Assembly: GCF_016102285.1 (NCBI RefSeq)
Contig: NZ_JACFOY010000001.1
Coordinates: 744,001-808,000 of the forward strand
Source of the DNA: Bartonella sp. M0177
Lineage (GTDB): Bacteria; Pseudomonadota; Alphaproteobacteria; Rhizobiales; Rhizobiaceae
DNA: 64,000 bases
Reading direction: 5' to 3'
A program made the translations under genes and the position numbers. Below are positions 1-64,000 of the stretch, in pieces (position 1 is the first letter of the stretch; each line of letters opens with the position of its first letter). A model generated the notes under the pieces. The model did not search any database, was not told the DNA's origin, and saw only the letters and a list, made by a program, of their open reading frames with translations.

Positions 1-30
1 GTAGAACCCCGTTTTTGACAGGAAAAGATA

Positions 31-702
31 ATGTCGAATGAAAGTTTTATTCGTGAGGTGAATGAAGAGATCCGTCAGGAAAAGGCAAAGGCCTTGTGGG
101 GGAATTATGGCCCTTATCTTATACTGGCAGCCGTTATTCTTGTGCTCGGGACCGGCATTTATCAAATTTATGACCATTGGCAATCGTCGAAAGCCGGACG
201 TATCGGGGATACATTGCTTATAAGCTTCGACCTTTCTGATGAGCGCAATTTTGATGAAGCCCTAAAAAAACTCGATGATGTCGAAAAAACCGGTTTTGGC
301 GATTATCCTTTTTTGGCAGTTTTAAGAAAAGGGGCAATATTTATGAAACAGGGCGATGCTGCCAAAGCAGTAGCCGAATTTGACAAGGTTGCCGGAAATA
401 AAAACGCTCCCGAAATTTTACAAAAAGTTGCCAAAATTCGGGCAGCCTATATTCTTGTCGACAATGGTTCGTTCGAAGATGTCGAAAAACGCGTGAAAGA
501 TCTTGCAACCGATGTTGATTCAACACGCATTATGGCTCGTGAAGCTCTCGGACTTGCAGCTTATAAAGCCGGAAAAATGGACGATGCCCGTTATTATTTC
601 CAGAAGATTGTCGATGAAGGCATGGGCGGCTTCAAAGCCACAGAACGTTCTCGTCTTATGCTAGAACTTATGCAAAGCTCCGGTGCTGTAGCCAAGGAAT
701 AG
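31..702 (+). CDS. YfgM-like tetratricopeptide membrane protein
   Basis: A 223-residue protein with a short charged cytoplasmic N-terminus, one membrane segment at about residues 28-46, and a helical, Ala/Lys/Asp-rich remainder that resembles the TPR_21 (YfgM-like) domain. Proteins of this family are anchored in the inner membrane with the repeat domain outside, and YfgM is linked to the SecYEG translocon and periplasmic chaperones. An AGGAAAAG ribosome site precedes the ATG. The stop is 3 bases before der, so the two are probably cotranscribed, an arrangement common in proteobacteria and one that supports the call. The exact role in this organism is inferred. Confidence 0.8.
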   Translation: MSNESFIREVNEEIRQEKAKALWGNYGPYLILAAVILVLGTGIYQIYDHWQSSKAGRIGDTLLISFDLSDERNFDEALKKLDDVEKTGFGDYPFLAVLRKGAIFMKQGDAAKAVAEFDKVAGNKNAPEILQKVAKIRAAYILVDNGSFEDVEKRVKDLATDVDSTRIMAREALGLAAYKAGKMDDARYYFQKIVDEGMGGFKATERSRLMLELMQSSGAVAKE

Positions 703-705
703 AAA

Positions 706-2130
706 ATGGGTTTGACCATTGCAATTGTCGGTCGTCCCAATGTTGGTAAATCGACACTGTTTAATCGTCTCGTCGGACAAAAATTGGCCCTCGTTGATGA
801 CACGCCAGGTGTGACGAGAGATCGGCGGCGTCATGCCGCTCGTCTGATGGATTTACGATTTGATGTCATTGATACCGCAGGCCTCGAAGAAGCCAAAAGC
901 GATACGCTGGAAGGGCGTATGCGCGCCCAGACAAAAGCGGCAATTGATGAAGCCGATCTTATTCTTTTTGTGCTTGATGCAAAAAGTGGCATGACGGCAA
1001 ATGATTTGAATTTTGCCTCACTCGTTCGCAAGTCGGGCAAGCCCATTGTATTGGTTGCCAATAAATCGGAGTCGAAACAGGCAACAGCAGGATTTTATGA
1101 AGCATGGTCTCTCGGCCTTGGCGAGCCATGTCCGATTTCTGCCGAACATGGGCTCGGCCTTCAGGATTTGCGCGACGCTATAGTCGAAGCTGTGGGGAAA
1201 GAAAAAGCCTTTTCTCATGTTGAAGACGAAAAGCTTCGTCAGGAAAAAACGACAATTGGCGAAGATATTGACGACCCTGAAGCAGATGAACCGGCTTATG
1301 ATTCGACAAAACCTTTGCGTATTGCAATTGTCGGCCGACCGAATGCCGGAAAATCCACACTCATCAATACAATGCTTGGTCAAGACCGTTTGTTGACCGG
1401 CCCCGAAGCAGGAATTACACGTGATTCGATTTCGGTCGATTGGCGCTGGAAAGATCGCGAGATCAAACTTTATGATACTGCCGGGTTGCGAAGAAAGTCG
1501 AAAGTCGAGGGGAAACTCGAAAAGCTCTCGGTAGCCGAAACATTGCGCGCCATCCGTTTTGCCGAAGTTGTTATTATTGTCCTTGATGCGACAATTCCGT
1601 TCGAAAAACAGGATTTGCAAATAGCCGATCTTGTAATTCGCGAAGGTCGTGCGCCGGTCATTGCTTTTAATAAATGGGATTTGATTGAAAACAGGCAGGA
1701 GACGCTGGCGAGATTGCACGAGGAATGTGCGCGGCTTTTACCGCAAGTGCGGGGTTTGAGGGCTGTTCCTGTATCCGGCGAAAGAGGTGAGGGAATAGCC
1801 CGCCTCATGGAAAACGTCGAACTGGTTCATCGTATCTGGAATCGCCGTATATCAACCGGTAAGCTCAACAGGTGGCTTGCGGAAATAACAGCCTATCATC
1901 CGGCACCGGCTGTTTCCGGACGGCGTTTAAAGGTGAAATATATTACACAGATCAAGACCCGCCCACCTGTGTTTGTTATTTCGTGTTCGCGACCCGAGGC
2001 TATGCCCCAATCCTATCTGCGCTATCTTGTAAACGGTTTGCGTGATTCTTTTGACATGCCTGGCGTTCCGATAAGGCTGACAATGACCACCTCTGACAAT
2101 CCGTTTGCCGGAAGGGCTAAAAAACGCTGA
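706..2130 (+). CDS. der: Ribosome assembly GTPase Der (EngA)
   Basis: A 474-residue double-GTPase needed for maturation of the 50S ribosomal subunit. Two tandem G domains are visible: the first P-loop is GRPNVGKST near residue 9 and the second GRPNAGKST near residue 210, each followed by its DTAG switch and NKxD-type base-recognition motif (NKSE, NKWD). A linker rich in Asp/Glu separates them, and a C-terminal KH-like domain ends in a basic tail (GRAKKR). Length and domain order are normal for the family. It follows the TPR membrane protein after 3 bases and is likely translated from the same message. No abnormality seen. Confidence 0.98.
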
Positions 2131-2228
2131 GTCGTTTTTTAAAAAAATTTCATTTGCACATTATTCAGAAATATTAACAGATCGGCTTTGTGACTTTCGA
2201 AAACGCCGATAAACGCACAATTTCGGCG

Positions 2229-2236
2229 TTAACCAT
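2229..2236 (+). promoter_or_regulatory. CtrA-type box TTAACCAT (first)
   Basis: An exact TTAACCAT octamer in the AT-rich gap between der and the cell-wall hydrolase gene. TTAACC-type half sites are bound by the cell-cycle regulator CtrA in alphaproteobacteria. A second identical octamer lies 63 bases downstream, which makes chance less likely. Binding is inferred. Confidence 0.45.
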
Positions 2237-2291
2237 TTTTCCAAATTAATGAAAAATTAATCAATAAAATCAACGAATAAGGTGGTTTTTG

Positions 2292-2299
2292 TTAACCAT
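2292..2299 (+). promoter_or_regulatory. CtrA-type box TTAACCAT (second)
   Basis: The second exact TTAACCAT octamer, in the same orientation as the first and about 90 bases before the likely start codon of the cell-wall hydrolase gene. The position suits promoter control of a peptidoglycan enzyme by the cell cycle. The inference rests on sequence identity only. Confidence 0.45.
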
Positions 2300-2389
2300 A
2301 AATAAAGGTTGATCAGGCTATCTTCACACCCACAGAAAACAAGTTTTTCTTTTTGTTTTGCGTAAGCGTATTTGCGTTGGAGTGATGTG

Positions 2390-3697
2390 GTGTTTGAAGT
2401 ATCTTTCATACCGTCTTTGCGCCGTCATGGTAACAAAGGAAAGCGGAGTGATGTGCTTCGCACCGCATCCTCTTATTACATGCCAGAGGGGCGTTTCTAT
2501 GAAGCGCCTGTCATTCTGAAGCAAGAAAAACGGAAATCCCGTGTTTTGCCGCTTTTTCTTGGAGCAAGCCTCTCGGTTTTAACAGCATCGTCCATTCACA
2601 AGCTTGATATGGATGGAGGTTTTTTATCTCAAAAATCGGTTTTGGCTCATGATTCGAGAAATAAATCGATCAATGCCTCTTCGCTTGTTGAGCCGATGAA
2701 GGCTTCCGGCATCGAACTATCCGGAAATGTCCGGCCAGATTCGTTGAGCCAGAAAAAAATTGACCTCGCTTCCGACAGTGATGTTTCCAATCCTGATGTC
2801 AAACGGGAAAAGAGCAAGGCTCTGGAACATAGAGACGAGGAAAATTACAATATATCCTATAGTGACGAACCGGAATGGCTCTTGAACAGCGGGAGAATTA
2901 CGCCGTTTTCAGAAAGTTTCCAACAGGTTGGCTCATTCGAGATGGCTCAAAGAACAGCCCCTGCAAATGGCGCGTCACAAAACGATTTAGAGAAGAAAGA
3001 TAACGCCGATCAAAAATCCGGGGAAAAAATAGCTCTTGTCATTCCTCAGAAAAAACCGGTCGCAAAACTTCCCGTCCCGAAGATTCTCAAAAACCTCGTT
3101 ACCAACGATAATCCTGACGTGATGGCTCTTGCCTATGCGCCTGCCAATGCAAAGGTTGATACCAGCGCATTCGATAGCGTGCTAACGGAAAAACATTCCC
3201 AGATCGACCGTAACGGTCGCTTTATTCCGCCGATCGGGCGTAATGATCATGCTTGGGCCGCCACACCTTTGCCTCCCGAGGCTTTTTCGGCAAAAGAGCA
3301 GAAATGTCTGGCAGAAGCTGTTTATTTCGAGTCCCGCGGGGAATCAATAAAGGGACAAGCGGCTGTGGCTCAGGTTGTTTTGAACAGAGTGAGAAATCCG
3401 GCCTATCCGAATACGATTTGCGGTGTGGTTTACCAGAATACCAACTGGATCAATCATTGCCAGTTTTCGTTTGCTTGTGACGGTCGCAAACACAGAGTAA
3501 CCGAAATGGCGCAATGGACTGTTGCCCAGCAAGTTGCACGTGCTGTTTCGGCTGGCCAGATATGGTTTCCCGAAGTCGGTTCGGCTACCCACTATCATGC
3601 TGTCTATGTTCGCCCCCGCTGGGCACGCACAATGATAAAAGTGGACAAAATCGGCTTGCATATTTTTTATCGCACCCGCTATGGCGGCTGGATTTGA
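2390..3697 (+). CDS. SleB-family cell wall hydrolase
   Basis: Roughly 435 residues with a C-terminal Hydrolase_2 (SleB) domain: the CLAEAVYFESRGE motif near residue 310 carries the catalytic glutamate, followed by GQAAVAQVVLNRV and a CQFSF segment with paired cysteines. Such enzymes cleave peptidoglycan, probably as lytic transglycosylases or amidases. A hydrophobic stretch (VLPLFLGASLSVLTAS) near residue 50 probably anchors or exports it, and residues 60-290 are low-complexity linker. The start is uncertain: GTG at 2390 has a GGAG seven bases upstream, while TTG 2372 and ATG 2480 are alternatives in frame. Two TTAACCAT boxes upstream suggest CtrA control of cell-wall remodelling. Confidence 0.85.
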   Translation: MFEVSFIPSLRRHGNKGKRSDVLRTASSYYMPEGRFYEAPVILKQEKRKSRVLPLFLGASLSVLTASSIHKLDMDGGFLSQKSVLAHDSRNKSINASSLVEPMKASGIELSGNVRPDSLSQKKIDLASDSDVSNPDVKREKSKALEHRDEENYNISYSDEPEWLLNSGRITPFSESFQQVGSFEMAQRTAPANGASQNDLEKKDNADQKSGEKIALVIPQKKPVAKLPVPKILKNLVTNDNPDVMALAYAPANAKVDTSAFDSVLTEKHSQIDRNGRFIPPIGRNDHAWAATPLPPEAFSAKEQKCLAEAVYFESRGESIKGQAAVAQVVLNRVRNPAYPNTICGVVYQNTNWINHCQFSFACDGRKHRVTEMAQWTVAQQVARAVSAGQIWFPEVGSATHYHAVYVRPRWARTMIKVDKIGLHIFYRTRYGGWI

Positions 3698-3932
3698 TAT
3701 TAAACTTATTCTTTCATCATAAAAAAACATTAAAAAACAATGAGTTGTGAATATGCTTCCGATTTTGTTGCGAACAAAATGAAGTTAATGGAAGCCTTTA
3801 CTTTCCCGTTTAAAGAAAATTCCTTTTGATCTTGGGGAATGGCCGCTTGACGAATGCCTCTAGTAACAATATGTTGCGCCCAAACTCTAGAGGTCAGACC
3901 TTTACTTTGCATTTGGGATTAAGGGGCCAAAT

Positions 3933-4352
3933 ATGGCGAAAGGTGATAAACCTGATAAGCCTGAGAGAGGTGCTCGAATACCGGAGCAGGGGGGCAGTCC
4001 TGAACCTTCGGATCTGGAAATACGCAGGCGAAATCTGCAAGAAAAATTGGCGCGTTATAGCGCGGCCAAAAAACCGGATCAGGAAGAAGGGGAATCTGAA
4101 CCGCCAAAGGGGATGGCACAAGCAATCAGATTATCCAGTGAATTTTTGGCTGGTGTTGTGGTTGGTGTTATACTAGGGTTAGGAGTTGATCAATTGGCAG
4201 GAACATCGCCGTGGGGATTGATTATTTTTCTTTTCCTTGGATTTTCTGCCGGAGTATTGAATATATTACGGTCGGTGGGGGCTGTGGCTCCCAGTCAAAT
4301 TGGCAAAAACGGCGCATCGCGCCAAGATGATGGGCCTAATAAGCCCGAGTAA
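3933..4352 (+). CDS. atpI: ATP synthase protein I (AtpI)
   Basis: A 139-residue protein with a charged, Pro/Glu-rich N-terminal half and two membrane helices (about residues 70-90 and 95-115). The Gly-rich segment [15 protein letters not shown] is typical of alphaproteobacterial AtpI, an assembly factor that helps form the c-ring. AAGGGG sits just upstream of the ATG. It is the first gene of the F0 operon, 11 bases ahead of atpB. The preceding 235 bases (3698-3932) hold the presumed operon promoter and a CCTCTAG/CTAGAGG inverted repeat at 3857-3893 of unknown meaning. Confidence 0.92.
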
Positions 4353-4363
4353 AAGAGGTTAAG

Positions 4364-5122
4364 GTGTCAGCGAGCGGTCCAGATCCTATTCATCAGTTTC
4401 AGATGTCTAAGCTGATCAATATTTCTTTCGGAAATATGGATTTATCATTCACCAATGTTTCGCTCTTTATGGCAATAACAGTGGTTTTTTCCTCAATGTT
4501 CCTGTTTGCATCTTCTTCAAGTCGTGGAATTGTCCCGACCCGAATGCAATCAATCTCGGAAATTACCTATGAATTTGTTGCCAATATGTTGCGCGGTTCG
4601 GCGGGGGCACAAGGAATGCGGTTTTTCCCGCTTGTGTTTTCGATATTCATATTTGTGCTTGTGGCCAACTTTTTAGGTCTTTTCCCTTATTTTTATACCG
4701 TTACATCGCAGATCGCCATTACATTTGCTCTTGCAATGCTGGTCATTTTCACCGTGGTTATTTACGGTTTTATCAAGAACGGGTTCGGATTTTTAAGATT
4801 GTTCGTTCCTTCGGGTGTGCCGGTTGTGATTTTACCACTGGTGACAATAATCGAAGTTATTTCGTTTCTCTCTCGTCCAATCAGCCTTTCCGTTCGTCTT
4901 TTTGCCAACATGTTGGCAGGACACATTACACTGAAAGTGTTTGCCGGTTTTGTTGTCTCTATGATAGGCTTGGGGGCGGCCGGCATCGGTGGCTCGATCC
5001 TGCCTCTTATAATGACTGTTGCAGTCACTGCTCTTGAGGTTCTTGTGGCGTTTCTTCAAGCCTATGTTTTTACTATTCTAACCTGTATGTACCTTGCTGA
5101 TGCGGTGCATCCCGGACATTGA
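4364..5122 (+). CDS. atpB: F0F1 ATP synthase subunit a
   Basis: A 252-residue polytopic inner-membrane subunit that forms the proton half-channels against the c-ring. The key arginine lies in [10 protein letters not shown] near residue 180, and the C-terminal helix [15 protein letters not shown] carries the conserved Gln. The gene starts with GTG behind an AAGAGGTTAAG ribosome site, 11 bases after atpI. Length is normal. It is part of the separate F0 operon typical of Rhizobiales, in which F1 genes lie elsewhere on the chromosome. Confidence 0.97.
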
Positions 5123-5179
5123 TGAAACTGGTGGGCTTCCACCGCTTTTAAATGCGATTTTGCTTCAAAGGAGAATGAT

Positions 5180-5410
5180 ATGGAATTAGCACTCGCAGCA
5201 AAATATATAGGCGCTGGTCTCGCCTGCTTTGGTATGGCAGGTACAGCTCTCGGCCTAGGTAACATTTTTGGTAGCTATCTTTCGGGTGCTCTTCGCAATC
5301 CGTCTGCTGCCGATGGTCAGTTTGCACGTTTGGTTTTCGGCTTTGCTGTTACAGAAGCTCTGGGCATTTTCTCGTTGCTCGTTGCTATTCTGCTTCTCTT
5401 CGCTGTCTGA
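5180..5410 (+). CDS. atpE: F0F1 ATP synthase subunit c
   Basis: A 76-residue double-helix hairpin that oligomerises into the proton-driven rotor ring. The first helix holds the glycine run GTALGLGNIFG, the polar loop is RNPSA, and the second helix carries the ion-binding carboxylate in the VTEALGIF motif (Glu near residue 58). The ribosome site CAAAGGAGAAT is strong, as expected for the most highly made subunit. A 57-base gap precedes it, and a stem-loop follows at 5444-5462. Confidence 0.98.
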   Translation: MELALAAKYIGAGLACFGMAGTALGLGNIFGSYLSGALRNPSAADGQFARLVFGFAVTEALGIFSLLVAILLLFAV

Positions 5411-5443
5411 TAAGTAAATGCCTTTGGCTATTGCATTTGGCGA

Positions 5444-5462
5444 GGCAGGCGTAAAGCCTGCC
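5444..5462 (+). other. Stem-loop in the atpE-atpF' gap
   Basis: A perfect 7-bp GC-rich inverted repeat, GGCAGGC / GCCTGCC, with a 5-base loop (GTAAA), starting 34 bases after the atpE stop. No T-run follows, so it is probably not an intrinsic terminator. In this position a hairpin could stabilise the atpE 3' end or attenuate transcription and so favour subunit c over the downstream b subunits. That role is inferred. Confidence 0.5.
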
Positions 5463-5571
5463 ACACGCTCTTCCGCTAGGGCCAAAAGCAAAAAGAAAAA
5501 CCTTAAGCTGCCGCAAGGCTGTTACCATTTGTTTTTCAAAAGCATTGGAGCTTGTGAGAGGGTAAAACGGG

Positions 5572-6144
5572 ATGTTTCTATCTAGCGCACTTGCGCAAAC
5601 TGTCGAAACGCCAGTAGAACATGCGGGCGAAGCTGCACAACATGCAGGGCGTGTTTTTCCGCCTTTTGATTTTTCATACTACGAATCGCATATATTCTGG
5701 CTCATTATTTGTTTTGGCCTGTTTTATATATTCATATCCAGGGTCATTGTTCCGCGTATCGGTGGTACAATTGAAATCCGACGGGATAGAATTGCTTCCG
5801 ACCATGATAAAGCGGAACGTATGAACATGGAGCGCGAAAGCGCCATTGCTTCCTATGAACGTGAGCTTTCTGAAGCGCGCTCTCGTGCTATTGCAATTGC
5901 ACAAAGCTCCGCCGATGAAATTCGCAACAAGGTTGATGAAGAACGCAAAAAGTCGGAAGCCGAGCTTGATAAAAAGCTGGCCGAATCCGAAGAGAGAATT
6001 AAAAAAATCCGAAACAACGCTATGGGTAATGTTAACAAGATTGCCGAGACGACAGCAGCAGAGATTGTTGAAGAACTGATCGGGAAAAAGGTCAGTGCTT
6101 CGGATGCAACGGCAGCAGTCAAGGCAGTAAGCGGTTTGGAGTAA
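5572..6144 (+). CDS. atpF': F0F1 ATP synthase subunit b'
   Basis: A 190-residue peripheral-stalk subunit. After a 40-residue N-terminal extension there is one membrane helix (about residues 42-62), then a long charged coiled coil full of heptads and Ala/Glu/Lys/Arg. The extension and the FDFSYYESHIFWL entry to the helix are typical of the b' form found in alphaproteobacteria and cyanobacteria. GAGAGGG precedes the ATG. It pairs with the b subunit encoded 6 bases downstream as a heterodimeric stator. Confidence 0.94.
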   Translation: MFLSSALAQTVETPVEHAGEAAQHAGRVFPPFDFSYYESHIFWLIICFGLFYIFISRVIVPRIGGTIEIRRDRIASDHDKAERMNMERESAIASYERELSEARSRAIAIAQSSADEIRNKVDEERKKSEAELDKKLAESEERIKKIRNNAMGNVNKIAETTAAEIVEELIGKKVSASDATAAVKAVSGLE

Positions 6145-6150
6145 AAAGTC

Positions 6151-6633
6151 ATGATGACAGATACATTCTGGGCGCTGATAGGATTACTGCTTTTTATTGC
6201 CGTTCTTGTCTATTACAAAGTGCCGGCACTTCTTAATAGTTTTCTGGACAAACGTGCCGAACTCATTCGCAGCGAACTTGACGAGGCACGTCGTACGCGT
6301 GAAGAAGCTCAGGAACTTCTGGCTGTTTATCAGGCCAAACGCGAACAGGCTGAAAAAGAAGCAAAAGAGATTATAGCGGCTGCAAAACGTGAAGCAGAAC
6401 TGCTTGCAAAAGATGCTCACCAGAAAATGGCTGATTATGTTGCCCGCCGTAACAAAATGGCAGAACAAAAAATAGCCCATGCGGAATCGGAAGCAATCGA
6501 TGCAGTTAAGGCGTCAGTCGTTGATATTGCTGTCGCTGCGGCAAAAGAAATGCTGGTCAAGGAAATTGACGATAAAAAATCGGCAAGTCTTATTAAGGAC
6601 TCGCTTGCTGATGTCAAAGCCCACCTTAATTAA
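6151..6633 (+). CDS. atpF: F0F1 ATP synthase subunit b
   Basis: A 160-residue stalk subunit with an N-terminal membrane helix (about residues 6-24, DTFWALIGLLLFIAVLVYY) and a coiled-coil tail starting at LDKRAELIRSELDEA, the usual b-type junction. It starts at tandem ATG codons (6151 or 6154) behind GGAG, 6 bases after the b' gene, and is the last gene of the F0 operon. A strong terminator follows after about 40 bases. Confidence 0.95.
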   Translation: MMTDTFWALIGLLLFIAVLVYYKVPALLNSFLDKRAELIRSELDEARRTREEAQELLAVYQAKREQAEKEAKEIIAAAKREAELLAKDAHQKMADYVARRNKMAEQKIAHAESEAIDAVKASVVDIAVAAAKEMLVKEIDDKKSASLIKDSLADVKAHLN

Positions 6634-6670
6634 AATTCCGTCTTGAATAACAGGGCGAAAGATCATGGAA

Positions 6671-6697
6671 AACCACGCTTTAAGCGTGGTTTTTTTT
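6671..6697 (+). terminator. Intrinsic terminator of the atp F0 operon
   Basis: An 8-10 bp inverted repeat (AACCACGC...GCGTGGTT) with a short loop, followed directly by an unbroken run of T, 37 bases after the atpF stop. A textbook Rho-independent terminator for the plus strand. Confidence 0.9.
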
Positions 6698-6850
6698 ATG
6701 CCTTTCAATAACAAAGTTTTTCAGGCTTGAAAAAATAGTTCGAACATTATTCGTTTTAAGATGGCAGTCGTGCAAAGCGCATTTTCCGCGTTAATCCATT
6801 TTCTTGTTGAGCCCTTTCGCGTTTTCGACACGCACACTGGAACGGGTGCT

Positions 6851-7058
6851 TGATGCTGACAATAAAGCGCAAAGTTAAGCGTTGATCGTAAAGCGCCAAG
6901 CCTAATGCTGGCGATAAAGTCCAAAGTTTAATGCTGATGGTAAGGCGTCAAGTTTAATGCTCTCGATAAAGCGCAAAGTTAAATGCCAGCGATAAAGTGT
7001 GACGTTTAATGAAGCCGATAAAGCACGAAGTTTTGTGCCGTCGCTGAGGCGTGAAGTT
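6851..7058. repeat. Eight diverged 26-bp tandem repeats
   Basis: Eight consecutive units of exactly 26 bases begin at 6851, 6877, 6903, 6929, 6955, 6981, 7007 and 7033. A rough consensus is TAATGCTGGCGATAAAGCGC followed by AAAGTT; the most constant parts are the AATGC start, the GATAAAG core and the AAGTT end. A ninth unit is only partial. Units differ at several positions but no indel disturbs the period. Since 26 is not a multiple of 3, the tract does not encode a repeated peptide. The surrounding 6701-7627 region contains no gene I can support. Function unknown. Confidence 0.85.
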
Positions 7059-7627
7059 AATGCAGCCAGTAGCCGCGGAATACGGAAACGGGAATGGCAA
7101 GATAATTTGTGCCATAGAGCCGGAACGGGAAGCTGGAAAGTTATTGAACTCTTTGTTTCGGGCCTCGTACGGCCTATGCAACTCATTTTTCGGCACTTGA
7201 CTACCCGTTAAATCTCTTTCGAATTGCATGTGAAAGCTCCGGTTTGGAAACTTCAAGCTAAGCCTGCTTGGAGAATTAAACGGAAAGGACAAATGGTAGA
7301 ACGGACACGCAAAATGGGGACAAGGAACTCTATTTGACGTGATCCTATCATTTTCAAGTCGGGGGGTAAGGAATTCCGCAATTGTGTTTGATAGTTGGTA
7401 GAATGACATCTCGCCGGATTGTTATATCTCTATTTTTTCCAAGACTTCCGGAAAATTGCATGGTGGCTACGAACAATTAAATATTTTTCTTTGCCTCATG
7501 GACAAACTGTAGAAAGCAAAGCTAAAATATCTTCTGGTTAGAGCTTATATATAGTAAAATACTTTTTAAAAGCGCGAAGCTTTTATGACGTTGGTTGTGA
7601 AAATTGGAGCGTTTAGAGGGATATAAA

Positions 7628-7894
7628 ATGTTTAAAGCTGGCAATATTGTTCGGTTAAAATCCGGCGGTCCTAAAATGACTGTCGATAAAGTCAATAATA
7701 GCAAAATTTCTTGCGTTTGGTTCAAGGATGAACATTTGAAGACGGCAATTTTCCGCAAAGACACGCTTGAACTTGTGGACGAGGGAGAGAAGCGCAAATC
7801 TTCAAAGAATAAAAGCAAGATCAAAATTGAAGAAAATGGCAGGGCTATGGCCACATTCAAGGCCGCAAAAAAAGCCGATAAGAAGTCTGTCTAG
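7628..7894 (+). CDS. DUF2158 (YodC-like) small protein
   Basis: An 88-residue basic protein. Its N-terminal half, with FKAGNIVRLKSGGPKMTV followed by ISCVWF, matches the DUF2158/YodC family, small proteins with an SH3-like fold and no known biochemical role. The C-terminal half is a Lys-rich tail (KSSKNKSKIKIEENG, KAAKKADKK) that may bind nucleic acid, which is an inference. The start at ATG 7628 is chosen because the family begins at FKAGN and an AGAGGG lies upstream; a TTG at 7604 would add 8 residues. It stands alone after the repeat tract. Confidence 0.75.
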   Translation: MFKAGNIVRLKSGGPKMTVDKVNNSKISCVWFKDEHLKTAIFRKDTLELVDEGEKRKSSKNKSKIKIEENGRAMATFKAAKKADKKSV

Positions 7895-7914
7895 ATTTAT
7901 TCCGAGAAAAGTAT

Positions 7915-7944
7915 CCGGTTTGTCGAAAAACCGGTTTAATTTTT
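7915..7944 (+). terminator. Possible terminator after the DUF2158 gene
   Basis: Inverted repeat CCGGTTT / AAACCGG with a 6-base loop, followed by TTTAATTTTT, about 20 bases after the stop codon. The stem is short and the T-run is interrupted, so strength is doubtful. Confidence 0.5.
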
Positions 7945-8145
7945 GCAAAACCGCTTTGAAACCTCTTTTGATTGAAACAATCGGAACGTTTCGAAGCGGT
8001 ATTTTTATACACCCGTTTCTTGTGTCGTTTAACATCATTTTACGTGGGGGTATCGGGCGCAATTCAAGTCCCTGTAGCCCGTCCATTACTTTTGACCGGA
8101 CGAGCTTTTCACCAATCAATAGCGTTCCGACTTCGAATAGTGTTC

Positions 8146-9057
8146 CTATCTCAATATGAAATCGATCGGTTCAACAGGTTTTGGAAGAGGAAGCCCTAAA
8201 GCTGCGCAAACGTCACGCTCGATAATTGTTGCCATGGCATAAATTGGAAGGACATTATCGATATTGCTGAACGGTCTTTCCAATTCGTCGCTCAGGGCGT
8301 CAAGGCCAAATAGCGTATAAGCAACAAGGAGGCTTGCAACAGGTGTCCACCAACCGAGTATATCGGTAAAACCGAACGGAATGAGAAAACAATATATATA
8401 AGCCGTGCGATGGAGAAGAAGCGTGTATGCGAAGGGTACGCGCGTATTATTCAATCTCTCGCATGAGGTCTGGTTTTCATTAAGCTCGGTCAAGCTTTTA
8501 TCAAACATCTGATATTGGATATCGCTCAGAGCTTTTTGGCTATGCAAAGTTGCAAGGCACTTCGAAATCTCGTTCAAAATGAATGAAGGCTTATTATGAC
8601 TTTCCTGATAGGCTCTTATGAATTTTTCCGGATAGTTTGAAATTAATGAGGGGAGAGAAGACGTACCCTTTAAATGGTCAACAAGACTGTGGGAAAATGC
8701 AGAAGTGAGTTCTAGCAGTGTTTTCCGTTCGGTTTCATGTTCGGTCAAAATGGCGGTTTGGCGAATGAGATCGCGGGAGCCGGAAATAATTTTTCCCCAA
8801 ACCTTTCGCCCTTCCCACCACCGGTCATAACAGGCGTTATTGCGGAAGCCCAGAAAGGTTGACAGCGCAATGCCAAGCATCATGAACGCTGTCCCGTTAT
8901 TATAGGTCGGTATGACACGGGGATAAAAATGGTGGGCTAATACCAAAGCTGTTGAAAGAATTAGAATTGCGACAAGTTGTGGTGCAATGGCCGGAAGAAT
9001 AGAGCCATGCAATACGAAAAAAAGCCGCAAAAAACCCGGCCGCTTACGGATAATCAT
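8146..9057 (-). CDS. Bestrophin-like (YneE family) membrane channel protein
   Basis: About 303 residues with the bacterial bestrophin signature: an N-terminal RKRPGFLRLFFVLHGSILP segment, paired membrane helices, and the diagnostic FRNNACYDRWWEGRKVWG motif near residue 80. Family members form pentameric ion channels (anion or cation), and the physiological role in bacteria is unclear. A second pair of helices lies near residues 215-260. ATG 9057 is preferred because GGAG sits 6 bases upstream; a TTG at 9090 would add 11 residues. It stands alone, with a convergent neighbour on its 3' side. Confidence 0.85.
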   Translation of the reverse strand: MIIRKRPGFLRLFFVLHGSILPAIAPQLVAILILSTALVLAHHFYPRVIPTYNNGTAFMMLGIALSTFLGFRNNACYDRWWEGRKVWGKIISGSRDLIRQTAILTEHETERKTLLELTSAFSHSLVDHLKGTSSLPSLISNYPEKFIRAYQESHNKPSFILNEISKCLATLHSQKALSDIQYQMFDKSLTELNENQTSCERLNNTRVPFAYTLLLHRTAYIYCFLIPFGFTDILGWWTPVASLLVAYTLFGLDALSDELERPFSNIDNVLPIYAMATIIERDVCAALGLPLPKPVEPIDFILR

Positions 9058-9222
9058 TTCATTCTCCGCTGCCGGTAAAACAACACCCAATCGCCGGCAA
9101 CACTTGAATTTTATAATATTCTTTATGGCCGTTTAAGGGCAATAAAAAACGAGACCGCCCGACAGATCCATTTTTGAAAACAATTCAAATTGGACCTTTA
9201 TCAGGCGGAGTCCCTTGTAAAT

Positions 9223-11517
9223 TCAACCGGCAAGTTTGGAAAAATCTGCCACTCTTCCGGTCACGGTTGTGATGCGCTGCAAGAGTGACAAGCGGTTTGC
9301 TCTCACTGCATCATTATTGTCATTGACGAGTACTTTTTCAAAAAATGCATCAACAGGTTGACGCAGTCCCGCAAGCACGAGCAAAGCTCCCGAAAAATCA
9401 TTGGAAGAAATGTGGGATTTCACCTTGTTTTCGGCATCAACGATAGCCTTGAAAAGTGATTTTTCTTCTTCTTCAATGAAGAGCTCGGGATCGACATTGT
9501 CGGCAATCCGGGTTTTTTTCTTGATTTCGGCTTCCAGAATATTGAAGGCACGTTTGAAACCGGCAATCAGATTATTCCCGTCATCGGTATTAATGAAGGA
9601 AATCAAAGCCTCGACACGACGGGCAACCTGCAAGAGATCATCGTCATCATTTTGCATGACCGCATCGATAGCATCGTGGCGCGCACCTTCGTCTTTGAGA
9701 TAAACTTTGAGGCGCTCATGGAAGAAAGACAGAAGATCGGCAAGTACCGGTTCGGTTTTTGCAGCCACTTCCTTCTCGAGCTTCTTTTCCTCCATTGAAA
9801 GTGCATTATCGACATCTTCTGCAGCGTCGGTTTCTTTTGCATTTTCATGACGCAAACCATCTTCATAGAGGCTTAGTGCGCGTTCTATCGTGTGGCGTGA
9901 AATAAGACCGATTGCCTGTTTGAAAATCGGCATAAGATGGATTGTCCAATCACGTGCAAGGAGCAGGCGGATGACACCGAGACATGCCCGCCGGAGGGCA
10001 AAAGGATCTTTCGAACCGGTCGGCTTTTCGTCGATAAGCCAGAATCCTACCAGCGTATCAATCTTGTCGGCAAGTGCAACGGCAATCGAAACGGGTGCAC
10101 GCGGAACGCTGTCTGTTGGTCCTTGTGGCTTATAATGTTCTTCGATAGCTGCAGCGACGCTTTCGTCTTCGCCTTGAAGAAGAGCATATTTATGCCCCAT
10201 AACGCCCTGGAGTTCGGGAAATTCGCCAACGGCTTCGGTTTGCAAATCGGCTTTCGCAAGGAGTGCAGCGCGTTTGGCAAGTTCGACATCGGCACCAACC
10301 AGCGGGGCAATGATTGAAGAAAGAGCAGTAATGCGCTCTACCCTTGCCCCTTGTGTTCCGAGTTTTGCGTGAAAGGTTACGTTCAAATGGTCAAGGCGCG
10401 CCATACGTTGGTCGAGCGGCTTCTTCAAATCAAGGCCAAGTTTTTCAGCAGACAGAGAAAGCTCGGAAAGATCAGGCAGATTGTGCTGGTCGGTATGCCA
10501 GAAATACAAGGCATCCGACAAACGCGCCCGCACGACTTTGGCATTGCCACGTGCTATTTCGTTGCCACCATCCGGAGCAACAATATTGGATACCAATATG
10601 AAGTGGTTGGACAGTTTTTGCTCTTCCCCCTGTTTGCGGGTGACAAAGCATTTTTGATTGATGCGGATGGTGAGCCGGATGATTTCGGCAGGAATTTGCA
10701 AAAAGCTTTCCTCGAATTCGCCCATAAGGACGACCGGCCATTCAACAAGGTTTGAAACTTCTTCGGCCAGTCCCTCATCCTCAACCAGATCAAGCCCCTT
10801 GGCAAAACACAGATTGCGTGCATCGGCAAGGATGATTTCTTTGCGGCGATCGCCATCCAGAATGACTTTCTCGTTTTCGAGCTTCGTCACATAATCTTCA
10901 AAACGACGAACTTCGATCGGCTTGCCATCGCTCAAGAAGCGGTGGCCATAGGTTATGTTGTTGCTCTTAAGTCCTGCTACCTCGAAAGGAACGACTTCTG
11001 TTGCATCATTTTCAGGACCGAAAACGCACAGAATGTTTTTCAAGGGACGGACCCAGCGCAAGGCATCCTGTCTTGTCGATTGCTTGCCCCAGCGCATGGA
11101 TTTCGGCCAAGGAAAACTGCGAATGATATCGGGCATGATATCGGCAATAATTTCTTCGGCACTGCGCCCTTTTTTGGTAATTCGGGCGATATAGAAATCC
11201 CCTTTCTTGGGGTCGGTTTTAACTTCTGCTTCGCTTATATCGCTCAGTCCGGCCGAGCGTAAAAAGCCGTTTATGGCTTGCTCGGGAGCTTTCACGCTCG
11301 GGCCTTTGCGTTCTTCATGAACATCCTTCGAGCGGGCACTCAAACCTCTTATATCAAGTGTCAAGCGCCGCGGTGTCCAATATTCGCGCGCTGCTTCGTA
11401 GACAAGACCATTGTCGACAAGTCCGTTAGTAACGAGTTTTTTCAGGTCGCCTGCGGCTTTCCGCTGCATACGGGCGGGGATTTCTTCACTAAAAAGTTCC
11501 AGAAGAAGGTCGGGCAT
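9223..11517 (-). CDS. glyS: Glycyl-tRNA synthetase beta subunit
   Basis: A 764-residue beta chain of the alpha2beta2 glycyl-tRNA synthetase, starting with [17 protein letters not shown], the family's usual N-terminus. It provides tRNA binding and HD/anticodon-binding domains; the central part carries [15 protein letters not shown] and the [10 protein letters not shown] motif. An acidic insertion near residues 560-600 ([13 protein letters not shown]) looks lineage-specific. The ATG shares its A with the glyQ stop codon (TGATG), so the two subunits are translationally coupled. Confidence 0.97.
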
Positions 11518-12461
11518 CAGGCTTCTCCTTTGTAATTTGCGCCACCGGCGTCGGTTAACAGAAAAGCTTCGCCACAACGGCGTGCGAGATCACGCACCCG
11601 CAAAATATAGCTTTGTCTTTCGGTAACCGATATGACACCGCGCGCTTGTAAAAGATTGAAGACGTGACTGGCTTTGATACATTGGTCATAAGCAGGCATG
11701 ACACAAAGGTGAAGCCCGCCTTTTTCTTGAGGCTTTCCTGCTTCCAGAATAGCCGCGCATTCTCGTTCTGCATCAATGAAATGGCGGTGCAAAAGTTCGG
11801 TATCGGCAAATTCGAAATTGAAACGCGAATATTCCTGCTCGGCTTGCAGGAATATATCTCCATAGCTTATTTTATCTTCGCCTTCACGTCCGTTGAAATT
11901 CAAATCATAAACATTGTCAACGCCTTGGATATACATGGCAAGCCGTTCCAGACCATAGGTGAGCTCTCCCGAAACGGGTGAACATTCAATGCCGCAAATT
12001 TGCTGAAAGTACGTAAATTGCGATACTTCCATACCATCGCACCAGCATTCCCAGCCAAGCCCCCATGCCCCCAAGGTCGGGCTTTCCCAGTCATCTTCAA
12101 CAAACCGTACATCATGAAGATTTGTATCAAGTCCGATAGCCCGCAACGACCCGAGATAAAGATCCTGTAAATCATCCGGTGAAGGTTTGAGCAAAACCTG
12201 GAATTGATAATAATGTTGTAAACGGTTCGGATTTTCACCATAGCGACCATCGGTCGGACGGCGCGAAGGTTGTACATAGGCGGCTTTCCATGGACGAGGT
12301 CCCAGTGACCGCAAGGTTGTCGCCGGATGAAAAGTACCAGCTCCCACTTCCATGTCATATGGCTGCAAAACAGCGCAACCATATTGCGCCCAATAATTCT
12401 GCAACGTCAGGATAAGACCCTGAAAGGAGCGTTTCGGATCAAGATATTCGGGCAGGCTCAC
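11517..12461 (-). CDS. glyQ: Glycyl-tRNA synthetase alpha subunit
   Basis: A 314-residue catalytic alpha chain that activates glycine and charges tRNA-Gly. Class II motifs are clear: the N-terminal [19 protein letters not shown], then [34 protein letters not shown], and the LGLEVWCDGMEV-type region seen here as [17 protein letters not shown]. It is first in a two-gene operon with glyS, overlapping it by one base. Length and start are as expected. Confidence 0.98.
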
Positions 12462-12598
12462 GATATTACCCTTTTGAGATTGATAAAAACATATCCGGAA
12501 AGGGAAATTCCGGCATGAAAAAATGTCTATTCTTTCACGCCCCTATGGTCAAGAGACGAGACAAATCAAAACAGTTATATAGCGACAGCTTTGCTCGG

Positions 12599-14347
12599 TT
12601 AATTTTGTTTGCTATCGGTTTTTTCTGCAGATTTTTCCAATGCAGGTGTTTTTAGACCGGATTTCAGCTTTTCCTGAATTTTTGTCAATTCTTCCGGTTC
12701 GGGCTTTCCGGCAATTGCATGATTCCACTGGAATGTGGCTTCAAGTTTGCGTCCGACCATCCAATAAGCGTCACCAAGGTGATCATTGATGGTTGCGTCT
12801 TCGGGGCGTAATTTGACCGCGTTTTCCAATGTTTTGACGGCCTCGTCATAGCGACCGAGTTTATAATAGGCCCATCCGAGAGAGTCGACGATATAACCAT
12901 CTTGTGCCCGCAGTTCGGCTGCTTTCTTGACCATATTCAAAGCTTCATCAAGCTTTTCATTGCGATCGATTAATGAATAGCCAAGATAGTTCAAAACCTG
13001 CGGCTGGTTAGGATAGAGTTCCAGCGCTTTTCGAAAGTCCGGTTCGGCTTTGTCCCATTCTTTCAAACGCTCTTCCGCCATGCCGCGTTGATAGAGCATC
13101 AACCAGTTTTCTTGTTCAAGATGGGGAATGCGTGCAAGTGCACGATCCATCACGGCAGCGGCTTTGTCATAAGCTTTGTCTTGCATATAGACGCCGGTCA
13201 TTGCCATTGAAATGCGTTGGTCTTCCGGAAAATCTTTTTCAAGTGCCGAAAGGTGACGAATGGCTTCCTCGCTCTTTCCCGTGTCAGCCAGAATAAGCGC
13301 AAGTCTCAACTCCGCATCCCGATAATAAGGTGATTTAACCGGTATCTCCTGATAAATGTCGATCGCGCGGTTGTTTTCTTCCAATTTGGAGGAAATATCG
13401 GCAAGCTGGAAAAGCGTTGCGTCATTGTGGGGACGGAGTGCTTCAGACAATTGAAGAAAAATACGTGCAAACGCCTCGGCACCACCACGGTTAATGGCTG
13501 TGCCGAGATCATAAAGCACTTCGCTCGCACCTTCTTGCGGCGTTTTGACCACCATATCAAGAGAACTTCCGTCTTCGATCCGTTGGCGGATGTTTTTCAA
13601 TGCATCGCGTCCGGTAAGCATTTTCTCGCCGTCGCGTAAGGTGGTGAGTGCTTCGTCGCGTTTATCGTTGCGCAATTGAAATGATGCATAAGAAATAATG
13701 ATGCGCTCATAGGTGTCAGGTGCGGCAGCACCCCCCTGGCGGTCGTTTAACGCCTGCTTGTAATAACGCTCTGCCTCATCTTTATGGCCGGCAAGATCAT
13801 TCATCAGCGCCATATGATAACTCAAGAACAAATCATACCAAACCGGCCCGAGAAGATTTTTGACTTCTTGAATGGCGCCTTTTGTATTTCCTCGTCCGAA
13901 TGTTGCCCATGCTCCCATCAATCCGGACGAAAGTTTATCCATGTCAGAGGGATCGGAAAATTCGAGCTCGCTTTTCGCGCCAATGTAATTTTTTCTGATA
14001 AAGGCATCACTTGCAAGCGTAAGCCTGACATAGCGTTCCACATCGGCATTGCCTTTGAGCCGTTTTGCCTGTTTGACAGCGTCCTTGAACTCTCCTGCAG
14101 ACAAAAGGGTTAAAAGCATATCCTGCTGCATGGAGACGTTATCCGGTTCAAAACCGAGTGCCTGTTTGAAATAGGAAATAGCAAGATCGACATTATTGTC
14201 GCTCGCTGCGATGCGACCTGCCAAATAAGCTCCGGCAAATGATCCCGCTTTGACAGGCTCTTCTTTTTTTGCAAAAGCGGAGGCTGTCATCAAAATTGTG
14301 CCGGCGGTCAAAAGTGCAATCAGGCGAGTCATTTTCGCGGCTTGCAT
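12599..14347 (-). CDS. TPR-repeat protein, exported
   Basis: A 582-residue protein with an N-terminal signal peptide (MTRLIALLTAGTILMTASAFA) and at least eight tetratricopeptide repeats. The C-terminal series includes NQPQVLNYLGYSLIDRNEKL and YIVDSLGWAYYKLGRYDEA. This profile is typical of periplasmic or outer-membrane-associated TPR scaffolds of alphaproteobacteria; the partner is unknown. AAAAGGATC precedes the first ATG, and MTRLIALL at 14332 is an alternative start. It lies 132 bases upstream of a polyprenyl synthase gene in the same orientation. Confidence 0.8.
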   Translation of the reverse strand: MQAAKMTRLIALLTAGTILMTASAFAKKEEPVKAGSFAGAYLAGRIAASDNNVDLAISYFKQALGFEPDNVSMQQDMLLTLLSAGEFKDAVKQAKRLKGNADVERYVRLTLASDAFIRKNYIGAKSELEFSDPSDMDKLSSGLMGAWATFGRGNTKGAIQEVKNLLGPVWYDLFLSYHMALMNDLAGHKDEAERYYKQALNDRQGGAAAPDTYERIIISYASFQLRNDKRDEALTTLRDGEKMLTGRDALKNIRQRIEDGSSLDMVVKTPQEGASEVLYDLGTAINRGGAEAFARIFLQLSEALRPHNDATLFQLADISSKLEENNRAIDIYQEIPVKSPYYRDAELRLALILADTGKSEEAIRHLSALEKDFPEDQRISMAMTGVYMQDKAYDKAAAVMDRALARIPHLEQENWLMLYQRGMAEERLKEWDKAEPDFRKALELYPNQPQVLNYLGYSLIDRNEKLDEALNMVKKAAELRAQDGYIVDSLGWAYYKLGRYDEAVKTLENAVKLRPEDATINDHLGDAYWMVGRKLEATFQWNHAIAGKPEPEELTKIQEKLKSGLKTPALEKSAEKTDSKQN

Positions 14348-14479
14348 AGAAAAGATCCTTTTTCCAACATAAAACAGGTTGGCAACCTTTATAGGATATA
14401 TCCAGCCAATTTGTTTAAAAATTCCATCAATTCCCTGTCATTTTTATAAGAATTTATAAGAACGCTGTTTGACGGGAAT

Positions 14480-15496
14480 TTAATTCACCCGGGAAATACA
14501 AAACTCGATCACTTCGCACAATGCTGCTTTTTCCTTGCCGGGTTTAAGCCCGTCAAGAGCCTTCAATGCCTCATTGCCATGATGGCGCGCTGCTTTGATT
14601 GTATCTTCAAGACTATGATGTTGCTTCATGAGTTTCAGCGCATGGGCTAGCGCATCATCGTCATTTTTTCCCTCTTCGAGAGATTGTTTCCAGAAGTTTT
14701 TTTCTTCATCGTCCCCACGACTATAGGAAAGAATAACCGGCATGGTAATTTTGCCTTCGCGGAAATCATCTCCGGTATTTTTACCCAAATTTTTGGAATT
14801 GCCACCATAATCAAGTGCGTCATCAACAAGCTGAAAAGCAAGTCCGAGCGAGGTTCCGTAATGTCTCAAAGCCTGACGTTCTTTTTCTCCATATCCCGCA
14901 ATGATAGGGCCGACTTCTGCTGCTGCAGAAAAAAGCGCGGCCGTTTTGGCATTGATAACTTTCAAGTATTCGTCTTCTGTTGTGGTCAAATGCTTTGCAG
15001 CAGCAAGCTGCATAACTTCACCTTCGGCAATAATTGCCGCAGCATTGGCGAGCACCGACAAAGCATCCATCGAATTGACTTCAACCATCATTTTGAATGC
15101 TTGTCCAAGCAAAAAGTCACCAACGAGGACACTTGCCTCATTGCCCCAGATCATTCTGGCGGTCGATTTTCCCCGACGCATATCGCTGTCATCGACAACA
15201 TCGTCATGAAGAAGAGTTGCTGTGTGCATAAATTCAACCGCTGTTGCCAACTTGATATGCCCTGATCCCTGATAACCGAACAAGCGTGCAGAAGCGAGGG
15301 TCAACATCGGTCTCAATCTTTTGCCACCGGAAGAAATGAGATGGTTCGAAACTTCAGGAATCATTTCCACATCGGAACCGGCCATAGCAATGATAAGTTC
15401 ATTTACTTTTTGCATATCATCTTTTGTAATATCAATAAGCGGCTTAATAGATGCCTGATATTCGGCTTTTTGACCTGTTTTGTTCTCAGCGACCAA
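14480..15496 (-). CDS. Polyprenyl (octaprenyl-type) diphosphate synthase
   Basis: A 338-residue trans-prenyltransferase that elongates isoprenoid chains for the ubiquinone side chain, matching the UbiA encoded at 35.6 kb. The first aspartate-rich motif is LLHDDVVDDSDMRRG (Asp 98, 99 and 102), and the second is LVDDALDYGG near residue 232. GGKRLRP near residue 58 is the usual IPP-binding stretch. The chain length made (C40-C50) cannot be read from sequence alone. Start is TTG at 15496 with AGGAG upstream; a nearby ATG (out of frame) leads at once to a stop. Confidence 0.93.
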   Translation of the reverse strand: MVAENKTGQKAEYQASIKPLIDITKDDMQKVNELIIAMAGSDVEMIPEVSNHLISSGGKRLRPMLTLASARLFGYQGSGHIKLATAVEFMHTATLLHDDVVDDSDMRRGKSTARMIWGNEASVLVGDFLLGQAFKMMVEVNSMDALSVLANAAAIIAEGEVMQLAAAKHLTTTEDEYLKVINAKTAALFSAAAEVGPIIAGYGEKERQALRHYGTSLGLAFQLVDDALDYGGNSKNLGKNTGDDFREGKITMPVILSYSRGDDEEKNFWKQSLEEGKNDDDALAHALKLMKQHHSLEDTIKAARHHGNEALKALDGLKPGKEKAALCEVIEFCISRVN

Positions 15497-15670
15497 TGCC
15501 CATTCTCCTGGAAATTTCCTGATTTTTTGTCTGCACCTTAATGAAGCAATTCTTTCAACTCAAGCACGATATTATTTAAGATAGAGCGTTTCAAAAAAAA
15601 ATTCAGGAAAAAATACCATTTTCTTCTTCGTCCGACTGCCCTTCATAGAGAAAATATGCAAGATAGTTTC

Positions 15671-15898
15671 ATGATTGAATTGTTTGCCACAAACGACATT
15701 GTTCTTATTTCATTTGTCGAAAGCCTTATGAAATCGGAGGGGATCGTTTATTTTGTAACCGACCAGAATACCAGCGTTGCAGAAGGGTCTCTCGGAGCTA
15801 TCAGGCGGCGATTTCTGGTTGGCGAAGAATATGCTGAAGAAGCAAAGCAAATTATGGTAGATGCAGGCTTGGCCCATGAACTATCACAAAGACAATAA
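15671..15898 (+). CDS. DUF2007 small protein
   Basis: A 75-residue protein beginning MIELFATNDIVLISFVESL, matching the DUF2007 family of short soluble proteins with a predicted ferredoxin-like fold and no proven function (sometimes called putative signal-transducing protein). The C-terminal half, RRFLVGEEYAEEAKQIMVDAG, is equally typical. An upstream ATG at 15656 would add 5 residues; the start at 15671 is chosen because homologues begin at MIEL. Its 3' end overlaps the likely start of the methyltransferase gene, so the pair is probably coupled, as in other Rhizobiales. Confidence 0.8.
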   Translation: MIELFATNDIVLISFVESLMKSEGIVYFVTDQNTSVAEGSLGAIRRRFLVGEEYAEEAKQIMVDAGLAHELSQRQ

Positions 15899-16682
15899 AT
15901 CGGATATGTCCGCCTTGAACGAAACAATTGATGTCTTCCATCGTGGCGGATTTTATCTGGTTCAGCCCAAAAGTGGCGGGCATCGTTCAGGCATGGATGC
16001 AATGTTGCTGGGCGGTCTTGTGCCAACCGATTTCAAGGGAAAAATTGTTGATCTCGGCGCTGGTGCCGGTGCGGCAGGCTTTGCTGTTGCCTCCCGGTGT
16101 AAAAATGTCGAGGTCACTCTCGTTGAACGCGCTGCGGAAATGGTCGATTTTGCCAGAAAAAGTATTGCACTTCCAGAAAACGCAGCAATTGCACCACGGA
16201 TCAATATTGTCTTGGCCGATGTAACTTTAAGGGGCAAGCAAAGACAAGAGGCGGGGCTTTCTGACAATGCTTTCGATTTTGCCATCATGAATCCGCCTTT
16301 CAATTCACCTTTTGATCGTAAAACACCCGACAATTTGAAAGCCGAAGCGCATGTTATGGCTGATCATATGTTTGAAGACTGGATTCGCACTGCTGCGGCA
16401 ATCATAAGACCTTCGGGTTATTTGGGGTTAATTGCGCGGCCACAATCTTTGGCGGAAATTCTGAAGGCGTTTGAAGGACGTTTCGGCGATGTTCTGGTAT
16501 TTCCGGTTCATTCGCGAAAAAACAGCGCGGCAATTCGCATTCTCGTTCACGCCAAGAGAGCAAGCAAAGCACCGCTTTCTCTGATGCCCGCACTTTACAT
16601 TCATGAGGATGATCTTCATGCTTTTTCGCCGCTCGTCGATGCAATCAATAATGGTAAAATGAGTATTTGGCAGAGTATTTGA
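15876..16682 (+). CDS. TrmN6-like N6-adenine methyltransferase
   Basis: A class I SAM-dependent methyltransferase of about 268 residues. The SAM site IVDLGAGAGAAGFAV lies near residue 57, and the amino-methyltransferase motif NPPFNSPFD near residue 142. These plus the N-terminal FHRGGFYLVQP place it with TrmN6/YfiC enzymes that modify A37 of tRNA-Val or similar RNA. The true substrate here is inferred. The start is ambiguous among ATG 15861, 15876 and 15906; 15906 would leave no overlap with the DUF2007 gene. Confidence 0.85.
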   Translation: MNYHKDNKSDMSALNETIDVFHRGGFYLVQPKSGGHRSGMDAMLLGGLVPTDFKGKIVDLGAGAGAAGFAVASRCKNVEVTLVERAAEMVDFARKSIALPENAAIAPRINIVLADVTLRGKQRQEAGLSDNAFDFAIMNPPFNSPFDRKTPDNLKAEAHVMADHMFEDWIRTAAAIIRPSGYLGLIARPQSLAEILKAFEGRFGDVLVFPVHSRKNSAAIRILVHAKRASKAPLSLMPALYIHEDDLHAFSPLVDAINNGKMSIWQSI

Positions 16683-16783
16683 GCGGGATTTTAACAAAAT
16701 ATTGCTTTTTGCCATTTACATCTTAAATGACAATGGTGCATTTTTTGAGCCATTAAAGCAGATTTTTGTCAGGAGTTTAAACT

Positions 16784-17632
16784 TTGTCAGGCTTTTTTAA
16801 ACGTTTTATTCCACGCCGGTTCCGTTCCAATGCTGTCGAGATTCCGGTTGTGCGGTTGCAAGGGATGATTATGGAAGCGTCTTCCCCTTTGCGTCAAACT
16901 TTATCACTGAGTTCGTGTGCAAACGCTCTGGAAAAAGCATTTTCCGACAAAGAAGCTCCGGCTGTGGCTATTGCCATTAATTCTCCAGGCGGTTCTCCTG
17001 TTCAATCGCGCCTGATTTACCGTCGCATTCGTGACCTTGCGGAAGAAAAACATAAACGCGTTCTCGTCTTTGTCGAAGATGTTGCTGCTTCGGGTGGCTA
17101 TATGATTGCTTGTGCCGGCGACGAAATTTTTGCAGATCCGTCTTCGGTTGTTGGCTCGATCGGTGTGGTTTCCGCATCATTCGGTTTTCCGGAATTGCTC
17201 AAAAAAATCGGTGTTGAACGCCGTGTTTATACAGCTGGCAAAAACAAAGTTTCGCTTGACCCGTTCCAGCCCGAAAAAAAGTCCGACATTGATCACTTGA
17301 AAGCTCTGCAACTTGAAATTCATGAAACCTTCATCAATCTCGTAAAAGAAAGTCGGGGTTCCAAACTCGTCGATGACCCCAATCTGTTTACCGGCATGTT
17401 CTGGACGGGCAAAAAGGGTAAGGAGCTCGGCCTTGTTGATGAACTTTCCGATTTGCGTTCTCTTATCAAACAACGCTATGGTCACGATGCCAAAATGCGT
17501 CTTGTTTCAGCTTCAAGAAGCTTGTTAGGACGCAAAACTCCGGCAATTTCGGCGGGGTTGGTCTCTTCGGCTGTCGACGGGCTTATCCAGTCGGCAGAAG
17601 AGAGGGCTTTGTGGCAGCGCTATGGACTTTAA
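16784..17632 (+). CDS. S49 family signal-peptide-peptidase-like protease (SohB/SppA type)
   Basis: A 282-residue ClpP-fold serine peptidase. The nucleophile is in DVAASGGYMIA (Ser 103), and the general-base lysine is probably in AGKNKVSLDPF (Lys 153-155). NSPGGSP near residue 67 forms the oxyanion loop. This is the short form with one catalytic domain. No clear membrane helix is seen, unlike E. coli SppA, so it may be cytoplasmic or peripheral. Family members degrade cleaved signal peptides. It starts with TTG behind AGGAG. Confidence 0.88.
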   Translation: MSGFFKRFIPRRFRSNAVEIPVVRLQGMIMEASSPLRQTLSLSSCANALEKAFSDKEAPAVAIAINSPGGSPVQSRLIYRRIRDLAEEKHKRVLVFVEDVAASGGYMIACAGDEIFADPSSVVGSIGVVSASFGFPELLKKIGVERRVYTAGKNKVSLDPFQPEKKSDIDHLKALQLEIHETFINLVKESRGSKLVDDPNLFTGMFWTGKKGKELGLVDELSDLRSLIKQRYGHDAKMRLVSASRSLLGRKTPAISAGLVSSAVDGLIQSAEERALWQRYGL

Positions 17633-17730
17633 AACGACAAATTCTTAAAGGAAGATATAACAATAGTCGTTTCAAGACTTGATTTGCGCTCATTAATTAT
17701 CAAATAATGAAATGGGAGCTAAAGGTGAAA

Positions 17731-17916
17731 ATGTTGAGATTAGTTATTTATGGTCTGATTTGTGCAGCCGCACTTTATGCCTATCGTGCTTTCAAGCGCG
17801 AATCGCAACGCGTCGCTTTGCGTGTAAAACATGCCGAAGATGAACGCCGCACAGGTGCTAATGGTACATTGGTGAAAGATCCCGAAACGGGTGAATATTA
17901 CGTTGAACGGGATTAA
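17731..17916 (+). CDS. Small single-helix membrane protein
   Basis: A 61-residue protein with one N-terminal membrane helix (MLRLVIYGLICAAALYAYR) and a charged cytoplasmic tail ending in LVKDPETGEYYVERD, a motif seen in conserved Rhizobiales hypothetical proteins. Function unknown. ATG 17731 is preferred over 17707 because AAAGGTG lies just upstream. It ends 2 bases before ispE. Confidence 0.65.
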   Translation: MLRLVIYGLICAAALYAYRAFKRESQRVALRVKHAEDERRTGANGTLVKDPETGEYYVERD

Positions 17917-17918
17917 AC

Positions 17919-18818
17919 GTGCCTTCCAAGGTTGCAAAATCCGCAACAATTGTAACACCGATTAAAATCAATCTGGCGCTCCACATAGTGGGGGAGCGCA
18001 GCGATGGTTATCACCTTCTTGATAGTCTGGTCTGTTTCAGCTTTGAAGGTGATGTTCTCTCTTATAAGCCTGCCAAAACAAATAGCTTTTTCATTGTTGG
18101 ACCTCGATCTGTCGCGCTTTCCGCAGATGCGGACAATCTGGTTTCAAGAGCGCGTGACCTTTTTGTTAAAAAATTTCCTTCAAAGTCCGAACCTTGTCAG
18201 CTCATCCTTGAAAAAAATCTACCTGTGGCGTCCGGTATCGGCGGTGGTTCCGGCGATGCTGCCGGTGTCTTTGCTCTCTTAAAACAGCAATGGCAAATTG
18301 AAGCGTCCGATCAAGAGCTTTTTGAACTCGGTTTGACATTGGGTGCCGATGTGCCGATGTGCCTATCGGCCTTTTTAAACCGTAGGTCGCTTCGTGTTTT
18401 AGGTATCGGCGAAAAACTTCAGCCGGTTGATTGTTGTAAAATTCCGATGGTGCTTGTCAATCACGGGCAATCCATCTCGACACCGGAAATATTTAAACTT
18501 TTGGGTAACAGGAAAAGCGCAGCACTTGATATTGATGTTGCAAACTTGTCCAATCTTCATTTACTTGTGAATGAGCTCAAAAAAACACATAACGATCTTT
18601 ATGAATGTGCACGCTCGCTTGCACCAGCACTTGATGATGTGCTGGAAATACTTGACCAGAATGGCGCACTTCTCTCACGCATGTCAGGATCAGGTGCAAC
18701 GTGTTTTGGCATTTACGAAAATATCAAGAAAGCGGAAGATGCGGCAAGCAAGATAAAATCACAAAAACCGGACTGGTTTGTAAAAGCAGTCGAGACAACG
18801 GGTAAAATAGACGAATAA
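17919..18818 (+). CDS. ispE: 4-diphosphocytidyl-2-C-methyl-D-erythritol kinase
   Basis: A 299-residue GHMP kinase that phosphorylates CDP-methylerythritol in the MEP route to isoprenoids. PIKINLALHIVGERSDGYH at the N-terminus and the ATP-binding PVASGIGGGSGDAAG near residue 105 are diagnostic. C-terminal SRMSGSGATCFG completes the active site. It starts with GTG 2 bases after the small membrane gene. The same pathway is served in this window by dxs and ispH, and its product feeds the polyprenyl synthase at 14.5 kb. Confidence 0.96.
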   Translation: MPSKVAKSATIVTPIKINLALHIVGERSDGYHLLDSLVCFSFEGDVLSYKPAKTNSFFIVGPRSVALSADADNLVSRARDLFVKKFPSKSEPCQLILEKNLPVASGIGGGSGDAAGVFALLKQQWQIEASDQELFELGLTLGADVPMCLSAFLNRRSLRVLGIGEKLQPVDCCKIPMVLVNHGQSISTPEIFKLLGNRKSAALDIDVANLSNLHLLVNELKKTHNDLYECARSLAPALDDVLEILDQNGALLSRMSGSGATCFGIYENIKKAEDAASKIKSQKPDWFVKAVETTGKIDE

Positions 18819-18824
18819 TCAGGA

Positions 18825-19364
18825 ATGAAAATCATGAGTCATATTGATGAAAAAGCCAAGATGGAATCGCTCAATATTGCGGTTTTGTCAGTATCGGATA
18901 CACGTAATTCTAGCGATGACCGGTCAGGAGATGTTCTGGAAGAACGTATCAAAACGGCAGGTCATAATTTGGCTAAACGCGCTATTGTTCGCGATGAAAT
19001 TCCTGAAATTCGCAAGAAAATTGTTGATTGGGCAGCCGATCCCGATGTTGAAATTATTATCACAACGGGCGGCACCGGTTTTACCGGACGCGATGTTACA
19101 CCGGAAGCAATAGAACCGTTGTTTGACAAGCGGATGGACGGATTTTCAGCTATGTTTCATAAAGTTTCCTATGAGACAATCGGCATGGTGACGATACAAT
19201 CACGCGCAACTGCAGGACTTATCAATGGAACATTCGTCTTCTGCCTGCCCGGTTCAACAGGAGCCTGCAAGGATGCATGGGATAATATATTGAAAGGCGA
19301 GCTTGATAGCCGCCAGCGCCCGCATAATCTGGTTATGCTCATGCCACGCTTGACAGAACGTTAA
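18825..19364 (+). CDS. moaB: Molybdopterin adenylyltransferase-type protein MoaB/Mog
   Basis: A 179-residue MoaB/Mog-family protein that binds and adenylylates molybdopterin in molybdenum cofactor synthesis. The TTGGTGFTGRDVTPEAIEP motif near residue 80 and the LPGSTGACKDAWD motif near residue 145 are the family's binding loops. The start could be either of two close ATGs (18825 or 18834). It follows ispE by 6 bases and closes that operon. An AT-rich gap with a long hairpin follows, and then base composition changes sharply. Confidence 0.93.
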   Translation: MKIMSHIDEKAKMESLNIAVLSVSDTRNSSDDRSGDVLEERIKTAGHNLAKRAIVRDEIPEIRKKIVDWAADPDVEIIITTGGTGFTGRDVTPEAIEPLFDKRMDGFSAMFHKVSYETIGMVTIQSRATAGLINGTFVFCLPGSTGACKDAWDNILKGELDSRQRPHNLVMLMPRLTER

Positions 19365-19437
19365 AATAATTCCTTAAATCCAGTCAATCTTTTGCGTTGG
19401 TGGAATTGAAAATCTGAATTCCTATTTTTTATGTGAA

Positions 19438-19472
19438 GTAAATAGAAGAATTTTTGCAATTCTTCTATTTAC
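19438..19472. other. Perfect 15-bp inverted repeat after moaB
   Basis: GTAAATAGAAGAATT and its exact reverse complement, separated by the 5-base loop TTTGC, 73 bases after the moaB stop. There is no clean T-run after it on either strand, so it is not a standard terminator. It marks the left edge of the AT-rich glycan island and could be an mRNA 3' stabiliser, a protein site or a recombination scar. The gap 19365-19652 holds nothing else recognisable. Confidence 0.6.
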
Positions 19473-19652
19473 ATATGCAGCCGCAAAAAAATATATTTAA
19501 AACTATACGTTTAAAAATATGATAAAGAAGTTATTTTTATATTTCTTTAGACAGGAAACTTTGTTCTAACCGGGAATTTTTTGGTTGGAAATAAACCTCA
19601 AATGAGGTAACGCAAAGTTCGTATTTGGTGAACTATACCGTGGGACTTGGCA

Positions 19653-21728
19653 ATGATTGAAAAAATGTCCAACATCATTACGAACAAAAAGTTTTTAGTA
19701 CTCTATTTTTTATTGGTGCCGATTGTCATTTTTTTGTGTGGTTTGGGAAAAACACGTGCTCCTCATGACATATATGCGTTTTCGTTTTCGTCACAGTCTC
19801 CGGCAGTTTACCTAGGTTCATTTTTTAACCACAGCAAATCGAACGAACTGAGATTTGGCGATGGAACATATGATCAGTTTAGTGGAGCTATGATAGTTAA
19901 AAGGCAAAACGATCAGCTCCGCCCTTTGTTGTCATATCAACTTGATAAGACAAAATTGTTCCAAATGTTTTTTTTACACCCGGATGATCAAATTTGTTTT
20001 GATAGTGCCTGTAAAACTATCACTGCTGATGAAACATTGGGTGTTGTCTCGGACGGTGAGGATGTTTCAGTATCGAGCAGAGTTGCAAGAATAGAGGCTT
20101 CAGAGATTCCGAATTTTGAACCATTCTATGTTCATTCGGTGCTGCCTACAGATGTAGTTCTGGCAGATGCTTCAACGGGTGAAGCACGGCAAATATCGTT
20201 ATTCAATAATAAGAGGGTTGGTGTTGATTTTTATAAAAACACTTCAAATTATATATTTTCAAACCAGATAATGCTTCTTTTTTCTTCGATAATATCATCG
20301 TTATTTATTTATGGATTGATATTAATTTTATTAAAAGAATATCGTAATATAAATGTTTTTGATATATTGATATTTGTTCTAGTTTCTTTAGAATATTTAA
20401 TTTTATTTCCAGGTATATTTTCAGGTGACATCGTTTTTTTTGATATACCCTCTGGGAGATTTTCTACACATTTTTCTTCTATTTACATGATATATAATTA
20501 CATAGCGTTTATGTTTTGTTTGAAATTAATTCAGCTCCCTGTAGTTATTTGGACTGCTTTGACGTTTATAATTTTAGCACATGCGATTAAACACAAAATA
20601 ATTCGGGACATATTTTATTCCTTAATAATTTTTGTAATCTTATTATGTCCAATATATTACGCTATGACATTTGTTTCTCAAAGATATTTTGTTCCACAAA
20701 TTATAACGATATTATCTATATATTTCTTTTTTAAATCTATTTTTGTTGATGTGAAAAATAAACTAAATATAATAATTTCTATTTTTCTCATTACGATCGT
20801 AGTTTTACTGAGAAAAGAATATATAATCATTCCGATTTTCTATTTTGTTGTTTTGTTTTTTTATAGGAAGTTTATTATATCTAATACAAAACAGTTTTAT
20901 TTTCTTGGAGCGTTTTTCGTTTTTGTTGGCATTGTACTGGTTAACCACGTCGTTCCATCGCTTTTTCATGTAAATGTTTCGTATAGCAATCGTAGGTTGG
21001 AGATGGTATCTCTTGTGGATATGGTCAGACCATATGTACCTTGTTCTGGCAGTGCGGCGGAACGCAAACCGACTAAATCTTCTGTTTTGCTGGTTGAAGC
21101 CATTGACCTTGCAGGTAGTACTAAAGCTTATTGCGATAGTCCAACGAGTGAGTCCTATTTTTGGGGACCAGCTAATAATTCAATGATTGACGAATCCGAT
21201 CAACGAAAAGAAGCAAAGAAACTTAAAAAAGGACTTATTCGTTCGTTCTTTGAACAACCTATGCCTTCTTTTATGAGATTCAAAGATCGTGCGATTGCTA
21301 TCTTGAACAATAAAGTTTGGCATGTAACTGATAATTACAGTGAACGTGATCTGGAAAATGTATGGTTTTATAAGGGGACTGCGGATAGTTTTAATCTTGT
21401 TTTAGATAAGCCGACGTTAAGGCCTATGGAGCAGTTCGTAATTAAAATGGCGCACATGCTTAATCCGGATATCAATTATTGGAACTGGTCGTCTGCCTTC
21501 CTACTGTTGTTTGTGTATCCGGTTCTTTTTTATCGGTTGAGAGCTGTGTTTATCCTTAACTGCTCAATTATACTATTAGCGTGTGGTTCTATTTTTCTGT
21601 CTCCAACAGTTAATTGGGCATATATTGTTATGGTTCCGGTTTGGGTCTTTTTTGCTATTCCATTAGCTCTTATGGAAAAAGATTGGTTGAAGTCGCTTAA
21701 AGAAAAGAGAGAATCTATTGTTGCATAG
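19653..21728 (+). CDS. Large polytopic membrane protein of a surface-glycan operon
   Basis: A 691-residue protein I cannot assign to a family. One helix near residues 15-32 is followed by a 165-residue domain likely outside the membrane, then about nine closely spaced helices (roughly 205-435), a second non-membrane domain of about 150 residues with three cysteines, and three C-terminal helices. This plan resembles GT-C glycosyltransferases or polysaccharide polymerases. Its place ahead of GtrA-like and GT2 genes makes a glycan role likely. Codon use is very AT-rich: bases 20281-20340 hold only 10 G or C. ATG 19653 is preferred to TTG 19647. Confidence 0.65.
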   Translation: MIEKMSNIITNKKFLVLYFLLVPIVIFLCGLGKTRAPHDIYAFSFSSQSPAVYLGSFFNHSKSNELRFGDGTYDQFSGAMIVKRQNDQLRPLLSYQLDKTKLFQMFFLHPDDQICFDSACKTITADETLGVVSDGEDVSVSSRVARIEASEIPNFEPFYVHSVLPTDVVLADASTGEARQISLFNNKRVGVDFYKNTSNYIFSNQIMLLFSSIISSLFIYGLILILLKEYRNINVFDILIFVLVSLEYLILFPGIFSGDIVFFDIPSGRFSTHFSSIYMIYNYIAFMFCLKLIQLPVVIWTALTFIILAHAIKHKIIRDIFYSLIIFVILLCPIYYAMTFVSQRYFVPQIITILSIYFFFKSIFVDVKNKLNIIISIFLITIVVLLRKEYIIIPIFYFVVLFFYRKFIISNTKQFYFLGAFFVFVGIVLVNHVVPSLFHVNVSYSNRRLEMVSLVDMVRPYVPCSGSAAERKPTKSSVLLVEAIDLAGSTKAYCDSPTSESYFWGPANNSMIDESDQRKEAKKLKKGLIRSFFEQPMPSFMRFKDRAIAILNNKVWHVTDNYSERDLENVWFYKGTADSFNLVLDKPTLRPMEQFVIKMAHMLNPDINYWNWSSAFLLLFVYPVLFYRLRAVFILNCSIILLACGSIFLSPTVNWAYIVMVPVWVFFAIPLALMEKDWLKSLKEKRESIVA

Positions 21729-22170
21729 ACTTAATTCTTTCAATCGGTCATTTTTGAGATTTGCCTTTATCTCCGGATGCGGGTGGCTTATTGACTTTTG
21801 TCTTATGTTGGCGATGGTCTTTTTATTCAGCCTTAATGTTGGCACGGCAAATTTCATATCGTCTTTTGTCGCCGTGACTTTTGTCTGGTTTGTTGCTCTA
21901 AGAATGGTTTTTACAAAAAAATACAAAGGAAATAGCTTTTTTTTGGCTATGTATTGGGGGGGGCAATTTGTATCAATTCTGTTTTATTCGTATTTAATAT
22001 CGCAGTTCGTAAATAACGCTTATTTTATTGAGTTGTCGAGGTTTCTTCACATCGAGTGGCAGGCGCTAGCAAAAGTCATTATCACGCCTTTTAATCTCAT
22101 AACGAATTTTCTTTTTATGTTTTATCTCACCCGTTTTATGGAAAAGAAAGGTCTGATAATTGGAAAATAA
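21718..22170 (+). CDS. GtrA-family membrane protein
   Basis: A 150-residue protein with four membrane helices and the GtrA pattern: FLRFAFISGCGWLIDFCLM at the start and NLITNFLFMFYLTRF at the end. GtrA proteins are thought to flip undecaprenyl- or polyprenyl-linked sugars or otherwise assist their transfer. It starts with TTG inside the end of the preceding gene (11-base overlap) and itself overlaps the next gene by 11 bases, which shows a tight operon. The sugar is unknown. Confidence 0.85.
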   Translation: MLHRLNSFNRSFLRFAFISGCGWLIDFCLMLAMVFLFSLNVGTANFISSFVAVTFVWFVALRMVFTKKYKGNSFFLAMYWGGQFVSILFYSYLISQFVNNAYFIELSRFLHIEWQALAKVIITPFNLITNFLFMFYLTRFMEKKGLIIGK

Positions 22171-22981
22171 GCCACGCATTCTCGTGTTCATTCCCGCTTA
22201 TCGTTGTGCTCCTCAAATAGGACGGGTGCTTTCGCAATTCGATGATGAAGTTCAAAAATGGGTGGATACGGTGATGGTCGTTGATAACCGGTCGCCTGAT
22301 GATACACAGGACAAAGCTATTTTCTCAGGGCGCGACCAACTGGATCATTGTCGATTCATTGTATGGGAAAATGCCGATAATTACGGACTTGGCGGGTCTC
22401 ACAAAGTGGCGTTCCAATATGCGATTCAACATGGTTATGACTATCTTGTCGTTTTGCATGGTGACGATCAGGCAGATATCAAAGATTTGCTACCATTTCT
22501 GAAGCAGGGAATGCATTTGGAAAATGATTGTCTTCTGGGAGCTCGCTTTATGACGGATAGCAAGCTTGAAGGCTATTCGGCATTTCGCACATTCGGTAAT
22601 CGTGTTTATAATTGGCTGTTTTCAGTGGTAGCATTCCATCGGATTTACGACTTGGGTTCCGGTCTCAATGTTTACCGGTTGGATAAATTTAAGGAATTCT
22701 ATTATAAAAAATTTCCGGATGATTTGACTTTTAACTATGTAATGTTACTTGGCAGTTATAACAAAGGGCAGAAAGTACGATTTTTCCCGATTACGTGGCG
22801 TGAAAGCGATCAGGTTTCCAATGTCCGCTTGTTTCGTCAAGCTTTCAAGGTTCTTCAGTTGTTGGGAAAATATTTTTTTATGCGTGCGCGTTTTTTAAAC
22901 TCCGACATGAGAACGGTTAAACATGCATCATACACAGGAAAAATTGTATTCACCACGCAAAAAGATGAAGACAGTCAATGA
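22160..22981 (+). CDS. Family 2 glycosyltransferase (DPM1-like)
   Basis: A 273-residue GT2 enzyme with the N-terminal Rossmann-like fold: ILVFIPAYRCAPQIG, then VVDNRSPDDTQ, and the metal-binding region VVLHGDDQADIKDL (HGDDQAD in the usual DxD position). The C-terminal RESDQVSNVRLFRQAFKVL resembles polyprenyl-phosphate glycosyltransferases. Unlike GtrB it lacks the two C-terminal membrane helices, so it may rely on the neighbouring membrane proteins. It starts with TTG, overlaps GtrA, and its stop overlaps the next start as ATGA. Confidence 0.85.
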   Translation: MENKPRILVFIPAYRCAPQIGRVLSQFDDEVQKWVDTVMVVDNRSPDDTQDKAIFSGRDQLDHCRFIVWENADNYGLGGSHKVAFQYAIQHGYDYLVVLHGDDQADIKDLLPFLKQGMHLENDCLLGARFMTDSKLEGYSAFRTFGNRVYNWLFSVVAFHRIYDLGSGLNVYRLDKFKEFYYKKFPDDLTFNYVMLLGSYNKGQKVRFFPITWRESDQVSNVRLFRQAFKVLQLLGKYFFMRARFLNSDMRTVKHASYTGKIVFTTQKDEDSQ

Positions 22982-23862
22982 GGTACATTTTATCTTTTAT
23001 AGTCTGTCTTTCGGGATTGGCTGCATTGATCTGGCTTTGGTATTTAAGTCCAATGATCCGGCAGACGATCAGCCAGCCGGACATTTTTAAACCGCTTCTC
23101 ATTATTTTTCTTTATTTGTTGAGCCATGTATTGCGCATGGTTCGACTTGCTAACCTTACTTTAGACCAACGTCGAAAAATACCTGAACTGTTGTTGGCTC
23201 ATATCATCGCATCTTTTCCGGCAGCCGTTATTCCTCTAAAATTAGGGGAGCTTTTTCGAATTGGAGCTTTTTACATCGTATTCGACGGACAACAAAAAGC
23301 ACTTGCTATCTGGCTTATAGAAAGAATCGGCGATGTTTTGACGTTGATTTTATTTATTTCGCTGTTAGGGGCCGTCGGCGTTGAAATACCGCAAACTGTG
23401 CGTAACGTATTTATCGTGTTTTCGGCAGTCTCCATTTTAGCACTCCTTGGATTATACTCTTTGTCTCATACTTTTGTTTTTCTTAACCGATATCTGGTGC
23501 TTACAAGTTCTTCAGATCGGGGATTACGTCTGTTGAAATTGAGCTACGTTTTTAAACAGTTCGAGCTAACGATACGCGATTGCTTGAAAGGCCGGGTCGC
23601 CGCATTTTGTTTATCGTCTGCACTCATCTGGATCTTTGAGATATTGGCTTATTCCTGTTTTATGTCACAAGTATCCGATCGTGATATGCTGTCAGACAGT
23701 TCATTCGCTTTCGGACTTTTTGGAAGCCTTAGCAATCAGGTTCATGGTGCCGGACAAGGGTTCGGCTTTTTCCAATCTTTCTCATTGGCATGTCTTACAT
23801 TATGCGGCACTATCATCTTTTTAGTTTTTAATTTTTTGAAGCTTGGAAAGCAACCGCGATGA
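22978..23862 (+). CDS. Flippase-like membrane protein (LPG synthase TM / YbhN family)
   Basis: A 294-residue polytopic protein with about seven helices. The motif AAVIPLKLGELFRIGAFY near residue 82 and LIERIGDVLTLILF near residue 119 match the lysylphosphatidylglycerol-synthetase TM / UPF0104 family, which includes lipid flippases without the synthetase domain. In a glycan operon it may move a lipid-linked intermediate. It overlaps genes on both sides by 4 bases (ATGA and ATGA-like junctions). Confidence 0.75.
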   Translation: MRYILSFIVCLSGLAALIWLWYLSPMIRQTISQPDIFKPLLIIFLYLLSHVLRMVRLANLTLDQRRKIPELLLAHIIASFPAAVIPLKLGELFRIGAFYIVFDGQQKALAIWLIERIGDVLTLILFISLLGAVGVEIPQTVRNVFIVFSAVSILALLGLYSLSHTFVFLNRYLVLTSSSDRGLRLLKLSYVFKQFELTIRDCLKGRVAAFCLSSALIWIFEILAYSCFMSQVSDRDMLSDSSFAFGLFGSLSNQVHGAGQGFGFFQSFSLACLTLCGTIIFLVFNFLKLGKQPR

Positions 23863-25325
23863 CTGCAATGAAGAGTGATTTGGTGATTATTATCGACGAT
23901 CGCGAATGGGTGCCCGAAGTTTTAAGAAGTATCGTCGGCCATAGGCGCTTTGGAGATATTACACTACGTCGCCGCAAATTATATCAAACACTGGTCGACA
24001 GTTTGCCCAATTCCATGCGGGATAATGTTTTTCATTTAACCCAAAACGATGACTGCAAAGCATTGCATGATTTGTTTTCTGCCTCGAAAACGCGTATTTC
24101 AGCTTTCATCATTTCGACCAGAGCTGCTTTTCCGGATAGTAGCGAACTTGAAAAACTTGTATTGCGGTTGCCTTATGCTTATGAAAATTTTACTGACAAG
24201 CGTTTTCAGCCGCTTTTGGCCTATTTCTATGACATGCATGATCTCATAGAAATGTGGGATATGTTTTCATGTTCGCCAATTACTCAATGGGAAAAATTCT
24301 GGAACGATGAAGCCCAACTGGAAGTCAACCGTCCAATAGATCTGGCAAAAATTAGCGATTTTTTACAATATTCATCGGGCTCGACAGAAACCCGTCATTT
24401 CAACAGTGTGAAAATTGATTCACTGTACTATACAAAGTCTTCTCACGATCGAAATAAAATGAAGGCTGAATATTGTTTTTATCATTTGGCATCCGAAAGG
24501 ATGAAGCCATGGTTTGTCGAGACATTTGATTTTAAAGAAGATAACGATCAAAGTTCTTACCGGATGATGCGTTATTATTTTGCTGATGCAGCGCTTCAAT
24601 GGATTCACAATGCATTTACAGAAGAAACCTTTTTGCCCTTTATTCAACGGATAATGGCTTTTCTATCCGATCGTCCGCAAAAAGCCATTGATCGTGATGA
24701 GATGTTACAGACAACGCACGAGTTGTATGTCGACAAAGTCGAAAAAAGAATAAAACAATTTTTAGATAATAGTTTGGGGCAAAAGATCAATTTGCAATTG
24801 TCTGCATCTGATGCAGGATTCGAGATCAAACATTTACAGTCCCGCTATCTTGATATTTATAGAAGCGTAGAGAAAAAATTATTCTTGGATCACCTCTCTT
24901 TTGGACATGGGGATCCATGTTTTTCCAATATCCTGTATGACCAGACTCACCATTTTCTGAAGTTTATTGATCCGAAAGGGGCTGTACGAGAGGAACAATT
25001 GTGGACGCATCCTTTCTATGACCTTTGCAAGATCTCACACAGTGTTCTTGGAAATTATGATTTCATAAATAATGACCTGTTCCAGGTATCGTTTGACGAT
25101 AAAAATCGTTTGCGTCTTGATTTAAAGTGTCCTGATAATCAGAAATTGAAAAATATCTTTATAGAAGAAATAAAAAAACAAAAATTGGATATCAAGCTCA
25201 TCCGTTTGTGTGAAGCTTCACTTTTTCTCTCGATGTTACCACTCCATTTGGATCATCCGAATAAAGTCATGGCATTTATTTTAACGGCAAAAAAAATACT
25301 TGATGAGGTTCAAGGTGAACAGTGA
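23859..25325 (+). CDS. APH-fold phosphotransferase-like protein
   Basis: A 488-residue soluble protein. Its C-terminal half has the kinase signature of aminoglycoside/choline phosphotransferases: FGHGDPCFSNILYD near residue 348, followed by KFIDPKGAV near residue 367, supplying catalytic Asp, Asn and the metal-binding Asp. The N-terminal 180 residues have no recognised fold. Its neighbours are a HAD phosphatase-like and a nucleotidyltransferase gene, so it probably phosphorylates a small molecule that is then nucleotide-activated for the surface glycan. The substrate is unknown. Confidence 0.65.
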   Translation: MTAMKSDLVIIIDDREWVPEVLRSIVGHRRFGDITLRRRKLYQTLVDSLPNSMRDNVFHLTQNDDCKALHDLFSASKTRISAFIISTRAAFPDSSELEKLVLRLPYAYENFTDKRFQPLLAYFYDMHDLIEMWDMFSCSPITQWEKFWNDEAQLEVNRPIDLAKISDFLQYSSGSTETRHFNSVKIDSLYYTKSSHDRNKMKAEYCFYHLASERMKPWFVETFDFKEDNDQSSYRMMRYYFADAALQWIHNAFTEETFLPFIQRIMAFLSDRPQKAIDRDEMLQTTHELYVDKVEKRIKQFLDNSLGQKINLQLSASDAGFEIKHLQSRYLDIYRSVEKKLFLDHLSFGHGDPCFSNILYDQTHHFLKFIDPKGAVREEQLWTHPFYDLCKISHSVLGNYDFINNDLFQVSFDDKNRLRLDLKCPDNQKLKNIFIEEIKKQKLDIKLIRLCEASLFLSMLPLHLDHPNKVMAFILTAKKILDEVQGEQ

Positions 25326-25713
25326 TACTCCTCTTATTGACGGCACATTGATTGTTGACGTTGACGGTACGCTTTGTGCATTAAAGACGCCTGAACAATC
25401 CTATTCTGATGTCACGCCGAATTTGCCACTCATTGAAAAGCTTCGTCATTATCAGTCCAAGGGGTACAAAATCCTCCTTTTCACCTCTAGAAATATGAAG
25501 ACCTACAAAGGAAATTTGGCAGAGATTAACAAATATACCGCTCCTATTCTTCTCGAATGGCTTGATAAATGGAGCGTTCCTTATGATGAAATTCTATTCG
25601 GTAAGCCATGGCCGCGCAAAAACGGTTTTTACATTGATGATCGCGCAATAAGACCAGATGAATTCTTGAAATTGAGCGAAGAAGAAATTCATGCGCTACT
25701 GAGGGAGAAATAA
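25315..25713 (+). CDS. HAD-superfamily hydrolase, capsule-biosynthesis type
   Basis: A short (132-residue) HAD protein: IVDVDGTLCAL carries the nucleophile and acid/base aspartates, LLFTSRNMK provides motif II, and FYIDDRAIRPDE motif IV. Small capless HADs like this occur in capsule and LPS loci beside nucleotidyltransferases and may remove a phosphate during precursor synthesis. GTG 25315 is chosen because GAGG lies 6 bases upstream; ATG 25303 is an alternative. It overlaps the APH-like gene by 11 bases and ends 1 base before the next start. Confidence 0.75.
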   Translation: MNSDTPLIDGTLIVDVDGTLCALKTPEQSYSDVTPNLPLIEKLRHYQSKGYKILLFTSRNMKTYKGNLAEINKYTAPILLEWLDKWSVPYDEILFGKPWPRKNGFYIDDRAIRPDEFLKLSEEEIHALLREK

Positions 25714-25714
25714 T

Positions 25715-26518
25715 TTGTCACGTACCATAGTTATTACAATGGCGGGCTTGGGAAGTCGTTTTCGTAAAGCAGGGTATGGAGTTCCAAAGTATGAGATTGA
25801 GGCTCACGGAAGATTACTCTTCGATTGGTCGTTATTATCGCTCAAAAACTTTTATAGCGGCAGTAGGGTTGTCTATGTGTGCCTTAAAGAAAATAACGCG
25901 TCCGGTTTCTTGACGAGAAAAAGTGAGGCGCTCGGGCTTAACGACATTCGCATTGTTGAAATTGATAAGTTGACAGACGGGCAGGCAACGAGCGCGATAT
26001 TATCTTCTGAACATTGGTTACCAAATTCCGAGTTACTGATTTACAATATTGATACCTATGTCGAACCCGATGTCCTAAGCCCTCAATCGATTAGAAAAAA
26101 TTCTGACGGATGGGTACCATGTTTCCGTGCAAATGGGGACCATTGGAGCTTCCTTTTGCCGGACCAACAAGGATGGGCAGAAAAACTTATAGAGAAGAAA
26201 CGCATATCTGATTACGCGACTATCGGGCTTTATTGGTTTAAGTCGGGCGAAGATTATATAGCTGCATATAACCGGTATTTTTCTCATGCCGATAATCTTG
26301 TTCAAGGTGAACGGTATATTGCACCACTCTATAACACTCTTATTGAAAACGGGATGAAAGTGTCCTTTTCAGATATTCCAATTAACAAAGTTCATGCTCT
26401 TGGAACTCCTGATGAATTGAATGCATTTTTAGCCGATTTTAAGCCGGAATGGGATCCTGCATATAGCTTAAAAAATAACGATGAAGAACTCCGAATTGAC
26501 CACAAGGCGACGAAATAA
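25715..26518 (+). CDS. Nucleotidyltransferase-like protein (sugar/polyol phosphate)
   Basis: A 267-residue protein of the NTP-transferase fold. It opens with VITMAGLGSRFRKAGYGVPK, the nucleotide-binding loop with the catalytic Arg and the PK lysine, and has YNIDTYVEPD near residue 109 as the metal-binding Asp. It probably makes an NDP- or CMP-activated sugar or alcohol for the glycan; the substrate cannot be told. It starts at TTG with GAGGGAG upstream, just after the HAD gene. Its stop overlaps a small downstream start as TAATG. Confidence 0.75.
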   Translation: MSRTIVITMAGLGSRFRKAGYGVPKYEIEAHGRLLFDWSLLSLKNFYSGSRVVYVCLKENNASGFLTRKSEALGLNDIRIVEIDKLTDGQATSAILSSEHWLPNSELLIYNIDTYVEPDVLSPQSIRKNSDGWVPCFRANGDHWSFLLPDQQGWAEKLIEKKRISDYATIGLYWFKSGEDYIAAYNRYFSHADNLVQGERYIAPLYNTLIENGMKVSFSDIPINKVHALGTPDELNAFLADFKPEWDPAYSLKNNDEELRIDHKATK

Positions 26519-26643
26519 TGTATTCGGGGGAGCATCCGAAGCACACTATTTACGGCTATCAAAGTGACTTTCTTTTTCGGATGCAAAGCCTTTCAAGAAA
26601 AATGATTCTTCTTGCAAAACTAAAAAAATTAAAGGGGAAATAG
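26518..26643 (+). CDS. Possible coupled 41-residue ORF at the operon end
   Basis: ATG 26518 shares its A with the nucleotidyltransferase stop (TAATG), so ribosomes could re-initiate. The 41-residue product is basic (ending in LLAKLKKLKGK) and resembles nothing I know. It may be a real small protein or the scrap of a lost gene. Given the decayed-looking sequence after it, the second is as likely. Confidence 0.25.
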   Translation: MYSGEHPKHTIYGYQSDFLFRMQSLSRKMILLAKLKKLKGK

Positions 26644-27328
26644 AAACCAGAATTGCGATGGTTGAATTTGCAAAAACAGTAAGTTAGCCAACACTTATTG
26701 CATTGCTCTATATCATGAAATGGTGGAAGCAAGCGCCACCTTGCTGATGTAACAGGTTAATTTCCTGATTGATGTGCAAAGACTCCATGTGAAAAGGAGC
26801 TTTCGACATCGTCTCATGGAAAAGTTCGTAAGCTAGACAGTTTGGTGGCTGAACATCTCTCCCGAAAGTTGTTCAGCGTCATCAATGAGCGACCGGTTTA
26901 ATGCATGAAACAGGATGAGTCTGAGGGCTTTGTAAATTTTAAATAATGAAAAATTCATTTGTCATGCTTCATCAAAATCGTTTCAAACTATTTGAATTAT
27001 CTTATCTCCCGTGGACAAGATTCCCCAAAATAGCATGATAAAATTTCATGTGGTTGATAAGACACGTCAATCCGATCGAAATCTCATTAAAAGCAGTGAG
27101 GTGGTCTTACGCATTTGAAGGGAGATCCGGTAATTTTAAACTTCGGCTGTAGGCGAGCAGCTTAGCTTCAGGAATAACCATATTTTCTGTTTAAGAAACA
27201 ATATGTTCCAGTTTTAAAAATCGATTTCCAGTTCCGTTATAGAAACGCGCCTCTGTTGTCTGTTGTGTTTTTTCGGTGAATTCGTAGAGAATAACGTTGC
27301 TTCAAAAAATTACAGTCGCGGTCTGAAA
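26644..27328. other. Gene-free stretch at the right edge of the glycan island
   Basis: About 685 bases in which I see no plausible coding frame, RNA gene or repeat. Composition is AT-rich like the island. It separates the plus-strand glycan operon from a convergent minus-strand glycosyltransferase-like gene. It may hold decayed genes. Confidence 0.5.
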
Positions 27329-27832
27329 TTATTGGCTGGAATCCAAAATCTGTATAGGCAAGGTGACAGGATTAAGCTTTCGCAAATATTTTTGTAATGG
27401 CTTTTGATTATCATAAATCGATGAAATCTGGTTTTTGGTAATAAGAAGCCCGCCTTCAAGCTGGCGATTTAACCCCAAAAATTGGCGTAATTTTGTAAAC
27501 TTTTTCGTTCCAATTACTCGAAATTGGGCTGGTCTTGTCTCCTTCTCGACATAACGGCTTAAAATTTCCCGCCATTGGTCGAGTAAACGTGCACCTGGTG
27601 CCAGAAAAAGCAACCATTTGCTTTTGGCAGCCATAATCGCCCCGCCTAGTGTGCTTTTGGGGAGATAGCGACAGCCGGTATCATTGGCAACAGTCTGCAA
27701 GACATTGCTGTGATTTTCAGACCAAAGAATGACCTCGCTAACAAGACCGAACACGCTCCCCGATACAAGCATTGCTAGTGTATCGGCAAGAGGATCAATA
27801 TCTTCATTCGCGTGAATAATTACGCTAACCAT
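27329..27832 (-). CDS. Short glycosyltransferase-like protein
   Basis: A 167-residue protein with a GT2-like N-terminus (MVSVIIHANEDIDPLADTLA) and the segment GGAIMAAKSKWLLFLAPGARL, which matches the position of the acceptor or metal site in GT2 enzymes but lacks a DxD. It is about half the normal GT-A length. A comparable short protein is found next to PA0069-type radical SAM genes in other Rhizobiales, so it belongs to the backbone rather than the island. Activity is doubtful. It is divergent from the radical SAM gene, with an 85-base gap. Confidence 0.6.
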   Translation of the reverse strand: MVSVIIHANEDIDPLADTLAMLVSGSVFGLVSEVILWSENHSNVLQTVANDTGCRYLPKSTLGGAIMAAKSKWLLFLAPGARLLDQWREILSRYVEKETRPAQFRVIGTKKFTKLRQFLGLNRQLEGGLLITKNQISSIYDNQKPLQKYLRKLNPVTLPIQILDSSQ

Positions 27833-27917
27833 AGTGTTTCAATTAAAGCATTATTCTTGCAAAAGCACGAAAATTTATGTTCTTGTTTTGTTCCGATCAA
27901 CATGATAAATCGGAAGA

Positions 27918-29117
27918 ATGGGAAAAGCAGTGATCAATCAACATCTGGTAAATGTCATGGCAAAGGCCGACCATTTGGCTTTCAACGCGATGTCGGCCGA
28001 TGGTGGCAGACTGTTGATTGATCAATCCTTGCTTCGTACAGAGGCTCAAAAAACAAGGGGAAGGGGAGCGGCGCTCAATCCCGCCGGAAGGTTCGAGAAA
28101 CAGTCAGGTGAACGGTTTTATGACGGTTGGGATCTGGATGAACAGCTTTCTCCGCTTCAAACATCTGTAGAAACCGAAAAAGCCCGTACAATTATTACCC
28201 ACAATGATTCGCCCGATATTTTCTTCGATCGGTCAATCAATCCTTATCGCGGATGCGAACATGGTTGTATTTATTGTTTTGCGCGCCCGACCCATTCTTA
28301 TATGGGGCTCTCGGCAGGGATTGATTTTGAAACAAAATTATTTGCCAAACCCGATGCGGCAAAACTTCTGGAACGGGAATTATCAAAACCCGGTTATAAG
28401 GTTCGGCCAATTGCTATCGGAACCAATACGGACCCTTATCAGTCAATCGAGAAAAAATGGCAGATTATGCGGCAAATTCTCGATGTATTGGATAAATGCA
28501 ACCATCCGGTTTGTATCACAACAAAATCGGCCCTTATTGTAAGGGATTGCGATATTCTTGAAAGAATGACTCAGCGAAAGCTTGTCCGTGTGGCTTTATC
28601 CATCACAACATTGGATAGAAGACTTGCCCGCCTCATGGAACCACGTGCTGCAACACCCGAGCGACGTTTATGGGCAATCAAGGAATTGACGAAAAGGGGC
28701 GTGCCCGTAAGCGTTATGATGGCGCCGGTTATCCCCGGATTGAATGACCACGAAATAGAAAATGTTTTGACGAGAGCGAAAGAGTCCGGTGCGATTGACG
28801 CTGGTTATGTCATGCTCAGACTACCTTATGAAGTTGCTCCGCTCTTTAAAGATTGGCTATTGCGCGAATATCCCGACCGTTACAGGCGGGTTATGCAGCT
28901 TCTGCGTGATATGCGCGGTGGCAAGGATTATGATGCGGATTGGAAAACACGTATGTCCGGCGAGGGGCCGTTTGCCAAACTCGTTGCCGACCGTTTTCGT
29001 CTGGCACGACAAAGACTGGGGTTGCATGAACGCCACCAAAAGCTCGAGAGCGGGCTTTTCAGACCACCGTTGAAAGTAGCAAAACAGTTGTCATTTCTTT
29101 TTGACGACAAAATTTGA
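27918..29117 (+). CDS. PA0069-family radical SAM protein
   Basis: A 399-residue radical SAM enzyme with CEHGCIYC at residues 113-120 (CX3CX2C; cysteines bind the 4Fe-4S cluster). The N-terminal RGRGAALNPAGRFE and the IGTNTDPYQSIEKKW segment are family-specific. It is related to spore photoproduct lyase and often called DNA repair photolyase, but its reaction is unproven. GGAAG lies before the ATG. rnhB follows in the same direction. Confidence 0.85.
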   Translation: MGKAVINQHLVNVMAKADHLAFNAMSADGGRLLIDQSLLRTEAQKTRGRGAALNPAGRFEKQSGERFYDGWDLDEQLSPLQTSVETEKARTIITHNDSPDIFFDRSINPYRGCEHGCIYCFARPTHSYMGLSAGIDFETKLFAKPDAAKLLERELSKPGYKVRPIAIGTNTDPYQSIEKKWQIMRQILDVLDKCNHPVCITTKSALIVRDCDILERMTQRKLVRVALSITTLDRRLARLMEPRAATPERRLWAIKELTKRGVPVSVMMAPVIPGLNDHEIENVLTRAKESGAIDAGYVMLRLPYEVAPLFKDWLLREYPDRYRRVMQLLRDMRGGKDYDADWKTRMSGEGPFAKLVADRFRLARQRLGLHERHQKLESGLFRPPLKVAKQLSFLFDDKI

Positions 29118-29190
29118 TGAACATTTTTTTCTGAACGTTTAAGAATTGCCGGACTTGCGCAAAAACTCTTGTAATGCGATTAGATTGTCC

Positions 29191-29847
29191 ATGTCTCACA
29201 AAAACAATGATTTGCCGCTATTTCACGATATTCCTTCAATCCCCGATTATTCGATCGAGGAACGTCTTATTGCAAAAGGCTATCAGAATATAGCCGGAGT
29301 GGACGAGGTCGGGCGGGGACCTCTGGCCGGTCCTGTGGTGACGGCTGCGGTCATTCTTGACCGGAATAATATACCCGACGGCTTAAATGATTCCAAAAAG
29401 CTTTCGGCAAAGAAACGCGAAGCACTTTATGACGGGATTTTGCGTTCGGCATTGGCAGTATCTATTTGCAGCCTGTCGGCAATTGAAATTGATCGCACAG
29501 ATATCAGAAAAGCAGCACTCGAAGCCATGAGACGATCGGTATGTTGCCTTTCTGTCAAAGCAGATTATGTACTGGTTGACGGGCGCGATATTCCCCCGAA
29601 ACTTGTTTATCCCGCTCAGGCACTGGTAAAAGGTGACGGGCGCTCCCAATCTATTGCGGCAGCGTCTATTATCGCGAAAGTAACGCGTGACCGGCTAATG
29701 GAAAAAGTGGGAGAAGTTTATCCTGCTTACGGTTTTGAAAAACATGCCGGATATGCAACAGCATTCCACCGCGCAGCAATAGAACATGAAGGGCCGGTCA
29801 AAAGATTGCATCGCTTCAGTTTTGCCCCGATCAAGGGTGCGTTCTAG
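29191..29847 (+). CDS. rnhB: Ribonuclease HII
   Basis: A 218-residue type 2 RNase H that removes ribonucleotides from DNA. The active site DEDD set starts with [16 protein letters not shown] near residue 35 and includes [27 protein letters not shown] is diagnostic. ATG 29191 is chosen; an in-frame TTG at 29146 would add 15 residues without homology. A gene for the type 1 enzyme (rnhA) is also present at 58.8 kb. Confidence 0.95.
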
Positions 29848-29856
29848 AGGATTGAT

Positions 29857-30819
29857 ATGATGATTATTCTTGCCTCGTCAAAAGACGCTGTTTCAATGGC
29901 TGTTTCCTATCTTGATAAAGGGGAGCTCGTGGCTTTGCCGACCGAGACTGTCTACGGGCTTGCGGCCGATGCTACAAATGGAAAAGCGGTTGCCAATATA
30001 TTCAAAACCAAAGGACGCCCCCAATTCAACCCGCTTATTGCGCATGTCAGCGGTATGGATATGGCGGGCGATATTGTCGAGATTGACGAGATTTCGAAAA
30101 AGCTGATGGACGCTTTCTGGCCGGGGCCTTTAACATTCGTTTTACCGCTTAAAAATAAAACTTCGATAGATCCGCTTACCAGTGCAGGTTTGAAGACTTT
30201 GGCAGTTCGCAATCCTGTCGGTATCTTCGCAACAATAGTAAAAGAACTTGGTCGGCCGGTTGCAGCACCGAGCGCAAATATTTCCGGCCGTTTGAGCAGC
30301 ACAACTGCACAGGATGTTGCTGATATGTTTGGTGAAACAGTGCCGCTTATCATTGATGGTGGTCCGACACGTGTCGGTGTTGAATCCACCATTATCAAGG
30401 TAGTGGGTGACCATATTTATCTGCTTCGTCCGGGTGGGCTTGCGCCCGAGAAAATTGAAAAACGAATAGGGATCAAGCTTGAAAGGGTAGACCAGCGAGC
30501 GGCCATTGAAGCGCCGGGCATGTTGAAATCCCATTATGCACCCAATGCATTTGTGAGACTTGATGCCAAGGACGTGAAAAACGGAGAAGCACTTTTAGCC
30601 TTTGGAAAACAACAAACCATAAATGCCGGAAATGCTGTGGCAACGCTCAATTTGAGCGAAAGAGGCAATCTTGAGGAGGCAGCCGCAAATCTGTTCCATT
30701 ATTTAAAGGAACTTGATAGAAAAGATGTTAAATGTATAGCTGTCGAGCCGATACCCTTTACCGGCTTGGGCGAGGCTATCAATGACCGGCTTCAACGCGC
30801 GGCAGCACCAAGGAAATAG
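29857..30819 (+). CDS. L-threonylcarbamoyladenylate synthase (Sua5/TsaC type)
   Basis: A 320-residue protein that makes threonylcarbamoyl-AMP from threonine, bicarbonate and ATP for the t6A37 modification of tRNA. The YrdC domain holds LVALPTETVYGLAADA and KTKGRPQFNPL; PSANISGRLS and RPGGLAPE follow. A C-terminal extension of about 110 residues makes it the longer Sua5 form. It starts 9 bases after rnhB and ends 2 bases before the FAD oxidoreductase, an operon-like arrangement. Confidence 0.93.
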   Translation: MMIILASSKDAVSMAVSYLDKGELVALPTETVYGLAADATNGKAVANIFKTKGRPQFNPLIAHVSGMDMAGDIVEIDEISKKLMDAFWPGPLTFVLPLKNKTSIDPLTSAGLKTLAVRNPVGIFATIVKELGRPVAAPSANISGRLSSTTAQDVADMFGETVPLIIDGGPTRVGVESTIIKVVGDHIYLLRPGGLAPEKIEKRIGIKLERVDQRAAIEAPGMLKSHYAPNAFVRLDAKDVKNGEALLAFGKQQTINAGNAVATLNLSERGNLEEAAANLFHYLKELDRKDVKCIAVEPIPFTGLGEAINDRLQRAAAPRK

Positions 30820-30821
30820 AA

Positions 30822-32234
30822 ATGATAGACAAAAAGCTGATTGAACGTTTTATAGAAATTGTCGGTGTCAATCACGCTTTGGTAGATCAGGATGTGATTT
30901 CATCCTATCTTGTCGAACAACGCGGTCTTTATCATGGGCGCACCCCGCTTGTATTGCGCCCGTCCTCTCCAAAAGAAGTTTCGGAAATTATGAAACTTGC
31001 AAGCGCAACCGGAACGCCCATAGTTCCACAAGGGGGAAATACCGGTCTTGTCGGGGCGCAACAACCAGATGAAAGTGCTAACGAGATTATTGTTTCTATG
31101 GAGCGGTTGAACAGGATCCGCTCGATTGATGTCGAAGGTAATCTGGCATTGGTCGAAGCCGGAGTGGTTCTCCATACATTACAGGAAAAAGTTGACGAGA
31201 GGGGCCGCTTTTTTCCTTTATCACTTGGCTCGGAAGGCTCTTGCCAGATTGGCGGAAATCTTTCCTCCAATGCCGGTGGCACGGGTGTTCTTGCCTATGG
31301 CAATACGCGCGAACTTTGTCTGGGGCTTGAAGTTGTTCTGCCGGATGGCCGCATTCTCGACGATTTGCGCTATGTCAAAAAAGATAATAGCGGCTATGAT
31401 TTGAAAGACCTGTTTATCGGCGCTGAAGGAACGCTTGGTATTATCACCGCTGCCGTTATGAAGCTTTTTCCGAAACCGCAAGGAAAAGCGGTTGCCTATG
31501 CGGGCATGAAAAGTCCGGAAAAAGCGTTAGAGCTTCTGCTTCTTGCCCAGAAAAAAGCCGGTTCCATGCTTACCGGTTTTGAACTTATGGCAAAGGTTGG
31601 GATGGAAATGTCTTTGCGCTACGTCAAAGGCGCTCATGCTCCGCTCGAGCATGAAAGTGAATGGTATGTGCTTCTTGATCTTTCTTCTTCCCATAGTGAC
31701 GGTGAAGCGGGAAATAAGATGGAAGATATTCTGGCAGATGCACTTCAACAGGGAATTATAGAAGATGCATCCATTGCCCAATCAGTAGGCCAGCAGAAGG
31801 AATTTTGGCGGCTTCGCGAAGATATGTCACCGGCCCAGAAATTGGAGGGCGGTTCGATCAAACATGATATTTCGGTTCCGATTGCCTCAATTCCCGATTT
31901 TATCAGCGAGGCGGCAAAAATTATTGAAGCGATCTCGTCCGGTGCCCGCATTGTCTGCTTTGGTCATATGGGCGATGGTAACCTGCATTATAATGTCTCG
32001 CAGCCGGTTGGTGCGGACAAGCAAGCCTATCTTTCCCTTTGGGGGGAAATGAATCATCGTATCCATACATTGGTTATGAGTTATAATGGTTCATTCTCGG
32101 CCGAACATGGCATAGGACAATTAAAGCGCAAGGAGCTCGTTGCCTTCAAATCTCCGGTAGCACTTTCTCTCATGCGCTCGATCAAACAGCTATTTGACCC
32201 TAAAAACATTATGAATCCGGGAAAAATGCTATAA
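30822..32234 (+). CDS. FAD-linked 2-hydroxyacid oxidoreductase (GlcD/D2HGDH type)
   Basis: A 470-residue FAD-dependent enzyme of the FAD_binding_4 / FAD-oxidase C family. The PP-loop region is IVPQGGNTGLVGAQQPD near residue 67, with GGNLSSNAGGTGVLAYGN near residue 144. C-terminal GHMGDGNLHYN and EHGIGQLKR are the metal and catalytic motifs of D-lactate or D-2-hydroxyglutarate dehydrogenases. The closest substrate is not certain. It is the last gene of the rnhB-sua5 run. Confidence 0.85.
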   Translation: MIDKKLIERFIEIVGVNHALVDQDVISSYLVEQRGLYHGRTPLVLRPSSPKEVSEIMKLASATGTPIVPQGGNTGLVGAQQPDESANEIIVSMERLNRIRSIDVEGNLALVEAGVVLHTLQEKVDERGRFFPLSLGSEGSCQIGGNLSSNAGGTGVLAYGNTRELCLGLEVVLPDGRILDDLRYVKKDNSGYDLKDLFIGAEGTLGIITAAVMKLFPKPQGKAVAYAGMKSPEKALELLLLAQKKAGSMLTGFELMAKVGMEMSLRYVKGAHAPLEHESEWYVLLDLSSSHSDGEAGNKMEDILADALQQGIIEDASIAQSVGQQKEFWRLREDMSPAQKLEGGSIKHDISVPIASIPDFISEAAKIIEAISSGARIVCFGHMGDGNLHYNVSQPVGADKQAYLSLWGEMNHRIHTLVMSYNGSFSAEHGIGQLKRKELVAFKSPVALSLMRSIKQLFDPKNIMNPGKML

Positions 32235-32387
32235 GTTTTGGTGAATAATAACTTAAAGTGCTGTTTGTAATTCGATAACCAAAAAACAAACCAATAATTT
32301 TTTAACCTAACCTTTTAACAAACCGATTAACAAACCCCGCTATGGTGGTTCCCGATTGAATTGACGAGGATATTGGGGACGAATTCT

Positions 32388-32924
32388 ATGGCCACTCAAT
32401 GGGCTAATCGCGCAAAAGCAGGACTTGAACTCAGGCTGGACCCCTGCCATCTGCCACAATATGTTTCTTTCGACGTGCAAGGCAAAACTGTTGTCTGCTC
32501 GTTGAACGAACGTGGTGCGGCGTTAAAAATCGAAAATGGAAGCAGTACTTCACGTGTGTCGCGTCTGGTACTTGCCCATCAATTCAGAGGCGTTGCAGCG
32601 CGCGCTGTCATAACCTCTTCAGGGCAAAAAGCGGTTTCACTTGAACTCTTGCATCGAAATCATGAAGCCTGCGTACCACTTCTGGTTTCGCGTGATCTGG
32701 ATGATGTGCTCCTCGACTGGCGCCTTTGGGCAGATATTTATGATCTTCCAATGTTGCTCGTTAATGATGATGGAACGGTTATCCCTGTCAAGGATCGGTC
32801 GCCACTCGAGCATTTTTTCGGTAAAAAGCCGCATGAGAACAAGCGGAAAAACTTTCTATTGAGATGCCGCGGTTACTCCTTGGGAATAAGACTGGTTATC
32901 AACAATCAGGTCATGCTCGGATAA
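32388..32924 (+). CDS. DUF6101 family protein
   Basis: A 178-residue soluble protein matching DUF6101, a family limited to Rhizobiales and relatives with no known role. LELRLDPCHLPQYVSF at the start and the central SRLVLAHQFRGVAARA are typical. ATG 32388 has GGGGA upstream; a TTG at 32361 would add 9 residues. Three TTAAC elements lie at 32302-32331 in the upstream region and resemble CtrA half sites with non-standard spacing. The following gap, 32925-33257, shows no gene. Confidence 0.75.
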   Translation: MATQWANRAKAGLELRLDPCHLPQYVSFDVQGKTVVCSLNERGAALKIENGSSTSRVSRLVLAHQFRGVAARAVITSSGQKAVSLELLHRNHEACVPLLVSRDLDDVLLDWRLWADIYDLPMLLVNDDGTVIPVKDRSPLEHFFGKKPHENKRKNFLLRCRGYSLGIRLVINNQVMLG

Positions 32925-33257
32925 GACCATTTTGCAAAATTGTTTCCGGAAAGGGGGGTGCTTCTTGCGGTTAAGAGGCATTGTTGGAGCAAGAGCGGGG
33001 AGCGATCGCCTTTTTGCTTTGCTTGAACCATTTACGAGAAGCCCGGAAGTCCTTATAAAAAACCTTGCTTGATCAAAAAGCTCTTTTTCGGCAAGCTTAT
33101 TCACAGAAACCGGTTATAGCTCATAATAGTCGGTTGGCTGTTCCAATAAAAAATACGCGAAATTTTTCCTGAATAAATTTTCCCTAACAAAATTTTTTTT
33201 GCCATTTGACAATTGACCGGTGTTAAGCTTACCAGCAAGATATGTCCGGAGGATTGA

Positions 33258-33800
33258 ATGACGCGGCAGATTGTTTTTATACTTGATAAGCATGATGCGA
33301 TCGAGGCACTCAAAGCCTATTATCGCGACCATGCGCTATCGAGACAGACATTGATCCGGCTCCTCCTGCTGTGGATTGTCGCTGTGGCTTTGATGTCGGC
33401 TGTTCTTGTGATGATTGACGGAGCCGACTGGTATCAGAATTGGGGTCATTCGCTTTATCGTATTTCAGCCATTTATGCTGCGATTATCATTGCTATCTGG
33501 GCATTGAACTATTTTGTTCTTATCCCACACCATGTCCAACAATTGGTGAAAAATGACAAGCAGATCGGGCTTGAACAAACATGGGTATGGGATGACCACG
33601 CAGTAGCAATAAAGAGCTCCTATATCCGCGGGACATACCCGTTCCGTTTATTTTCCGGCTGGCGGGAATATCCCACTTTTATTGCCCTTTATATATCGCC
33701 GAAGAAATTCAACGTATTGCCGAAAGCTCCCATAAATGACGAGCAATTGGAAGATCTGCGCACTATTTTTAAACGCGAAATAGCGGCTGAAGAAAAATAG
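33258..33800 (+). CDS. YcxB-like membrane protein
   Basis: A 180-residue protein with two helices (about residues 33-52 and 68-88), then a cytoplasmic domain with TWVWDDHAVAIKS and the segment FIALYISPKKFNVLPKAP. This is the usual plan of YcxB-like domain proteins, whose role is unknown. Strong GGAGG ribosome site. It is a single gene; a 437-base gap follows before convergent purD. Confidence 0.7.
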   Translation: MTRQIVFILDKHDAIEALKAYYRDHALSRQTLIRLLLLWIVAVALMSAVLVMIDGADWYQNWGHSLYRISAIYAAIIIAIWALNYFVLIPHHVQQLVKNDKQIGLEQTWVWDDHAVAIKSSYIRGTYPFRLFSGWREYPTFIALYISPKKFNVLPKAPINDEQLEDLRTIFKREIAAEEK

Positions 33801-34237
33801 ATTTTCGTGTTTTTGTAAAAATTTCAAAGACCAACTGACAGATAGTCTAAAATGACAGGAACCGACGCTTTAAGAACAGCATGTTCTGATGATCATCGGC
33901 AAAAGCTCGCTCTTAAGAAAACCGATTATAAAATCTGAAAAGTACAAAAGTCCGAAAAATTCGTTTTAAAATCTCACCGGTATCGGACAAATCCGCACTC
34001 TCGAATTTCTTGATGCTTTTTGAAAAAACGCTTCTCTCTCTGTTTATAAAACGGACGTCCGTTTCGCTTTGAATTCCGTAGAGGTTATGATTATCCCACA
34101 AAGCTATAGCGCACAAAACTTGGCTATCGGTTTTGATGCGATGCATTCGATTTTTCGAATGTGGTATCAAGACGACCGAACAAATCGCTACCTACAAGGA
34201 GCGCTATTTGATTTATCGCGTCCCGAGTGCTGAAATT
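33801..34237. other. Gap with no supported gene between the YcxB-like gene and purD
   Basis: Apart from a 16-bp palindrome at 34049-34064, I see nothing to support here. An 85-codon minus-strand frame exists at 33913-34170 but has no recognisable domain and no good ribosome site. Confidence 0.5.
34049..34064. promoter_or_regulatory. Perfect 16-bp palindrome, operator-like
   Basis: AAACGGACGTCCGTTT is a perfect palindrome of the kind bound by dimeric regulators such as TetR-family repressors. It lies in a gap with no adjacent regulator gene and is not close to an obvious start codon, so its target is unclear. Confidence 0.4.
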
Positions 34238-35524
34238 TCAGTTTGCTTTAGATTCTTCCCGTTCAATGGCACGCCAGCCGATATCATGGCGATAAAATCC
34301 TTCGGGCCAATCGATCAATTTTATTGCCTGATAGGCTTTCTGTTGCGCCTCTTTTACTGTTTTGCCGGTTGCTGTAACATTCAAAACCCTGCCGCCATTG
34401 GCGATGATTTTTCCGTCTTTCAAAGCGGTACCGGCGTGAAAAACTTTGACGTCAGGCAGTTTATCCGCTTTTTCTATGCCGGAAATAATGCTTCCTCGTG
34501 TCGGCGCTTCAGGATAACCTTTCGCTGCCATAACCACAGTCAAAGCTTTGTCAGTGCTCCAGTCAAGTTTGACATTTTCGAGTTTACCTTTTGCAACAGA
34601 ATAGAGGACGGGCAGAAGATCACTTTTTAGCCGCATCAGCAAAACCTGACATTCAGGGTCACCGAAGCGGACATTGAATTCGATCAGTTCAGGGCCTTTT
34701 TTTGTAATCATCAAGCCCACAAACAGAACGCCGCTGAATGGGCAACCAAGATCGGCCATGCCACGAATGGTCGGCTTTACGATTTCATTCATAACGCGCT
34801 TTGTCATATCGTCGGTCATGACAGGCGCCGGTGAATAGGCTCCCATGCCACCGGTATTGGCTCCCTTATCGCCATCACCAACACGTTTATGATCTTGTGC
34901 AGAGCCAAAAGGAATGGCTGTTTTTCCGTCACAAAGGCAAAAGAAACTCGCCTCTTCACCATCAAGAAATTCTTCCACAACAATTTCAATTCCGGCTTTT
35001 CCGAAGGTCCCGTCAAAGCAGGCATCAACAGCGCGAAATGCTTCCCCGATTGTGGTTGCAACAGTGACACCTTTACCGGCAGCCAAACCATCGGCTTTAA
35101 TGACAATCGGCGCGCCTTTCTTTTCAATGTAGTTTTTGGCTTTTTCAGCATTATCAAAGCGCTGGTAGTCACCGGTCGGAATATTGTATTTGGCGCACAA
35201 GTCTTTGGTAAAACCTTTGGAGCCTTCAAGCCGTGCGGCGAGTTTATTTGGCCCGACAACAAGAAGTCCGGCATCGCGAAGGGCATCTGCAAGGCCGTCA
35301 ACGAGCGGAGCTTCCGGTCCGACGATAACGAGCTCCACAGTATTTTTCTTGCAAAATTCGACGACAGCCTTATGGTTTTTTACATCAAGTTCGATATTAT
35401 CGGCCAATTCGAGTGTTCCGGGATTTCCGGGTGCACAAAAGAGCTTGCCAAGAAGGGGAGAGGACGAAATTTTATATGCCAATGCATGTTCGCGTCCGCC
35501 TGAACCGATGAGAAGAACGTTCAT
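34238..35524 (-). CDS. purD: Phosphoribosylamine-glycine ligase
   Basis: A 428-residue ATP-grasp enzyme that joins glycine to phosphoribosylamine in purine synthesis. N-terminal [17 protein letters not shown], the [15 protein letters not shown] segment, [10 protein letters not shown] in the ATP-grasp fold, and [12 protein letters not shown] as metal site are all present. Length is normal. It is transcribed divergently from ubiA, with 92 bases between the two starts. Confidence 0.97.
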
Positions 35525-35616
35525 TGCTTGCTCCTGCTGAAGAAGATGTTAAAACCCTTACTCTTGTCATAGAAACGAAATGCTTTAGCTTCAAGGTAAA
35601 AGGTGTGCTGTTATAA

Positions 35617-36633
35617 ATGGTAAACAACAAAAATATTGCTTGCGAAAGCTTGAGCACTGACGAAAAACTTCAACAACGAGGTGTGAGAGGACGTGTCTTT
35701 GATGCGCCGTCAGGGCACTGGGTCTATCGTTTGTTGCCGCGTTCTCTATGGCCATACGCCCAGTTGTCACGTTGGGACAGACCAATCGGTTGGAAACTTC
35801 TTATGTGGCCGTGTTTCTGGTCGTTAATTCTGGCTATGGATGCAAAAGGCTTTGATTCTCACTCGCACCCATATCCGGTTGCCTTGGCGATATGGTACCT
35901 TTTTCTTTTCTTTATCGGTGCGGTCGCCATGCGGGGCGCAGGGTGCACATGGAATGATCTTGTTGACCAGAAAATCGACAATAAAGTGGAACGCACACGT
36001 TCAAGGCCTTTGCCATCGGGGCAGGTCAGCCGTCTACAGGCGAAAATCTTTATGGGGCTGCAATGTCTCGTCGGGCTTATCGTACTGGTGCAATTCAATC
36101 TGTTCAGCATTATTTTAGGTGTTTCATCGCTTGTTATTGTTGCAATCTACCCGTTTATGAAACGTGTGACATACTGGCCGCAATTTTTTTTAGGTCTTGC
36201 CTTCAATTGGGGGGCTCTGATGGGATGGGCCACGATTTACGGTCGTCTTGATTATGCACCTTTGAGCCTTTATTTCGGCTCGGTTTTATGGACGATAGGC
36301 TATGACACGATCTATGCCCATCAAGATAAAGAAGATGATGCGATTGTCGGTGTACGCTCGACTGCAAGACTTTTTGGTGAAAAAACCAAAGCCGCACTTA
36401 TCGTTCTTTATGGCGGATTTATTTTACTGAGCCTTGCTGCATTTCTTTTGGCCGGTGTGCCGACATTGGCCTATCTTGGCCTTTTACTTGCGGCTATTCA
36501 CATGTTTTACCAAATTATCACAATCGATATCGATAATAATAGCGAGTGCCTGAGACTGTTCAAATCTAATTCGACAGTCGGCTGTTTAATCTTCCTTGGC
36601 CTCGTTCTTGGAGCAGCAGTACGTTATTTCTAA
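35617..36633 (+). CDS. ubiA: 4-hydroxybenzoate polyprenyltransferase
   Basis: A 338-residue membrane prenyltransferase that attaches the polyprenyl tail to 4-hydroxybenzoate in ubiquinone synthesis. The two Asp-rich motifs are WNDLVDQKIDNKVERTRSRP near residue 112 and YDTIYAHQDKEDDAIVG near residue 229. Eight or nine helices are apparent. The N-terminal 60 residues form a cytoplasmic extension usual for Rhizobiales. It uses the chain made by the polyprenyl diphosphate synthase at 14.5 kb. Confidence 0.94.
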   Translation: MVNNKNIACESLSTDEKLQQRGVRGRVFDAPSGHWVYRLLPRSLWPYAQLSRWDRPIGWKLLMWPCFWSLILAMDAKGFDSHSHPYPVALAIWYLFLFFIGAVAMRGAGCTWNDLVDQKIDNKVERTRSRPLPSGQVSRLQAKIFMGLQCLVGLIVLVQFNLFSIILGVSSLVIVAIYPFMKRVTYWPQFFLGLAFNWGALMGWATIYGRLDYAPLSLYFGSVLWTIGYDTIYAHQDKEDDAIVGVRSTARLFGEKTKAALIVLYGGFILLSLAAFLLAGVPTLAYLGLLLAAIHMFYQIITIDIDNNSECLRLFKSNSTVGCLIFLGLVLGAAVRYF

Positions 36634-36727
36634 GAACAAACATTGCCGATAAGTGAAGCAGAGCTTCTTAAAAGCCGGATTTAAACCGTTCGGCTTGCCG
36701 AAAAGTTTTGCCGATTAAAGAGAATGC

Positions 36728-37351
36728 TCAAGGGTATAAACGGTGTTTTTCCCACGATTTTGCATCAGGCGAAGGACGGGAAAAAACCACGCGGTCATGA
36801 AGCCTGAAAGGTCTGTCGTGCCAGAATTCGATTGAAAGCGGTTTGATTCTGAAGCCGGACCAGTAAGGTGGACGGGGTATATTGCCGATGGCGTATTTTG
36901 CCGTGTATTCGGCAACAGCCTTTTCCAATGCAAAGCGGCTTTCGAGGGGGCGTGATTGTTTTGATGCCCAAGCACCGATGCGGCTGCCACGTGCACGTGA
37001 TTGATAATAGGCATCAGCTTCTTCGTCACTTACCTTTTCAACCAGTCCGCGCACTCTGACTTGTCTGCGCAACGATTTCCAGTGAAAACATAATGCGGCC
37101 TTCATAGAAGAAAGGATTTCCCGTCCCTTATTGCTTTCATAATTTGTATAGAAGACAAATCCGTCTGCACCAAAAGCTTTCAAAAGGACCATACGCACAT
37201 CTGGAAGGCCCGTCGGGTCTACTGTAGCAACTGCCATAGCATTCGGGTCGTTAATTTCGCTTTTTGTTGCATCTTCCATCCAAATTTTAAAAAGTGCAAA
37301 AGGTTCATTTGCCTCGACAAAGTCACCACTTGTTAACGTTTCATCTGTCAT
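36728..37351 (-). CDS. pdxH: Pyridoxamine 5'-phosphate oxidase
   Basis: A 207-residue FMN enzyme that makes pyridoxal phosphate, the last step of the B6 pathway and salvage. [20 protein letters not shown] and [15 protein letters not shown] form the FMN and substrate sites, and the C-terminal [11 protein letters not shown] with WEKHRLYP is invariant in the family. It is convergent with ubiA and divergent from the lipoprotein gene. Confidence 0.97.
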
Positions 37352-37427
37352 AATGCACCCGAGTTATGTGTTTTCTGTATAATAGCGTGTTGTCAAACTA
37401 CCTGGCCGACGCGGAAAAAAGTGGACT

Positions 37428-37895
37428 ATGGAAGCTTTTTTTAATTTGATAAGCCGGCTTGGTCGTTTTGTTATTTTTGTCACGATCACTTGGTTATTGC
37501 AAGGCTGTATCATATCAGGTGACAAACTTGATAAAATGGGCGCTGCTGCCACGCCTGAAAATTCCGTCGATTATTCGATGACGACCGGCTCGGTGGCCTC
37601 ACAAACCGCATTGACGAGCGACCCGATTATTCTCTCCGACCAACTTGTTATTCGCGACGAAATCAAGGCAATTGAAAACGTGAACACTTCTCCTAAAGAA
37701 GTGAAGTGGGATAATACTATAACGGGAAGCGAGGGAACGATCAGTTCGATTGTCGAAAGTAAAGATAAGGGGCGTAAATGCCGCAAGTTCCAGACGACCC
37801 GTTCGGCTTATGACGGAGAAAATCTCTATCACGGTGAAATCTGTGAAATGGCTCCCGATGTCTGGACAATGACCACCTTCGATATGGCTCATTAA
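37428..37895 (+). CDS. RT0821/Lpp0805-type surface protein, putative lipoprotein
   Basis: A 155-residue exported protein. The N-terminus has a hydrophobic segment ending in LLQGC, a reasonable lipobox with Cys 27. The C-terminal domain, with VKWDNTITGSEGTISSI then CRKFQTTRSAYDGE, matches the small surface-antigen domain named after RT0821/Lpp0805 and is common in Rhizobiales. Function unknown; probably an outer-membrane or periplasmic lipoprotein. A DnaJ-type gene follows. Confidence 0.75.
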   Translation: MEAFFNLISRLGRFVIFVTITWLLQGCIISGDKLDKMGAAATPENSVDYSMTTGSVASQTALTSDPIILSDQLVIRDEIKAIENVNTSPKEVKWDNTITGSEGTISSIVESKDKGRKCRKFQTTRSAYDGENLYHGEICEMAPDVWTMTTFDMAH

Positions 37896-38069
37896 TGTCC
37901 ACGTCTGCTTTGTTCAAAAACCACTTAAAAAAACATGAAATGATCTGGTATTTTTGCTCTTTCATAGGCATATAGAGAATGAGGTATTTTTCTGCCCTTC
38001 GAGGTGGAACAGATTTTTATAAAGCCGTCTTGGGGGAATGCCCTTTTTTCGGCTGGAAAGAGGATAAAT

Positions 38070-39020
38070 ATGCGTGATCCCTATACGGTTCTGGGTGTGG
38101 CGCGCACTGCCAAACCGCAAGAGATTAAATCTGCATTCAGAAAACTGGCAAAACAATATCACCCTGATCTTCATAAAGGCGACAAGACCGCTCAGGATAA
38201 ATTTGCTGAAGTCAATCAGGCCTATGAAATTCTTGGCGATAAAGACAAAAAAGAAAAATTTGATCGTGGCGAGATTGATGCCGAAGGCAAGCCTGTTTTT
38301 CAAGGCTTTGCAGGTGGTGGTCAAGGCTTTGGCGGCGGACAAGGTTTTGGTAGCCGTAGTAACCCGTTCGGCAATGGCACCAGCCATTTCGAATTCAGGT
38401 CTGGTGGCGGCAAAGGTGGCTTTGATGCTGGCGATATTTTCCGGGATCTTTTCGGCGCAGGAAATGGCGCCAATAGAGGTGGCGGTTTCTCCGGCTTTGG
38501 CAGCCGCAGCCGTGCGCAAGCTCCTAGACAAGGAGCTGATATCCATGCAAGACTGGATGTAACTTTAGAGCAGCTCGTCGGAGCCGAGAAAGTCGAAGCC
38601 ATTTTTCCGAATGGCAAAAAGCTTAAAATCAAACTTCCCGATTATGTCGAGGATGGCCAGACAATCCGGCTGAAAGGGCAAGGTGAAACTGTTCCTTATG
38701 GTCAGGCCGGAGATGCATTGGTGACAATTCACATTAAGCCACATCCCCACATCCACCTTGAAGGAAGAGCACTGCATCTTGATTTGCCGGTCTCTCTCAA
38801 AGATGCGGTTCTGGGTGCCAAAAAACCGGTTGATACGCTTGACGGCCGCGTTATGTTGACGATACCGGCCTGGTCGAGCTCCGACAAGGTTTTGCGCTTG
38901 AAAGGAAGAGGACTACCTCTCAAAACAGGTGGTCGGGATGATCTTTATGTTCATGTCCGCATTATGCTTCCGGAAGGTGGAGATGCCGGACTTGAACAAT
39001 TTATCAAAATGCAATCTTGA
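38070..39020 (+). CDS. DnaJ-type (CbpA-like) co-chaperone
   Basis: A 316-residue J protein. The J domain (residues 1-70) has HPD at 31-33, then a long Gly/Phe-rich stretch ([13 protein letters not shown] and similar), and two beta-sandwich substrate-binding domains with LRLKGRGLP near the end. It lacks the Cys-rich zinc domain of DnaJ itself, so it is of the CbpA/DnaJ class II kind. ATG 38070 has AGAGG upstream and starts at the J-domain boundary; an upstream in-frame start at 38004 is unlikely. Confidence 0.9.
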
Positions 39021-39080
39021 AGATCATAAATCGGGTTGATTGGGTAAGCTATAGGAATAAAAGCGGGAACGAGGATTGTC

Positions 39081-39545
39081 ATGAAGTTCGGTTTTGGTCT
39101 CGCTTTTTTTCTGCTGACGGTTTTTTGTTCATCAGCTTTGGCCGAAAATTTCACGAAAGGCGATATTACGGTCGAAAGCCCGTGGGTGCAAAAGTCCGAT
39201 ACGGGAGAAAAACGCGCAGAAGGTTTTGCTCTCATTCATAACGGCGGATTTAATGAAGATCGCTTGCTGTCAATAACCTCAGACATTTCCGATCATGTGG
39301 TTATTCACGAAACAATCAAACAATATGGTAAGGTCAAGATGCAAAAGCTCAAGGAACCTCTTACCATTGAACCGAACGGCTATCTTGAATTGAAGCCCGG
39401 TGATTATCATTTCATGTTTTTCAACTGTCAGGATGAATTGCGCGATGGCGAGTTCGTTCCCGCTGTTTTGCATTTTGAAAAAAATGGCGACGTCAAAGTC
39501 AATTTCGCAATCGAAATTAAAGACGATAAACCTGATAATCCCTGA
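39081..39545 (+). CDS. PCu(A)C-type periplasmic copper chaperone
   Basis: A 154-residue exported protein (signal peptide about residues 1-21) of the DUF461/PCuAC family. Copper ligands are visible: His in VVIHETIKQYGKVKM with Met 11 residues later, and HFM in GDYHFMFF 22 residues after that. The usual HM is HE here. Such proteins deliver Cu(I) to the CuA or CuB centres of haem-copper oxidases. This is notable because the subunit I homologue in this window lacks CuB ligands. Confidence 0.82.
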   Translation: MKFGFGLAFFLLTVFCSSALAENFTKGDITVESPWVQKSDTGEKRAEGFALIHNGGFNEDRLLSITSDISDHVVIHETIKQYGKVKMQKLKEPLTIEPNGYLELKPGDYHFMFFNCQDELRDGEFVPAVLHFEKNGDVKVNFAIEIKDDKPDNP

Positions 39546-40102
39546 TTGTTGCAGTTCGGCAATTTTTTTGAAGTCATTACATGTTATGGCAATTGCTTAG
39601 GACCATATTGATGAATAGTCCGATCCCGATGTTTGGTAATGCCGTTTTGCGGTAATTCTCTTTCTTCCCGCTTCAATTATCATATTTATGAGCAGGAGCC
39701 GGTTGACCAATCGGATTATGTTTTTCTGCTCAAATGAACAGAAATGATAAGATCAACATCAGGATATCTCTAAAGGGCGGCTTTTTCCCCAGTGTTCTGA
39801 ACTGGCCTGCTTGTGTCTTTTTAAAAACGGACACTTGAATTGAACGATTGATGCCGTTTTTCACAAGAAGCACATTCACATTTCTCAAGATCGGTTTTTC
39901 TTCAACCAAACTGGATGAACGAATGACCGGATTTCGTTCTTAAAAAACGAAAAACAAAGCGAATTTTAAAGTTTTTCTGCGTTTGCGTTGCATAATTGTT
40001 GGTTTTCACGAACAAATTGCACCTATTACTTGAAGAAAAGTGCGAGCTATGTCATAGGGCAAAAAGCGAAAACTGATATCAAGCAATTATGAGGCAATAC
40101 CA
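39546..40102. other. Gap upstream of fabI, no gene seen
   Basis: About 557 bases without a supportable coding frame or RNA. A short inverted repeat TTTCGTT/AACGAAA lies at 39932-39952. The fabI promoter is presumably in the last 150 bases. Confidence 0.5.
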
Positions 40103-40921
40103 ATGGGTGACAGTAACGGTTTGTTGCGTGGCAAGCGCGGTTTAATTCTCGGGCTTGCAAATAATCATTCAATTGCATGGGGTATCGCAAAAGCTGCACA
40201 CAAAGCGGGTGCCGAGCTTGCTTTTACCTACCAGGGGGAAGCACTGAAAAAACGTGTTGTACCGCTTGCAGAAGAGGTCGGGGGATTTGTTTGTGGCCAT
40301 TGTGATGTCACAGATGCAGCATCAATTGATGCAGCATTCGATGCGGTAAAACAGAAATGGGGAAAAATCGACTTTCTCGTTCATGCAATCGGCTTTTCCG
40401 ACAAGGACGAACTGACAGGCCGTTATGTTGATACATCGGAAGCCAATTTCAACATGACGATGAATATTTCTGTTTATTCTCTCACTGCAGTGACCCAGCG
40501 GGCGGAAAAATTGATGCCCGATGGCGGTTCGATTTTGACATTGACCTATTATGGCTCGGAAAAAGTCATGCCGAACTATAACGTTATGGGCGTTGCCAAG
40601 GCCGCTCTTGAAGCAAGTGTCAAATATCTTGCAGTTGATCTCGGACCTAAAAAAATTCGTGTCAATGCTGTTTCGGCTGGCCCGATCAAAACATTGGCTG
40701 CTTCGGGAATCGGTGACTTCCGGTATATTCTCAAATGGAATGAATACAATGCGCCCCTTCGTCGGACGGTTACGATTGATGAAGTTGGCGATTCTGCGCT
40801 TTATCTTCTTTCGGATTTGTCCCGTTCGGTAACCGGCGAAGTTCATCACGTTGATGCCGGATATCATGTTATCGGCATGAAAGCAGTCGATGCACCGGAT
40901 ATTTCTGTTGTAAAGGATTGA
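40103..40921 (+). CDS. fabI: Enoyl-[acyl-carrier-protein] reductase FabI
   Basis: A 272-residue short-chain dehydrogenase that reduces trans-2-enoyl-ACP with NAD(P)H in fatty-acid synthesis. The cofactor loop LILGLANNHSIAWGIA, the FabI-type Tyr 159 and Lys 166 (YNVMGVAK), and C-terminal VTGEVHHVDAGYH are all present. Length is normal. A phosphatase-family gene follows after 4 bases. The arrangement with aroC and ribB downstream is that of Bartonella/Brucella relatives. Confidence 0.96.
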   Translation: MGDSNGLLRGKRGLILGLANNHSIAWGIAKAAHKAGAELAFTYQGEALKKRVVPLAEEVGGFVCGHCDVTDAASIDAAFDAVKQKWGKIDFLVHAIGFSDKDELTGRYVDTSEANFNMTMNISVYSLTAVTQRAEKLMPDGGSILTLTYYGSEKVMPNYNVMGVAKAALEASVKYLAVDLGPKKIRVNAVSAGPIKTLAASGIGDFRYILKWNEYNAPLRRTVTIDEVGDSALYLLSDLSRSVTGEVHHVDAGYHVIGMKAVDAPDISVVKD

Positions 40922-40925
40922 TAAA

Positions 40926-41519
40926 GTGTCCAAGCGTCCGCTTATTTATTTTTCCCGTCACGGTCAGACGGATTGGAATATTACCAAACGTATACAAGGC
41001 CAGATAGATCGCGATATTACCGAATATGGGCGTCAGCAAGCTGCCCGTAATGGCCGTTTGTTAAAAGAGCTGTTGGGCGATGCCAAAGGCTTTGATTTTG
41101 TTGCAAGTCCTTTGCGTAGAACACGCGAAACGATGGAAATTATTCGCGGTGAAATGGGGCTCGATATTCGCGGCTATCGCACCGATCCGCAATTAATGGA
41201 GATGCATTTCGGCGACTGGCAGGGAACAACCGAGGATGATATTGCCAAAGTCCACCCTGAACTCATTGCTGCGCGTGTTGCCGACAAGTGGAATTTTTTG
41301 CCCCCCGGTGAAAAGGCGGAAAGCTATGCCATGCTCGCCAAACGTGTAAAAGACTGGGTTGAAAAGGTTGAAGGCAATACGGTCTGTGTCACCCATGGCG
41401 GGTGCCTGCGTTCAATCATGCATATTTACGGCGGGTTGAGCGAAGCGGAAGCCGCCAATTTTATGGTCGATCAGGACCGTATTTTACGTTTTGATGAAAA
41501 CGGGCTGGAATGGCTTTAA
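40926..41519 (+). CDS. Histidine phosphatase superfamily protein
   Basis: A 197-residue phosphoglycerate-mutase-like enzyme. The catalytic RHGQTDWN motif is near residue 11 and the second His lies in VCVTHGGCLRS near residue 157. Members dephosphorylate varied small molecules; this one is often annotated as phosphoglycerate mutase, but the substrate is not certain. GTG start, 4 bases after fabI, so cotranscribed. Confidence 0.85.
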   Translation: MSKRPLIYFSRHGQTDWNITKRIQGQIDRDITEYGRQQAARNGRLLKELLGDAKGFDFVASPLRRTRETMEIIRGEMGLDIRGYRTDPQLMEMHFGDWQGTTEDDIAKVHPELIAARVADKWNFLPPGEKAESYAMLAKRVKDWVEKVEGNTVCVTHGGCLRSIMHIYGGLSEAEAANFMVDQDRILRFDENGLEWL

Positions 41520-41550
41520 ATTACTGTCCGACCTTACGATAAAAAACATA

Positions 41551-41585
41551 TGCACACCAAATTCGTTAAAAGGAATTGGTGTGCA
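41551..41585. other. Hairpin downstream of the histidine phosphatase gene
   Basis: TGCACACCAAATTC and GAATTGGTGTGCA pair into a 13-bp stem with one bulged A and an 8-base loop, 32 bases after the stop codon. No T-run follows. It lies between convergent genes and could act as a bidirectional RNA 3' end signal. Confidence 0.45.
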
Positions 41586-41680
41586 GCCTTAGGATTTGTT
41601 TGTAACTGCGTGGGTCTGTGTGTAATTGCAGGGTTTGTCGCGTTTTATTTAATAAAATAGCTGCCGCCGAAGAATGATCA

Positions 41681-41935
41681 TCAACTTTCTTGTGGCTCGA
41701 TATCGGTAATGTAGCGATTATTCCCTTCAGTGTCATAAAACACGATGACTTTCATGCCTTCACTCAAAACAGAATAATCGAATTCACCCGGTAAACTGTA
41801 GGTTTTTCCATTGTCGAGTTCGATTGTATTATTATCCTGATTGATAGCTGTTATCGTTCCTTTGACGTCATCGGCAAAAGCTAAGGCTGGGAAAAGATAT
41901 GTTGCTAGTATCCCCGCAAAAACCAGTTTTCTCAT
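41681..41935 (-). CDS. DUF1344 small exported protein
   Basis: An 84-residue protein with a signal peptide (MRKLVFAGILATYLFPALAFA) and a mature domain with VKGTITAINQDNNTIELDNG and LSEGMKVIVFYD, the DUF1344 pattern of small periplasmic beta-rich proteins in Rhizobiales. Function unknown. ATG 41935 has GAAAGGG upstream and begins the signal peptide. Three TTGCAA palindromes lie just upstream of it. Confidence 0.8.
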   Translation of the reverse strand: MRKLVFAGILATYLFPALAFADDVKGTITAINQDNNTIELDNGKTYSLPGEFDYSVLSEGMKVIVFYDTEGNNRYITDIEPQES

Positions 41936-41976
41936 ATTAGCCCTTTCAAAATCGTCAATTGTAAAATTGCCAGTTA

Positions 41977-42030
41977 TTGCAAATTCAAGTCGTTGCAAAC
42001 TCAAGACTTGGCAAAACCAAATCATTGCAA
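41977..42030. promoter_or_regulatory. Phased TTGCAA palindromes upstream of DUF1344
   Basis: TTGCAA occurs at 41977, 41993 and 42025, that is with spacing 16 and 32 bases. The first two lie in a 17-bp imperfect direct repeat. They fall 42-95 bases upstream of the DUF1344 start, on the opposite side from aroC (gap 41936-42284). The regular spacing suggests a cooperative binding site; the regulator is unknown. Confidence 0.3.
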
Positions 42031-42284
42031 ATCAATGACAGGTGATTGTGTCGAAACCATAGCCATTGGTCAATCAAAAATAGAATATTCAAAATCACAT
42101 AATGGTTTTCCCGTAAAACGTGCACATTTTTGTCCCGATATGCGGTTCTTTGAATGTAAAAGGTCGGAAATGTGGAAAAAATCCGGTTATTGATCAAAAT
42201 TGCTTCAATCTTGGTTTTCACTGTTTGACCACGAACCAAAAGCTCAATAGAACAAACAATGGTAAAAAGTTGGGTTGGCGTTTT

Positions 42285-43379
42285 ATGTCATATAATACAT
42301 TCGGTAAACTCTTCCGCGTTACAACATGGGGCGAAAGCCATGGACCTGCACTGGGCTGCGTTATTGATGGTTGCCCTCCGGGGATAAAATTCTCGGTGGC
42401 AGAGGTTCAAGCTTATCTTGATAAACGCAAACCCGGACAATCCCGCTACACGACCCAGCGCCGTGAAGCTGACGAGGTCAAAATATTGTCAGGTGTGCTG
42501 CCGTGTGACGACGGAGAAAAATTGATCACAACCGGAACGCCGATTTCCATGATGATCGAGAATACCGATCAGCGGTCGAAAGATTATGGCAATCTTGCCC
42601 GCGAATATCGTCCCGGACACGCCGATTATACTTATGATGTCAAATATGGCATTCGCGATTATCGTGGTGGCGGGCGTTCTTCGGCACGCGAGACCGCAGC
42701 GCGCGTTGCTGCCGGCGCAATAGCCCGAAAAGTTGTTCCAAATCTTCGTGTGCGTGGAGCAGTGATTGCCATTGGCGCGATTGATATTGACCGTTCCCGT
42801 TGGGATTGGAATGAGGTTGATAATAATCCGTTTTTTACTCCCGATAAGATAGCCGCTGAAAAATTCGCAACTTATCTTGATGAAATTCGTAAAAAAGGTT
42901 CGTCAATCGGTGCTATAGTGGAAATTGTTGCAGACAATGTACCTGCCGGGCTTGGCGCGCCGATTTACGGGAAACTTGATCAGGATATTGCATCCTTTCT
43001 CATGTCGATCAATGCAGTCAAGGCCGTTGAAATCGGTGAAGGATTTAACGCTGCCCGCTTGACAGGGGAAGAAAATGCCGACGAAATGCGGCATGGGGAA
43101 AATGGAAGACCGGTTTTTCTAAGCAATCACGCCGGTGGTATTCTGGGAGGTATTTCCAACGGAGAACCGGTCATTGCACGTTTTGCAGTCAAACCGACAT
43201 CATCAATATTGACACCGCGTCGTTCAGTGGATGTTGATGGCAATAATGTTGATGTGGTGACAAAGGGGCGGCACGATCCTTGTGTTGGAATAAGGGCTGT
43301 ACCAGTAGGGGAAGCGATGGTGGCTTGTGCCATTGCCGACCATTATCTTAGACATCGCGGCCAGACGGGCCGGATCTGA
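42285..43379 (+). CDS. aroC: Chorismate synthase
   Basis: A 364-residue FMN-dependent enzyme, last step of the shikimate pathway. It begins [20 protein letters not shown], the family's first signature, with the [18 protein letters not shown] signature near residue 125 and the C-terminal [15 protein letters not shown]. An in-frame start at 42120 is possible but would add a 55-residue tail without homology. ribB follows 10 bases later. Confidence 0.97.
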
Positions 43380-43389
43380 AAGGACTATT

Positions 43390-44502
43390 ATGACATTCAA
43401 CCAGAAATCGGTCGTGGACGCTATAAGAGCGTTCGAGCGCGGTGAAATTGTTGCGGTAACAGATGATAATGGCCGTGAAAATGAAGGTGACCTCATTGTT
43501 GCAGCCGTTCATTGCACGCCGGAAAAAATGGCATTTATTGTGCGCAATACTTCCGGAATTATTTGTGCACCAATGACCGGCGAGGAAGCAAAGCGGCTCA
43601 ATCTTGCCCCTATGGTTTCAAATAATGATTCGGCTCATCACACAGCCTTTACTGTAACGGTTGATTTTCTGCATGGTACAACAACAGGTATTTCTGCCGA
43701 AGACCGGACATTGACGGTGAGAAATCTCGCAAATCCGAATGCCAGTGGGTCCGATTTCAGCCGTCCCGGACACGTATTTCCACTTATTGCCCGTGAAGGC
43801 GGTGTGTTGATGCGTTCCGGTCACACAGAAGCGGCTGTCGATTTGTGCAAGCTTGCAAATCTTCCTCCGGTTGGCGTGATTGGCGAACTGATGAATGATG
43901 ACGGAACTGTCAAACACGGTCCCGAGGTGAGAAAATTTGCTGAAGAACATAATCTTCATGTCGTGACCGTAGCCGACCTTATAGCCTATCGCCAACGTAA
44001 AGAAACGCTCATCGAACATGTTGACGAGATGAAAGTCGATACACTTGTCGGACCGGCTGTTGCCCATAGCTATCAATTGCCGTGGGAGCCGATGCAACAT
44101 GTTGCTGTTGTTTTTGGCGATATCCGTGACGGCGAAAATATTCCCGTTCGTCTGCAACGGGAAAATGTTGTCGCCGATGTCTTTGGCAAGAAGCACGAGA
44201 TTGAAGCTGTGTTGCGGCGGATGGCCGAAACGGAAAAGCGCGGTGTTTTTGTCTATCTCAGAGCCGGGTCTGTGGGTGTTGGTTCTGCCGATGAGAATCG
44301 CGATCGCGAAATGGCTATGGAAGGGCTTGAGACACACGAACAGGCGGTCGAACGTGAGGAAGAATGGCGCCAGATCGGTCTGGGAGCGCAGATTCTCAAA
44401 AGCCTTGGCATTACCTCGGTTATTCTTTATGCCTCGCGCGAGCGCCATTATGTTGGCCTTGAAGGTTTTGGTATCCATATAGAAAAGACAGATATTTTGT
44501 GA
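43390..44502 (+). CDS. ribB: 3,4-dihydroxy-2-butanone 4-phosphate synthase with degenerate GTP cyclohydrolase II-like domain
   Basis: A 370-residue riboflavin-pathway enzyme. The N-terminal RibB domain has [20 protein letters not shown] and GRPGHVFPL-type motifs ([15 protein letters not shown]) in place. The C-terminal 160 residues follow the RibA fold but the zinc-binding cysteines expected in the ENVVADVFG region are absent, so GTP cyclohydrolase II activity is not expected. A fused non-catalytic RibA-like domain is known in alphaproteobacteria. AAAGGA precedes ATG 43390. Confidence 0.93.
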
Positions 44503-44509
44503 GGCTCGA

Positions 44510-44767
44510 ATGGCAGAACAGAAAGATAATGCCGATGTTTCTCAAATGAGTTTCGAGAAAGCACTTGGCGCTTTGGAAGAAATTGTTGAAAAACTCGAGC
44601 GCGGCGATGTCGCACTTGATGAGACAATTCGTATATATGAGCGTGGCGAAGCTTTGAAAAAGCATTGTGACAAGCTTCTAAAAGAAGCCGAAAACAAAGT
44701 TGATAAAATTCGTTTGTCGCGCGAGGGTGAGCCGGAAGGGCTGGAACCGCTTGATGCCGAACAATAA
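44510..44767 (+). CDS. xseB: Exodeoxyribonuclease VII small subunit
   Basis: An 85-residue protein with the single XseB domain: [19 protein letters not shown] followed by [19 protein letters not shown]. It binds XseA to form the single-strand exonuclease. The C-terminal tail is short and acidic. It lies between ribB and, on the opposite strand, a DedA gene whose 3' end is 7 bases away. Confidence 0.95.
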
Positions 44768-44774
44768 GCGGAAT

Positions 44775-45266
44775 TCAGAATAAAAATTTTACGAGATAGG
44801 GGCCGCCGCCCCAAACAAGAGTCCACGCGGCTGCCCCGATAATATTGGCAACCAGAAATTTTGGAAAAGCCATTCCTCCAGAACCGGCAATAAGGCCGTT
44901 CAATTGGCGTAGAATTACAATGAAACGGGCTGTGGCAACGAAGAAAAAGCCACGTTTATCAAGCATATTTTGAAACTTTTCGAGCCGTTCCGGTGTGAGT
45001 TTCACGTAATGGCCGTAGCGCAATAAAAGTTTTTCGCCGCCGAAATGGCCTATAGCATAACCGGTGCAATCGCCAAGTACACTTCCTGAAAAAGCACAAA
45101 GCAGCATGGGCAGCAAATCGAGCTTTCCCGCAGCGGCAAGCAGAGAGCCGGCGATGAGGCCGCTTTCTCCTGGTACAGGAGCACCAAATGACTCGAAATA
45201 AAGGATGAAGAAATAGGCAAACGGGCCATATTGCGAAATCCAATGTTGTAAATATTCTTCAACCAT
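44775..45266 (-). CDS. DedA family membrane protein
   Basis: A 163-residue membrane protein with the VTT/DedA domain: FGAPVPGESGLIAGSLLA near residue 27 and FFFVATARFIVILRQLNGLIAGSG near residue 105, containing the membrane-embedded acidic and Arg residues of the family. DedA proteins include undecaprenyl-phosphate flippases and others of unknown substrate. It is slightly shorter than E. coli DedA (about 200), missing part of the N-terminal loop. It is convergent with xseB. The gap 45267-45557 before dxs shows no gene. Confidence 0.85.
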   Translation of the reverse strand: MVEEYLQHWISQYGPFAYFFILYFESFGAPVPGESGLIAGSLLAAAGKLDLLPMLLCAFSGSVLGDCTGYAIGHFGGEKLLLRYGHYVKLTPERLEKFQNMLDKRGFFFVATARFIVILRQLNGLIAGSGGMAFPKFLVANIIGAAAWTLVWGGGPYLVKFLF

Positions 45267-45557
45267 TGTCTATCATCTAACTTACGCTAATTTTATAAAC
45301 ACGAATGAAAAGAAACTGCCTGTGGTTTGGTCATATGGCGCATCTTTATTTGTTATCAAGCGCATCATAAAGCTTGAAAATTATGTCTTGTCGACAGTTT
45401 TGAGCGGATAGGAGGAGACAATCATCACAATTTGATAGGCGTCAGGTGTTAAATGATTAAAATTTTTGAGTTTTGAGGTGCAAATATCCGTTAAAAGCTG
45501 TAAAGCTTTGGCAATCAGGAAAATGTGGAACAGTTGAAAACAACTAAGGAAAATAAT

Positions 45558-47480
45558 TTGTCGCGACCATCAACACCATTGTTGGACAAGATACATCTGC
45601 CGGAGGATCTGCGCCGCTTGCCGGAAAGCGCCTTGACAGAAGTCGCTAATGAATTGCGGGCTGAAACAATTGATGCCGTATCGGTAACAGGGGGACATTT
45701 GGGCGCGGGGCTCGGCGTGGTAGAACTTACTGTCGCTTTGCATTATGTATTTAATACACCCGAAGACCGCATCATCTGGGATGTCGGTCATCAGGCTTAC
45801 CCCCATAAAATACTGACGGGCAGGCGTGATCGTATCCGTACTCTTCGTCAGGAAGGGGGATTATCGGGTTTTACCAAACGCAGCGAAAGCATTTATGATC
45901 CGTTCGGGGCTGGGCATTCTTCAACGTCCATTTCTGCAGGTCTCGGTATGGCTGTTGCCAGTGAACTTAAGCACGAAAAAAGGCGTAATGTTGTTGCCGT
46001 TATCGGTGATGGTGCAATGTCTGCCGGCATGGCCTATGAAGCGATGAACAATGCCGGTTCGCTCGATGCACGGCTCATTGTTATTCTTAACGATAACGAT
46101 ATGTCGATTGCTCCGCCAACCGGCGCTATGAGTGCCTATCTTGCAAGGCTGGTTTCAAGCCCTTCATACCGTAATCTGCGTGAACGCGCCAAAGCTTTGA
46201 GTAAAAAGCTTCCCAAATTTTTCTGGGATAAAGCCCGTCGCGGGGAAGAATTTGCTCGTGGTTTTCTAACCGGCGGAACGCTTTTTGAAGAGTTGGGCTT
46301 CTACTATGTCGGACCGATCGACGGTCACAATATCGAGCATCTCCTGCCGGTTTTGAAAAATGTCCGCGAACATCCGAACGGTCCGGTCCTTGTTCATGTT
46401 GTTACACGCAAAGGCAAGGGCTATGCACCGGCTGAAGCAGCAAGCGACAAATATCACGGCGTTAGCCGTTTCAATGTTGTAACAGGCGAACAAATAAAGG
46501 TTCAGAGCAAAGCTCCCTCCTACACCAAAGTATTTGCCGATTCTTTGATTAAAGAAGCAACGCTTGACGACAAGATTGTTGCTGTTACTGCTGCAATGCC
46601 TTCCGGAACGGGGCTCGACAAATTTGCCAAAAAGTTTCCGGAACGAATGTTCGATGTTGGCATTGCCGAGCAACATGCGGTCACTTTTGCAGCTGGTATG
46701 TCTTGTGAAGGCCTCAAACCTTTCGTGGCAATCTATTCCACATTTCTCCAGCGTGCTTATGACCAGATTGTTCATGATGTTTCCATACAACAATTGCCGG
46801 TGAAATTTGCAATCGACCGTGCCGGTTTTGTCGGTGCCGATGGTTCAACCCATGCCGGAAGTTATGACACGGTGTTTTTGTCGGCACTTCCGGGCTTTGT
46901 TGTCATGGCACCTTCCGACGAATTGGAATTGATGAATATGGTGCGCACAGCCGCAGCCTATGATCAGGGGCCGATTTCTTTCCGCTATCCACGTGGTGAA
47001 GGCGTAGGTCTCAAATTGCCGGAACGCGGCGAATTGATCGAAATTGGTAAGGGACGCATTCTCCGCGAGGGGAATAAAGTGGCATTGTTGGGCTTCGGTA
47101 CCCGTTTGCAGGAGGCGCTTGCTGCCGCCGATGAATTGGGAGCCGCAGGTCTTTCGACAACTGTTGCAGATGCCCGTTTTGCAAAACCGCTCGACGAAGA
47201 TCTTGTCCGTCGCCTTGCTCTCGAACACGAGGTTCTTGTTACCATTGAAGAAGGGGCAGCCGGAGGTTTCGGCGCGCAAGTCTTACAATTTCTCGCAAGG
47301 GACGGATTACTCGATAAAGGGCTAAAAATTCGCACAATGACATTGCCGGATAAATATCTCTATCATGGCCCACAAGCGAAAGTTCTTGCCGATGTTGGTC
47401 TTGATAAAACCGGTATTGTCAATACAGTCTTTGCCGCTCTCGGGCGCGAAGCATTGGTGACACCACAAATTCGGGCCTGA
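45558..47480 (+). CDS. dxs: 1-deoxy-D-xylulose-5-phosphate synthase
   Basis: A 640-residue thiamine diphosphate enzyme, first step of the MEP isoprenoid pathway. [19 protein letters not shown], then [16 protein letters not shown] (ThDP/Mg site) and the catalytic Glu in [15 protein letters not shown] are clear. TTG 45558 has AAGGAAA upstream and gives the family's usual SRPSTPLLD start; GTG 45525, also with an AGGA, would add 11 residues. tlyA follows 1 base after the stop. Confidence 0.95.
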
Positions 47481-47481
47481 A

Positions 47482-48231
47482 ATGCCGGAACGGCTAAGAT
47501 TGGACACGCTTCTCGTTGAAAAGAATTTCTTTTCAACACGTTCACGCGCCCGGGATGCAATTGCCCGGGGCACTGTGACAATCAATGGCGTTGTTGTGAA
47601 AAAAGCAGGGCAAGCTGTTTTGGAAAACGCCGATATTGGCGTTTTCGACCCTGCTCAACATTATGTATCCCGTGCCGCTTTGAAACTTATTGCGGCACTT
47701 TCATATTTTCCGGTTAAAACAGAGGGTGTAACCGCGCTTGATATCGGCGCTTCAACGGGAGGATTTACCGAAGTTTTACTTGAAAAAGGGGCAAGTCACG
47801 TCATAGCCATTGATGTCGGTCACGGGCAACTCCACCCTTCACTTATCGGTCATCCGGCAATCACCCTTTATGAGGGGCTGAATGCTCGTGACCTTGAGAA
47901 AGCCCACTTGGAAAATCGTCAAGTTCAACTCGTCGTCTCGGATGTGAGTTTTATATCGTTAAAATTGGCTCTGCCACCGGCATTACATCTCGCTGAAAGT
48001 GGCGCGCAGGCAGTGCTTCTTGTCAAACCACAATTTGAAATCGGGCGCGACGGTTTAGGGCGGGGCGGCATTGTCAAAGATCCATCCCGTGCAGAAAGTG
48101 TGGCTCGCGAGCTATTTAACTGGCTTGACGGCCTTGATAACTGGCGGGCAAAAGGGTTGATTCCTTCCCCGATTGAAGGCGGTGATGGAAATCGCGAATA
48201 TTTACTTTTCGGAGAAAAAAGCAATGATTGA
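47482..48231 (+). CDS. TlyA-family rRNA 2'-O-methyltransferase
   Basis: A 249-residue protein with an N-terminal S4 RNA-binding domain (RLDTLLVEKNFFSTRSRARD) and a FtsJ-like SAM domain (LDIGASTGGFTEVLLEKGAS). TlyA enzymes methylate 2'-OH of C1409 in 16S and C1920 in 23S rRNA; older names call it haemolysin. The order dxs-tlyA is conserved in alphaproteobacteria. It overlaps the next gene by 8 bases. Confidence 0.92.
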   Translation: MPERLRLDTLLVEKNFFSTRSRARDAIARGTVTINGVVVKKAGQAVLENADIGVFDPAQHYVSRAALKLIAALSYFPVKTEGVTALDIGASTGGFTEVLLEKGASHVIAIDVGHGQLHPSLIGHPAITLYEGLNARDLEKAHLENRQVQLVVSDVSFISLKLALPPALHLAESGAQAVLLVKPQFEIGRDGLGRGGIVKDPSRAESVARELFNWLDGLDNWRAKGLIPSPIEGGDGNREYLLFGEKSND

Positions 48232-49477
48232 AGAGGTCGTAATCGACCATATCGGTGTCGCCGGTGATGGTGTTGCAAAGACGAAGCATGGCGCAGTCTA
48301 TGTCCCGTTTGCGCTTCCTCAAGAAGTTGCCAATATCGCCGCTGAAAATGGTCACGGCACCATCATTGCTTTAAAAAAGCGCTCGCCCGAAAGAGTTGAA
48401 GCAAAATGCAGACATTTTGAGGCCTGCGGTGGTTGTGCCTTGCAACATTGGGCCGATCAACCCTACCAAATGTGGAAAAGGTCTCTGGTTGTCGAAGCAT
48501 TGGAGGGGAGAAAAATAACAACCGATGTGGATCCCGTTATTCCATGTCAGCCGCATACACGCCGCCGTATGATATTAACCGCCCGTGTCACGCCGAAAGG
48601 ACAAATTGTCGGTTTTAACCGCTACCAATCCCATGAAGTTGTCGCCATCGAGGAATGTCCTGTCTCGCGTCCGGAGCTTGTTGATGCACTTGCGGCAATC
48701 AGATCAATTGCTGCTTTATTGGCAAATTACGCGAAGGAAATTAGGATTAATGTGACGCTGGCGGAAAACGGAATTGATGTCGCATTGGAGGGCTGTAAAA
48801 TCAATGATGAAAAATTGCGTCAGCGGCTTGTAGAAGAGGGCTTGAAACAATCTTTCATACGTTTGACGGCAGATGGCGAGATCATCATAGAGAAAGAAAG
48901 ACCTGAGCTCCATTTCGGTTCGGCCGCTGTCGAATTGGCTCCGGGCGGTTTTTTGCAAGCGACCAAAGAAGCGGAAGAGTTTATGGCGAGCCTTGTCATG
49001 CAAGGCTTGAAGAAAACCAAAAACGCGCTCGATCTTTTTTCCGGTGCGGGCACATTTACATTCCACATGGCCGAAAAAATGAAAGTTCATGCCGTTGAAA
49101 ATGATGATGACGCTTTGAAAAGCCTTGATCGTGCCTATCGTCAATCCGTCGGGCTGAAGACTGTAACCTATGAAAAGCGGGATTTATTCCGTCGTCCGCT
49201 TTTGCCGCGTGAATTGGAAGCTTTTGACGGCCTTGTTTTTGACCCGCCGCGGGCAGGTGCCGAAGAACAGGCGCGGGAAATTGCCAAAACGAATATCCCG
49301 CATGTGGTTGCGGTTTCCTGTAATCCGGTCACAATGGCACGCGATTTGTCTATTTTGATTGAGGGCGGCTACACAATTGAAAAGCTCGTGCCGATAGACC
49401 AGTTTTTATGGTCACCCCATGTCGAGGCAGTTGCTTTACTTAAAAAGCGCAAGCCCAAACCGGGCTGGCGCCTTTAA
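48224..49477 (+). CDS. RlmD/TrmA-family RNA m5U methyltransferase
   Basis: A 417-residue SAM-dependent RNA methyltransferase. An iron-sulfur cysteine set is visible in CRHFEACGGCALQHW near residue 63 with a further Cys in IEECPVSRPEL. The SAM site is LDLFSGAGTFTFHMA and the catalytic Cys is in VAVSCNPVTMARDL near residue 365. A short TRAM-like N-terminus precedes. It probably makes m5U in 23S rRNA. ATG 48224 has GGAG upstream; an in-frame start at 48173 lies in tlyA. Confidence 0.9.
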   Translation: MIEEVVIDHIGVAGDGVAKTKHGAVYVPFALPQEVANIAAENGHGTIIALKKRSPERVEAKCRHFEACGGCALQHWADQPYQMWKRSLVVEALEGRKITTDVDPVIPCQPHTRRRMILTARVTPKGQIVGFNRYQSHEVVAIEECPVSRPELVDALAAIRSIAALLANYAKEIRINVTLAENGIDVALEGCKINDEKLRQRLVEEGLKQSFIRLTADGEIIIEKERPELHFGSAAVELAPGGFLQATKEAEEFMASLVMQGLKKTKNALDLFSGAGTFTFHMAEKMKVHAVENDDDALKSLDRAYRQSVGLKTVTYEKRDLFRRPLLPRELEAFDGLVFDPPRAGAEEQAREIAKTNIPHVVAVSCNPVTMARDLSILIEGGYTIEKLVPIDQFLWSPHVEAVALLKKRKPKPGWRL

Positions 49478-49499
49478 AGAATTAAAACAGCTATAATCT

Positions 49500-50723
49500 C
49501 TAGCATGATTTGATCTGCGGTGCAGCTTGCTGATTTTTGTAGAAAACGGGGCGTAAGTAAACACCGGCAGTGTTTCCGAAAAATGCCGCAGCAACCCAGA
49601 GCCAGCCATGCAAGCTTCCTGACGCAATGCCTGAAAAATATGCGCCGATATTGCAGCCGAAGCCAACGCGGGCACCATAGCCGAGAAGCAGACCGCCAAT
49701 AACGGCAGCGCAAGCAGAGCCGATGGGCATGCGGAATTTGAATGCAAAACGGCCAGCGAGACCAGCGGCGAGCATTGCACCGGCAATAATGCCAAAATCC
49801 ATGACCGAAGTGACATTGGAAAATATGCTCGAGCTCAGGTTTTTGGCATTTCCGGGATTTTGCCAGAACTGCCAGCTTGCGACATCGATACCAAGAGCAG
49901 AGCTGATCTTCGCACCCCAGATCGGAAAGGCGCCGGCGATACTCCACGGTTTACCGGAAATGACCAGTGTCAGATAATTGAGGAGTGCCAGAGCAACGCC
50001 GCCCCAAACCATCGGCCAAGGGCCACGGAAAAAACGTTGTAAGCCTTTATGAGTTGTCGCCTTTTCCTGTTCAAGCGCGCCGTGACGACGTTTTTCGATG
50101 ACGACTGTTAGTGCGGCAATAATTGCAAAGAGTACGAGTGAAACAACAATGCCTAATGGTGCGCCGAGGGTTTTAACCAGCGAAACGGGTTGTAATGCCG
50201 GCATATTTGCCCAGAATGAAGCATGTGCCGTTGAAATAAAGCCGCCAAGAACAAAAAATGCGAGAACCAGAAGCATACGGGCATTGCCGCCACCGAGAGT
50301 AAAAAGTACGCCGGAAGCGCAGCCACCGGCAAGTTGCATTCCCATTCCGAACATAAATGCTCCGATGATAACCGAAAGGCTCAAAGGGGCGAGCGAGCCA
50401 TTGACGGGATGCCCAAAAACTTCACCAAGGCTTAAAGTCGGGAAAAAGAGCAGGACGGCAATTGCCAGCATCAGCATCTGCACGCGCAAACCGCGCCCAC
50501 GACCATCAAGGATGAAATTGCGCCAGGCCGATGTAAAGCCGAATGACGCATGGTAAAGCGTTATTCCAAGGGCTGCACCGACGAGAAGCAAAAGCCCTTG
50601 CTCAACGCTATAGCTAACCGAAAGCCAAATCGCGGCAAGCACAATGAATAAAGCGCTGATAATTTTTGGAAGTGTAAAATGATGAGACAGCTTTTGAGGC
50701 TGACCAGACACGACCGTGTACAT
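49500..50723 (-). CDS. YeeE/YedE family thiosulfate-type transporter
   Basis: A 407-residue membrane protein with about ten helices and two inverted halves. Conserved cysteine segments GGCASGVLF and GARVGFGCNIGAYFSG are the substrate relay of YeeE/TsuA thiosulfate transporters. The N-terminal MYTVVSGQPQKLSHHFTLP is cytoplasmic. It lies alone; ATG 50723 has AAAGG upstream and a TTG 15 bases earlier is a less likely start. Thiosulfate uptake is inferred from the family. Confidence 0.85.
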   Translation of the reverse strand: MYTVVSGQPQKLSHHFTLPKIISALFIVLAAIWLSVSYSVEQGLLLLVGAALGITLYHASFGFTSAWRNFILDGRGRGLRVQMLMLAIAVLLFFPTLSLGEVFGHPVNGSLAPLSLSVIIGAFMFGMGMQLAGGCASGVLFTLGGGNARMLLVLAFFVLGGFISTAHASFWANMPALQPVSLVKTLGAPLGIVVSLVLFAIIAALTVVIEKRRHGALEQEKATTHKGLQRFFRGPWPMVWGGVALALLNYLTLVISGKPWSIAGAFPIWGAKISSALGIDVASWQFWQNPGNAKNLSSSIFSNVTSVMDFGIIAGAMLAAGLAGRFAFKFRMPIGSACAAVIGGLLLGYGARVGFGCNIGAYFSGIASGSLHGWLWVAAAFFGNTAGVYLRPVFYKNQQAAPQIKSC

Positions 50724-50862
50724 GGAAATTCCTTTCAATCATGAAAACCCTCACGGGGCAATTTCATTACTTTGCCTACAAAATTTGCTTCCCATTTTCA
50801 ACGCAAACTATAGGAAAAACAAGATAATTCCGTCACGGAAACAAATTTCTCCGATTTATTTT

Positions 50863-51147
50863 TTAACTGGATAAAAGGCTGGTCTTTGCAATTAGATTGG
50901 TAGGGCGGCATCTCCAATGTTTTCGGGCAATCATTGCATATGAAAAGAAATTATTTTGAATTGAAATTTGAACAGCAAAAAGAACTATAATTAATAAAAG
51001 CAGGAGCCAGTTCGGGAGACTTGGAAAATAAGTATTTCCTTTTGTGTCCGACGCCGGAAGAGGTTGTTCTTGGAAACAACTTTGTTCGTTCGGGATTTCA
51101 AGCATAACGATCACGGTGGTTTCAAAAGGTTTAACCGATTTCATCAT
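50863..51147 (-). CDS. Possible small single-helix membrane protein
   Basis: A 94-residue frame with one strong hydrophobic segment (LPNWLLLLLIIVLFAVQISI, about residues 45-65), a Pro/Glu-rich N-terminus and a basic C-terminus. Start is tandem ATG with GGGGAC upstream. No domain recognised. It lies downstream of tldD on the same strand, separated by 100 bases. It could be real or chance; the rest of the 50724-51247 gap is empty. Confidence 0.35.
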   Translation of the reverse strand: MMKSVKPFETTVIVMLEIPNEQSCFQEQPLPASDTKGNTYFPSLPNWLLLLLIIVLFAVQISIQNNFFSYAMIARKHWRCRPTNLIAKTSLLSS

Positions 51148-51247
51148 GATTTAATGTCCCCGCACCGGTCAGCCGACCGGAATGCAGGGTAAATGTTCAG
51201 CATTTCAGAAATGCGATAGGTTATGAAACAAGCTTGCATCAAGCCGT

Positions 51248-52660
51248 TCAAACGGCAGTGCCGCCAATCGTCATTGCATTGATACGCAAATGCGGAAGTC
51301 CGACACCGACAGGTACACTTTGGCCATTCTTGCCACAGGTACCGATCCCATTGTCAAGCTTCGGGTCGTTGCCGATCATTGTGATGCGTTTCATGGCTTC
51401 CGGACCATTTCCGATAAGCGTAGCTCCTTTGATCGGGGCAACAATTTTGCCATTTCTGACACGATAGGCTTCGGTACATTCGAACACAAATTTTCCGGAA
51501 GTAATATCAACCTGTCCGCCACCGAAGGAAACGGCATAGATACCGTCCTTCAAGGAGCCGAGCACTTCTTCTGGTGTGTATTGGCCGCCTAACATCATTG
51601 TATTGGTCATTCTGGGCATTGGTGCACAGGCATAGGATTCACGCCGTCCGTTGCCGGTGGGGCGCATTCCCATCAAACGCGCATTAAGCCTGTCTTGCAT
51701 ATAGCCGACAAGCTTTCCGTCTTCGATCAGAACATTGCGTGCGGAAGGTGTTCCTTCGTCATCAACGGTAAGCGACCCACGGCGCCCTGCAATCGAGCCG
51801 TCATCAATAACCGTTACACCTTTTGCAGCAACCTGTTGCCCCATGAGACCTGAAAAAGCGGAAGTTTTCTTCCGGTTAAAATCGCCTTCAAGACCGTGGC
51901 CGACAGCTTCATGCAACATGACACCTGGCCACCCGCTTGCAAGAACAACGTCGAATGTGCCAGCCGGTGCAGGTTCGGCTTCAAGGTTTATGAGAGCCAT
52001 ACGGAGCGCTTCATCGGCAGCCATTTGCCAATTGTCTTCGGTAATAAAGCGGTCGAAAGCTTCACGACCGCCACAGCCATAAAAGCCGTTTTCAAGTCTG
52101 TCACCCTTGCCTGCAACCACAGATACGGCAAGGCGCACAAGCGGGCGAACATCGCGTACAAGCTCGCCATCCGCACGTAAAATCTCGACCTGTTGCAGAG
52201 AGCCGGCAAGCGATACAGAGACTTGCCGTACGGCATCATTTTTGTTGCGAATATAGGAATCGATCTTTTGGAGGAGGGCAACTTTAGTTTGAAAAGAAGG
52301 TTTAGAAAGCGGATTTAATTCGTCATAAAGCTTTTTATTGGTACCACGTGGTGCTGCACTATAATTTCCTTGGTAACCGTTGGTGACAGCTTTTGCCGCA
52401 TCAGACGCTCTTTTTAATGCCGCTTTTGTAAGCTCTCCGGAATGGGCGTAACCTGTTGCTTCACCCGCGACAGCGCGTAAACCGAAGCCTTTATCCTGAT
52501 CGAACGAACCATTTTTCAATCTTCCATTATCGAAAAGGAGTGATTCACTTTCCCGATATTCAAGAAACAGTTCTCCGTCATCAGCATTTTTCAACGTGTC
52601 CTTCACAATTGATTGGACATCATTGGCTCCAACGTCGAATTGTTCGATCAGCGGTTTCAT
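51248..52660 (-). CDS. tldD: Metalloprotease TldD
   Basis: A 470-residue zinc protease subunit that with TldE/PmbA processes small peptides and modified peptides. The zinc site is in MLHEAVGHGLEGDFNRKKTS near residue 255 (HExxxH). GLRAVAGEATGYAHS near residue 75 and SFGGGQVDITSGKFVFEC near residue 395 are typical. ATG 52660 is the conserved start; an upstream in-frame start at 52714 is unlikely. It marks the left border of the cox neighbourhood in Rhizobiales. Confidence 0.94.
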   Translation of the reverse strand: MKPLIEQFDVGANDVQSIVKDTLKNADDGELFLEYRESESLLFDNGRLKNGSFDQDKGFGLRAVAGEATGYAHSGELTKAALKRASDAAKAVTNGYQGNYSAAPRGTNKKLYDELNPLSKPSFQTKVALLQKIDSYIRNKNDAVRQVSVSLAGSLQQVEILRADGELVRDVRPLVRLAVSVVAGKGDRLENGFYGCGGREAFDRFITEDNWQMAADEALRMALINLEAEPAPAGTFDVVLASGWPGVMLHEAVGHGLEGDFNRKKTSAFSGLMGQQVAAKGVTVIDDGSIAGRRGSLTVDDEGTPSARNVLIEDGKLVGYMQDRLNARLMGMRPTGNGRRESYACAPMPRMTNTMMLGGQYTPEEVLGSLKDGIYAVSFGGGQVDITSGKFVFECTEAYRVRNGKIVAPIKGATLIGNGPEAMKRITMIGNDPKLDNGIGTCGKNGQSVPVGVGLPHLRINAMTIGGTAV

Positions 52661-52783
52661 ATAATTTTCCTGTCTATCAAGCTGCCATTTGCATTGTTTA
52701 TATAAAAACAACAAACGCGTTTATAAAGGCTGCTTCAAGCTTTGTTGACCGGGAAAAGTTCCGGTTGAATAATATCGGCTTCA

Positions 52784-53335
52784 TTATTCTTTGGGTAATG
52801 AATTATAGGCGTCTTTCAAACCATTGAGATCAATCATACCGCCAACGCCTTCTTCAGGTGTCGTGAATATGAAATAGGTTGCCATTTTCCCTTCAAGAAA
52901 CGATTTGAGATCGTCATCTTTCAGGAATGCTTCTGCCACGCAATTGTCGCCGAGGCAGCGCCGATATTCCATTTTGCCCATGTCTTTATTATCAATCTTG
53001 ATGCCCACACCCAGACGCAGTTCAACCCGGATCGGTACAAAGACACGCATAAGTGTTCCCTGATTCTTCGGCAGCTTATAAAGCGTTACACGAAAAGCAA
53101 TATCCGGCCGGTTTTGCGCACGCACATTTTGTACAACTTCACATTGAACATTCGGGGTCCCCGGCGGCAAAGAACAGACTTTTGTCCATGCTCCAAAAGT
53201 TTTCGGAGCAGGTACATCCTGCTGGTTTGGTGCCTGCTGGTTTTGTGCCTGTGCTAAAGCAAGACAAAGTCCCATTATGGAAACTGAATACGCGGCAACG
53301 CCACAAGCTCGTTTGAAGAATTGACGAAGTGACAT
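52784..53335 (-). CDS. Invasion-associated locus B (IalB) family protein
   Basis: A 183-residue exported protein with a signal peptide ending near ALAQAQ, then a Gln-rich stretch and the IalB domain: APKTFGAWTKVCS and YRRCLGDNCVAEAFL, with conserved paired cysteines. IalB in Bartonella contributes to erythrocyte invasion, but the family is widespread in Rhizobiales, including non-pathogens. ATG 53335 has AGGAG upstream. It is divergent from the CtaD-like gene; the 276-base gap, 53336-53611, is where ctaC would be expected in relatives. Confidence 0.85.
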   Translation of the reverse strand: MSLRQFFKRACGVAAYSVSIMGLCLALAQAQNQQAPNQQDVPAPKTFGAWTKVCSLPPGTPNVQCEVVQNVRAQNRPDIAFRVTLYKLPKNQGTLMRVFVPIRVELRLGVGIKIDNKDMGKMEYRRCLGDNCVAEAFLKDDDLKSFLEGKMATYFIFTTPEEGVGGMIDLNGLKDAYNSLPKE

Positions 53336-53611
53336 GGAAACTCCTGCTCGAATCATCATGACGTTATCGCGCTTCAGCCTTTGTGAAAAGTGCCCAAGAG
53401 CTCTAGAACATAAACCATACACAACTGAAATAACATAGTGTTCAATTCTTGGGCGAGAACATGGCAAAAACTGGAAAATTTGACAAAATTGTCGTAAAGC
53501 TGTTTCTATTTGGGGCTGTTTGTCGCATTGTTTTGATATTGAAATGTTGTTAAAGCAATGAAAAAGAGGTTCCGCAATCAACAGATTGCTTGATATTATT
53601 TGGCAAAATTG

Positions 53612-55090
53612 ATGTCTGAACACGTAAAAAGAAGTTTTTTTTCTTCGATATTAAATCCGGATAGCAAAACTATTGGCACCCTCTATCTGGTGCTTGCTAT
53701 TGTTGCCGGTGTTATCGGGGCAATATTTTCGTTTGTTTTGCGTCTGGCTTTGAACGGTACGAGTCTGGCTTTCCTTCCGGTTTCTTTGTCCGGTGACCCC
53801 GTCCTGTTGTCGTTCATGAACACTGCCCACGCGCTCATTCTCGTGTTCTTTATGGTTATGCCGGCTCTGGTTGGCGGTTTTGCCAACTGGTTTATCCCGT
53901 TAATGATCGGCACTCATAATGTCGCATTTCCCCGCGCAAATTTGTTGGCCTTCTTACTTTTGCCTCTCACAATTGTTTTGGGCTTTATGGCGCTTTTATC
54001 ACTCGGCAATGAAAGCCACTTCAAGTTTTTAATGTTGACAAGCGTTTTTGTCGGCTCGATTTCATTCATAATCAGTTTTGTCAATTTTATTACGACAATT
54101 ATTACAATGCGTGCCCCCGGCCTTACACTTTCACGTTTGCCGGTGTTTGTATGGTCTGTACTTGTGTCCTCTTTTCTGGGGCTGGTTTCGGTGCCTGCAA
54201 TGCTTGCTGCTTTGACCGAATTGATATTCAGTGGCTCTGCCACTTTCGGACAGCTATCGATGATGGTGTGGTTTTTCAGCCACCCGCAAATCTATGTTCT
54301 TTTATTGCCAGCGTTCGGAATTGTCAGTGAAATATTGGTGACTTTCTGCAAACGTCGTCTGTGGATGGAAAATGCTGTGATTGCGGCGATGGTATTTATC
54401 GGTGCGATCAGTCTGGTTCTCTGGATGAACGATCTCTTCCAATTCGAAAAACCCGAGATCATGGGGCATTATTTCAAAGTTGCACTGCCTTTCGTCGTTT
54501 TGCCAACAGCGTTTATCCTCTTGAGCTGGCTGGTCACATTGTTAAAAAGCCGGTTTGAATTCGAAACGCCGATGCTCTGGGCAATGGGCTTTGTCTTTAT
54601 CGTCCTGATGGGGCAAATTTCAGCGCTGCAACTTGTAGCCACCGGTAATGCCAAGAACCAATGGAACCAGTCCGCCTTTGTCGCCCATTTCCATTACATT
54701 CTGTCTTTAAGTGCAGTCTTTGCCATTTTTGCCGGCTGGTACTACTGGTTACCAAAAATGACGGGCTATGTTTGCCGCAAATCCACAATGCAAGTGCACT
54801 TCTGGTCATTGTTTATCGGCGTTAACGCGATTTTCCTGCCTCAACATCTCAACCAACTGAGCGGTGGAATTATCTTTAACCAGAATGCGCTAGGCGTTTC
54901 ATCGTCTCTCGGGGCGCTTCTCGCTGCTCTCTCGGTTGCTGTTTTTCTTTTTGGTTTGGCTGAAACCTTCATTATGAAACGGAAAGCACAAGATAATCCG
55001 TGGGGCGAGGGGGCTTTGACATTGGAATGGCAATTGCCGTCACCGCCAAACAAAGATGTCTGGGAAAAAGTGCCCGTTATTACAAAATAA
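53612..55090 (+). CDS. Catalytically degenerate cytochrome c oxidase subunit I homologue
   Basis: A 492-residue, 12-helix protein clearly related to aa3-type subunit I (SKTIGTLYLVLAIVAG; FVAHFHYILSLSAVFAIFAG). Retained: haem ligands His 73, 359 and 361, and His 224/Tyr 228 of helix VI. Lost compared with the usual enzyme: both CuB histidines (now Asn 273 and Asp 274), helix-VI Glu (Gln 226), D-channel Asp (Asn 103), K-channel Lys (Ile 302), Mg-site His-Asp (Trp 351, Asn 352), and the Arg pair (Ile 421, Phe 422). It cannot be expected to reduce oxygen or pump protons. The frame is intact, and loops are shorter than in typical subunit I (over 520 residues). ATG 53612 is chosen over TTG 53600. 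Confidence 0.9.
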   Translation: MSEHVKRSFFSSILNPDSKTIGTLYLVLAIVAGVIGAIFSFVLRLALNGTSLAFLPVSLSGDPVLLSFMNTAHALILVFFMVMPALVGGFANWFIPLMIGTHNVAFPRANLLAFLLLPLTIVLGFMALLSLGNESHFKFLMLTSVFVGSISFIISFVNFITTIITMRAPGLTLSRLPVFVWSVLVSSFLGLVSVPAMLAALTELIFSGSATFGQLSMMVWFFSHPQIYVLLLPAFGIVSEILVTFCKRRLWMENAVIAAMVFIGAISLVLWMNDLFQFEKPEIMGHYFKVALPFVVLPTAFILLSWLVTLLKSRFEFETPMLWAMGFVFIVLMGQISALQLVATGNAKNQWNQSAFVAHFHYILSLSAVFAIFAGWYYWLPKMTGYVCRKSTMQVHFWSLFIGVNAIFLPQHLNQLSGGIIFNQNALGVSSSLGALLAALSVAVFLFGLAETFIMKRKAQDNPWGEGALTLEWQLPSPPNKDVWEKVPVITK

Positions 55091-55650
55091 CGAGATCATA
55101 TTATAGCGAAATCATATTCATATTGTATGGTCGACTAGATCGACAATTTTGTACGGTCTACTATCCGGACGATTGCTGGCATTCTGATACAAGGGGGGGC
55201 TTTGGCGAAGAGTGAACATTGTCACTTCCCCATGAGATGTCACCACTCCTCAAGAATTGCAGGGTGCTGCAATTCTGGCTGAACATACTGTTCGACCCGA
55301 AATAGGCAAATGCTCTTAAAATCCACTCGTTAAAACTATATTCCTAAGGTTTTTCGCGTTCAGTGCCTCTCTGTCAACCAATGATCATTTCATTGAAATG
55401 GCGAGTTCCAAATAAAAATTCTCGAAAATTTATCGTATTTTCGTGATTTATCAGATTGGTTCACAAAAGTGCGAGCGAATAACGGCGTGAAGAAATTTAT
55501 GCCCATATATCAATAAACAAATTTACGGTTGGTTTTTTTGCTAATATAGTTTCTATAGAAAGGGTTTATTTTGGCTGTTAAAAAACAGATGATATGCAAG
55601 TTGATTTACAAAGTGTAGCCTGAAAAGGTGCGTAATAGAACGGTTTATAT
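55091..55650. other. Gap between the CtaD-like gene and ctaB
   Basis: In most Rhizobiales ctaD and ctaB are nearly adjacent, yet here 560 bases separate them with no gene I can support. A GTCGA/TCGAC inverted repeat lies near 55130-55144. The last 100 bases probably hold a separate ctaB promoter. It may contain remains of an earlier insertion. Confidence 0.5.
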
Positions 55651-56595
55651 ATGTCTATATCAAAGCAAGAATCGCCTCAACCGCATATGCCGATTGCTTC
55701 TCCGGCCGATGCGAATGACTATATAATTCTGTTAAAACCGCGGGTGATGTCACTTGTGGTCTTTACAGCTCTTGTCGGCATGATGGTTGCTCCCGAACCT
55801 ATCAATCCGGTTTTAGGCTTTGTTGCGATTTTATGTATTGCTGTTGGCGGCGGAGCATCCGGTGCTTTGAATATGTGGTATGATGCCGATATTGATGCCA
55901 TCATGAAGCGCACCAGAAAACGTCCGATACCTGCTGGCAAGGTAACTGGCGGAGAAGTGCTGGTTTTCGGGCTTGTGCTTTCTGCCTTGTCAGTATTCAC
56001 AATGGGCATTTTCATTAACTGGTTTTCGGCCGCATTCCTTGCCTTTACAATATTCTTTTATGTTGTGATTTATACAATGTGGCTGAAACGTTCGACACCG
56101 CAAAACATTGTTATTGGCGGTGCCGCCGGTGCTTTCCCTCCTATGATCGGATGGGCCGCAGCAACAGGCACAATCAGTATCGAGAGCGTTATATTATTCC
56201 TCATCATATTTATGTGGACCCCGCCGCATTTCTGGGCACTTTCGCTTTTTGTCACGACCGATTACGGAGAAGCGCATATCCCTATGATGCCTAATGTGAA
56301 GGGTGAACGGTCGACCAAAAATCAGATATTGGTATACGCAATTCTGATGGCTCTTTGCGGTATCGCGCCTTATTTTTTAAGTTTTGCAGGCATCACTTAT
56401 GGAATTTTGTCAACGATTTTAGGTGTTATTTTTATCTATTATTCTTACGAGCTTTGGAAAACCGAACAACGTGAGCAAACAGTGGCAAAGGCAAAGAAAT
56501 TGTTTTTCTTTTCGCTAATCTATCTCGCGGCTCTCTTTGCTATATTACTCGTAGAATCGCTGGCTACTCGCCTCATAAGCTATTTGGGAGCGTGA
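55651..56595 (+). CDS. ctaB: Protohaem IX farnesyltransferase (haem O synthase)
   Basis: A 314-residue membrane prenyltransferase that turns haem B into haem O. The signature [21 protein letters not shown] near residue 75 gives the metal-binding Asp residues, and [12 protein letters not shown] near residue 190 the second. Eight or nine helices. AAAAGGTG lies upstream. It survives although the adjacent subunit I is degenerate, so haem O is probably used by another oxidase (such as cytochrome bo) encoded elsewhere. Confidence 0.95.
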
Positions 56596-56597
56596 CA

Positions 56598-56744
56598 ATG
56601 GACGAGCAAAAGCATCTTGACCAGATTGCACTTACAGAAATTCAAAAAAAAGCTCAGCGCCATCGGGCAAAAGGTTTGGCTATAGCACTTTTCCTATTCG
56701 TTCTTCTTGTATATGCAGCCACAATGGCGCATGTGAGTGCCTGA
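56598..56744 (+). CDS. CtaF-like small membrane protein (cytochrome oxidase locus)
   Basis: A 48-residue frame starting 3 bases after the ctaB stop: a charged N-terminus (MDEQKHLDQIALTEIQ), an Arg/Lys-rich turn and one C-terminal helix (LAIALFLFVLLVYAATMA). Size, layout and position match the CtaF (CoxF) protein that sits between ctaB and ctaG in Rhizobiales cox operons. Role unknown even in relatives. Here ctaG and ctaE do not follow; ispH starts 44 bases later. Confidence 0.75.
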   Translation: MDEQKHLDQIALTEIQKKAQRHRAKGLAIALFLFVLLVYAATMAHVSA

Positions 56745-56787
56745 ACGTTTCAAGCCTTAGGTTAAGGGCGCTGCTCAAGGACAGGTT

Positions 56788-57807
56788 ATGATATCGAAAC
56801 CACCATTAACAATTCGCCTCTGCGGACCGCGCGGCTTTTGTGCCGGTGTCGACAGAGCAATACAGATCGTCATTCTCGCTTTGAAAAAATATGGTGCGCC
56901 GGTCTATGTGCGTCATGAAATTGTGCATAATCGCTATGTTGTAGAAGGCCTGCAGGCGCGGGGCGCAATTTTTGTTGAAGAGCTTGATGAAATACCAGCG
57001 GAACATCATAACCAACCGGTTATTTTTTCAGCCCACGGTGTACCGAAATCGGTACCTGAAACTGCACGATTGCAAAATCTTTTTTATCTTGATGCAACCT
57101 GTCCGCTGGTTTCAAAAGTGCATAAACAGGCTATGCGTCACCAGCGCAACGGGCGTCATGTCATTCTGATTGGCCATTCCGGTCATCCCGAAGTTATCGG
57201 GACTATGGGGCAGGTTGACCCGGGAACTGTAACTTTGATTGAAAATGTCGAAGATGCCGAAAATTATCAGCCATTGCCCGGTCAAAAACTCGGATTTGTC
57301 AGCCAGACAACTTTGTCTGTGGAAGATACGGCGGAAATTATCGCTGTATTGAAACGGCGGTTCCCCGATATTGAACCACCGGCAGCTGAATCGATTTGCT
57401 ATGCAACGACCAATCGTCAGGAGGCTGTAAGAGCGGCCGCTCCCGGCAGTGACCTGTTTTTGATTGTCGGTGCTCCGAATTCGTCAAATTCCCGCCGTCT
57501 GGTCGAAGTCGCAGAACGGTTTGGTGCCAAACGTTCTTTGCTTGTGCAACGCGCATCCGAAATAGACTTTGATCATTTGGATAATGTCCATACGGTCAGT
57601 CTTTCTGCCGGCGCATCGGCACCGGAAATAATTGTTGATGAAATCATTGCTGCGTTCAGAAAACGTTATGATGTCACTATAGAAATTGCAGAGACTGCGG
57701 TTGAAAATGAAACCTTTTTGGTCAACAGGGAATTGCGGGAAGTCGTGTTGACGCCGGAAGATATGGAATTTGTCAATGGCAAAGGGATTCCCGATAAAGA
57801 CAAGTGA
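56788..57807 (+). CDS. ispH: 4-hydroxy-3-methylbut-2-enyl diphosphate reductase
   Basis: A 339-residue iron-sulfur enzyme, last step of the MEP pathway, producing IPP and DMAPP. Three cluster-binding cysteines are in GFCAGVDRAI (Cys 18), DATCPLVSKVH and ICYATTNRQEAV. HEIVHNRYVVEGL near residue 45 and SAGASAPEIIVDEII near the C-terminus are conserved. It is first of an ispH-thrB-rnhA run that normally follows the cox operon in Rhizobiales. Confidence 0.97.
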   Translation: MISKPPLTIRLCGPRGFCAGVDRAIQIVILALKKYGAPVYVRHEIVHNRYVVEGLQARGAIFVEELDEIPAEHHNQPVIFSAHGVPKSVPETARLQNLFYLDATCPLVSKVHKQAMRHQRNGRHVILIGHSGHPEVIGTMGQVDPGTVTLIENVEDAENYQPLPGQKLGFVSQTTLSVEDTAEIIAVLKRRFPDIEPPAAESICYATTNRQEAVRAAAPGSDLFLIVGAPNSSNSRRLVEVAERFGAKRSLLVQRASEIDFDHLDNVHTVSLSAGASAPEIIVDEIIAAFRKRYDVTIEIAETAVENETFLVNRELREVVLTPEDMEFVNGKGIPDKDK

Positions 57808-57840
57808 CAAAAGCATGAACTTGCTCGCAAGGGGCGGATA

Positions 57841-58800
57841 ATGGCTGTTTATACCGATATCAATGAAGACGAATTAACAGAATTTTTAAATGATTATTCG
57901 ATTGGTGCGCTGCAATCCTATAGAGGTATTGCAGAAGGTGTCGAAAATTCGAATTTTATGCTTCATACAGAAGCTGGACGTTTTATCCTCACACTCTTTG
58001 AAAAACGTGTCAAAAAAGAGGAACTGCCATTCTACCTCGAATTGATGAATCATCTTGCGGGTAAAGGAATTTCATGCCCGAAGCCTGTCAAACGTAAAGA
58101 CGGAAAAATGATTGGCGAACTCGTGGGAAGGCCCGCCACTATTGTATCTTTTCTGGAAGGTGTCTGGCTCAGAAAACCGAATGTCGAGCATTGTCGGGAA
58201 GTCGGTAAAGGCATGGCCGAAATGCATCTGGCAGGGCGTGATTTTCCGCTTAAACGAAAAAATAGCCTTTCTATCGAAGCCTGGCGCCCATTATGGAATT
58301 TGAGCCGTGGACGTGCAGAAGAATTGGCATCCGGTCTCGTTAAAGAAATTGACAGGGAACTCGACTATCTCGAAAGCAATTGGCCGCATGATCTACCTCA
58401 AGGCGTCATTCATGCCGACCTCTTCAACGACAATGTTTTCTTTCTGAACGATCATATGTCCGGCATTATAGATTTCTATTTTGCATGTACTGATATGCTT
58501 GTCTATGATCTTGTCATTGCCCTTAATGCCTGGTGTTTCGAACGCGATTATTCGTATAATGTCACAAAAAGCGAGGCGATGCTCAAAGCTTATTGTGCTG
58601 TTCGTCCGCTTCAGCAAAACGAGATTGACAATATACTGGTTCTCGCCCGTGGGGCGGCGATCAGATTTTTCCTCACCCGCCTTTATGATTGGTTCAACAC
58701 ACCAGCAAATAGTCTGGTTGTAAAAAAGGATCCGCTCGAATATTGGCGGAAATTGAATTTTTTCAGAGACGTCATTAAACCGTCTGAAATCGGTCTCTAA
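57841..58800 (+). CDS. thrB: Homoserine kinase, APH-fold type (ThrB2)
   Basis: A 319-residue enzyme of the aminoglycoside-phosphotransferase fold used for threonine synthesis in alphaproteobacteria in place of the GHMP-type Thr[16 protein letters not shown] is the N-lobe, [14 protein letters not shown] the catalytic loop and [17 protein letters not shown] the metal site. It lies 33 bases after ispH and 15 before rnhA. Confidence 0.94.
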
Positions 58801-58815
58801 ATCGCGGATGGTCCC

Positions 58816-59250
58816 TTGAAGCAGGTCGAAATATTCACTGATGGCGCTTGTTCCGGCAATCCGGGCCCTGGCGGTTGGGGAGTGCTTTTGCGTTGGAACG
58901 GGGTCACAAAAGAACTTTACGGCGGCGAAGCCGATACCACGAATAATCGTATGGAATTGACGGCCGCAATAAAAGCACTCAATGCGCTGAAGGAGGCCTG
59001 TGAAGTCGACCTTTATACCGATTCTGTCTATGTGCGGAATGGCATTTCAAGCTGGATAGATAGCTGGAAGGCGAATAATTGGAAAACATCTGCAAAAAAA
59101 CTGGTCAAGAATGCCGAGCTTTGGCAGCAATTGGATGAGGCGCGTTCGCGTCATAAAGTGAGCTGGCATTGGGTCAAAGGCCATGCAGGCCACCCCGAAA
59201 ACGAACGTTGTGACGAACTTGCCCGTAAGGGTGTTGCTGAAAACCGCTAA
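58816..59250 (+). CDS. rnhA: Ribonuclease HI
   Basis: A 144-residue type 1 RNase H that degrades RNA in RNA-DNA hybrids. [44 protein letters not shown] and RCDELARKG supply the D-E-D-D active site, and [13 protein letters not shown] the catalytic His. It starts with TTG; a nearby ATG is out of frame. Confidence 0.96.
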
Positions 59251-59257
59251 ACGCTGT

Positions 59258-60067
59258 TCAATTTTTTTTATCAACGACCAATGTGCCGGTAAATGCTATA
59301 GGTTCTGCATCAACGATATAAGTGATAGGCCGTGGGGCATTACTATTTTTTGAAATAATACGCGCTGAAAATATTATTTCATGAGCGCTTTTTTTAACAA
59401 TTTCGGCAGGCCCGATTTCTTCCATTTTGCCATCAAGGAAAATTGCTTTTATCGTCTCTCCATCAATATGTTTCAAAGTTATGGTCATTGACTGTCCGTC
59501 TTCGCGCGCAGAAATTTCAAGATTTCGAGGCTTGCTTTTCGGTAATTTATTTGCTGCCATAGAAAGAAGTGACGCTGGAAGCGGCGTTTTGTCACTCACA
59601 TCTGAAAAGTCGAATGGAATATTGACCGGAATACAGATTTCTTTACATAAGCCTAAAGTGAACTGTCCTTTGAATGCTGCATTCTTCGTTTCTTTTTCAA
59701 CGTAAAATGGGAGCATTACCCCGCCTTTATAACCGATAGACCAATCATTACCGTCTATAAAGAGCTGAGGAACCGGAAATAAAATCTGGTAGTTTTTCGA
59801 TGGTTGAAAGTTGAATACTGGCGCCATGCCCGAACTCCCCGGATTTTGCCAATATGTTTTCCAACCCGGTTTGAGATCGACTTCTATTATTCCTTCAAAA
59901 TGCTTGCTTTCTTTACCATTGTTCAGCGCAACACGCACACGCCCGCCATCAATTTCATGCCAAGGAGTGGCTAACAATTGAACAGGTGAATTTGTTTGTG
60001 CAAATGTCGGTAAAGATACAAACGAGGTGAAGACGAAAAAGCAAACCAGCTTTAAAAGAAAACGCAA
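59258..60067 (-). CDS. Stand-alone DsbD N-terminal-domain-like periplasmic protein
   Basis: About 269 residues with a signal peptide (LKLVCFFVFTSFVSLPTFAQ) and an immunoglobulin-like domain of the DsbD alpha type. Key parts are PGWKTYWQNPGSSGMAP and TLGLCKEICIPVN, whose CX3C pair would carry the exchanged disulfide. The DsbD beta (membrane) and gamma (thioredoxin) parts are absent, so it needs a partner to receive electrons. TTG 60067 has a GAGG/GGAG site upstream; TTG 60115 would add 16 residues. It is convergent with rnhA. Confidence 0.75.
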   Translation of the reverse strand: MRFLLKLVCFFVFTSFVSLPTFAQTNSPVQLLATPWHEIDGGRVRVALNNGKESKHFEGIIEVDLKPGWKTYWQNPGSSGMAPVFNFQPSKNYQILFPVPQLFIDGNDWSIGYKGGVMLPFYVEKETKNAAFKGQFTLGLCKEICIPVNIPFDFSDVSDKTPLPASLLSMAANKLPKSKPRNLEISAREDGQSMTITLKHIDGETIKAIFLDGKMEEIGPAEIVKKSAHEIIFSARIISKNSNAPRPITYIVDAEPIAFTGTLVVDKKN

Positions 60068-60166
60068 TTCTCCGTCCTCGTCATCAACTAACAATTTATA
60101 CAAGAGTTTTGTCAAAAAACTTCACTTTTTTCTTGCAACTCGTCAATGTACGATTACTTTTAAATT

Positions 60167-60769
60167 ATGGATAAAATTAGCACAATGAAAAAACGCGACG
60201 GCTTTTTAAATGGCCATCTGCTTATTGCGATGCCGGGTATGGGAGATGAACGTTTTGCCCATGCGGTTATCTATATTTGTGCGCACTCTGACGAGGGCGC
60301 TATGGGGATTATGTTAAATCGGCGTAAGGATCTGAAATTTCCTGATCTTCTTTTACAGCTTGGCATTATTAATGCCGCTCAGGCTATCCATCTGCCGGAA
60401 CCGATAAAACTTTTTCCGGTGAGAAATGGCGGACCTGTCGATCGTTCGCGCGGGTTTGTCCTTCATACCGATGATTATGCATGCCGGACAACTATTCCTG
60501 TGACCCGTGATATCTGTCTGACATCAACAACGGATGTCTTGAAGGCAATGAGTTTGGGCAAAGGGCCGGAACGCGCAATTATTGCACTCGGATATGCCGG
60601 CTGGGCAGGTGGTCAACTCGAAGCGGAAATTGCTGCAAATGGCTGGCTGACGAGCTCGGTTGATGCCGATTTCCTGTTCGCTCAGGATTTCGACCATCAA
60701 TATGAAAAAAGCCTGAAGAAGATGGGTATTGACCCGACATTTCTCGTCGGACAGGCAGGACATGCTTGA
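60167..60769 (+). CDS. YqgE/AlgH family protein (UPF0301)
   Basis: A 200-residue soluble protein of the UPF0301 family: [30 protein letters not shown], and the [18 protein letters not shown] block with conserved Gly-Gly-Pro. C-terminal [14 protein letters not shown] is invariant. Named after Pseudomonas AlgH, a suggested regulator, but biochemical function is unknown. ATG 60167 or 60185 could be the start. The 254-base gap after it, 60770-61023, holds no supported gene. Confidence 0.9.
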
Positions 60770-61023
60770 AAAAGACGAGCTGCAGAAGCAAAAATCTTTT
60801 TATTGCGAAGAAACTGATTTTAGCGAGATTCTAAAAAAATTTGAAAAAACAATTTAATTTTTAAGGAAATCGGAGAGGCACTCCATAGGCTTTTCATTAT
60901 TTTTGTGCCGATTATACTCTTCCGATAACCTCACTCTATCCTTTTAACCTGACCGGCTTTTTATCCCTTTGATGAGGTGGACCGGCCGGATGATCGTGAA
61001 CATATATTTCAGTAATTAAGGCC

Positions 61024-63906
61024 TTAAATTCCGGCTTTCGGATGTTTCGTGACAAGAGTGATAAGCTCTTCAACGCCCACCGGTTCGGTAAATACATTGC
61101 TTTGAACAAATTCGCAGCCTTCTTCACGCAACATAACGGCTTCGTTTTCCTTTTCGACCCCCTCGGCGATCACTTTCAGCTCGAGATCATGAGCCATTGT
61201 AATGATGGATTTCAACACCAGACGTTTCTTCGAACTATCGACTTCTAGAAGTGAACGATCGAGTTTTATCATATCGAAGGGGTAACGTAAGAGAAAGGCG
61301 AGAGAAGAATAGCCGGTACCGAAATTGTCGAGTGCAAGTCCGATGCCGAGTGCTTTGATCTTTTCAAGAAGATTGGATGATTGCTCGGGATTTTCTATCA
61401 GAATAGATTCCGACATTTCCATCATCAAGCGTCCCTTATTGACAGGATTGCGCATCAAAATTGCTTTCAATTCATTGATCAGTTCCTGATGAACCATCTC
61501 TGCGCTCGGAATATTGACTGAAATAAAGAAGGATTGTTTCGGAAAACGATCCTGAATATGAGCGAGATCTTCAACAACAGTTGACATAGCAAATTTCGCA
61601 AGTGGCATGACGACTTGCTCACTTTCTGCCGTGTGAATGAAATCGACAGCCGACAAATTGCCATGGCGGGGATGGTGCCATTCCATCAGAGCTTCAAAAC
61701 CGACAATTTGTCCGTCATTGAGGTCAAGAACCGGATGGTAAAGCACTTTGATTTCGTTGCGTTGAAGCGCATAACGAATATCATTGCCCATGCTGTTACG
61801 CTCAAGCCCCAAAGTGCGGAAATTGGGACGGAAAGGTTCTATTTTATTGCCACCGGCTTTTTTGGCGTGAATCATCGCGAGTTCTGCATCACTCAACATA
61901 TCTTCGGCATTCGAATTGCCTTCGGTCCATGTGATGAGGCCGATAGATGCGGATAACTTGACTTCGCGTTCTGAAAAAATGATAGGAGCGGCAACTGTTC
62001 TTTGCAATTGGTCAGCGAATGCTGCAATTTTGGCAGGGTCAGTCTGGCTTGTGAGGACGATTGCAAAACGATCTGTCGAGAGGCGTGAAAGTGTATCTTC
62101 GGGTGTAATCAGTCGCCCCAGACGGCGCGCAATTGTCAGCAGAAATGTGTCACCGACCGACATGCCGAACTGATAATTTATATTACGAAAACCATCAAAA
62201 TCGATAACAAATACAGTCGGTCTGATCGGCCGACCTGCAACAGCGAGATTGACAAAAGTTTGCAGGTGATCAAGGAAAAGTTGCTGATTGGGCAAGCCCG
62301 TCAAATTGTCATGGACAGAGTCTTGCAATAATCTTTCTTCCGCTTTTTTGTGATCGGTAACATTGACAAGTGTTCCCACCACCCGCACGATTTCTCCGTC
62401 AGAACCGATGACAGGTCTGGCTCTTAATGCAAACCAATAATAGTGTCCGTCGCCAGAACGCAAACGCAATGTTTGGTCAATCCGACCCTTGCGGGTATCG
62501 AGAATCATATCGAGTATGGCACGAAAGCGATCCCGATCGTCGCTGTGCAAAGCTTCAACCCAGTTACGGATTGTTCCATTCAATTCTCCCGCAGTGGAAC
62601 CGAGATAAATGGAGAGATCGGGATTGATAACCACACGGTCACGTCGCACATCCCAGTCCCAGACAATGTCGCCCGCTCCCATAACTGCAAGAGCCTGCCT
62701 TTCAAGATCGGAAAATATGCCTTGATGGAACGCGCCACCTGAAAACGCATGTTGCATAACCGTAAAGGCAATAAGAAGAACGATGAGAACCAGTCCGCCG
62801 GCAAGTGCAGGTTGAACAATATCATTATCAAGTTTGCCGGTTACACATACATAAGCTCCGCAAAGCCAAAAGATAATGAGAAGCCATGTCGGTATCAACA
62901 TAATGGCACGGTCGTAGCCGCGGATAGAAAGATAGCCGATGAGAACAATACCGAGCAGGGCGGTCAGTCCGAAAGAAAGTCGGGCAATACCGGCTGCTCT
63001 AGTCGGGTCATAGACCGCGAAAGCTCCGAGTGCGCATAAAGCGATTATCCAGGCCGCTGCACCATAGCTGAAATGGTAATGCCAGCGGTTTAAATGGAGG
63101 TAGGTAAAAAGAAAGATAAAGAGAGACGCAGCCAGTGCCACTTCCGTTGCCGCTCGCCACATCGGTTCGGTTTGTGCCGAGATAACGAATAATTTGTTCA
63201 GAAAATTGAAATCGATGCCGATATAGGCAAGCACTGCCCAGGCGACTGCTGCTGTTGCCGGAAAAAGGCCGGTTCCCCGTACCACAAAAAGAACACTCAA
63301 GAGGAGGGCGAGAAGTCCGGAGATGCCAAGCAATATACCGTGGTAGAGCGTATAAGAGTTAATTGTATCCTTATAAGCTTCCGGTTCCCACAAATAGACC
63401 TGTGGCAGTTTTGATGAACCGAGTTCGGCAACAAGTGTGACAACTGCCCCCGGATTGATGGTAATCCGGAAAATATCCGAATCAGGACTGGATTGCCTAT
63501 CAAGAGCAAAACCTTCAGACGGGGTAATGGATTGTATACGCACCGAACCAAGATCGGGCCATAACAGGCCGGATCCTGCCATCCGATAATGCGGTGTAAC
63601 AATCAGGCGGTCAATCTGGTCGTCGGTGGGATTGGCTATGGCAAAAACCGCCCAGTCACTTTCTGCGTGGTCTCCATTCCCCTGCATTTCGATACGCCGA
63701 ACAATACCATCCGGTCCGGCCGCCGTTGATGTTTGAAAAGTGTTCCCCTTGATGTGGTGGATTTCGACAGCGCGGGATAAATCAAGTGCGGTATCTTGCG
63801 AAGATATTTTGACGGGTTCAACAGACAATGCCGACTGGCACAACAGGGCGATCATCCCCAGTGTCCAGAATATAAAAATAGATACGGTCTTGCCTATAAT
63901 CTTCAC
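61024..63906 (-). CDS. Membrane PAS-GGDEF-EAL protein with altered active sites
   Basis: A 960-residue cyclic-di-GMP-type protein. It has a signal peptide (1-29), an external beta-rich domain (30-180), seven or eight helices (188-385), a PAS/PAC domain (400-520), then GGDEF (530-690) and EAL (700-955) domains. The GGDEF motif is STDRF (610-614), so diguanylate cyclase activity is not expected. EAL 738-740, Asn 798, Glu 830, Lys 881 and Glu 915 are kept, but the second Asp of DDFGTG is Asn 861, which usually weakens or abolishes phosphodiesterase activity. It may be a sensor or c-di-GMP-binding protein. Confidence 0.88.
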   Translation of the reverse strand: MKIIGKTVSIFIFWTLGMIALLCQSALSVEPVKISSQDTALDLSRAVEIHHIKGNTFQTSTAAGPDGIVRRIEMQGNGDHAESDWAVFAIANPTDDQIDRLIVTPHYRMAGSGLLWPDLGSVRIQSITPSEGFALDRQSSPDSDIFRITINPGAVVTLVAELGSSKLPQVYLWEPEAYKDTINSYTLYHGILLGISGLLALLLSVLFVVRGTGLFPATAAVAWAVLAYIGIDFNFLNKLFVISAQTEPMWRAATEVALAASLFIFLFTYLHLNRWHYHFSYGAAAWIIALCALGAFAVYDPTRAAGIARLSFGLTALLGIVLIGYLSIRGYDRAIMLIPTWLLIIFWLCGAYVCVTGKLDNDIVQPALAGGLVLIVLLIAFTVMQHAFSGGAFHQGIFSDLERQALAVMGAGDIVWDWDVRRDRVVINPDLSIYLGSTAGELNGTIRNWVEALHSDDRDRFRAILDMILDTRKGRIDQTLRLRSGDGHYYWFALRARPVIGSDGEIVRVVGTLVNVTDHKKAEERLLQDSVHDNLTGLPNQQLFLDHLQTFVNLAVAGRPIRPTVFVIDFDGFRNINYQFGMSVGDTFLLTIARRLGRLITPEDTLSRLSTDRFAIVLTSQTDPAKIAAFADQLQRTVAAPIIFSEREVKLSASIGLITWTEGNSNAEDMLSDAELAMIHAKKAGGNKIEPFRPNFRTLGLERNSMGNDIRYALQRNEIKVLYHPVLDLNDGQIVGFEALMEWHHPRHGNLSAVDFIHTAESEQVVMPLAKFAMSTVVEDLAHIQDRFPKQSFFISVNIPSAEMVHQELINELKAILMRNPVNKGRLMMEMSESILIENPEQSSNLLEKIKALGIGLALDNFGTGYSSLAFLLRYPFDMIKLDRSLLEVDSSKKRLVLKSIITMAHDLELKVIAEGVEKENEAVMLREEGCEFVQSNVFTEPVGVEELITLVTKHPKAGI

Positions 63907-63918
63907 AACGCCTCACTT

Positions 63919-64000
63919 TCAAATTGACTTTATTGGTCTTTCGGTTTCCAGCAAAGAATAGAGGTAATGATCCTGCCATTCACCGTGAATTTTAACATAA
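63919..64000 (-). CDS. 3' end of a gene running off the window (GNAT-like?)
   Basis: An open minus-strand frame enters from the right edge and ends 12 bases before the EAL gene start. The last residues read HGEWQDHYLYSLLETERP, which resembles the C-terminal part of some GNAT acetyltransferases (an aromatic-rich strand before the stop). Only 26 codons are visible, so the assignment is tentative. Spacing suggests cotranscription with the EAL gene. Confidence 0.4.
   Translation of the reverse strand, partial: YVKIHGEWQDHYLYSLLETERPIKSI

Follow-up and report, generated by a model that had tools for sequence, protein, structure and literature searches.

An orphan CoxA/CtaD homologue lacking the tandem CuB histidines is under purifying selection in a subset of Bartonella

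Main finding

Few proteins of aerobic life are, to our knowledge, as conserved as subunit I of cytochrome oxidase, and genomes as a rule either keep it intact or have lost it. In this study, an orphan homologue of subunit I, designated coxA*, was analysed in the window, which is a whole stretch of 64,000 nucleotides from a 2.6 Mb Bartonella genome (G000, contig C1, 744001-808000). The gene very probably encodes a non-catalytic protein that is retained by selection. Judged from sequence, the product (CoxA*) would most likely be a copper-free, haem-binding Cox1 pseudo-enzyme that still makes use of the CtaB/CoxF branch of Cox1 assembly. CoxA* cannot be an O2 reductase of any known type, because the CuB site and the K-channel lysine are absent from the sequence, and CoxB and the copper chaperone were not found in the genome. 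What remains of the enzyme is its low-spin-haem half together with H276 (P. denitrificans numbering).

Materials and methods

Orthologues were searched across 71 genomes of the genus Bartonella. Outside Bartonella, 199 sampled family members were covered, followed by re-examination of 28 chosen genomes. Residues were mapped by alignment to P. denitrificans subunit I (1ar1) and 10 intact alphaproteobacterial CtaD controls; the haem and CuB numbering and the residue roles, which we take to be the customary ones, were overlaid on the computed alignment. The residues assigned to the haem a and a3/CuB pockets are presumably those of the bovine contact lists. Maximum-likelihood codon models included 14 Bartonella taxa for ispH and thrB, 13 for cyoB (none found in G253) and 13 for ctaB (G212 dropped). 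A profile of the small CoxF-like protein combined the sequences of 11 carriers with that of a single intact relative. The structure of CoxA* was modelled with AlphaFold2 from 36 sequences, intact relatives among them.

Frame, family and predicted fold

The coxA* frame (53612-55090, plus strand) translates into 492 amino acids with zero internal stops, and an in-frame TTG at 53600 is a possible alternative start that would add 4 amino acids. The features within the gene are as follows.

53612..55090, plus strand: coxA*, orphan CoxA/CtaD homologue of 492 aa with the tandem CuB ligands lost (translation, Pfam, NCBIfam and alignment)
53828..53830, plus strand: codon of H73 (= H94, an axial ligand of the low-spin haem), conserved in 18 of 19 orphans
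54281..54283, plus strand: codon of H224 (= H276, the sole CuB histidine retained), kept in 18 of 19
54428..54433, plus strand: codons of N273-D274 at the site of the tandem CuB pair H325-H326, which is absent in 19 of 19
54515..54517, plus strand: codon of I302, replacing the K-channel lysine K354, lost in 19 of 19
54686..54694, plus strand: codons of H359-F-H361 (= H411/H413, haem a3 and haem a axial ligands), H411 kept in 17 and H413 in 18 of 19

The protein belongs to the Pfam COX1 superfamily (PF00115; 245.3 bits against a gathering cut-off of 34.8) and lies far below the cut-off of the NCBIfam equivalog CtaD_CoxA (TIGR02891; 327.3 against 670.75 bits). By these profile scores, coxA* is a relative of CtaD/CoxA and not an equivalog. 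Its protein identity is 96% to B. apihabitans BBC0178 and 77-78% to B. apis and B. choladocola, all three of which are honey-bee gut bacteria. A sequencing error or a chance open frame was ruled out by the 14 Bartonella frames, which extend down to 48-50% identity.

The AlphaFold2 model contained 12 long helices, with a mean pLDDT of 78.9 and a pTM of 0.85; confidence was low in residues 1-8, 50-60, 209-217 and 346-351. The 50 PDB matches listed by Foldseek were cytochrome oxidase or respiratory supercomplex entries, with TM scores (query) of 0.76-0.85. The model is compatible with the subunit I fold rather than a demonstration of folding, since the alignment held intact relatives.

Residues kept and lost

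The original prediction, made from the sequence alone, described a subunit I frame with its haem ligands and with His 224 and Tyr 228, and the alignment bore this out: H73, H359, H361, H224 and Y228 correspond to H94, H411, H413, H276 and Y280. The window protein thus carries the bis-histidine pair of the low-spin haem and the axial histidine of haem a3 (H73, H359 and H361), and one of the three CuB histidines of an aa3 subunit I (H276). The replacements proposed for the window protein were likewise located, namely, N273/D274 at H325/H326, I302 at K354, N103 at D124, Q226 at the helix-VI E278, and W351/N352 at the Mg-site pair H403/D404. For the arginine pair of the haem propionates, the absence of arginine held, whereas its exact placement on I421/F422 did not, as the site lies in or adjoining an alignment gap. 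The statement that every catalytic and proton-channel position had changed was too strong: many sites are lost, but the equivalents of R54, N131, S291 and T351 are retained, and position 278 is mostly glutamate among the orphans. The conserved loop with W164 (GW-T-YPPLS type) is also deleted in coxA*, a loss that had not been named. CuB histidines were not recovered elsewhere in the protein by profile alignment, multiple alignment or pairwise tblastn, and the agreement of these approaches excludes histidines hidden by misalignment.

Across the 19 orphans found in this study, the tandem pair and K354 are lost in 19/19 and kept in 10/10 intact controls, which retain every residue compared at these sites. 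The residues kept among the orphans are H94 (18), H413 (18), R54 (18), H276 (18) and H411 (17). The Mg-site pair is intact in 0/19, with D404 alone remaining aspartate in two. Position E278 is E in 13, Q in five (B. apihabitans-like sequences) and G in one; Y280 is replaced by F in four; and D124 is D in three and N in 16. In 80 related GTDB loci, the tandem histidines are kept in 73. The loss is not a matter of chance, because the seven exceptions are the seven Bartonella loci.

All three haem-iron histidines are kept in the 17 orphans outside genus g7. Within g7, G111 lacks H411, and G006 lacks all haem-iron histidines and stops short of the C-terminal motif. We read these sequences as decaying genes in which the haem ligands and the C-terminal motif are going. 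The two frames are still long, at 442 aa in G006 (L191, 7927-9255) and 527 aa in G111 (L190, 7253-8836).

Among the 17 orphans, 74 of 282 canonical-invariant columns are fully retained, all three iron ligands included; the hypergeometric chance of the three ligands all falling in the retained set is 0.018, which is suggestive only. Retention of canonical-invariant residues is high in TM1 (0.80), TM2 (0.83), TM6 (0.80), TM10 (0.62), TM11 (0.70) and the C-terminus (0.77), and low in TM3-5 (0.39-0.49), TM7-9 (0.34-0.48) and TM12 (0.40). Identity to the intact consensus is 0.52 in the haem a pocket, 0.28 in the a3/CuB pocket and 0.47 over all invariant columns. By this measure, the contrast reflects a depletion of the a3/CuB pocket and not an enrichment of the haem a pocket.

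Distribution and phylogeny

A coxA* orthologue was detected in 14 of the 71 Bartonella genomes (E <= 1.7e-139), including B. apihabitans BBC0178, B. choladocola BBC0122, B. apis PEB0122 and B. tamiae Th239. The remaining 57 gave CyoB-type matches alone (E no better than 5.8e-59), and no remnant of coxA* was found in their 57 corresponding loci at E <= 0.01. Five further orphans were found in three other genera: G026 and G126 (3.5-3.6 Mb), G072 (1.9 Mb), and G111 and G006 of genus g7. A profile of 12 orphans was compared with 394 genomes of the family; six genomes besides that of the window scored clearly above the background of intact CtaD, all of them known carriers, and the g7 genomes G006 and G307 scored within that background.

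In the phylogenetic tree, a branch with 100/100 support separates the 19 orphans from 30 intact CtaD rows. The end branches of coxA* are long (up to 3), and the long branches meet at the orphan/intact split. The tree is consistent with a single origin of the 19 orphans, with the long branches joining there. The distribution indicates that coxA* is dispensable over evolution, being absent in 57 Bartonella genomes and apparently decaying in genus g7.

Selection on coxA*

The frame is intact in 14/14 Bartonella carriers, and the maximum-likelihood omega over these taxa (485 codons) is 0.110, far from the value near 1 expected of a pseudogene. In seven close pairs, dN/dS ranges from 0.075 to 0.156; synonymous sites are saturated between the more distant carriers. 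The corresponding omega values are 0.040 for cyoB, 0.052 for ctaB, 0.042 for ispH and 0.052 for thrB. Purifying selection on coxA* is clear, yet looser than on these four genes. A second, normal ctaD was sought in the window genome and not found, the sole other COX1 member being CyoB. Retention by selection for another role, as originally proposed, agrees with the intact orthologues, the low omega, the lack of a normal ctaD and the unrecovered CuB histidines. On these sequence data, coxA* is not a pseudogene.

Gene neighbourhood and the CoxF-like protein

The order of genes in the window is tldD and an IalB-like gene (both on the minus strand), followed by coxA*, ctaB, coxF, ispH, thrB and rnhA. 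The neighbouring genes are as follows.

52784..53335, minus strand: IalB-domain gene, divergent neighbour (start chosen at 53335; longest ORF to 53623)
55651..56595, plus strand: ctaB, haem O synthase, next downstream gene in 19/19 carriers (family profile matches and gene-order comparison)
56598..56744, plus strand: coxF-like small protein of 48 aa with one apparent membrane span (profile search)
56788..57807, plus strand: gene that we take to be ispH, right-hand flank in 19/19 carriers (gene order)

The order coxA*-ctaB-ispH-thrB-rnhA is shared by all 19 carriers, and tldD and IalB lie at the left of coxA* in 16 (exceptions G026, G126 and G111). Between coxA* and ctaB lie 216-566 bp in 16 of the 19 carriers, the 14 Bartonella among them; the corresponding distances in G072, G111 and G006 are -39, 10 and 47 bp, respectively. 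In the window, this non-coding gap is about 560 bp (55091-55650) and could contain a promoter serving ctaB separately, or relics of genes that have been lost. In 57/57 non-carrier loci, the IalB-like gene adjoins ctaB at a distance of 385-555 bp. In four intact relatives (G013, G024, G049 and G162), CtaG and SURF1 are encoded about 2-5 kb downstream of ctaD; neither was found in the coxA* cluster of the carriers. In the Rhizobium locus L040, a putative coxB-like ORF (by inspection) ends directly before coxA. In G072, a gene a few kb from coxA* (L189, 15761-16957) encodes a protein that we take by resemblance to be like NnrS, another haem-copper membrane protein. The ctaB of B. choladocola BBC0122 (G212:C1:808860-809800, L146) consists of two overlapping frames, which cover query 1-202 and 190-314, owing to a frameshift or a sequencing error.

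The CoxF profile scored 69-101 bits in 19/19 carriers, 11 of which are in the profile, and no CoxF-like protein was found in the 57 non-carrier Bartonella loci (profile <= 9.5 bits). CoxF appears tied to CoxA*, since ctaB gave a match in all 71 Bartonella genomes searched and coxF accompanies coxA*; the link is weaker than the counts of 19 and 57 suggest, because joint loss in the 57 non-carriers may be one event. CoxF is not a universal or fixed companion of CoxA, as the profile gave 61 to 15 bits in seven of 12 intact loci and missed it in the other five (<= 10 bits). The CoxF of Rhizobium L040 resembles two assembly families below their cut-offs, namely, Pfam Coa3_cc (E 0.0013; 18.7 bits against 27) and the small assembly family NCBIfam cyt_ox_assem_30 (20.7 bits against 27.5). 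The window CoxF has no Pfam match, and neither Coa3_cc nor cyt_ox_assem_30 was found in it at E <= 1.

Upstream element

Two blocks upstream of coxA* are invariant in the same 14 Bartonella carriers.

53461..53468, plus strand: ATGGCAAA, second invariant block (upstream alignment)
53518..53533, plus strand: GTTTGTCGCATTGTTT, 16 bp, invariant in 14/14 Bartonella carriers, probable regulatory site, 93-118 bp before the coxA* start

Over the whole upstream region, the window and B. tamiae agree at 114 of 180 positions, and the length of the 16-bp invariant run was reached in 0/20000 column shuffles. The 13-bp core of GTTTGTCGCATTGTTT occurs 36 times in 300 loci, once in each of the 36 loci with a Bartonella coxA* and nowhere else. 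The first 13 bp are absent (<= 1 mismatch) from 57/57 non-carrier loci, and the element was not found in the five carriers outside Bartonella. GTTTGTCGCATTGTTT is a probable regulatory site of coxA*. Both the element and the CoxF-like partner lend further support to the view that the coxA* protein is made. The possibility that the element is part of the divergent IalB-like gene was rejected, as that gene lies by ctaB in 57/57 non-carrier loci and the 13-bp core occurs in none of them. RegA is not claimed as the binder; a single half-site (GTCGC) of its published consensus, as given in the available part of PMC5435760, fits the element.

Respiratory and cofactor context

The window genome holds one COX2 match, which adjoins cyoB, so a CoxB partner of an aa3 oxidase was not found, nor was a normal cytochrome c oxidase. 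One COX2 is present in 18/19 carriers: in 17 it adjoins cyoB, and in G254 it lies on a different contig; neither COX2 nor cyoB was found in G253 (86% complete). A second COX2 was not found in any of the 19 carrier genomes, 18 of which yielded CyoB as their sole COX1 protein besides CoxA* (none in G253).

CtaG/Cox11 delivers CuB. It was found in 4/4 intact controls, in 0/19 carriers and in 0/6 other genomes (four non-carrier Bartonella, G005 and G307). CtaA was present in 26 of 28 genomes searched, carriers or not, including all four non-carriers tested, and SURF1 in 29/29, non-carriers included. Both are uninformative on CoxA* because non-carriers also have them. In G241, a genome of the window's species, ctaA is split into two overlapping pieces (G241:C3:839594-840554). 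Haem A can probably be made in these cells, perhaps for the quinol oxidase. A ba3 quinol oxidase is described for P. denitrificans in the available part of PMC7464135, and an oxidase of this type may by analogy explain the presence of CtaA. Non-carriers keep ctaB (and ctaA in the four tested), so CoxA* is not needed for making haem O or haem A there. The lost CuB copper supply and the retained supply of farnesylated haem fit a protein without CuB but with haem ligands.

Cytochrome c1 of the bc1 complex was detected in 22 of 29 genomes, the window genome included, although its sole COX2 adjoins cyoB. It is present in 13/14 Bartonella carriers and in G026, G126, G072 and G006, and was not found in G258 and G111. 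The non-carriers G236 and G203 show this same combination, having cytochrome c1 without CoxA*, and the non-carriers G205 and G200 have no cytochrome c1. Seven stretches of the window genome match cytochrome c.

Discussion

The best overall explanation, which we hold at about an even chance, is that CoxA* is a leftover aa3 subunit I turned into a copper-free, single-subunit haem membrane protein involved in haem handling. That CoxA* binds haem is likely, and the presence of the three haem-iron histidines in 17/17 orphans outside g7 speaks for a haem protein rather than a pure scaffold. The haem-handling role itself is more tentative; the exact role, whether haem handling, redox or gas sensing, or relay, is what we infer from the sequences. 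In the proposed course of events, the ancestral aa3 cytochrome c oxidase would have been lost, and subunit I would have remained and become CoxA*. New CoxA* would go into the membrane and be handled by the old early-assembly partners, with CtaB supplying farnesylated haem and CoxF acting as a Coa3-like chaperone. The low-spin haem would be taken up between TM1, 2 and 10, and a second haem could be carried on H359. Assembly would end where Cox1 normally waits for copper, and no O2 reduction would follow. CoxA* would then be a haem-loaded partner, as a reservoir or stabiliser, of the machinery that makes and inserts haem O/A for the quinol oxidase still present.

Next most likely, though itself rather unlikely, is a membrane sensor of redox state or of gas (O2, NO or CO), in which a low-spin haem is joined by a five-coordinate haem on H359; with no copper there to finish the reaction, a ligand would be bound and the signal passed on through a partner. 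Such a sensor would account for the a3 axial histidine in 17/19 orphans and for H276 in 18/19 although catalysis is impossible, and the upstream element suggests regulated expression. The protein has no output domain, however, no regulator was seen adjoining coxA*, the residues of the a3 pocket are mostly gone (0.28 identity, on the contact list that we presume), and G111 and G006 lack H411. Less probable still is a role as an electron relay or peroxidatic cytochrome. This protein would be fed by the bc1/cytochrome c branch, to which the searches could assign no oxidase; cytochrome c1 accompanies CoxA* in 13/14 Bartonella carriers and in G026, G126, G072 and G006 while the sole COX2 goes with cyoB, and the seven cytochrome c stretches of the window genome point the same way. 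Against it stand G236 and G203, which have cytochrome c1 without CoxA*, the lack of CoxB/CuA as an electron entry, and the loss of the propionate arginine pair and the Mg site.

There is a slim chance that CoxA* joins CyoA/C/D in a quinol oxidase, either inactive or modified, by which respiration would be tuned. The orphans derive from CtaD, share about 35-38% identity with CyoB and are relaxed in TM3-5 and TM7-9, all of which argue against such a hybrid, even though CyoB is the only other COX1 protein in 18/19 carriers (none found in G253) and orphan CcoN subunits of P. aeruginosa make hybrid complexes according to the available part of PMC10790758. The least probable reading, already contradicted by the data, is a slowly dying gene, that is, a relaxed remnant of the lost oxidase that escaped stops by chance. 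An omega above that of the neighbours, the clear decay in G006 and G111, and the lack of any trace in 57 non-carrier Bartonella loci are what such a remnant would leave; an omega of 0.11 (though synonymous sites are saturated between distant carriers), a frame intact in 14/14 Bartonella carriers, the invariant upstream element and CoxF speak against it.

If the preferred reading of a haem membrane protein holds, and the chances are evenly balanced, CoxA* would represent a new membrane cytochrome, copper-free and single-subunit, that arose from subunit I as its copper and proton machinery was lost, with a Coa3-like partner and haem O synthase, present in part of Bartonella and three sister genera and acting as a haem-based sensor or haem carrier. 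The preservation of so well known a subunit after the loss of cytochrome c oxidase suggests that it has taken on a new function. A dead but selected subunit I is a natural test of what the low-spin-haem half does alone. It likewise tests the cooperation of Cox1 with CtaB and a Coa3/CoxF-like chaperone at the stages preceding copper insertion. In respiration, it also sets the Bartonella group with B. apis, its bee-associated relatives and B. tamiae apart from the remaining Bartonella covered here. Annotations and metabolic models may list genes of this type under cytochrome c oxidase, which calls for caution.

Comparison with known systems

No description of a CuB-less orphan CoxA was found in the open full-text literature among the best-ranked matches listed (titles and abstract starts). 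The available part of PMC12661939 mentions cytochrome c oxidase genes of one Tokpelaia genome in general terms, the text of PMC9145763 contains zero occurrences of Bartonella, Rhizobi, CoxF or Coa3, and Coa3 is not linked to bacteria in the available part of PMC3334569. CoxA* is filed here as a pseudo-enzyme of a known superfamily and not as a cytochrome c oxidase.

With subunit I of the aa3 oxidases (CoxA/CtaD; P. denitrificans 1ar1 and R. sphaeroides 1m56), CoxA* has in common the predicted 12-helix fold, the haem-iron histidines, H276 and the NPWGEG-TLEWQL-SPP tail; it differs in lacking the tandem CuB pair, the K-channel lysine, the D-channel aspartate, the Mg pair, the propionate arginine pair and the W164 loop, and neither a second COX2 nor CtaG was found in its genome. 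Subunit I of the bo3/ba3 quinol oxidases (CyoB) belongs to the same superfamily, occurs in the same genomes and is presumed to be the working oxidase; unlike CoxA*, to which it is 35-38% identical, CyoB of the window genome keeps the tandem histidines (GHHFF) and a COX2 partner. NorB is a superfamily member with an altered non-haem metal site. Its FeB site consists of three histidines and a glutamate, and CoxA* has a single one of the three histidines. Like CoxA*, CcoN3 and CcoN4 of P. aeruginosa are encoded by subunit I genes without operon partners; in functional hybrid oxidases they take the place of the usual subunit, as the available part of PMC10790758 describes, whereas CoxA* has no copper site. 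In mitochondria, Coa3 is among the earliest proteins to bind new Cox1, and Cox1 is held at an early stage with the single-span chaperones Coa3 and Cox14 (PMC7582755, in the part available). The CoxF of L040 weakly matches Coa3_cc and the window CoxF has no Pfam match; for CoxA*, in contrast to mitochondrial Cox1, this early stage would be the final one.
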